Source: Aquaspirillum serpens DSM 68
GTDB taxonomy: Bacteria; Pseudomonadota; Gammaproteobacteria; Burkholderiales; Aquaspirillaceae
Assembly (NCBI RefSeq): GCF_000420525.1
Contig: NZ_ATVC01000024.1
Span: forward strand, 1-34,525
DNA: 34,525 nt
Direction: 5' to 3'
Below, one piece after another: positions 1 to 34,525 of the stretch. A program made the translations under genes and the position numbers. The first letter of the stretch is position 1; every line of letters starts with the position of its first letter. The notes beneath the pieces are model-generated. The model was not told where the DNA came from. It searched no databases and saw only the letters and a list, made by a program, of their open reading frames with translations.

Positions 1-38
1 GGTGTCAGTTGGAATTTGAAGGCTTGAAGTCGTTTCAT
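1..38 (-). CDS. TnpB-like (IS1341/IS605 OrfB) transposon protein, N-terminal fragment cut by window edge
   Basis: Read on the minus strand from base 38, twelve codons give MKRLQAFKFQLT, followed by two bases of a Pro codon. That is the typical opening of IS200/IS605-family OrfB (TnpB) proteins, which are RNA-guided nucleases carried by these elements. Only the start is in the window, so the RuvC and zinc-ribbon regions cannot be checked. The neighbouring 39-172 has the hairpins expected of such an element's left end, which supports the call. A TATAAT box lies six bases before the ATG and no Shine-Dalgarno sequence is visible. Confidence 0.6.
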   Translation of the reverse strand, partial: MKRLQAFKFQLT

Positions 39-172
39 GCGTTTATTATACAAACAGCAAAGTAAACATTGATTTGTTTTTACTTTACAACCACAACACA
101 AAACCCTAAAACGGCTTTGCCGTTTGCGCCTGATATCCCCGCCATGAATGGCGAGGTTTTACGGCGCAGGGG
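39..172 (-). mobile_element. Left end of an IS200/IS605-type element, with subterminal hairpins
   Basis: This stretch lies between the tnpB start and the HD-GYP remnant and holds nested inverted repeats. These are AAAGTAAA (59-66) with TTTACTTT (79-86), AAACGGC-TTT-GCCGTTT (111-127), and a compound hairpin. In the compound hairpin an outer stem TGCGCC/GGCGCA (125-130/163-168) encloses an inner stem CGCCAT/ATGGCG (140-153). IS200/IS605 elements have imperfect subterminal hairpins instead of terminal inverted repeats. The outer boundary is placed near base 172 because HD-GYP coding homology resumes right after it. On the element's strand the preceding flank reads TTTAT, a plausible target tetra- or pentanucleotide; this is inference. 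Confidence 0.55.
45..50 (-). promoter_or_regulatory. -10 box (TATAAT) directly in front of tnpB
   Basis: The minus strand reads TATAAT, then six bases, then the ATG of the TnpB-like gene. With normal sigma70 geometry the transcript would start at or next to the A of the start codon. No good -35 box is seen. Confidence 0.35.
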
Positions 173-348
173 ATAAACGAGCGTGGCCGATTGAGGACGC
201 AGTCAACTTCTTAAAAGAGCAGTCTGGCAAACATTTCGACCCCAATTTGGTGGCGCATTTCTTGGCGATTTTGCCGGAGGTATTAGCCATTCGACAGCGT
301 TATGCCGATGAGGACAGCGAAGACGCCGCCCTCTCTGTGCATGCTTAG
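173..348 (+). pseudogene. C-terminal tail of an HD-GYP domain protein (c-di-GMP phosphodiesterase type), truncated by the IS element
   Basis: From base 173 the plus-strand frame reads KRAWPIEDAV, then FLKEQSGKHFDPNLVAHF and LPEVLAIRQRYADE. This matches the conserved end of HD-GYP response regulators, which normally continues from an RPYK motif in the form RPYKxAWPxEEA, with GxHFDPxLV further on. The HD and GYP catalytic motifs are absent and the frame upstream is transposon DNA, so the gene is broken. An ATG at 148 in the IS end happens to be in frame and would give a 66-residue product, but that is probably meaningless. The rest of the gene is presumably left of the window, beyond the transposon. 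HD-GYP domains generally hydrolyse cyclic di-GMP. Confidence 0.7.
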
Positions 349-387
349 GGCTGCCACTGTTGTAGCAACCCAACCGATCTCTCTGGT

Positions 388-1167
388 TTAGAATGCCGGC
401 ACAATCGCGCCCTGGTATTTCTGTTGCAAGAACGCTTTGACATCGGCACCAGTTAAGGCCGTCGCCAGTTTCTTCAGTGCTGGGCTGTCTTTGTTATCGC
501 TGCGGCTAACCAAAATGTTGGCGTAGGGTGATTTTGCTCCTTCGATAAACAGCGCATCACGAGTCGGCACCAGCTTGGCTTCTAAAGCGTAGTTGGTATT
601 GATCAAAGCCAAATCGACTTGATTCAAGATGCGTGGCAAGGTCGCTGCTTCTAACTCAGTGATTTTCAGCTTTTTCGGGTTGTCGGTGATGTCTTTTGCT
701 GTTGCCAACAAATTGCTTGGATCTTTCAGCTTGATTAAGCCTTGTGCTTGTAACAACAACAAAGCACGGGCACCGTTAGAAGGATCGTTTGGAATCGCTA
801 CTCGTGCGCCTTCTTTCAAATCTTTGGCCGCTTTCACTTTTTGTGAATAGGCGCCAAACGGTTCAACATGAACCGCCGTTACCGTTACCAGCGACGTGCC
901 TTTGTTTTTATTAAAGGTGTCGAGGTAGGGCTTGTGTTGGAAAAAGTTGGCATCTAACTTTTTCTCTGCCACTTGTACGTTAGGCTGCACATAGTCGGTA
1001 AAGACCTTAACTTCTAATTCCACACCTTCTTTAGCCAGCTTGGGTTTCACAAACTCCAAAATTTCAGCGTGAGGCACGGCAGTCGCGCCCACACTTAATT
1101 TTTCAGCATGGGCATTCACAGCAAAAGCCGCGACAACGCTAGCTGCAATCAGACTGATTCGTTTCAT
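388..1167 (-). CDS. metQ: D-/L-methionine ABC transporter substrate-binding protein MetQ
   Basis: This 259-residue protein of the NlpA/MetQ family binds methionine in the periplasm and delivers it to MetNI. The N-terminus is a Sec signal peptide (positively charged MKR, hydrophobic core, AHA cleavage site near residue 21). The mature part carries family motifs such as VGATAVPHAEIL, FFQHKPYLD and the RALLLLQAQGLI stretch. Unlike E. coli MetQ there is no lipobox cysteine, so it is probably a soluble periplasmic protein. The ATG has AAAGGA eight bases upstream. It is the last gene of metN-metI-metQ, 12 bases after metI, the usual order. Confidence 0.95.
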   Translation of the reverse strand: MKRISLIAASVVAAFAVNAHAEKLSVGATAVPHAEILEFVKPKLAKEGVELEVKVFTDYVQPNVQVAEKKLDANFFQHKPYLDTFNKNKGTSLVTVTAVHVEPFGAYSQKVKAAKDLKEGARVAIPNDPSNGARALLLLQAQGLIKLKDPSNLLATAKDITDNPKKLKITELEAATLPRILNQVDLALINTNYALEAKLVPTRDALFIEGAKSPYANILVSRSDNKDSPALKKLATALTGADVKAFLQQKYQGAIVPAF

Positions 1168-1179
1168 TTTTAATATCCT

Positions 1180-1842
1180 TTATTTCCGAGTGAAATGAGC
1201 AACGGCTTTATCGCCTGCCCACTGTAGAACCTGAACTAACACGATCAAAATGAAGACCGTGACGACCATCACGTCGGTTTGGAAGCGTTGATAGCCATAG
1301 CGCACGGCTAAATCCCCCAAACCGCCGCCACCAATCACCCCCGACATCGCAGAATAACCGACCAAACTAATAGCGGTTACGGTGACAGCCGCCAACAACC
1401 CCGGCAAGGCTTCTGGTAATAAAGCCAACCATAAAATCTGCCACCGTTGAGCCCCCATCGCTTGGCAAGCTTCGATAATGCCCTTGTCCAAATCGCGCAA
1501 CACGTTTTCAACTAAGCGTGCAAAGAAGGGCACTGCTGCTGCGACTAAAGGAGGGATAGCTCCTTCTACACCAATTGAGGTCCCGATAAGCCACACGGTG
1601 AGCGGAATCATCACGATCAATAAGATGATGAAAGGCAATGACCGCAACACATTCACCACCAACGATAAGACCCGATATAGCCCTTTATGGCCTTGTAGCT
1701 GCGGGCTACTTGACCAAAATAGTAAGACACCAAGCGGCAAGCCCAATAACACGGTAAAAAATAATGAAACGCCGGTCAGAATCAGCGTTTCCTGTGTGCC
1801 CTGCCACAGCTCGGCAAGGTCAAGATTCACAAATTCAATCAT
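1180..1842 (-). CDS. metI: Methionine ABC transporter permease MetI
   Basis: This inner-membrane permease of 220 residues has about five hydrophobic segments. A BPD_transp_1 coupling loop is seen around IEACQAMGAQRWQILWLALLP (the EAA motif, which docks on the ATPase), and SAMSGVIGGGGLGDLAVRYGY is a hallmark of MetI-type permeases. The length is close to E. coli MetI (217). Its ATG overlaps the stop of metN in an ATGA, indicating translational coupling. It forms the membrane channel for methionine together with MetN and MetQ. Confidence 0.96.
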   Translation of the reverse strand: MIEFVNLDLAELWQGTQETLILTGVSLFFTVLLGLPLGVLLFWSSSPQLQGHKGLYRVLSLVVNVLRSLPFIILLIVMIPLTVWLIGTSIGVEGAIPPLVAAAVPFFARLVENVLRDLDKGIIEACQAMGAQRWQILWLALLPEALPGLLAAVTVTAISLVGYSAMSGVIGGGGLGDLAVRYGYQRFQTDVMVVTVFILIVLVQVLQWAGDKAVAHFTRK

Positions 1843-2861
1843 GGCCGTTTTCCTTGTTGCAGAATATCAGTGCGAACACCGCGTGCCGCGAAAGCGTCTT
1901 GTAAGGCGGTGATATCGACTGTGTTGGCCTGCGCCACTTCAACAATCAGTTGACCGTAGGGGGTGTCTTTAATCCGGCCAATAGTACCGTGCAGGATATT
2001 GAAGGCAATGCCCCACTGCTGCGCTAACTCGTGTAATAACGGTTGGTGTGTCGTGGCGCCGGTAAAGCTCAGTCGCAATACCGCACCTTGGGCCATTGCC
2101 AATGCCGCTTGCCATTCTGCTTCGTTTTGTCCACCACTTTCCGCCAACATACTTTGCGTCGCAGGGTGGGCGGGATGGAGGAAAATCTCACTCACAGGGC
2201 CCAATTCCACAATTTCGCCGGCATCAATCACTGCCACTCGGTCACAAATGCTTTTAACCACATTCATTTCATGGGTGATTAACACAATGGTCAGCCCCAT
2301 GCGGCGGTTGATATCCAACAACAGTTGCAAAATGGCTTGTGTGGTTTGTGGATCTAATGCACTCGTGGCTTCATCGCACAGCAATAATTTCGGGGCATTG
2401 GCTAATGCCCGTGCAATCCCCACCCGCTGCTTTTGTCCACCCGACAGCTGTGCCGGATATTTATGGCGGTGATCTTGTAGGCCAACCAATTCTAATAACT
2501 GTTGAATGTGCTGTGGATCGATAGGTTTTTTAGCAAGTTTGAGTGGAAAGACAATGTTTTCTTCCACAGTACGTGCCATCAACAAATTAAAGTGTTGAAA
2601 CACCATACCCGTTTGTTGACGTAGGTTGACCAAACCTTGTGCGTCTAATGCGGTGATGTCTTGACCATCGATTTCAATGTGACCGCTGCTAGGACGTTCT
2701 AACAGATTCAAGGTACGAATAAGGCTACTTTTACCGGCACCGGAACGGCCAATAATGCCAAAAATTTCCCCCCGACCAATTTCCAAGTTGATATCGCGCA
2801 ACGCAGTGACGGCGCGCCCATCGACTTGATAGGTTTTATAGAGGTTGCGGATACGAATCAT
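1839..2861 (-). CDS. metN: Methionine ABC transporter ATP-binding protein MetN
   Basis: This 340-residue ABC ATPase powers methionine uptake. It has Walker A GRSGAGKSS (about residue 38), the signature LSGGQKQRVGIARAL (about 140), Walker B LLLCDEATSALD, and an H-loop ITHEM. The C-terminal ~90 residues, with HGTIGRI and YGQLIVEV, form the NIL/ACT-like domain that senses methionine and inhibits transport in the E. coli protein. It is the first gene of metNIQ. A terminator-like hairpin and a leader ORF that overlaps its start lie directly upstream, suggesting attenuation control. Confidence 0.96.
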   Translation of the reverse strand: MIRIRNLYKTYQVDGRAVTALRDINLEIGRGEIFGIIGRSGAGKSSLIRTLNLLERPSSGHIEIDGQDITALDAQGLVNLRQQTGMVFQHFNLLMARTVEENIVFPLKLAKKPIDPQHIQQLLELVGLQDHRHKYPAQLSGGQKQRVGIARALANAPKLLLCDEATSALDPQTTQAILQLLLDINRRMGLTIVLITHEMNVVKSICDRVAVIDAGEIVELGPVSEIFLHPAHPATQSMLAESGGQNEAEWQAALAMAQGAVLRLSFTGATTHQPLLHELAQQWGIAFNILHGTIGRIKDTPYGQLIVEVAQANTVDITALQDAFAARGVRTDILQQGKRP

Positions 2862-2947
2862 AAGCTACCCAAAAAAAGAAGCCGCACGCGGATCACACAG
2901 TGCGGCACAGACTGTAACAGAGTCGCTAAAGACAGAAAAATGCTCAT
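2858..2947 (-). CDS. Possible 29-codon leader peptide in front of metN
   Basis: The frame opens with an ATG at 2947, begins MSIFLSLATLL, is rich in Leu and Val, and ends with a TGA that overlaps the metN ATG (ATGA). It runs through the GC-rich hairpin and T-tract at 2871-2906, so a translating ribosome would disturb that structure. No good Shine-Dalgarno sequence precedes it, and it has no Met codon besides the start, so methionine-codon stalling in the trp/his manner is unlikely. It may be a coupling ORF or chance. Its 4-base overlap with metN is the main argument for it. Confidence 0.35.
   Translation of the reverse strand: MSIFLSLATLLQSVPHCVIRVRLLFLGSL
2871..2906 (-). terminator. Terminator/attenuator hairpin 10 bases before metN
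   Basis: On the minus strand a perfect GCCGCAC-N12-GTGCGGC stem is followed at once by TTCTTTTTTT and then, ten bases on, the metN ATG. This is the form of an intrinsic terminator. There is no room for a promoter between the T-tract and metN, so any transcript reaching metN must read through it. It is therefore better read as an attenuator than as the end of an upstream gene. Confidence 0.6.
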
Positions 2948-2977
2948 TAGTGCTTTTTTTATAAAATTTTGCACTAA
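2947..2977. promoter_or_regulatory. Inverted repeat TTAGTGC-N17-GCACTAA in the metN leader
   Basis: Perfect 7-base arms lie at 2947-2953 and 2971-2977, with an A/T-only spacer between them. The repeat sits exactly where the leader ORF begins and where the Cys-rich ORF upstream ends. It could be a regulator operator, or in RNA a hairpin. Its AGTGC arm could also pair with GCACT in the attenuator stem as a weak alternative structure. No known regulator is recognised. Confidence 0.35.
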
Positions 2978-3192
2978 GGCTTAGGTGTAAAGCGGCAATT
3001 GTACTGCAAGCGATTCAGCAAGTGGTCATCACTTTGAGCCGAGAATTTCTCCGTTTTTTCATCTGCTTGTCGCCGTAGGATCTGTCTGATGAAAACAGAG
3101 CAGTTAGGGCATTGCCAACAGTGAAACGGCCAGAGGTGGTTTGGGCAGGTGTAGAAGAAGCGTGTTTGGCGATGTTGCGGTTTGACCAGCAT
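2974..3192 (-). CDS. Possible small Cys-rich protein, 72 residues, function unknown
   Basis: This frame lies in the otherwise empty 433-base gap between metN and the cytochrome gene. It has Cys in a C-x8-C-x2-C-x2-C arrangement around residues 16-31 (CPNHLWPFHCWQCPNC), which could bind zinc, followed by a basic and polar tail with KTEKFSAQSDDHLL. The composition looks protein-like, not random. Against it, there is no clear ribosome binding site at the ATG and I do not recognise a family. A perfect inverted repeat spans its start codon. Confidence 0.35.
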   Translation of the reverse strand: MLVKPQHRQTRFFYTCPNHLWPFHCWQCPNCSVFIRQILRRQADEKTEKFSAQSDDHLLNRLQYNCRFTPKP

Positions 3193-3201
3193 GCGTCAAA
3201 C
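3180..3201. promoter_or_regulatory. Perfect palindrome GTTTGAC-N8-GTCAAAC
   Basis: Seven-base arms lie at 3180-3186 and 3195-3201. The repeat spans the start codon (3190-3192) of the possible Cys-rich ORF. It could be a dimeric repressor operator or an mRNA hairpin hiding the start. There is no other evidence for a role. Confidence 0.35.
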
Positions 3202-3255
3202 AAGCGCCAAGGGGAAATGGTATAGAAAGCGGCAAAGCTATTTTTGGTCCAAGCC

Positions 3256-3277
3256 GCCTCATCGTGGGAGATGAGGC
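3256..3277 (-). terminator. Hairpin after the cytochrome gene, weak terminator candidate
   Basis: The stem GCCTCATC/GATGAGGC (3256-3263/3270-3277) with a 6-base loop starts 18 bases past the cytochrome stop codon. No T-tract follows on either strand, so termination may be partial or the structure may only stabilise the mRNA 3' end. Confidence 0.4.
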
Positions 3278-3294
3278 AGCGTTTGGTCAGACAA

Positions 3295-3600
3295 TTACTG
3301 AGCCAAGACCCATTTGACTAGGGTTTTCGCATCAGCTTCGCTGACGTTGTTCGCTGGCATTGGAATTTGACCCCAAGTACCCACGCCGCCTTTGATCACT
3401 TTCTGAACCAGTTTGGCTTCAGCGTCTTTTTGACCTTTGTATTTAGCTGCCACTTCTTTGTAGCTTGGGCCCACCACTTTCTTATCCACTGCGTGACAGG
3501 ACATACAGGCTTTTTGCTGTGCCAGTTGCAGATTGGCAAAAGCAGGGGCAGCAGCAAAACTTGCGCTCAGGGCAGCAGCAATCAGCATTGCTTTTTTCAT
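3295..3600 (-). CDS. Periplasmic class I c-type cytochrome (c551-like)
   Basis: This small monohaem electron carrier of 101 residues is exported by a Sec signal peptide (residues 1-22, cleavage after AFA). The haem attachment motif is CMSCH at residues 32-36, and the likely axial methionine is Met81 in QIPMPANN, as in cytochrome c551/c8. The start is taken as the ATG at 3600, which has GGAG eight bases upstream; in-frame codons further up are less convincing. Such proteins shuttle electrons between the bc1 complex and terminal oxidases or nitrite reductase. The partner cannot be told from here. It stands alone, downstream of yggT. Confidence 0.9.
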   Translation of the reverse strand: MKKAMLIAAALSASFAAAPAFANLQLAQQKACMSCHAVDKKVVGPSYKEVAAKYKGQKDAEAKLVQKVIKGGVGTWGQIPMPANNVSEADAKTLVKWVLAQ

Positions 3601-3636
3601 TTTTGAATTCTCCATAAACAAGGAAGATCACCATCG

Positions 3637-3654
3637 AGCGCTAAGCTTGGCGCT
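3637..3654. promoter_or_regulatory. Near-perfect palindrome in the cytochrome c upstream region
   Basis: The minus strand reads AGCGCCAAGCTTAGCGCT, an 18-base palindrome with a single mismatched pair, centred about 45 bases before the cytochrome start codon. It may be an operator or a leader hairpin. No T-run follows on the minus strand, so it is not a clear terminator for yggT. Confidence 0.3.
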
Positions 3655-3695
3655 TTTTGCCGGATGATGTTTTGCGTTAACGCAACGTGTTGCCA

Positions 3696-4280
3696 TCAGG
3701 ATAACACTCGCGTTAACAAATTGAACACGCTCTGTTCAATCCATGTCACTGGTAGCATCAGGATCACTTGAATCAGCAATAACAATGCCAGTGGAGACAA
3801 ATCAACACCGCCAACGTTCAAACGGCGGAAAGGTTGTAAAAATGGGGTGGTCAGACGATCGAGCAGAGGGGCCAGCGGATTATAAGGACTGACCCAAGAC
3901 AAAATCGCCTGTACGATCACTGCTCCCATCAATAGATGCAGCGAAGCCCGAAACAGTTCCAGAATCGACAATAAAGCCACACCTAGCCAAGTGGGGGGGG
4001 CGGTGAAGTTAAAGGGATAAGGCGACAACACCAATAACACCGATGTTGAACACAGCGATACCAACAGCGCCAGTAACAACGTTGCGCTGTCATAGTGTTT
4101 GATACTGGGCACCCAACGTCGCAATGGTAAGACGGCAAAATTGGTGAGGGAAACGACAAATTGTACCAGTGGGTGTTGAAAAGGGGCGCGCACGAGCTGT
4201 AAATAAAAGCGCAACAACACCACCAAAACAAACAAATCGCTGACCGTTTTGAACAAAAAACGCAGGGTTTCCAGCAGCAT
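3696..4280 (-). CDS. yggT: YggT family integral membrane protein
   Basis: This 194-residue protein has two YggT repeats, each a pair of hydrophobic segments flanking an (A/S)P(F/Y)xxP-like stretch (PFQHPLVQF and SWVSPYNPLAPLLDRLTTPFLQPFRR). The family is found near proC and yggS in many bacteria, and its biochemical role is not settled. The ATG at 4280 overlaps the TGA of proC by one base (TGATG), which fixes the start and points to coupling. It contains a run of eight C on the coding strand (3993-4000), a possible slippage site. Confidence 0.88.
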   Translation of the reverse strand: MLLETLRFLFKTVSDLFVLVVLLRFYLQLVRAPFQHPLVQFVVSLTNFAVLPLRRWVPSIKHYDSATLLLALLVSLCSTSVLLVLSPYPFNFTAPPTWLGVALLSILELFRASLHLLMGAVIVQAILSWVSPYNPLAPLLDRLTTPFLQPFRRLNVGGVDLSPLALLLLIQVILMLPVTWIEQSVFNLLTRVLS

Positions 4281-5092
4281 CAGTGGTTTTCCTGATTGAG
4301 TAATTGACCTAATTCTTCCGAACGGGCGCGGCAATCTGCCACACCAGCCATCAGGGCGTGTTTTACCCCTTCTTGGTCAAAGCGTAGGATGGCCCGCTCG
4401 GTCGTACCCCCTTTTGAAGTGACATTGGCACGTAGATGAGCAGGGTCTTCTCCGCTGACACGGGCGAGTTTAACCGCTCCTTCAAATGTTGCCAGTGCCA
4501 ATTCGCGGGCCTCGGCTTCGACAAAGCCTTGTGCTAATGCTGCATCGCGCAGGGCCTCAATTAAATAAAACACATAAGCCGGCCCACTGCCAGAAATCGC
4601 GGTGATGGCATCCATCGCTTTTTCATCTGCAACCCATTGCGTCGAGCCAACTGCATCCATGATTTGTGTGGCGGTTGTACGGTCGCGAAGGCTTAGCGTG
4701 TCCTCGGCAAATAAACCTGAGATACCGAGGCCAACCAGTGCCGGCGTATTCGGCATCACTCGCACAATGCGCTGATGTCCACCTAACCAACGGCTTAAGG
4801 TGGCAACACCCACACCGGCGGCAATCGATAACACTAAGGCATGATTCAAGCGTGGAGCAATCTCTTGGCACACTTCTTTGAGTTGTTGCGGCTTCACCGC
4901 CAACACAATGATTTCTTGTTCATCGAACTGGGCTGGCAAGGTTGCGCCAGCGGCAATCCGAAAGTGGGTAATCAATTCGGTGCACTTAGCTACATTTGGC
5001 TCAACCACCCGAATTTGGGTGTCAGCCAATTTCACTAAGCCACCGATGATGGCGGTTGCCATATTGCCGCCGCCGATAAATGTAATATTCAT
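4280..5092 (-). CDS. proC: Pyrroline-5-carboxylate reductase ProC
   Basis: This 270-residue enzyme makes the last step of proline synthesis, the NAD(P)H-dependent reduction of 1-pyrroline-5-carboxylate. The N-terminal Rossmann motif is FIGGGNMATAIIGGL. Further motifs are AVKPQQ, VMPNTPALVGLGISGL and the C-terminal dimer/active-site region ISGSGPAYVFYLIEAL with SKGGTTERAI. Length and motifs fit E. coli ProC (269). It lies 6 bases after yggS and overlaps yggT, in the conserved yggS-proC-yggT order. Confidence 0.97.
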   Translation of the reverse strand: MNITFIGGGNMATAIIGGLVKLADTQIRVVEPNVAKCTELITHFRIAAGATLPAQFDEQEIIVLAVKPQQLKEVCQEIAPRLNHALVLSIAAGVGVATLSRWLGGHQRIVRVMPNTPALVGLGISGLFAEDTLSLRDRTTATQIMDAVGSTQWVADEKAMDAITAISGSGPAYVFYLIEALRDAALAQGFVEAEARELALATFEGAVKLARVSGEDPAHLRANVTSKGGTTERAILRFDQEGVKHALMAGVADCRARSEELGQLLNQENH

Positions 5093-5098
5093 TGCAAA

Positions 5099-5803
5099 TC
5101 ATCCTTCCCGTTGAGACGATGGCCGCGCACCAAACAAAGCACTCCCCACTCTCACCATGGTGGCACCTTGTGCCACTGCCAGCTCGATATCAGCCGACAT
5201 CCCCATCGAAAGCGTGTCGAGTGTTAAACCGTGTTGCTGCAATTCTACAAATAACTGCTGTAAACAGCGAAATTGTGCCGCTAATGCGGCTTCATCTGCT
5301 GCGGCTTCTGGAATACACATCAAACCGCGTAGGCGTAGTTTGGGCAAGGTAGCGATAGCCTGAGCCAACGCTAACGCTTGTTCTGGATCGACCCCGCTTT
5401 TTGAGGCTTCGCCACTGACATTAACCTGAAGACAGACATTTAATGGTGGTAGCGTAGATGGCCGTTGTTCAGACAAGCGTTGGGCAATTTTGAGCCGATC
5501 AACAGAATGAATCCAACTGGCTAACTCTGCCACATGGCGTGTTTTATTGCTCTGTAATGGGCCAATAAAATGCCATTCTATCGCCAAATCGGCCAAGGTT
5601 TGCTGCTTTTCCAGCCATTCCTGCACATAGTTTTCACCAAAAGCGGTTTGCCCTGCGGCAAAGGCTTGACGCACTCGATCGGCGCTGACAGTTTTGCTGA
5701 CTGCCAATAATTGCACACTATGGGCTGGCCGCTGGGCCGCTTGCTCTGCTTGGCGCAAACGCTGTTGGATGGCTTGTAATGAAAGGGTAAGGTTTTCTGT
5801 CAT
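5099..5803 (-). CDS. yggS: YggS/PLPBP family pyridoxal phosphate homeostasis protein
   Basis: This 234-residue protein has the fold-type III alanine-racemase-like barrel but is not a racemase. The PLP lysine is Lys37 in LLAVSKT. Other family motifs are FGENYVQEW, WHFIGPLQSNK, VNVSGEASKSG, and the phosphate-binding end SMGMSADIELAVAQGATMVRVGSALFG. Family members buffer free PLP and affect amino-acid pools. The ATG at 5803 is preferred; an in-frame TTG two codons upstream is unlikely. It is divergent from the pilT-like gene, 47 bases away, and starts the yggS-proC-yggT operon. Confidence 0.95.
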   Translation of the reverse strand: MTENLTLSLQAIQQRLRQAEQAAQRPAHSVQLLAVSKTVSADRVRQAFAAGQTAFGENYVQEWLEKQQTLADLAIEWHFIGPLQSNKTRHVAELASWIHSVDRLKIAQRLSEQRPSTLPPLNVCLQVNVSGEASKSGVDPEQALALAQAIATLPKLRLRGLMCIPEAAADEAALAAQFRCLQQLFVELQQHGLTLDTLSMGMSADIELAVAQGATMVRVGSALFGARPSSQREG

Positions 5804-5850
5804 AATCAATTTCTATCAAACATGCTGTTTGTGAAAAGGGAGGCTCTGTC

Positions 5851-6876
5851 GTGTTGTTATCTGAATTGTTGGCATTTGCCTATCAACACAAGGCATCGGA
5901 TGTGCATTTGGTGAGTGGTTCAGCGCCAGTTTTGCGGATTGGTGGGGTGTTACAAACCCTAGACATGCCAATATTGACCGCAGAAGCGCTGTTGAGCATT
6001 CTAAACCGAGAGCCAGCCATCGCGCCCTATCTCAGCGCATTAAGCGAACAGGAACAGGATTTTGCGCTATCTTTTCCTGAACTGGGTCGGGTGCGCTTTA
6101 ATATTTTTCTACAACAGCATGGCGTATCCTGTGCCATGCGACTTTTGCCTAAGCAATTACCGGTTCTGGCCGATTTAGGGATACCTGATGCCTTATTAGC
6201 CTGTTGTTTGCAGCAACAAGGCCTAATTTTAGTCACCGGTGCCACTGGATCAGGAAAATCCACTACGCTGGCAGCCTTGGTGCAATACATCAACCACACC
6301 CAGCCTCGGCATATTGTGACGTTAGAAGATCCCATCGAATGGATACACAGTGCGAAATATGCCCTGATTCAACAGCGAGAGATTGGCCAACATAGCCCCT
6401 CGTTTGCACACGCCTTGCGTGCCGCCTTACGACAAGATCCAGATGTCTTGTTAATCGGGGAATTGCGCGATGTCGAAGTGATGCGGCTGGCGCTAACGGC
6501 AGCAGAAACTGGGCATTTGGTATTGGCTACATTGCATACCGGCTCGGCTGTCAGCGCAGTCGATCGCCTGCTTGATAGTTTTCCTGCTGCTGAACGCGAT
6601 ATGGCAGCGGCGATATTGGCCGACACCTTGTTAGCGGTGGTAGCACAAACCTTATTACCAACGGTGGTAGAAGGCCAACGTTGTGCTGTATTTGAATTAT
6701 TGCTGTCTACCCCTGCGGTAAAAAACTTAATTCGGGAGCGCAATAGCGCGCAATTGCTCTCGGTGTTACAAACAGGACAAGCCCACGGTATGCAAACCCT
6801 GATACAGGATACGCAACGACTTTATGATGCTGGTGTGATTGACCACGCAACAAGGCTTTCGGTAAAAAATCTGTGA
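5851..6876 (+). CDS. pilT: PilT-like type IV pilus retraction ATPase
   Basis: This hexameric secretion ATPase has 341 residues; PilT is usually about 345. It has an N-terminal KASDVHLVSG segment, Walker A GATGSGKST, an Asp box LEDPIEW, Walker B DPDVLLIGELRD, and a His box TLHTGSAVSAVDRLLDSFP. Near the C-terminus AVKNLIRE replaces the usual AIRNLIRE, so it is a somewhat divergent PilT; PilU is less likely from the length. The start is GTG with GGGAGG eight bases before. It would power pilus retraction and twitching. The next gene overlaps its stop, so an additional c-di-GMP link is likely. Confidence 0.88.
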   Translation: MLLSELLAFAYQHKASDVHLVSGSAPVLRIGGVLQTLDMPILTAEALLSILNREPAIAPYLSALSEQEQDFALSFPELGRVRFNIFLQQHGVSCAMRLLPKQLPVLADLGIPDALLACCLQQQGLILVTGATGSGKSTTLAALVQYINHTQPRHIVTLEDPIEWIHSAKYALIQQREIGQHSPSFAHALRAALRQDPDVLLIGELRDVEVMRLALTAAETGHLVLATLHTGSAVSAVDRLLDSFPAAERDMAAAILADTLLAVVAQTLLPTVVEGQRCAVFELLLSTPAVKNLIRERNSAQLLSVLQTGQAHGMQTLIQDTQRLYDAGVIDHATRLSVKNL

Positions 6877-8003
6877 TGAAACATGATTATTGGCAACGGT
6901 GTTCCGCTTGGTGGTTAGGCAGCCGAGATAAACCGTTTGAATACACCCATCACGCCCTGTTATTGGTTGGGGGCGGTTTGCATTTGGTGGCAGCCGTGTT
7001 CAATTTGGCTTTGGAAACCGCCGAGGCCAACTATGCAATATCAATGTTGATGCTGGTGCCACTGTATCTATTTTTTTGGTATCAATCCCGTTGGTGTGGC
7101 CGTTTTCAGATCATGGCGGTGGCGTTCAACTTTTTATTTGTGTTGTTTAATCTGCCACTGAATTGGTTTTTTAACGGCGGTTCGGCTGGCCCGACGCTGA
7201 TGTTCTACTTGATTGGTTTGGTTTATATCACGGTGGTATTGCGTAGTTTGGGACGGGTACAACGGGCGTTGCAGCTGTTATTTTTATTGGTGCCTGTACT
7301 GTTGTTATTGGTCGAACAGCAATATCCCCACTGGGTCTATCCCTATCCGAATGAACAAGTACGGCAGTGGGATTTGGTGTTTAGCTATTTTGTCACAGCG
7401 GTGTGCGTGCTGATTTTGGTCAACAACTATGGCCGGCGCTATCAGCTCGAACGGGATCGTGCTACGGCATTGGCCGAACAACTGCGGCTGTTGGCGGAAC
7501 GCGATACGTTAACTGGTTTGTTTAATCGCCGCGCCATGGAGCAATCTTATCAAGCTTGGCAAGGACAACCATTCTGTGTGGCGTTGATGGATTTAGACCA
7601 CTTTAAGCGGCTAAACGACACTTTTGGTCATGCTTATGGCGATGAAGTCTTAAAACGCTTTGCTGAGTTGGCACAGAAAGTGGCGACCCCACTACAAGCG
7701 GTTGCCGGCCGACACGGTGGTGAGGAATTTGTGTTGTTGATACCCGGTGAGATCGCGATTGCCGAGCAATGCCTGATTCAATTACGCCAACAGCTCTACG
7801 CTATTGATTTGCTACACGGTGTGGTTACGTTTAGTGGCGGGATTGTGCAGGCTTGTGAAGAGGAATCACTAGATCACGCCTTACACCGCGCTGATCTGTT
7901 GTTATATGCCGCAAAAGAACAAGGCCGTGATCGAGTGTTGATCGAAACGCACACTTCACACACGGCCCCAAGGCAAGAAGAATCTGCCGAGTCAATGGCT
8001 TAA
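6876..8003 (+). CDS. Membrane-anchored GGDEF diguanylate cyclase
   Basis: This protein has 375 residues. The N-terminal ~200 residues contain about six hydrophobic segments without a recognised sensor domain. They are followed by a short helix (RYQLERDRATALAEQLRLL) and a GGDEF domain beginning RDTLTGLFNRR. The active-site loop is RHGGEEF and the Mg/GTP site is LMDLDHFKRLNDTFGH, so it should convert two GTP to cyclic di-GMP. The RxxD product-inhibition site expected five residues before GGEEF is absent. The ATG overlaps the TGA of the pilT-like gene by one base (TGATG). It ends one base from the convergent chemoreceptor gene. Confidence 0.9.
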   Translation: MKHDYWQRCSAWWLGSRDKPFEYTHHALLLVGGGLHLVAAVFNLALETAEANYAISMLMLVPLYLFFWYQSRWCGRFQIMAVAFNFLFVLFNLPLNWFFNGGSAGPTLMFYLIGLVYITVVLRSLGRVQRALQLLFLLVPVLLLLVEQQYPHWVYPYPNEQVRQWDLVFSYFVTAVCVLILVNNYGRRYQLERDRATALAEQLRLLAERDTLTGLFNRRAMEQSYQAWQGQPFCVALMDLDHFKRLNDTFGHAYGDEVLKRFAELAQKVATPLQAVAGRHGGEEFVLLIPGEIAIAEQCLIQLRQQLYAIDLLHGVVTFSGGIVQACEEESLDHALHRADLLLYAAKEQGRDRVLIETHTSHTAPRQEESAESMA

Positions 8004-8004
8004 C

Positions 8005-9651
8005 TCACACCGTTTCTGGCAAACGGAAACGCGCCAATTGCTGCCGCAATGCTCCAACGCTGTCATTTAGCGATTGCGCCGCCGACGCCGATTGTGTCGC
8101 GGCAGCGCTGTTTTGTTCAGAAACTGCCGCTAATGACTCAACATGACTGCCAATATGACGACTGGTCGCCGATTGGGTCTGTAAGGCTTCGGTTAAGGCA
8201 TTCAATTCCCGCCGTGCTACCACTGCACCATCGCGCAATTCGCTTAAGGGTTTCACCAAACCGCTAATCAGCGATACCCCAAAACTGACTAATTTCTCAC
8301 CCTGCAATAAATTATCTGCCGCTCGTCGGGTTTGTTCCTGTACCCAAGCAATGGTTTGGCTAATGTCAGTGGTGGCAACACGAGTTTTCTCTGCCAATTG
8401 CCGGACTTCATCGGCGACGACGGCAAACCCTCGCCCCTGCTCTCCGGCGCGTGCCGCTTCAATCGAGGCATTCAAAGCCAATAAATTGGTCTGTTCTGCT
8501 ACCGCTGCAATGGTTTGCACAATGCGGCTGATTTCATCGGTACGCGCTGCCAAGTGTGAGACATCCTCCGCCGAGCTTTGAATTGCTTGCACCATGTTTT
8601 GGATTTCTTGGGCGGCTTGCACGATGACTTTATCGCTACTGCTGGCTAATTGCTGTGCCGATTCAGAGGCCTGTAGTGCTTGATTGGCATTACCTGCAAT
8701 TTGGGCAATATTTGTGAGCATTTCTTCGACAGACGCAGCAATACTGGCTGATGATTCGCTTTGCACTTCTGTGGCGGAGGCAATTTGTTGTGAAGCAGTA
8801 GCCACTTCTTCTGCTACGCGATTGACGCTATCCCCTTCTTGCACAATGACGGCAAAGCTATGACTGATGGTGTCTAGCAGGTGGTTAAAGGCTTGTGCCG
8901 TACGGGCAATTTCGTCTTGGCCTTTGATTTGACAACGCCGCGTTAAATCAAGGTCTTGGCTGCTACTTTCCGCCGTTGTGCGCATGGCATTCAGTGGGCG
9001 CAGAATGGTGCGGATAATCCATTGCGCCAATAAAATAAAACCAGCGGTGGCTAATAAACCAAACCACAGAATGGCCTGACTATTTTGTTGCAAGGTTTCG
9101 ACCAATGCCGCTTCATTTTCATTAGCGATACGGTTGGTCATCTCTAACAAGGTTTCTAACTCATTCTCTAGCTGTTGCATCAACGGGGCCATGTCGGCTA
9201 ACCCTGCCCGATATTGGTCGAGCACTGACGCGGTCACTTCCGGCGCTGCTAAGAGATGATCAAGTTGTTGTGATCGCTGTTGCCACTGTTGCCAGAGTGG
9301 TTCAATTTTGGCCCATTGTGCCTGCGTTTTTTCTCCACGAACGAGGGCTAAGTAATGGGTTTTGCTCTGTTCAAGGTTTTGCCACAGTTGTTGTGTGAGT
9401 TGTCGGGTGTGTTTCACCCGTTCAGGTTCCGGAATAAAGCCATCGGTTAACAGTTGATATTGTACCAACTCAATCGCCAAGCGCTGTTTATTCAAATTTG
9501 CTACGCCTTGCACCGCTGGCAGGTGTAAATCCACCACCAGCTTCATACCTTCTGTGCTGAGCCGCATACCAGATAAGCCCAACAAACCCACTAAACCCAT
9601 GGCACCTATGGCTAACAGTGCAAGGGCAAATAGGCGTAAGCGCACGCTCAT
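8005..9651 (-). CDS. Methyl-accepting chemotaxis protein
   Basis: This 548-residue transmembrane chemoreceptor has TM1 at about 7-27, a helical periplasmic part to about 190, TM2 ([19 protein letters not shown]), a HAMP domain with RPLNAMR, and a long coiled-coil signalling domain. The conserved tip includes [19 protein letters not shown] and [16 protein letters not shown], which contacts CheA/CheW. No C-terminal pentapeptide for CheR is visible. The ligand cannot be predicted. GAGGGAG lies seven bases before the ATG, which overlaps the stop of a 58-codon ORF. Confidence 0.95.
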
Positions 9652-9824
9652 CCTTGTGCTCCCTCGTGATGTAATGGTTTGGTTTGTGCTGGAGACCAGC
9701 TTTCTTCGATGTTTTCTAACAGTTCACTGAGTGCCGATTCGCATTGTTTTAGGCGTTGGCAGGCGGCGTTTAACTCATGACAGATCGCATTGGCAATCGA
9801 GGAAGATTGAGGGGAGAACATCAT
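9648..9824 (-). CDS. Small 58-residue protein translationally coupled to the chemoreceptor, function unknown
   Basis: The frame starts [20 protein letters not shown], has an amphipathic Leu/Glu-rich middle ([20 protein letters not shown]) that should form a helix, and contains three Cys. AAGGA lies five bases before the first ATG. Its TGA overlaps the ATG of the chemoreceptor (ATGA), an arrangement typical of coupled genes. I do not recognise a family. A role as a small partner or regulator of the chemoreceptor is inference. Confidence 0.6.
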
Positions 9825-9873
9825 GGTTTTCCTTCAATGTCTGGCCAAAGAATGTCAAGCAATTTACGGTTTG

Positions 9874-9893
9874 ATGTTTACAACAATAAACAT
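9874..9893. promoter_or_regulatory. Perfect palindrome ATGTTTA-N6-TAAACAT between the chemoreceptor operon and sbp
   Basis: Seven-base arms lie at 9874-9880 and 9887-9893 in the divergent intergenic region, 50 bases before the small ORF and about 155 bases before sbp. This is a classic shape for a dimeric regulator site. It does not match FNR or Fur consensus. The regulator is unknown. Confidence 0.4.
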
Positions 9894-9952
9894 GTTTTAT
9901 GCATTTTTTATTGCGGTGCAACTAGCGCTGACTTACCGGCAAGATCGTTATA

Positions 9953-9971
9953 ACCAAAATATATTTTTGGT
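9953..9971. promoter_or_regulatory. Palindrome ACCAAAA-N5-TTTTGGT upstream of sbp
   Basis: Perfect 7-base arms around TATAT lie about 80 bases before the sbp start, in A/T-rich DNA where the sulfate operon promoter should be. A sulfur regulator site such as CysB is conceivable, but the motif is not a recognised CysB box. Confidence 0.3.
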
Positions 9972-10049
9972 ATTGCAAAATGATATTTCAGGTAATAAAG
10001 AAGCACAGGTATAGTCGCGTTCATTGTGAATCAATCAGGATGCCAGACC

Positions 10050-11045
10050 ATGAAAGCCTTTATCAGCAAAACCGTGTTAGCACTTAGCCTTGCTTTATCG
10101 GGAACGGCTTTTGCCAACACCTCGATTTTGAATGTCAGCTATGACGTCATGCGAGACTTTTATAAAGACCTCAATCCGGCATTCCAAAAATCTTACAAAG
10201 CCCAAACCGGCCAAGATATTGCGGTGCAACAGTCGCATGGTGGTTCAAGCAAACAGGCCATGAGCGTGGTGAGTGGGTTGGAAGCTGACGTCATTACCAT
10301 GAACCAAGCACCGGACATTGATCTGTTGGCTGAGCGTGGCGCTTTAGTGCCAAAAAACTGGCAGCAACGCCTGCCCGACAATGCCGCCCCGTTTACTTCA
10401 ACCATGATTTTCTTGGTACGCAAAGGCAATCCAAAACAAATCAAAGATTGGAACGACCTGACCAAACAAGGTGTGGCGGTGATTATTCCTAACCCAAAAA
10501 TCACCGGTAATGGTCGTTACACCTATTTGGCTGCATGGGGTCAGGCACAAAAAGCCGGTGGTGAAGCTAAAGCACGTCAGTATGTGGAATCGTTGTTCAA
10601 AAACGTGCCGGTGTTAGATGCCGGTGGTCGTGCCGCAACTACAACTTTTATGCAGCGCAATATCGGTGATGTGTTAGTAACCTTTGAAAACGAAGCTGAA
10701 ATGGTGGCGCGTGAGTTTGGCCGTGGCAGTTTTGATGTGATTTATCCTGCGGTGTCGATTCTGGCTGAAAGTCCGGTCAGTGTTGTTGATAAAGTGGTGG
10801 ATAAAAAAGGCACCCGTAAAGTGGCCGAGGATTATTTGAAATTCCTGTGGTCACCAGAAGGGCAAGAAATTGCTGCACAAAACTATCTGCGGCCACGCAA
10901 TGCCCAAGTGTTAGCAAAATACAGCAAGCAGTTCCCAGCGATTAAAACCTTCACCGTTGAAGAAACCTTCGGCTCGTGGAAAAAAGCGATGGATACCCAC
11001 TTCAAAGACGGTGGTGTGTTCGATCAAATCTACGCCAAGCGTTAA
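10050..11045 (+). CDS. sbp: Periplasmic sulfate-binding protein
   Basis: This 331-residue protein captures sulfate, or thiosulfate, in the periplasm for the CysTWA transporter. The signal peptide ends at AFA around residue 22. Family motifs include LNVSYDVMRDFYKDLNPAF, QQSHGGSSKQA, PNPKITGNGRYTYLAAWG and VTFENEAEM. The ATG at 10050 (MKAFISK) has AGGA nine bases before and gives a normal signal peptide; an in-frame GTG at 10026 would spoil it. It is the first gene of sbp-cysT-cysW-cysA and is separated from cysT by a strong hairpin, which may allow excess binding protein. Confidence 0.95.
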   Translation: MKAFISKTVLALSLALSGTAFANTSILNVSYDVMRDFYKDLNPAFQKSYKAQTGQDIAVQQSHGGSSKQAMSVVSGLEADVITMNQAPDIDLLAERGALVPKNWQQRLPDNAAPFTSTMIFLVRKGNPKQIKDWNDLTKQGVAVIIPNPKITGNGRYTYLAAWGQAQKAGGEAKARQYVESLFKNVPVLDAGGRAATTTFMQRNIGDVLVTFENEAEMVAREFGRGSFDVIYPAVSILAESPVSVVDKVVDKKGTRKVAEDYLKFLWSPEGQEIAAQNYLRPRNAQVLAKYSKQFPAIKTFTVEETFGSWKKAMDTHFKDGGVFDQIYAKR

Positions 11046-11050
11046 TCGTG

Positions 11051-11086
11051 TCGGGCTGCCAATCCAATCGGTGAAAAGCAGCCCGA
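11051..11086 (+). promoter_or_regulatory. mRNA hairpin between sbp and cysT
   Basis: Perfect 9-base arms TCGGGCTGC (11051-11059) and GCAGCCCGA (11078-11086) flank an 18-base loop. There is no T-tract, so it is probably a 3'-end stabilising or partial-termination structure that raises sbp message over the permease genes. This is known for binding-protein operons in general and inferred here. Confidence 0.5.
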
Positions 11087-11118
11087 TCAAACGAGGTTTT
11101 GCTTAAAGCAGCGTCCAG

Positions 11119-11955
11119 ATGAATTTATTCAATAAAAAACACAGCGTTTTACCAGGCTTTGGTTTGGGCTTGGGCTACACCCTGTTTTGGTTGTGCTTAA
11201 TTGTGTTGTTGCCGCTGTTGGCTTTGGTGCTAAAAAGCAGCGAGCTAGGCTGGCAGGGGTTTTGGGAAACAGTTTCAACCGATCGTGTCATTGCTTCGCT
11301 GAAGCTGTCTTTTGGTGCGTCGTTAGTGGCAGCGTTAATCAATGCCCTTTTTGGTTTTTTGGTCGCGTGGGTGTTGGTGCGTTATTCCTTCCCCGGCAAA
11401 CGCTTTGTTGATGCATTGGTAGATTTGCCCTTTGCCTTGCCCACTGCGGTGGCGGGGATTGCCTTGACCACACTGTATGCGCCAAACGGTTGGTTTGGTC
11501 AGTATTTAGAGCCTTTAGGGATTAAAGTCGCTTTTACCCCGATTGGGATTATGGTGGCACTGACCTTTATTGGCTTGCCGTTTGTGGTACGGACAGTGCA
11601 GCCGGTATTGCAGGATTTAGAAGCAGAATTAGAAGAAGCGGCGACCTGTCTTGGTGCCAATCGGTGGCAAATTTTTCAGCGGGTGATTTTTCCTGCCACG
11701 CTGCCGGCGTTGCTCACTGGCTTTACCTTGGCCCTAGCACGCGCAACTGGTGAATTTGGTTCGGTGATCTTTATCGCTGGCAATATCCCGATGGTGTCAG
11801 AAATTACCCCCTTGCTGATTATTGGTAAGTTGGAGCAATACGACTACCTCGGTGCCACAGCGATTGCGGTCGTGATGTTGATGATTTCGTTTGTGATGCT
11901 GTTACTCATCAATGGCATCCAGTGGTGGGCAGGACGTCGCCACGGTATTCGTTAA
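11119..11955 (+). CDS. cysT: Sulfate ABC transporter permease CysT (CysU)
   Basis: This 278-residue inner-membrane permease has about six hydrophobic segments. Typical sequences are [33 protein letters not shown] and the EAA coupling loop [20 protein letters not shown]. With CysW it forms the sulfate channel. The length matches E. coli CysU (277). It is 73 bases after sbp, with cysW following 11 bases later. Confidence 0.95.
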
Positions 11956-11966
11956 GGAAAAAAGCG

Positions 11967-12866
11967 ATGGCACTGGCAACCAATCAAACCGAGCGCACTG
12001 CCGCGACAACTGAATCTGTTGTGGTGCGCTATGTGCTAACTGGTTTTGCATTAGTTTTTCTGACTTTATTTTTATTTGTGCCGCTGGTTTCTGTGTTTTG
12101 GGAAGCCTTGGCCAAAGGCTGGGATTTATACCTCGCAGCCCTAACCGATCCTGAAGCCGTCAATGCCATTAAGCTGACATTGATTACTGCCTTAATCGCA
12201 GTGCCGCTGAATTTGGTCTTTGGTGTTGCCGCCGCGTGGGCAATTGCTCGTTTTGAGTTCCGTGGTAAGGCGCTGCTGACAACCTTGATCGATTTGCCCT
12301 TCTCGATCTCGCCGGTGGTGGCTGGCTTGATTTATGTGTTGCTGTTTGGGGCGCAAGGCTGGTTAGGTCCGTGGCTTGCTGAGCATGATATTAAAATTAT
12401 CTTTGCCATCCCCGGCATTGTATTGGCTACTGTGTTTGTGACTTTCCCCTTTGTTGCGCGTGAGCTAATCCCTCTGATGCAGGCACAAGGGGCCGACGAG
12501 GAACAAGCCGCTTTGGTCTTAGGGGCCTCTGGCTGGCAGACCTTTTGGCGTGTGACACTGCCAAATATCAAGTGGGGTCTGTTATATGGCGTGATTTTAT
12601 GTAATGCCCGTGCAATGGGTGAGTTTGGCGCAGTGAGTGTGGTCTCGGGACATATTCGTGGCCAGACCAATACCGTTCCCCTGCATGTCGAAATTCTTTA
12701 CAACGAATATAACTTCATCGGTGCTTTTGCCTGTGCTTCGTTATTGGCTGGCTTGGCTTTGGTGACATTGGCGCTCAAAACCTTTGTGGAATGGCGCGCG
12801 ACCCAACAACATAAAGGCGATGCCGTGCCATTAGAAGCCCGCGCTCGCTTGGCAAGTGCACATTAA
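11967..12866 (+). CDS. cysW: Sulfate ABC transporter permease CysW
   Basis: This is the second permease subunit of the sulfate importer, with 299 residues and about six membrane segments. Motifs include DLPFSISPVVAGLIYVLLFG, FPFVARELIPLMQAQG and the EAA loop EEQAALVLGASGWQTFWRV; ARAMGEFGAVSVVSGHIRG is typical of CysW. The ATG at 11967 with AAGGA nine bases upstream is preferred to a GTG at 11922, which would overlap cysT by 34 bases. Confidence 0.95.
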   Translation: MALATNQTERTAATTESVVVRYVLTGFALVFLTLFLFVPLVSVFWEALAKGWDLYLAALTDPEAVNAIKLTLITALIAVPLNLVFGVAAAWAIARFEFRGKALLTTLIDLPFSISPVVAGLIYVLLFGAQGWLGPWLAEHDIKIIFAIPGIVLATVFVTFPFVARELIPLMQAQGADEEQAALVLGASGWQTFWRVTLPNIKWGLLYGVILCNARAMGEFGAVSVVSGHIRGQTNTVPLHVEILYNEYNFIGAFACASLLAGLALVTLALKTFVEWRATQQHKGDAVPLEARARLASAH

Positions 12867-12904
12867 GTGTGATGGCCTGACGACGAATTAAGGATGGTTT
12901 TGTC

Positions 12905-13972
12905 ATGAGTATCGATATCCGTAATGTACGTAAGACCTTTGGCGATTTTATTGCCCTAGAAAATATCAATCTCGACATTGCTTCGGGTGAATTATTGGCG
13001 TTGCTGGGGCCATCTGGCTGTGGCAAAACCACTTTATTGCGCATTATTGCTGGCTTAGAAACCCCCGATTCCGGTCAAATTCTGTTTCATGGTGAAGATG
13101 CTACCGATCGCCACGTGTCAGAACGCCAAGTGGGTTTTGTCTTTCAACACTATGCGCTGTTCCGCCATATGACCGTATTTGATAATGTGGCGTTTGGTTT
13201 AAGTGTCCGTCCGCGTCGTTCGCGTCCTTCCAAAGAAGAAATCCGCGAACGGGTGATGAAGTTATTGAAATTGGTGCAATTAGATTGGCTGGCAGACGCT
13301 TATCCTGCACAGTTATCGGGTGGTCAACGGCAGCGGATTGCTTTGGCGCGGTCGTTGGCCGTCGAACCTCGGGTGTTGTTGTTAGATGAGCCTTTTGGTG
13401 CATTAGATGCCAAGGTGCGTAAAGATTTGCGCCGGTGGTTACGCCGGTTGCACGATGAAATGCACATTACCAGCGTGTTTGTTACCCATGATCAGGAAGA
13501 AGCATTAGAAGTATCGGATCGTGTGGTGGTGATGAATCATGGCCGGATTGAACAAGCCGGTCGACCAGATGAAATCTACGAAACCCCTGCTACGCCTTTT
13601 GTGACGCAATTCTTAGGGGATGTGAATTTATTCCACGGTCGGGTCGATGCTGGGCAAGTTGCAATTGGCGACTATGCACACCCGATTGCTGACCCATCAG
13701 CCACGGATGGGGCGGCGAAAGTGTATGTGCGGCCGCATGATATTGAGTTATCGCGTGAACCCGGGGCGGCCTTGGCTTCTGGCACCATTGAGCATATCCA
13801 CGCCGTAGGGCCGATTGTCCGAGTTGAATTAAAACGTGATGACAGCGATACCTATATCGATGCCGCTCTGACCAAGGAACAATATCAATCGCTGCGTTTG
13901 ATGTTAGGCGATCAGGTCTATATTCGCCCCCGTAAAGTGGCGGTGTTTGTTGATGAAGGGGCTCACATCTAA
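12905..13972 (+). CDS. cysA: Sulfate ABC transporter ATP-binding protein CysA
   Basis: This 355-residue ATPase energises sulfate uptake. It has Walker [10 protein letters not shown] (about residue 35), Q-loop FVFQHYALF, signature [16 protein letters not shown], Walker [13 protein letters not shown] and switch His in VTHDQEEA. The C-terminal ~110 residues with [12 protein letters not shown] form the TOBE-like regulatory domain found in CysA. AAGGAT precedes the ATG. It is the last gene of the operon, and a strong terminator follows. Confidence 0.96.
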
Positions 13973-13994
13973 ACTGGTTCACAGCAAACATGTA

Positions 13995-14025
13995 AAAACG
14001 GCGACCGCAACAGTCGCCGTTTTTT
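13995..14025 (+). terminator. Intrinsic terminator of the sbp-cysTWA operon
   Basis: A perfect 11-base stem AAAACGGCGAC/GTCGCCGTTTT (13995-14005/14013-14023) with a 7-base loop is followed by further T. The A-rich 5' arm means it may also serve the opposite strand. Confidence 0.9.
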
Positions 14026-14043
14026 GTCATCAAAAGCTTTTGC

Positions 14044-14229
14044 TCATTTCTTGCAGGTATTGATGCCCAAGATGGCATAAGGTGGGCACCATCCTAACAG
14101 GCCGGTTGCCACGGGAACCAAACCTAAAAATGCCCAAGGGCTGGCTGGCCCAACAAAAGCCAAACTCACGATACCTAATCCTGCAATCACGCGAATCACG
14201 CGCTCTGTTTTACCGATATTGCATTGCAT
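14044..14229 (-). CDS. DUF2892 (YgaP-like) small inner-membrane protein
   Basis: This 61-residue protein begins MQCNIGKTERVIRVIAG and ends GWCPPYAILGINTCKK, the characteristic head and tail of DUF2892 proteins. Two hydrophobic segments (about 10-27 and 31-47) are visible. Related domains are fused to rhodanese in YgaP; free-standing ones have no settled function. AGGAG seven bases before the ATG at 14229 sets the start. Sitting next to the sulfate operon, a sulfur-linked role is possible but unproven. Confidence 0.85.
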   Translation of the reverse strand: MQCNIGKTERVIRVIAGLGIVSLAFVGPASPWAFLGLVPVATGLLGWCPPYAILGINTCKK

Positions 14230-14310
14230 TTTTGGACTCCTGTGACACAGTAGAAAGAAGAATGTCGTAGGTAAATAATACACCAAAAAACATTATGTAA
14301 AAAAATATAT

Positions 14311-15489
14311 TTAAGCCTTTGGTGTCCGTAATGTCCACAGCCATGCCCACACCAACGCCACGCCACCCACCAAGTAGGTATCGGTCATGCTGGCGCCGTG
14401 CTCAAGCCACCACCGCGCCATCCACGGCCCAGTCAATTGGGTAAAAGCATATAAAGTCACCAAACCGGCAGAAATCCTTGGCCCTTGGTGGGGATGTAAA
14501 TTGCGGCCTAAACGTTGGCTAAGTAACACGCTGCCGAGGAAAGTGGTACCGACTAACACGGCACATAACAACACACCGACACTGCCGCTGAACAAGATCG
14601 GTGCAAATACCCCAGCACCTTGAATGGCATAGTTCAATAACAGCGCCGTTTTATCCCCTAAGCGTGCCCCTAGCTGATTCCACAGCCACGCCGCACCCAA
14701 GGTACAACAGGCCAAAATAGTCCACGCTCCACCCAATAACCAGTGGTCGGCAGGCAATTGTTCTTTCGCCACTACCGGTAAAAACGTGGTGGGTAAGATA
14801 TAGCCTAAGCCTGCACCAGCATAGGCCATAAAGAGTGGCAAACTTTTGCGGTCGATCAACGGTGTGGTGGTATGAGGCGCGGGTGCCGCTGCTTGTTGTG
14901 GATGCGGTCGATCGAGTCGCATTAAATGCCAACCACTGAAGGCGGCCAACGGGATAGCAAATAGCGCCATCGGCCACCAACGATCCATGCCATGCAATAT
15001 CTCGTGCGGCCACCATGCTAACGCATTCGACAGCAGCAATCCTGTCCCGACACCAAAGTACACCAACCCACTTAATGCCAACTTGCCATGCCGCGATAAC
15101 CATTCCAACACCAAAGCTGGTGCTTGGACGAATACAATGCCATTGCTGATGCCGTTTAATAAACGTAGTAATAAAAACAGCGTAGGATCAGTGGCAATAA
15201 CTTGTAGTGTGGTGGTGATGGCGCTGGTTGCCAGTGCGAGAGGTAGAGCGCGGCGAATGTGATCGGGATGATGGAAGCGAATCGCTAACACGGCGCCCAG
15301 CAGATAACCGATGTAATTCCACGTTGCCATGGTGGCACCGGTTTGCAAAGAAAAAACCCCGTCAGCAACCAACATTGGCAACAACGGGGTATAGGCAAAG
15401 CGTCCAAGACCATGGACGACAATCAGTGCGATAGCCGTAGCAAGAATCGGCAACCACAGCTTAGTAGGAGGGCTATGAGCGGGGGACAC
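14311..15489 (-). CDS. YbfB/YjiJ-type MFS transporter
   Basis: This major facilitator protein has about 392 residues and 12 hydrophobic segments. The N-terminal part HGLGRFAYTPLLPMLVADGV and MATWNYIGYLLGA is typical of the YbfB/YjiJ subfamily, whose substrates are largely unknown. There is no ATG near the start. GTG at 15489 has GAGG six bases upstream and is preferred to the TTG at 15504. It follows a terminator for pyrI, so it probably has its own promoter. Confidence 0.85.
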   Translation of the reverse strand: MSPAHSPPTKLWLPILATAIALIVVHGLGRFAYTPLLPMLVADGVFSLQTGATMATWNYIGYLLGAVLAIRFHHPDHIRRALPLALATSAITTTLQVIATDPTLFLLLRLLNGISNGIVFVQAPALVLEWLSRHGKLALSGLVYFGVGTGLLLSNALAWWPHEILHGMDRWWPMALFAIPLAAFSGWHLMRLDRPHPQQAAAPAPHTTTPLIDRKSLPLFMAYAGAGLGYILPTTFLPVVAKEQLPADHWLLGGAWTILACCTLGAAWLWNQLGARLGDKTALLLNYAIQGAGVFAPILFSGSVGVLLCAVLVGTTFLGSVLLSQRLGRNLHPHQGPRISAGLVTLYAFTQLTGPWMARWWLEHGASMTDTYLVGGVALVWAWLWTLRTPKA

Positions 15490-15532
15490 GACTGGCCTCA
15501 ACAAAGTTTGGCCCCATACCCTAGCGGTTTTT

Positions 15533-15558
15533 CAATAAAAAGGCCAGTCGATTGGCCT
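15533..15558 (-). terminator. Terminator after pyrI
   Basis: On the minus strand AGGCCA-N6-TGGCCT (15541-15558) is followed by TTTTTATTG. It begins at the end of pyrI and lies before the MFS gene. Confidence 0.65.
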
Positions 15559-16015
15559 AGCTTAAACCGGTAAAAACTTCTTTGGCGTAAGCCTTTTCAC
15601 AATATTTACATTTCAGACGAATTTCACCGTGGCGGCTGCGGACACTAAAGTGACTGGTCACCGGTTCTACATGGCTAATACAGTTGCTATTTGGACACAC
15701 CAATACCCCAGCAATCGATTCTGGCACGCCTAATTTGTGTTTTGCCACCACCTCAAAGTTCTCGATGACATTCACCGTGGCATCGGGCGCATACAGCGCC
15801 AGTTGGTTAGCGTCTTCCGCGCTCAATAAGATATTTTCGACCTTAATCAGGTCTTTTTTGCCTGAGCGTTGGCTGGGAAGATTAAACCCCATATATACCC
15901 GCTGTCCGCTTTCTGACAAACGCAACAGCTTAGCAATCCGACGACCTTGACCCGCCGGAATATGGTCAATCACAGTGCCATCTTTTAAGGCTTCAACGGT
16001 AAGTTTGTGTTCCAT
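15557..16015 (-). CDS. pyrI: Aspartate carbamoyltransferase regulatory chain PyrI
   Basis: This 152-residue regulatory subunit binds ATP, CTP or UTP and tunes the PyrB catalytic trimers. The N-terminal allosteric part carries [18 protein letters not shown]. The C-terminal zinc domain has CPNSNCISH and CKYC, the four Cys ligands expected from E. coli PyrI (153 residues). It follows pyrB by 14 bases, the standard pyrBI order, and ends in a terminator. Confidence 0.97.
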
Positions 16016-16029
16016 TACAGCGGTCTTTC

Positions 16030-16953
16030 TTAAAGCGTCTCGTTAAGAACCAAGGCTAATAAGGCTTGGCGGGCATAAACGCCGTTTTCTGCTTGTTGGA
16101 AATAATAGGCATACGGGGTTTGATCAACGCCAATTTCAATTTCATCCACCCGTGGTAACGGATGCAATACCCGCAAGTTGGGACGGGCATGGGCTAAGGT
16201 GTCTGCAGTCAACACAAAACGCGATTTCACCTGATGGAATTCGGTTTCTTCAAAGCGTTCTTTTTGCACCCGTGTCATGTAAAGAATATCCAGCTCCGGC
16301 ACCACTTCTTCGATATCTTCATGGTCGGAATATTCGATATGGCGCTCGTCTAATTCTTCATACAGATAATCGGGCAGAGCCAAGGCCGGTGGCGCAATAA
16401 AATAAAAGCGGCAGCCAAACAGCGATAAGGCTTGTACCAAGGAATGCACCGTGCGGCCATATTTCAAATCACCGACAAATGCCACTTTCAGCCCATCAAG
16501 CCGACCTTGGGTTTCATGCAAGGTAAATAGATCAAGCAGGGTTTGTGTCGGGTGTTGATTGGCACCATCACCAGCATTGATGACAGGCTTGGTTGAACAT
16601 TCGGCCGCCAAACGTGCTGCCCCATCGCGAGGATGACGCATGACATAAGCGTCAACATAAGAAGTGATGATTCTGACCGAATCGGCCAGTGTTTCCCCTT
16701 TTTTGGCGAGGGAGGTATTGCCTGCATCGGCAAACCCAATCACCGAGCCACCTAGCCGTTGCACTGCGGTTTCAAACGATAGCCGAGTGCGGGTTGACGC
16801 TTCGAAAAAACAGCTTGCCACAACACGATCTTTTAATAAATCGTTGCGTGGATGTCGTTTGAGTTCAGCTGCTGTATGTACCACCAGCTCTAATTCTTCG
16901 CGGCTTAGATCAGAGATGGAAATGATATGTTTCTGGTACAGCGGATTGGCCAT
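16030..16953 (-). CDS. pyrB: Aspartate carbamoyltransferase catalytic chain PyrB
   Basis: This enzyme makes carbamoyl aspartate from carbamoyl phosphate and aspartate, the committed step of pyrimidine synthesis. The 307 residues carry the carbamoyl-phosphate motif [15 protein letters not shown], plus [14 protein letters not shown] and HPLPRVDEI. The ATG at 16953 ([10 protein letters not shown]) has GAGG seven bases upstream, so an in-frame codon eleven residues earlier is not used. It is the first gene of pyrBI. Confidence 0.97.
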
Positions 16954-16998
16954 CGCCTTACCTCTTCGCTTGGGGATGAAAGACAAAAGATGGCCTAG

Positions 16999-17004
16999 AT
17001 TATA
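16999..17004 (-). promoter_or_regulatory. -10 box of the pyrBI promoter
   Basis: The minus strand reads TATAAT 45 bases before the pyrB ATG, just after the terminator of the upstream gene. The -35 box is poor. The short leader has no hairpin with T-tract, so E. coli-style pyrBI attenuation is not evident. Confidence 0.5.
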
Positions 17005-17027
17005 CGCGCTGCGTGAAATTCAGGCCG

Positions 17028-17052
17028 AAAAAAAGCCCGACCGAAGTCGGGC
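17028..17052 (-). terminator. Intrinsic terminator of the Tim44-domain gene
   Basis: On the minus strand GCCCGAC-TTCG-GTCGGGC, a perfect 7-base stem with a stable TTCG loop, is followed by seven T. Confidence 0.92.
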
Positions 17053-17078
17053 CAAAGGGCTTTGCGGGAAGCCGCTAG

Positions 17079-18125
17079 TTAACCTTGTTGAATCCCTGCC
17101 ACAATCCATTTGTTATCGGTTTGGGCCGATTTGATGTAGTGCCATGTTTCGCTAAATGGCATCAACGGCGCGTTGACCGACTCGCTGACCATGCCGTGGA
17201 AGCGCACGCTTGCCACATAGCCGCCATTTTCCTGTTCTGCATTTAAGAAGTCGCAATTCAGGGTTGGGAAGTCGGCTGGTTCCATGTTGTCGCTAATATC
17301 AGCACGCAGGGCATCAAACAACTGTGGAGTCAGATACTTACGAATTTCATCCAAGTTAGCCGGATTGTTCATGCTTTGCACATGCAAGAACGTGGCTTTG
17401 GCTTGGCGCAAAAAGTGAGGTACTTCGGTACCATCAGGCAAACGACCAGAGGCAAAGTTAGAAGCCGCACTCATCCCACCGCCGCCTTGGGCATAGGGTG
17501 TGTTATTGAACAGTGAACTGCCGGGGGTTTGATTGCGTTGCATATCCTGACCATAAGGCACGCCACCCGCTGGCGCTAAGCCACCACCCAATGGACGTTG
17601 CGACAAAGGCGAGGCAGTTTTCTTTTTCTTCATGAACATCATGACTGCACCACCTAACAACATCAGCAAAATCAAACCACCCCAAGGGAATCCCCCCCCT
17701 TCTTCGGTGGGAGCCGGTGCTGGGGTTGCTGCAGCGGCAGCAGGTGCAGCGGTGGTCGCAGCTGTCGCAGCGCTATTTGCTGCGCCTTCTGCGGTTTTCG
17801 CGGCAGTATCGGCGGCGGCTTTCTCGTCATCGCTGAGGGCTTCGCTCAGCATATAGCCGGCGGCAGCACCCGCGACACCTGCGGCCACCATACCACCTAC
17901 TCCGGGGCCAGAGGAGGCTGGGCGTGCGGTTTGTGGCGCCATCGGTGCAGGCGCTAACGGTTGTGGTTTTGCTGCTGGCGTTTGTTGGTTATAGCTTTGG
18001 GTCGGGGTACTGCGCTGCATTCCACTGGATTTCCCTTTCCCCAGTCGGGCGGCTTCTGCAAGCGGTGCCGCGAGCACTGCAGTCAGCGTCAAACATAAAA
18101 CAAGGCGGCTTGGTTGCAAGGTCAT
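17079..18125 (-). CDS. Tim44-like domain membrane protein
   Basis: This 348-residue protein has a Sec signal peptide (1-25, ending AEA), a Gln/Pro/Ala-rich linker, a Gly/Ala hydrophobic stretch (GGMVAAGVAGAAAGYML), and a clear membrane helix WGGLILLMLLGGAVMMF followed by KKKK. The final ~130 residues resemble the Tim44/MBA1 fold (FLHVQSMNNPANLDEIRKYLTPQLFDAL). Bacterial Tim44-like proteins are poorly understood; protein translocation is only suggested by mitochondrial Tim44. GGAG precedes the ATG. A run of eight G on the coding strand (17692-17699), at Gly-Gly-Gly before the membrane helix, could slip. Confidence 0.85.
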   Translation of the reverse strand: MTLQPSRLVLCLTLTAVLAAPLAEAARLGKGKSSGMQRSTPTQSYNQQTPAAKPQPLAPAPMAPQTARPASSGPGVGGMVAAGVAGAAAGYMLSEALSDDEKAAADTAAKTAEGAANSAATAATTAAPAAAAATPAPAPTEEGGGFPWGGLILLMLLGGAVMMFMKKKKTASPLSQRPLGGGLAPAGGVPYGQDMQRNQTPGSSLFNNTPYAQGGGGMSAASNFASGRLPDGTEVPHFLRQAKATFLHVQSMNNPANLDEIRKYLTPQLFDALRADISDNMEPADFPTLNCDFLNAEQENGGYVASVRFHGMVSESVNAPLMPFSETWHYIKSAQTDNKWIVAGIQQG

Positions 18126-18191
18126 GATGATTCTCCAGCAAAATCTAAAAATGAGCGCGAATACGCACGATGGCAGTGTAGATGGTGGGTC

Positions 18192-18920
18192 TTAGCCGAG
18201 TCTTAAAGAGGGAGGTTCAATGTCGATCACTTCGGCACCTTGTGGCAATACTCGCCAACGGACGTTCCCTACTTTGAGTTGCATACCATAAATTCGTTCT
18301 GATTCGGTGTGTTGATAACCCGGACGGGGGTCTTGTTGTAATAGCGCGGTGATTAAGGCGTGGTCTTGGCTCGGATCGGGGCTCAGTTGTTGCAATGCCT
18401 GTTGTGCCTGAGTTGTCCAACTGACTTGCTCAATAAAACGTTGTGCTGGTGGGGCATAGCCGCCGGTGGCCTGTGGCAGGCTGTCGGCGTAGGGAAGATA
18501 AGGTTTGATGTCCAACACCGGTGTGCCATCAAGTAGGTCTAGGCCACCGATGGTTAAGCACACGCCTGAGGTCGTATCAACCTCTAACAGTTCGACTACC
18601 GATAAGCCAATTGGATTGGGGCGAAAAGTAGAACGGCTGGCAAACACACCAACCCGTGTATTGCCACCCAATTTAGGCGGACGAATCAGCGGTTTCCAGC
18701 CTTGTTCTGCCGTTTGGTGAAAAACAAACGTCAGCCACAGATGGGAAAACTGTTCAATGCCGCGCACCGTGTCGGCTTGGTCAAATGGCGGCAATAGGCG
18801 CAGTCGGCCTTGTGCGGCCGCCACTAAACCGGGTTGGCGAGGAATACCGAATTTCTCGCAAAAGCAACTTTCAACAATACCAATCGGCTGTAAGGGATAC
18901 GACGACACGGCCACACTCAC
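18192..18920 (-). CDS. trmO: tRNA (N6-threonylcarbamoyladenosine37-N6)-methyltransferase TrmO
   Basis: This TsaA/YaeB family protein uses SAM to methylate t6A37 of tRNA-Thr. The N-terminal domain shows PIGIVESCFCEKFGIPRQPG, VFASRSTFRPNPIGLSVVEL and DIKPYLPYADS, and a C-terminal domain follows, giving 242 residues compared with 235 in E. coli. There is no usable ATG at the front. GTG at 18920 has GGTGA five bases before and is preferred over a TTG at 18935. A TACAAT box lies at 18944-18949 on the same strand. Confidence 0.9.
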   Translation of the reverse strand: MSVAVSSYPLQPIGIVESCFCEKFGIPRQPGLVAAAQGRLRLLPPFDQADTVRGIEQFSHLWLTFVFHQTAEQGWKPLIRPPKLGGNTRVGVFASRSTFRPNPIGLSVVELLEVDTTSGVCLTIGGLDLLDGTPVLDIKPYLPYADSLPQATGGYAPPAQRFIEQVSWTTQAQQALQQLSPDPSQDHALITALLQQDPRPGYQHTESERIYGMQLKVGNVRWRVLPQGAEVIDIEPPSLRLG

Positions 18921-18966
18921 ATTTTCACCCAACAAAGCACGCTATTGTATGGCCTTGGTGCAGGTT

Positions 18967-19737
18967 TTAGGCTGCCTGAGCTAAAAAGTGTCGGCCATAA
19001 CGTTGGCTGATTTGTTGCCGAGACCAGATCACAAAAAAATCGGCACAGTGAAAGTCACTATCCCATGCTGGCTCAGGGACGATTTTCGCTCCAGCGCGCA
19101 AATACCCTTTGATTAAAGGCGGAAGCGCGGGCAACTGGTCAGCTGTATCGAACGAAGACAATACCAATGGCTGATAGGGACAAATACCCCAACCGCTGGC
19201 TTGTTGTGCTGGGTGTTGATGTAAATGTTGTTGGACTGCAATCACTTGGGCTGCGTTGTCGGCCAAGCCCACACTGGCACATCCAATCAGGTATTCGTGA
19301 CCACTATTGAGTAAATACTCGGCTAAGCCTGACCACAGCAAGGTAATCACTGCACCACTACGAAAATCTTTATGAACGCAAGAACGGCCAATTTCGATCA
19401 GGTGGTGGCGAATCGGTGCCAGCCCAGACAAATCAAACTCTTGTTCTGAATAGAGTTGGGGCAGCTGTTGTGCCCGATGTGGGGGCAATAAGCGGTAGGT
19501 TCCTACCACTTGTCCACTCATCTCGTCACGGACAATTAGATGATCGCACACTGCATCGTAGTCATCCTCGTCCAGCTCTACATGGGCAGAAGACAGTTTT
19601 GCGCCCATTTCTTCAGCAAAGACTTGATAACGCAAGCGTTGTGCTGCTTGCACATCCCATTTGTTTTGAGCCAAACCGACGCTAAAGCGTGGGCGCGAGA
19701 ATGTCTGAGACTGAAGCGTCGAGCCGTGTTGCAACAT
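18967..19737 (-). CDS. OlsB-like GNAT acyltransferase (ornithine lipid or related aminolipid synthesis)
   Basis: This 256-residue acetyltransferase-fold protein of the OlsB/hemolysin-like family has the motifs LRYQVFAEEMGA, DHLIVRD, VVGTYRLLPP, IEIGRSCVHKDFRSGAVI and LIGCASVG. OlsB transfers a 3-hydroxyacyl group from ACP to ornithine as the first step of ornithine lipids. No OlsA-type acyltransferase is next to it, so the exact product is not certain. GGGAG precedes the ATG at 19737. It is divergent from mnmG across about 190 bases. Confidence 0.82.
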   Translation of the reverse strand: MLQHGSTLQSQTFSRPRFSVGLAQNKWDVQAAQRLRYQVFAEEMGAKLSSAHVELDEDDYDAVCDHLIVRDEMSGQVVGTYRLLPPHRAQQLPQLYSEQEFDLSGLAPIRHHLIEIGRSCVHKDFRSGAVITLLWSGLAEYLLNSGHEYLIGCASVGLADNAAQVIAVQQHLHQHPAQQASGWGICPYQPLVLSSFDTADQLPALPPLIKGYLRAGAKIVPEPAWDSDFHCADFFVIWSRQQISQRYGRHFLAQAA

Positions 19738-19864
19738 GGATTTCTCCCGAATTGAAACGACCGCTTTAGCCTAGAGAGGGAAAGTGAAACCCGAGTGAAT
19801 GGAAGGTTAAAATCTTATGGCTTTGATGTGTAAGTGATTTTTTGTTTTTGCTGCATCTGTGTTG

Positions 19865-19894
19865 CTGACGTTGTTGGGCGAATTCCCGTACAAT
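19865..19894 (+). promoter_or_regulatory. Promoter of mnmG
   Basis: CTGACG (19865-19870) and TACAAT (19889-19894) are 18 bases apart, with the ATG about 36 bases downstream. The last 11 bases, TCCCGTACAAT, are identical to the -10 region of the atp promoter. Confidence 0.6.
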
Positions 19895-19929
19895 GCCGCA
19901 CTTGATTTTTTGCGGATTAGCGACGGCTC

Positions 19930-21828
19930 ATGTTGTTCCCAACAGAATTCGAAGTCATTGTCGTGGGTGGAGGTCATGCTGGTACTGAGGCGGCACTGGC
20001 TGCTGCTCGCATGGGACGGACCACCCTACTATTGACTCACAATATCGAAACCCTCGGCCAAATGTCGTGCAATCCCTCCATTGGTGGGATTGGCAAGGGA
20101 CATTTAGTGAAAGAAGTCGATGCTTTAGGTGGGGCGATGGCCTTAGCCACGGATATGGGCGGGATTCAGTTTCGTACCCTCAATGCCAGTAAAGGCCCTG
20201 CTGTTCGCGCAACCCGTGCCCAAGCCGACCGTGTTCGCTACAAAGCCGCCATTCGCACGATGTTGGAAAATCAACCAAATTTATGGCTGTTTCAACAACA
20301 GGTTGATGACTTGTTACTCGAGGGTGAGCGAGTCAGTGGTGTGGTGACCACCATCGGAATTCAGTTTAAAGCCCGTTCAGTGGTGTTGACAGCGGGGACT
20401 TTCCTCTCTGGAAAAATCCATGTCGGCTTAGAAAACTATACCGGCGGTCGTGCGGGTGATCCGGCTGCGGTGACACTCGGCGCACGTCTTCGTGAGTTGG
20501 CGTTACCGGTAGGCCGCTTAAAAACGGGTACCCCACCGCGTATTGATGGCCGCACCATTCGCTTTGATATTCTAGAGGAACAACCGGGGGACAACCCCGA
20601 GCCTGTTTTCAGCTTCCGAGGTTCACGCGCACTACACCCAAAGCAACTGCCATGTTGGATTGCTCACACCAATGAACGCACCCACGACATTATTCGGCAA
20701 GGGTTTGATCGTTCGCCGATGTTCACTGGGGTTATTGAAGGCGTGGGGCCGCGCTATTGCCCTTCTATTGAAGATAAAATCAATCGCTTTGCCGATCGCA
20801 ATAGTCATCAAGTCTTCTTAGAACCGGAAGGGTTAGATACTAATGAATTTTACCCTAACGGAATTTCAACTAGTTTGCCGTTCGATATTCAATTGGCAGC
20901 CGTACGCTCGATTGTTGGCCTAGAGAACGCCCATATTCTGCGCCCCGGCTATGCCATCGAATATGACTACTTCGACCCTCGCAACTTAAAAAGCAGCCTA
21001 GAAACCAAATCCATCCAAGGCTTGTTCTTTGCCGGACAAATTAACGGTACCACGGGTTACGAAGAAGCAGCGGCCCAAGGTCTTTTGGCTGGTATCAATG
21101 CGGCACGTTATGCCCGTGAGGAAGATAGCTGGTGTCCAAGTCGGGCCGAGGCCTATATCGGGGTGTTGGTAGATGACCTGATCACTCGCGGTGTTTCTGA
21201 GCCCTATCGGATGTTTACCAGCCGTGCCGAATATCGTTTACAACTGCGCGAAGACAATGCTGACCTGCGTTTGACTGAACAAGGACGTGCTTTAGGTTTA
21301 GTCAGTGATGCGCAATGGACGGCTTTCTGTCGTAAACGTGAGGCGATTGAAGCCGAAAATGCCCGTTTACAACATACTTGGGTCAATCCGCGCTTGGTAC
21401 CGGCAGAGGAAGCCTTAGCGGTTCTCGGGCAGACCATTGAACGTGAATATACCTTGGCCGATTTACTGCGCCGCCCACAAGTGAATTATCATGCTTTGTC
21501 TGGTTTAACTGCCTTTGGTGAACCCGTAGCAGAAGCAGAGGTGGCAGAGCAGGTCGAAATCCAAATTAAGTACCAAGGATATATCGCACGCCAACAAGAG
21601 GAAATTGCGCGCCGCGATCAATGGGAAGACGTGCGCTTACCACAAGAGATTGATTATGCTTCGGTGTCAGGATTGTCCAAGGAAGTACAACAGCGCCTGA
21701 ACCAACATCGTCCCGAGACCTTAGGTCAGGCATCACGGATTCAAGGCATGACACCAGCCGCGATTTCTTTACTCCATGTTCATCTCAAGCGGGGTTTGTC
21801 ATCGACAACTCGCGCCACGAAAAATTAA
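19930..21828 (+). CDS. mnmG: tRNA uridine-5-carboxymethylaminomethyl modification enzyme MnmG (GidA)
   Basis: This 632-residue FAD protein, with MnmE, puts the cmnm5 group on wobble uridine 34. The FAD-binding start [19 protein letters not shown] is followed by family motifs [48 protein letters not shown] and [14 protein letters not shown]. The length is as in E. coli (629). No clear Shine-Dalgarno sequence lies before the ATG. It leads the block mnmG-rsmG-parA-parB seen near the ATP synthase genes of many proteobacteria. Confidence 0.98.
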
Positions 21829-22455
21829 TTGTCTTCTTCTCGCGATGAATTGCAACATGGCCTCACTACACTGGGCCTTACCGCTAGCACCGAACAAATT
21901 GATCAATTATTGGCCTATGTCGAGCTGTTAGATAAATGGAACCGCGTGTATAACCTGACAGCGGTCCGCGAATCAGAACGGATGCTGTCTTATCATGTGT
22001 TAGACAGTTTAGCCGCCTTGCCGCATATCACTGCACAGCAAGTATTAGATGTGGGGTCGGGTGGCGGGATGCCGGGGATTTTATTTGCCATCCTACGGCC
22101 TGATTGGCAACTGACATTACTTGACGCCAACCACAAGAAAACCACTTTCTTAAAACAAGCGGTGATTGAGTTGGGTTTATCGCAGGTCGAGGTGATCTGT
22201 GATCGGGTAGAAGCCTATCAACCGGCGCAAAAGTTTGATGTGATTACATCGCGAGCCTTCGCTGAGCTAAATGAATTTATTCGCTTGACCCGTCATTTAT
22301 TGACAACTGACGGCTATTGGGCGGCGCTTAAAGGCGTGTATCCGTATGAAGAAATCGCACAATTGCCGGCTGATATTCGGGTTCAAGCCGTTGAAGCCTT
22401 GCAGGTGCCCAACTTAGCAGCTGAACGTCATTTGGTTAAATTGGTGGTGGCTTAA
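21829..22455 (+). CDS. rsmG: 16S rRNA (guanine527-N7)-methyltransferase RsmG (GidB)
   Basis: This 208-residue SAM-dependent enzyme methylates G527 of 16S rRNA. Motifs are LLDKWNRVYNLTAVRESERML, the SAM loop LDVGSGGGMPGI, DANHKKTTFLKQ and SRAFAELNEF. There is no ATG near the family N-terminus. A TTG codon at 21829 touches the mnmG stop (TAATTG) and gives the right length, so start by coupling to mnmG is likely. Codons further in would remove conserved residues. Confidence 0.94.
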   Translation: MSSSRDELQHGLTTLGLTASTEQIDQLLAYVELLDKWNRVYNLTAVRESERMLSYHVLDSLAALPHITAQQVLDVGSGGGMPGILFAILRPDWQLTLLDANHKKTTFLKQAVIELGLSQVEVICDRVEAYQPAQKFDVITSRAFAELNEFIRLTRHLLTTDGYWAALKGVYPYEEIAQLPADIRVQAVEALQVPNLAAERHLVKLVVA

Positions 22456-22456
22456 T

Positions 22457-23239
22457 ATGCAGCATTGCATTGCAGTGGCAAATCAGAAGGGTGGTGTCGG
22501 TAAAACCACCACCGTGGTCAATCTTGCAGCCAGCTTGGCAGCCCGTGGCCAGCGGGTGTTAGTGGTAGACCTTGATCCACAAGGTAATACCACCACCGCT
22601 TGTGGCATTGACAAACATGGTTTGCGGCTCAGTGTCTATCACCTCTTGATTGGTCGGGCCACAGTAGCACAGGTATTACATACCGCAGAAAAAGGTGGCT
22701 TTGCCGTTTTACCTGCCAACCGGCACTTAGCCGGTGCAGAACTAGAATTAATTGAATTTGAGCAACGCGAATTGCGGCTGCGGCAGGCTTTACAGAGTGT
22801 AGCGGCAGACTATGATTTTATCTTGCTCGATTGCCCACCCGCGCTCAACCTGTTGACCTTGAACGGTTTGACCACCGCTGAGCGAGTGTTGATTCCGATG
22901 CAATGCGAATACTACGCCTTAGAAGGTCTGACCGATTTACTGAATACGTTGAAAAAACTGCGTGCTGCCTTAAATCCACGCATCGAATTGCTTGGTTTAT
23001 TACGAACCCTATTTGATGCGCGCAGTATGCTGTCAAAACAAGTTGTGGCTGAGTTACAACAACATTTTCCCAATCAGGTATTGGAAACGGCTATTCCACG
23101 CAATGTGCGGCTTGCTGAAGCACCCAGTTATGGCATGCCCGTGCTGGCCTACGACAAGTCAGCTCGAGGTAGCAAAGCGTATCTGGCATTGGCGGATGAA
23201 ATTTTGGTCTATTACGGTAAAGCACAGGCGCAGGTATGA
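22457..23239 (+). CDS. parA: Chromosome partitioning ATPase ParA (Soj)
   Basis: This 260-residue deviant Walker A ATPase acts in chromosome segregation with ParB. It shows NQKGGVGKTTTVVNLAASLA, DLDPQGN, and LDCPPALNLLTLNGL. It starts one base after the rsmG stop and its stop overlaps the parB ATG. The chromosomal Soj type is supported by the rsmG neighbour and the lack of an N-terminal DNA-binding extension. Confidence 0.97.
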   Translation: MQHCIAVANQKGGVGKTTTVVNLAASLAARGQRVLVVDLDPQGNTTTACGIDKHGLRLSVYHLLIGRATVAQVLHTAEKGGFAVLPANRHLAGAELELIEFEQRELRLRQALQSVAADYDFILLDCPPALNLLTLNGLTTAERVLIPMQCEYYALEGLTDLLNTLKKLRAALNPRIELLGLLRTLFDARSMLSKQVVAELQQHFPNQVLETAIPRNVRLAEAPSYGMPVLAYDKSARGSKAYLALADEILVYYGKAQAQV

Positions 23240-24111
23240 GTAAGCCAAAGCTAAAAGGGTTGGGACGTGGCCTAGATGCTTTATTGGCCCATGAAAATCA
23301 GAGTGAAGACCGCCTGCAATCGCTTCCAGTCACAGCACTACAGGCGGGGGTGTATCAACCGCGCTCACATATGGATCAAGCGGCACTGGCGGCATTGGCA
23401 GATTCAATCCGCGCCCAAGGGGTTATTCAACCGGTTGTGGTGCGGGAAATTGGCTTGGGTCGTTATGAGATTATTGCCGGTGAACGCCGTTGGCGTGCCG
23501 CCCAATTAGCTGGTTTAGCTGACATACCGGCCGTTATTCGCACTGTCCCCGATCAAGCAGCTTTAGCGATTGCTTTGATTGAAAACATTCAACGAGAGCA
23601 ACTTGACCCGCTTGAAGAAGCCACTGGTGTGCAACGTTTGATTGATGAGTTTCACATGACCCATGAAAGCGCTGCTGCTGCTTTGGGCCGCTCGCGCAGT
23701 GCAATCAGTAATTTATTGCGATTGTTGAGCCTGCCCGAGCCGGTGCAGGCTTTGGTGCATGAAAAAAAACTCGATATGGGTCATGCGCGAGCACTATTGG
23801 CTTTGCCAGTATTACAACAGATTGAATGGGCACAACAGGCAGCAACCCAGCAATGGTCGGTACGAGAAACCGAGCGCCGTGTTCAGCATTTTCTCACCGA
23901 TTCCGCAGTGCAAAAAAAGGTTGCACTGCAACAAGACCCCGATATTCGTCGTCTCGAAGAGAGCCTTTCCGACCAATTAGGCACTACGGTACATATTCGG
24001 CATGGAAAGCGTGGGAATGGTCGGCTGACCATCGAATACACTGATTTAGCCCAGTTAGACGAAATTTTGCACGGCTTACAAAAAAAGACTGCGAAAAATA
24101 AGGGTTTATAA
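23236..24111 (+). CDS. parB: Chromosome partitioning protein ParB (Spo0J)
   Basis: This 291-residue CTP-dependent DNA clamp loads at parS and stimulates ParA. The N-terminal GLGRGLDALLA is the ParA-contact segment. Next come the CTP/parS domain with YQPRSHMD and GERRWRAAQLAG, ENIQREQLDPLEEA, and the helix-turn-helix AAALGRSRSAISNLLRLL. The C-terminal part is the dimer domain. ATGA overlap with parA fixes the start. No full parS (TGTTTCACGTGAAACA) was seen in the window. Confidence 0.97.
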   Translation: MSKPKLKGLGRGLDALLAHENQSEDRLQSLPVTALQAGVYQPRSHMDQAALAALADSIRAQGVIQPVVVREIGLGRYEIIAGERRWRAAQLAGLADIPAVIRTVPDQAALAIALIENIQREQLDPLEEATGVQRLIDEFHMTHESAAAALGRSRSAISNLLRLLSLPEPVQALVHEKKLDMGHARALLALPVLQQIEWAQQAATQQWSVRETERRVQHFLTDSAVQKKVALQQDPDIRRLEESLSDQLGTTVHIRHGKRGNGRLTIEYTDLAQLDEILHGLQKKTAKNKGL

Positions 24112-24146
24112 ATACAATTTAATCATCTGATATAGGTCTGCTTGCG

Positions 24147-24176
24147 TTGACGTGAATGGCAGGCCTCCCGTACAAT
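24147..24176 (+). promoter_or_regulatory. Promoter of the atp operon
   Basis: TTGACG (24147-24152) and TACAAT (24171-24176) are 18 bases apart, 35 bases past the parB stop. It resembles the mnmG promoter in both boxes, spacing and an 11-base identity at the -10 side. It implies that atpI is translated from a start downstream of about 24183. Confidence 0.75.
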
Positions 24177-24202
24177 CCAGCGGTTTTGATTTGGCGCCAG
24201 AC

Positions 24203-25368
<1,166 letters not shown>

Positions 25369-25374
25369 TTTTCT

Positions 25375-25407
25375 GGGTTGATGCTGTGTGTAACACTGCA
25401 TCAACCC
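25375..25407 (+). promoter_or_regulatory. Strong mRNA hairpin in the atpB-atpE gap
   Basis: GGGTTGATGC (25375-25384) pairs perfectly with GCATCAACCC (25398-25407). A further GTGT/ACAC pairing lies inside after one mismatch, leaving a 3-base loop. A T-rich stretch (GTGTTTTTTTCGTGTTTTTC, 25418-25437) and AGGAG then precede atpE. This may stabilise the downstream message and, with the T-rich leader, favour high c-subunit synthesis. Confidence 0.6.
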
Positions 25408-25459
25408 TAATAACCGTGTTTTTTTCGTGTTTTTCTTAACCATCCTTGACTTGATTTAG

Positions 25460-25750
<291 letters not shown>

Positions 25751-25802
25751 TCCTTGAGGCCGCACAGCGGATGTCGTTGTTGAACTAAGGAGGAAAACAA
25801 GC

Positions 25803-26273
25803 GTGGATATCAACGCAACACTGCTAGGGCAGGCGATTACTTTCGCCATCCTAGTGTGGTTCACCATGAAATTTGTTTGGCCTCCGCTTACTAACATGAT
25901 GGATGAGCGTGCCAAGCGCATCGCTGACGGTTTGGCTGCTGCAGAACGCGGCAAGCAAGATCTCGAACAGGCTTCCAAGCGTGTCGAAGAACAGATCCGT
26001 CAAGCGAAGCAACAGGCAACTGAACTGGTAATGGCTGCTGAAAAGCGTGCTAACCAGATCATTGAAGAGGCGAAACAAGCTGCGAAGGTCGAAGGTGAGA
26101 AAATTATCACCGACGCCCGTGCTGAGATTGGTCAAGAAGTACAACGAGCGAAAGAAGCTCTGCGTGCTCAAGTGGCCGATATCACTGTCGCTGGTGCAGA
26201 GAAGATTCTGCGCCGCGAAATCGATGCAGCTAAACACGCTGATTTGTTGGCTTCCATCAAAGCGGAGTTGTAA
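25803..26273 (+). CDS. atpF: ATP synthase F0 subunit b
   Basis: This 156-residue peripheral stalk subunit has a single N-terminal membrane helix ([20 protein letters not shown], then PPL), followed by a long charged coiled coil ending near the C-terminus. It dimerises and ties F1 to F0 through delta. The start is GTG with AGGAGG eleven bases upstream. The length equals that of E. coli AtpF (156). Confidence 0.97.
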
Positions 26274-26280
26274 TTACCCC

Positions 26281-26817
26281 ATGGCAGAGCTCATTACCGT
26301 AGCAAGGCCCTACGCCGAAGCGGTATTCCGGTTGGCCAAAGAAGAGAAGCGTCTCCCCGCATGGAGCGAGGCGCTGGCTTGGCTGTCGGCTGTGGTTAGC
26401 CACCCCGACGTACAAGGGATCGTGACCCATCCGGAACGTACCCCCGACGAGGTCGAAAAGTTGTTGGCCGGTTTGATTGGTGATCGTGCCGATGCACAGG
26501 TGAAAAACCTGCTCAGCGCTTTGGCTGAGAACCACCGTCTAACGCTGCTACCGGAAATTGCCAGCCAGTTTGAACTCCTGAAGAAGCAGGAAGAAGGTGT
26601 GCTCGATGTAGTCGTGACATCCGCCTTCCCGCTCACCGAAACCCAAGCCGCCGAGCTTGCCGAAACGCTGAAAGCCAAATACGGCAAGCAGGTTGCTCTG
26701 ACCTCGAAAGTCGATCCCGAACTCATTGGCGGGGTTTGCCTGCAGGTGGGGGATGACGTGATTGATGCGTCGGTGCGCGGCAAACTGCACGCAATGGCGG
26801 TAAGCCTCAAAAGTTAG
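26281..26817 (+). CDS. atpH: ATP synthase F1 subunit delta
   Basis: This 178-residue subunit links the b stalk to the top of alpha. It opens with [19 protein letters not shown] and ends with the OSCP-type segment [25 protein letters not shown] (in two parts: [19 protein letters not shown], then SVRGKL). The ATG at 26281 is 7 bases after the atpF stop. No strong Shine-Dalgarno sequence is seen, so it is probably translated by coupling. Length and position between atpF and atpA are standard. Confidence 0.96.
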
Positions 26818-26825
26818 GAGACATC

Positions 26826-28370
26826 ATGCAGTTGAATCCTTCTGAAATCAGCGAGCTTATTCGCGAGAAGATTCAGAACCTGCCGTCCTCGACCGAAGCG
26901 CGTACCACCGGTACCGTCATTTCGGTGACCGACGGTATCGTCCGCATCCATGGTCTGAAAGACGTGATGCAGGGTGAAATGCTCGAATTTACCGGCAATA
27001 CGTTCGGTTTGGCCATGAACTTGGAGCGTGACTCGGTCGGCGCGGTGGTTCTTGGTGAATACGAACATATTTCCGAAGGTTCGGAAGTAAAATGCACCGG
27101 TCGCATTTTGGAAGTGCCAATTGGCCCCGAGCTGGTTGGTCGCGTTGTTGATTCCCTCGGTCGTCCTATTGACGGCAAAGGTCCAATCAACACCAAATTG
27201 ACCTCGCCTCTCGAAAAAGTGGCGCCTGGTGTGATCGCGCGTAAATCAGTTGACCAGCCATTGCAAACTGGCTTGAAGTCGGTTGACTCGATGGTGCCAA
27301 TTGGTCGTGGTCAGCGTGAGTTGATCATTGGTGACCGCCAAACCGGTAAAACTGCCGTTGCTTTGGACGCGATCATCAACCAAAAAGGTACTGGCGTAAT
27401 ATGTATCTATGTTGCAGTGGGTCAAAAGGCCTCCTCGATTGCTAACGTGGTGCGTAAGTTAGAAGAACACGGCGCGATGGGTCACACCATCATCGTCGCG
27501 GCTTCGGCTTCTGATACCGCTGCTTTGCAATTCTTGGCACCTTACGCCGGTTGCACGATGGGTGAATATTTCCGCGACCGTGGCCAAGACGCGCTGATCG
27601 TGTATGACGACTTGTCCAAACAAGCCGTTGCTTACCGTCAGATTTCTTTGCTGTTGCGCCGTCCGCCAGGCCGTGAAGCCTACCCAGGTGACGTGTTCTA
27701 TCTGCACAGCCGTCTGTTAGAGCGTGCTGCTCGTGTGAATGCTGACTATGTTGAAGCCTTCACCAACGGTGAAGTGAAAGGCCAAACCGGTTCTCTGACC
27801 GCGTTGCCAATCATTGAAACCCAAGCCGGTGACGTGTCTGCATTCGTGCCAACCAACGTGATTTCGATTACTGACGGTCAGATCTTCTTGGAAACTGACT
27901 TGTTCAACTCTGGTATCCGTCCTGCTATCAACGCCGGTATTTCCGTGTCGCGTGTTGGTGGTGCAGCGCAAACCAGCGTGATCAAAAAACTGGGCGGTGG
28001 TATTCGTCTGGCTTTGGCTCAGTATCGTGAATTGGCTTCGTTTGCGCAGTTTGCTTCCGATTTGGATGAGACAACCCGTAAACAGTTGCAACACGGTGAA
28101 ATCGTCACTGAGCTGATGAAGCAGAAGCAATTCTCGACACTCAGCGTATCCGAAATGGCGTTGACACTGTATGCCGTGACCAAGGGTTTCTACGAAGGCG
28201 TGCCAGTGAAAAAAGCATTGAGCTTTGAAGCGGCATTCTTGTCGCACATGAAAGCCAACCATGCTGAAGTGCTGGCCGACATCGAGAAAAGCGGCAAGCT
28301 GTCTGACGAGAACGACAAGAAATTGGCTAAGGCGCTCGAATCGTTCAAATCCGGCTACAACTTCGCCTGA
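26826..28370 (+). CDS. atpA: ATP synthase F1 subunit alpha
   Basis: This 514-residue non-catalytic nucleotide-binding subunit has Walker [14 protein letters not shown] near residue 170 and the alpha signature [17 protein letters not shown]. The N-terminal barrel starts at [16 protein letters not shown]. The length is one more than E. coli (513). AGGAG lies six bases before the ATG, nine bases after atpH. Confidence 0.98.
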
Positions 28371-28401
28371 TCTTTCCAGACGATACTGAAAGGATTGGGA
28401 T

Positions 28402-29268
28402 ATGGCAGTCGGGAAGGAAATTCGCACCAAGATCAAAAGCGTGCAAAACACGCAGAAGATCACCCGCGCAATGCAGATGGTCGCAACTTCCAAGATGCGT
28501 AAGACGCAAGAGCGTATGCGTCAAGCGCGTCCCTACGCGGAGAAAATCCGCGAGGTGATGGCGCATCTGGCAGAAACCAATACGGATATTAGCCATCCGT
28601 TTTTGGATGCCAGAGACGACGTCAAGCGTGTAGGCATCATTCTGATTTCCTCGGACAAAGGTTTGTGCGGTGGCTTAAATGCAAACGTGTTGCGTCAGTT
28701 CTTTAACGAAGCGCAATCGTTGATGGACAAAGGCGTCGAAATCGACGTCTGCGCCCTCGGTCAAAAAGGCTATACCGCCGCCCAACGTCTGAAGATGAAC
28801 ATTGTGGCGAGCGCAACACATCTGGGGGATACCCCTCAGATGGACAAACTCATCGGCCCGGTGTCGGTGATGTTGAAGGCTTATCAAGAAGGTCGCATCG
28901 ACGCTCTGCACATCGTGTACTCGAAATTTATCAACACGATGAAACAAGAGCCGAAAAGCGAACAGTTGTTGCCACTTAAGCCGGAAGAGCTCGAACAAGA
29001 ATATCCGTATTCTTGGGAATATCTGTACGAACCGGATATTTCCTCTGTGATCGAGTTTTTGGTGAAACGCTACATTGAGTCCGTGATTTACCAGTCTGTT
29101 GCCGAAAATATGGCATCGGAACAAGCTGCACGGATGGTGGCGATGAAGGCTGCAACTGACAATGCGGCTAATGTGATCGAGACCCTCAAGCTCACCTACA
29201 ACAAGGCCCGTCAGGCAGCGATTACCACCGAACTTTCGGAAATCGTCGCCGGCGCAGCCGCCGTGTAA
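28402..29268 (+). CDS. atpG: ATP synthase F1 subunit gamma
   Basis: This 288-residue central shaft subunit has the N-terminal helix [20 protein letters not shown] and [11 protein letters not shown]. The C-terminal helix is [18 protein letters not shown] followed by [17 protein letters not shown], both conserved in the family. It transmits rotation of the c-ring to the catalytic sites. It lies 31 bases after atpA with AAAGGA before the ATG. Confidence 0.98.
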
Positions 29269-29297
29269 GGCGCGCGGGAAACAGTATTGATTTATAG

Positions 29298-30683
<1,386 letters not shown>

Positions 30684-30698
30684 TTGAGGGGTTAACCC

Positions 30699-31121
30699 AT
30701 GAGTACGATGCATGTGGAAGTGGTGAGTGCCGAAGCCCAAATTTATTCTGGTGAAGCCGAGTTTTTGGTTGCGCCAGCAGAAATGGGTGAAATCGGTATT
30801 TATCCACGTCATGTGCCGCTCTTGACCCGTATCAAACCTGGTCCGTTGCGCATTCGCGTCGCGGGTCAGGCACAGGAAGTATTGGTGGTAGTGTCTGGTG
30901 GCATGATGGAAGTGCAACCAAATGCGATTACCGTGCTGGCAGATACGGCGATTCGCGGTGAAGAGCTGGATGAGCAGCGTGCGCTTGAAGCCAAGAAAGC
31001 GGCTGAAGCAGAATTGGCAAAAGCCTCTGATGATAAAGATGTGGCACAAGCTCGTGCTGCGCTGAAACAGGCCATTGCCGAACTGCACGCGCTGGAATAT
31101 CTGCGCAAGCGGGTACACTAA
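30699..31121 (+). CDS. atpC: ATP synthase F1 subunit epsilon
   Basis: This 140-residue rotor subunit couples F1 to the c-ring and inhibits ATP hydrolysis. The N-terminal beta sandwich has MHVEVVSAEAQIYSGEAEFL, then GEIGIYPRHVPLLTRIKPG. The C-terminal helical hairpin begins at LDEQRALEAKKAAEAELAKA. It ends the atp operon and is followed by a strong terminator. Confidence 0.97.
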   Translation: MSTMHVEVVSAEAQIYSGEAEFLVAPAEMGEIGIYPRHVPLLTRIKPGPLRIRVAGQAQEVLVVVSGGMMEVQPNAITVLADTAIRGEELDEQRALEAKKAAEAELAKASDDKDVAQARAALKQAIAELHALEYLRKRVH

Positions 31122-31144
31122 CCGTAGTGAGCATTTACGGTGTG

Positions 31145-31180
31145 ACGGGCTGTTACTGATTCAGTAACAGCCCGTTTTTC
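31145..31180 (+). terminator. Intrinsic terminator of the atp operon
   Basis: ACGGGCTGTTAC pairs with GTAACAGCCCGT (31145-31156/31164-31175), with a short loop and TTTTTC at the end. It separates atpC from glmU, which must have its own promoter in 31181-31216; no clear boxes are seen there. Confidence 0.93.
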
Positions 31181-31216
31181 GTTTAAGATCTCTATTTTTT
31201 AGTCTGATTATTAAGC

Positions 31217-32593
31217 ATGAATTCTCTTTCGATTGTGATTCTTGCCGCAGGGCAGGGCAAACGGATGCGTTCAGACCTACCTAAGGTGCTGCATACGCTC
31301 GCTGGTCGTTCCTTACTCAGCCATGTGGTGACAACAGCTCGCAGCTTGCAACCACAGCAATTAGTGGTGGTGTATGGTCATGGCGGAGAACAAGTACAAC
31401 AGGCATTTGGTACAGAAACAGATATCCAGTGGGCACATCAAGCGGAGCAATTGGGCACAGGTCATGCGCTACAGCAGGCTTTGCCTTTTCTGCCTAGCGA
31501 TGGCACAACCTTAGTGTTATATGGTGATGTTCCGTTGACCTCAGCAGCAACATTACAACAACTGTTAGCCACTGCTGGTGACCAAGTCGGCTTACTGACC
31601 GATCATCTAGCTCAGCCGCAAGGTTATGGTCGTATCGTTCGTGATACCGCCGGTCAGATTTGTGCCATCGTCGAAGAGAAAGATGCCACACCTGAACAAA
31701 AAACTATCACAGAAATCAATACTGGCATCTTAGCCCTACCTAATCGCTATTTAGCTGGTTGGTTATCGCGTTTATCGAATAGCAATGCACAGGGTGAATA
31801 TTATTTAACCGATGTCATCGCTCTCGCTGTCGCTGATGGAGTGGCGGTACATGGCTGTGTCGTCCCAAGTTCATGGCAAGCTGCAGGGGTCAATAGTAAA
31901 TTACAACTGGCCGAATTAGAGCGTATTTATCAACGGCAACAAGCCAATCTTCTGTTAGAAGCCGGCGTACAACTGGCCGATCCAAACCGCTTTGATCTAC
32001 GAGGTGAACTACGTTGTGGTAAAGATGTATTCATTGATATCAATGTGGTGATTGAAGGTGTCGTTGAGTTAGGTGATGGTGTGACGATTGGGCCAAATTG
32101 TGTCTTACGTGATGTCACGATTGCCGCAGGGACTGAGGTTGCTGCTTTCAGTCATCTACAACAAGCTCAAGTCGGCGCTTCATGTCGTTTAGGGCCATAT
32201 GCCCGTTTACGTCCTGGGGCGGAGCTGGCCGATCAGGTGCATATTGGTAACTTTGTTGAAGTGAAAAAGTCGCACATTGCGCAAGGCAGCAAGGTCAATC
32301 ACTTAAGCTATATTGGTGATGCGGTGATTGGTGCAGGCGTCAATGTCGGGGCAGGAACCATCACTTGTAATTATGACGGTGTAAATAAGTTTACGACACG
32401 AATCGCCGATGGTGCTTTCATTGGGTCTGGCACCATGCTTGTTGCACCTGTTGTCGTGGAAGAAAATGCCACCATCGGTGCTGGCTCGGTCATCAGCAAA
32501 ACCGCACCTGCCAATGCCCTTACCGTTGCTCGCAGCAAGGCTATTACCCTTAGCAATTGGAAACGGCCACAAAAAATAAAGGACGTAAAATGA
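31217..32593 (+). CDS. glmU: Bifunctional UDP-N-acetylglucosamine pyrophosphorylase / glucosamine-1-phosphate N-acetyltransferase GlmU
   Basis: This 458-residue protein acetylates GlcN-1-P and couples the product to UTP, giving UDP-GlcNAc for peptidoglycan and lipopolysaccharide. The N-terminal uridyltransferase shows [18 protein letters not shown] and YGDVPL. The C-terminal part is a left-handed beta-helix of hexapeptide repeats, with the catalytic-His region [20 protein letters not shown] and [11 protein letters not shown]. No strong Shine-Dalgarno sequence lies before the ATG. It is more A/T-rich in third positions than the atp genes. Its stop overlaps the nuclease gene start (ATGA). Confidence 0.97.
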
Positions 32594-33291
32594 AACAAAG
32601 TGTATGCCGTTGGTTGGCAGTCCCCCTGTTGGCCTTGGCCTTAACTAACCCAAGTTGGGCTGCAAAAACGATCGAGGGGAAAGTGATTTCTGTTGCCGAT
32701 GGCGACACCTTGACTTTGGTCGATGCCAATCGTGAAAAAGTGAAAGTGCGCTTAGGGCAGATTGACGCTCCCGAATCGGCCATGCCTTACGGTGGCAAAG
32801 CCAAACAAGCTTTGGCAGATAAGGTGTTTGGTAAACAAGTTTCTATCGCGGTAGAAACCAAAGACCGCTATGGCCGTGTGGTGGGTGTGGTATGGCTACA
32901 GGGTAAGGAAATTAACTTGCAGCTATTAGAAGAAGGCATGGCGTGGTGGTATAAGGACTACTCATCCGACAAACGTTACCAAGCTGCACAAGAACAAGCG
33001 CGGCAAGCCAAGAAAGGCCTATGGGAACAGGCCAATCCTCAAGCCCCATGGGAATGGCGCAAACAGCAACGCAGTGGACAGTTTGTCCCCAATAGCTCGG
33101 CCAAAACAGATCCTGCTATTCCACCACTGGTCAAAACCCCACCAGCAGCCAACGGGACTGCCGATTGTCGTAAAACACGCTGCAGTGAAATGCGCGACTG
33201 CGCCGAAGCTAAAGCCGTGTTACAGCAATGCCGTGTGCCTTCGCTAGATAAAGATGGTGACGGTGTGCCATGTGAAGCGTTATGTCGCTAA
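32590..33291 (+). CDS. Secreted thermonuclease (SNase) with C-terminal Excalibur domain
   Basis: This 233-residue protein has a Sec signal peptide ending SWA near residue 24. An SNase domain follows with [16 protein letters not shown], the active-site Arg/Asp pair in [11 protein letters not shown], and the second catalytic Arg in [10 protein letters not shown] Pro/Ala linker leads to a C-terminal Excalibur calcium-binding motif with paired Cys and [10 protein letters not shown]. It should degrade DNA or RNA in the periplasm or outside the cell with Ca2+. The ATG at 32590 has AAAGGA seven bases upstream and overlaps the glmU stop (ATGA), so an in-frame start at 32557 is not needed. Confidence 0.9.
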
Positions 33292-33315
33292 GCACCGACC
33301 AGCAAACCACATAAA

Positions 33316-33340
33316 AAAACCGCCCGTTGTGGGCGGTTTT
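33316..33340. terminator. Bidirectional terminator between the nuclease gene and the TRAP remnant
   Basis: A perfect AAAACCGCCC-N5-GGGCGGTTTT stem has A/T tracts on both sides, so it can stop transcription from either direction. Confidence 0.88.
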
Positions 33341-33354
33341 CAAATCAAAAAGCG

Positions 33355-34179
33355 TTAATTCGTGCTATTTGGTGTTGCTGGTTCGGGTTCGGTGCTTGGC
33401 TCATCCCATGCACTGCCACCACTGCCATAATCATCACCCCCTTGGCTGCCGCCTTGCTCCAACAACTTCAAAGCATCCTCCGAACTGATTTCCTGATTTA
33501 ATTGGCTCTTATTCGGATCGTGGAAAGCCTCGCTGTGGTTTTCATCCATAAAGAAGGTAACGGTTTGAGGGAAAGCCATTGCTATGACCACCATAAATAC
33601 CTGAATCATAAATACCTGAATGATAATAAACGGAATCACTCCGCGATAAATATTCAGTGTCGTTACACTCGGCGGGGCAACGGATTTAAGATAAAACAGG
33701 GCAAAACCAAAAGGTGGGGTGAGGAAACTGGTTTGCATGTTTAATGCAATCAAAATACCAAACCACACCAAATCAATCCCTAATTTATCCGCCACCGGCG
33801 CTAACAGCGGCAGCAAAATAAAGGCAATTTCAAAGAAATCAATGAAAAAGCCAAGGGCAAAAACAATTAGGTTAACGACGATTAAAAAGCCCCAGATACC
33901 GCCGGGAATCGAGGTCATTAAATGTTCAACCCATAAATCACCATCCACAGCGCGGAAAGTCAGGGCAAAAATTGTGGAACCGATCAGAATAAAAATCACA
34001 AAGCTGGTGAGGTGAGTGGTTTGTTTCATCCCTTCCCACAGCAATTTGAAATTTAACCGCCGTTTTAAGGCCGCCAGCACTAACGCACCGACCGCCCCCA
34101 TTGCACCACCTTCGGTTGGGGTGGCGATACCCATAAATAGCGTACCCAATACCAAGAAAATCAGCGCTGTAACGGTCAA
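33355..34179 (-). pseudogene. TRAP transporter large permease (DctM-type), C-terminal part only, truncated by an IS3 element
   Basis: About 270 residues match the second half of DctM-type permeases: GTLFMGIATPTEGGAMGAVGA, the membrane segments around FVIFILIGSTIFALTF and LIVFALGFFIDFFEIAFILLP, and NMQTSFLTPPFGFALFYLK. Full proteins are about 430 residues or more, so roughly the front half is missing. The reading frame runs into the IS at about 34168; the TTG that opens the frame at 34179 is within IS DNA. The last ~65 residues are an unusual acidic, Gly/Ser/Pro-rich tail. The intact protein would import an organic acid with a binding protein and a small permease. Confidence 0.8.
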
Positions 34180-34525
34180 ATTTTTTCGGACAGAGAGATA
34201 GGTTGTGTGTTTGCCATATTCTGTTCGTAGACAGCTGGGGGCAAATAACCCAGAGTTGAATGCAATCGCAGGTTGTTGTAGAACGTCACGATGTAATCAG
34301 CGATATCGCGGATAGCCTCGTTGTGGTTGGCGTAGTCGCGTTGCCAGACGCGTTCCATCTTCAGATTGAGGAAGAATCGCTCCATGACGGCGTTGTCCCA
34401 ACAATTGCCCTTGCGGCTCATGCTCAGTCGTAACCCGTGCTGTTGCAGCAAAGCCTGATGGGCTGCGCTGGCGTATTGGCTGCCACGGTCGGTATGCACA
34501 ATCAGCCCTGCCGGTGGCTTGCGTT
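34168..34525 (-). mobile_element. Right end of an IS3-family insertion sequence, cut by the window edge
   Basis: The element contains the transposase end and probably finishes with ...TTTGACCGTTACA at 34168. IS3-family ends close with CA, and TRAP permease homology resumes immediately after. The exact end is inferred because the opposite end is outside the window. Confidence 0.65.
34176..34525 (-). CDS. IS3-family transposase OrfB (DDE integrase core), C-terminal part
   Basis: The frame is open to the window edge. The visible ~116 residues carry HTDRGSQYAS (second catalytic Asp) and MSRKGNCWDNAVMERFF (catalytic Glu, about 35 residues later). These are followed by the usual YIVTFYNNLRLHSTLGYLPP tail. 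This is the C-terminal half of the rve domain of IS3-family OrfB, which is normally made as an OrfAB frameshift fusion. The N-terminal part lies beyond the window. Confidence 0.93.
   Translation of the reverse strand, partial: RKPPAGLIVHTDRGSQYASAAHQALLQQHGLRLSMSRKGNCWDNAVMERFFLNLKMERVWQRDYANHNEAIRDIADYIVTFYNNLRLHSTLGYLPPAVYEQNMANTQPISLSEKI

Follow-up and report, generated by a model that had tools for sequence, protein, structure and literature searches.

The leader of the metNIQ operon of Aquaspirillum serpens DSM 68 carries a GC-rich hairpin followed by a T-tract which, judged from its sequence, is a good candidate for an intrinsic terminator. A metN leader that ends in a terminator recurs in the family of this bacterium, and the probable SAM-sensing part of the sister leaders was not found in the leader studied here. 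The window, i.e. the whole stretch of 34,525 nucleotides that was analysed, is contig C24 of a 2.61 Mb genome (G000). On its minus strand the genes follow in the order proC, a frame without a family match that we take to be YggT-like, a small cytochrome c and then metN-metI-metQ. When MetN was compared with genome contigs, none of the best 80 matches exceeded 60% identity. The features of this locus are the following:

388-1167, minus strand: metQ, matching TIGR00363 (MetQ/NlpA family) above the curated cut-off
1180-1842, minus strand: metI, matching NF008049 above the curated cut-off
1839-2861, minus strand: metN, 340 aa, first gene of metNIQ, with NCBIfam TIGR02314 as top match (E 2.1e-105, under the curated cut-off)
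2858-2947, minus strand: 29-codon ORF with an ATGA overlap with metN, probably untranslated
2871-2880, minus strand: terminator T-tract TTCTTTTTTT, 7 or more T in 9
2881-2906, minus strand: candidate intrinsic terminator stem-loop GCCGCACTGTGTGATCCGCGTGCGGC, dG -14.6 kcal/mol
2947-2977, minus strand: inverted repeat TTAGTGC-N17-GCACTAA (arms 2977-2971 and 2953-2947, 17-nt spacer), at chance level
3246-3294, minus strand: large hairpin, identified by eye, directly 3' of the cytochrome c stop codon and followed by AAAAATAG, hence without a T-tract on this strand

The first-pass annotation of this DNA had reported a GC-rich hairpin with a T-tract shortly before the metN start codon, and both are indeed present on the strand of metN, with 9 bases between the end of the T-tract and the ATG (2861). 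The hairpin has the layout GCCGCAC-U-GUG-loop-CGC-GUGCGGC (2906-2881, minus strand), that is, a GC-rich stem-loop directly followed by a U-tract in the sense orientation. The stem is separated from metN by 19 nt and from the stop codon of the upstream cytochrome c gene by 390 nt. Dinucleotide shuffles of the last 130 nt produced a terminator of any strength in 130 of 400 cases, a terminator with dG ≤ -12 and at least 7 T in 9 in three, and one as strong as the real terminator in a single case (-14.8, the best obtained). Partition-function folding was applied to 32 candidate transcripts (eight 5' ends combined with four 3' ends), and the terminator formed with a pairing probability of 0.95-0.99 in the 24 that contain the whole stem. 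The fold of the last 137 nt as a whole is only slightly more stable than that of shuffles (z = -1.35; 19/200 equally good), and a cruder consensus scan of 2700-3700 returned three terminator-like sites versus 1.6 (sd 1.0) in shuffles, with no clear excess. A terminator close to a gene start is not rare in the window, because three other starts of 34 have one with dG ≤ -8 within 110 nt. Strong terminator-like hairpins were seen at 31144-31176 (plus strand) and 17053-17034 (minus strand), each no more than 110 nt ahead of a gene start (31217, plus, and 16986, minus); these are probably the terminators of the preceding genes.

We propose, giving the idea about an even chance, that the metNIQ leader contains in this element an intrinsic 5' terminator with partial read-through into the operon. 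Transcripts starting upstream of 2906, either at a metNIQ promoter or by read-through from cytochrome c, would mostly stop near 2871 and yield a short leader RNA, and only the read-through fraction would become metNIQ mRNA. The hairpin is thus predicted to terminate transcription and hence to lower the expression of metNIQ. The level of read-through might be set by a fixed leaky throttle or by a trans-acting factor, since neither a cis antiterminator nor a known riboswitch nor a translated leader peptide was detectable; the sensor may have been lost or replaced, may act in trans or may be absent. According to Naville and Gautheret (2010, PMC2965389), a putative attenuator is a 5' terminator in the same orientation as the gene, with a distance ratio not above 1:1 and within 300 nt. 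The distances to metN and to the cytochrome c stop codon given above agree with this rule, and the window terminator resembles such attenuators in orientation, distance ratio and the 300-nt limit, differing from them in that no sensor was identified.

Several further observations argue for a 5' terminator: the strength of the hairpin and its rarity in shuffles, the lack of a good promoter-like site before metN, the agreement with the above rule (PMC2965389), the presence of all four family leaders among the six of 46 metN leaders that have a terminator, the SAM-II-type element that precedes the terminator in three sister leaders and the absence of MetJ from the six family genomes. Against it stand the lack of an antiterminator that beats shuffles, the 40 of 46 leaders that have no such terminator and a promoter-like site near 2904 that would leave a weakened hairpin, though sites as good are common in shuffles.

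It had been claimed that metN transcription must pass through the hairpin. One part of this statement stands: there is no good promoter-like site after the hairpin, a weight matrix giving no good promoter from 2928 down to metN (best score 2.7). The strict form is likely rather than certain, as a weak site overlaps the stem. This top upstream site, TTTTCT-17-TACAGT (score 8.1), would start transcription at about 2904, inside the stem, and such a start would cut the hairpin plus T-tract from -15.8 to -9.2 kcal/mol. A second site, TTTACA-17-AATTTT, lies at the AT-rich segment and would give a start at about 2956. Neither exceeds what shuffles produce (122/300 contain a site as good as the best one), and a simple consensus scan of 2700-3700 found no promoter. 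We consider it most likely, on these sequence scores, that metN transcription passes the full hairpin.

These promoter scores also bear on the possibility that the hairpin is the 3' terminator of an upstream unit, either cytochrome c with an extended 3' UTR or a so far unannotated small RNA starting near the AT-rich 2991-2950, metNIQ then being transcribed by read-through or from a start within the stem, without regulation. We hold this to be possible, if doubtful. The large hairpin right after cytochrome c has no T-tract, a start near 2956 would give an RNA of about 85 nt and transcripts begun near 2904 would escape part of the hairpin, all of which would fit; the hairpin is nevertheless 390 nt from cytochrome c versus 19 nt from metN, the scores of both promoter-like sites are not above those of shuffles, and any metN transcription through the hairpin would make it an attenuator anyway. 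Examined as a gene, the spacer 3236-3018 had no Pfam match and only two weak matches (E 0.007 and 0.0096), each with internal stops, and a DNA search with 3240-3013 returned just two weak partial matches, in plasmids. Thirty bases of the spacer (3089-3118) are 90% identical to a gene start in one other genome of the order (E 2.1e-4), presumably that of a glutamyl-tRNA synthetase, which we named from a protein motif. Given the 399 genomes searched, this match is probably due to chance.

To place the 5' terminator among the relatives, we compared 46 metN leaders, drawn from all those of the 399 genomes of the order, the window genome included, in which MetN matched at E ≤ 1e-100. In the other genomes, the metN start was derived from the position of the first residue in the alignment. 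For G258, G370 and G267 this yields an unusual start codon, and their offsets may be off by a few codons. A terminator with dG ≤ -11 and a stem ending within 80 nt of metN was found in six leaders: those of G000, G001, G002 and G004, which are all the leaders of the family in the set, and those of G026 and G351. Weak candidates (about -7) occur in three more (G178, G239 and G258). Within the genus of G026 (g25), the terminator is present in one of six genomes and missing from G116, G154, G190, G220 and G249. A second, more distant metN of G002, outside the 46, lies close behind another frame and has no terminator. Thus a terminator before metN is not general in the order and recurs in the family of the window genome. 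The family comparison covers five other genomes in three genera, none of them congeneric with the window genome, and a MetI match at E ≤ 1e-30 is missing from two of the six family genomes. The leader DNA of the window gave nothing below E 0.2 except itself in the six family genomes, and only six short matches of 21-33 bases in the 399 genomes. On both counts we rejected the idea that the leader is a repeated or mobile element. As nothing resembling the leader turned up in the sister genomes, the hairpin has no support from covariation, and the terminator sequences of the window and sister leaders are unrelated.

The sister leaders of G001, G002 and G004 contain a SAM-II-type core and then a terminator. 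In addition, the second metN of G032, a genome of another family, is preceded by a SAM-II-type element and then by a GCCCGCC/GGCGGGC hairpin with a short T-run, which the terminator finder used here did not call. The elements located directly upstream of metN in the three family genomes and at the second G032 metN are:

L006:1337-1394, SAM-II-type element
L007:2576-2633, SAM-II-type element
L008:2552-2611, SAM-II-type element
L202:761-819, SAM-II-type element

With the Rfam model RF00521 (SAM_alpha), the copies before metN score below the gathering score (26.5 bits in G002, 20.5 in G001 and 20.7 in G004), and a copy before another gene in G005 scores above it (38.2). We also consider the results of a covariance model of this element, R1, which was built from five sequences, of which two do not differ in that stretch, so that its E-values are rough. 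Under strict filters, R1 placed the element in at least 219 of 300 genomes of the order and nowhere in the window genome. Over 52 loci (the 46 metN leaders and six others), its matches were in G001, G002, G004 and at the second metN of G032. A genome search with RF00521 did not list the metN copy of G002 that another search with RF00521 found.

The same models found no such element in the window leader. It gave no SAM-II match with RF00521 at E up to 10 and no match with R1 with the filters off, the result on which a diverged SAM-II element in the leader was rejected. The whole window genome had no match with RF00521 or R1, both of which scored part of the candidates. The core CGCCGATTTGA...GCTTGC(G)GGCG...GCTAAAGCG is not present in the leader, and the earlier remark that the leader does not resemble a known SAM riboswitch agrees with the lack of any Rfam SAM riboswitch match. 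In the window, no Rfam family reached its gathering score, which leaves no T-box either, and a permissive scan of 2800-3320 returned only weak ArcZ and sR17 matches. The window terminator is like SAM-II (SAM_alpha, RF00521), and probably like the 'metXZ' element discussed below (PMC4239095), in that a terminator stands just before a methionine gene; it differs from SAM-II in having neither a SAM-II match nor an antiterminator above chance. As for other methionine genes, the main metX leader of the window genome showed no shared element by eye, and R1 found nothing near either metX-like gene. The two metX-like matches, at G000:C51:13123-14181 and G000:C7:44743-45774, stay under the curated cut-off with 457 and 225 bits, and the weaker one seems, by eye, to be close behind another frame. 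Regulation by MetJ is not indicated, as no MetJ protein was found in the six family genomes; among 14 control genomes, E. coli was positive.

It is unlikely, in our estimate, that metNIQ exchanged the SAM-II-type attenuator of the sister genera for an undescribed sensor (an RNA ligand, a small RNA or a protein) acting on a new terminator at the same place. If true, this would be a natural replacement of the sensor in a transcription attenuator, on genes for which, according to Leyn et al. (2014, PMC4239095), beta-proteobacteria have no regulator known so far. We regard as quite unlikely a regulated attenuator with a diverged or replaced SAM-responsive RNA, whose terminator would be a descendant or functional replacement of the SAM-II expression platform of the sisters. 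The same gene, the same place and a similar architecture in G001, G002 and G004, as well as the element with its terminator-like hairpin at the second metN of G032, would speak for it, set against the failure of either model to find a match in the leader or the genome, the unrelated terminator sequences and the relationships of the protein itself: the window MetN shares 65% identity with the MetN of another family versus 55-56% with those of its own. Since MetN is closer to that of another family, the operon may not share the history of the sister leaders. In summary of the distribution, a SAM-II-type element with a terminator or terminator-like hairpin stands in a small number of metN leaders of the order, and the window operon has a terminator without a detectable sensor. 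Attenuation of metNIQ thereby becomes directly testable in this family; the window element alone is a modest finding.

The literature offers likely counterparts of the SAM-II-type element. Leyn et al. (2014, PMC4239095) describe a conserved pseudoknot-forming element, 'metXZ', followed by a terminator, before metX and metZ of beta-proteobacteria and keep it apart from SAM_alpha; according to them, metNIQ of beta-proteobacteria is under no known methionine regulator, the authors' search for one having been unsuccessful. In a second paper (PMC3521395), Bp2_Cand287 is located upstream of methionine genes in most genomes. Both papers probably describe the SAM-II-type element, and we infer, from its description in the text, that 'metXZ' corresponds to the element seen here. 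In the literature on SAM-II, riboswitches or attenuation in connection with metN or metNIQ, no report of a SAM-II-type element before metNIQ was visible. Rfam may under-report SAM-II-type elements of beta-proteobacteria, as RF00521 falls below its cut-off on the metN copies of the family, as opposed to the many genomes of the order with an R1 match. Three metN leaders (L008:2485-2628, L151:1486-1623 and L153:1447-1584) gave matches to RF02424 (Bp2_287 'sRNA') below its gathering score, all antisense to the SAM-II-type element. Read as its reverse complement, the RF02424 consensus resembles a SAM-II-type element with its terminator, and to judge by this resemblance the orientation of that family in Rfam may be wrong. 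In G005, two SAM-II-type elements stand in tandem ahead of a small frame (L150:1403-1575), separated, on inspection by eye, by a terminator-like hairpin.

A cis antiterminator was sought as a partner for either arm of the terminator. Within 150 nt upstream, shuffles contained equally good partners for the 5' arm in 219 of 500 cases and for the 3' arm in 386; over the whole spacer, these numbers were 370 and 428 of 500. Applied to the 5' arm in the SAM-II-type leaders of G004, G002 and G032, the same test gave 64, 67 and 9 of 500, and the best partner was each time the conserved GCGGGC of the SAM-II-type element. The test can therefore detect such pairing, if weakly. For the other terminator-bearing leaders, the 5' arm gave 28/500 in G351 and 223/500 in G026. 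An alternative pairing that excludes the terminator, as in an attenuator, was thus not found in the window leader, where an antiterminator could still act in trans.

The inverted repeat reported at the start of the short ORF is present (TTAGTGC/GCACTAA), yet shuffles contain a repeat of at least 7 bp in 577 of 3000 cases (19%). We consider it very unlikely that the repeat serves as a DNA operator flanking a promoter within the AT-rich spacer, with a repressor rather than RNA regulating the operon: it borders AT-rich DNA in which a TATAAA word occurs, and the promoter-like TTTACA-17-AATTTT lies there, as might be expected of an operator, while the repeat is at chance level. A regulon operator was rejected on the distribution of the pattern with 6-bp arms, which occurs at three places in the genome versus four for the reversed control and has no match in the five other family genomes. 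The other two places lie within open frames, one of which looks like smpB.

In ribosome-mediated attenuators of amino-acid operons (trp and his type), a short ORF precedes the terminator, and the window leader is like them in this respect. The 29-codon ORF described by the first-pass annotation exists at 2947-2858 and ends in the ATGA overlap with metN, and as stated there it has no Met codon after its start. It differs from the trp and his type in that it lacks a ribosome-binding site and any methionine codon beyond the start, and in that no antiterminator exceeds chance, so that the translatable ORF with sensing codons expected of a leader-peptide attenuator is missing. Its duplex with the anti-Shine-Dalgarno string amounts to -0.1 kcal/mol, versus -3.8 for metN and -5.4 for metI and metQ; the values for cytochrome c, proC and yggS are -6.4, -10.3 and -2.3 kcal/mol. 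About 10% of shuffles (297 of 3000) contain an ORF that ends in this overlap and is 29 codons or longer, and the only Pfam match of the ORF is below threshold (E 0.068). The absent Shine-Dalgarno sequence, the chance-level length and the weak Pfam match led us to discard the ORF as a gene; it is probably untranslated, and the earlier claim of a translated leader peptide is not borne out.

Control of the terminator by translation of this ORF or by competing pairing of a repeat arm, as first suggested, is highly improbable: the ORF and its overlap are real and the letters of the two arms do match, set against a repeat and an ORF at chance level, no Shine-Dalgarno sequence, a start codon whose first base is also the last base of the inverted-repeat hairpin, and the energies of the folds. 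The competing AGTGC:GCACT structure has a probability of 0.0-0.01 in every folded transcript with both segments, and forcing it costs 13.7 kcal/mol (-18.5 versus -32.2), for which reasons of energy and ensemble probability it was rejected. When transcribed whole, the inverted-repeat hairpin forms with a probability of about 0.96-0.98 alongside the terminator; as both form together and the competing pairing is close to zero, the two structures are compatible rather than alternatives.
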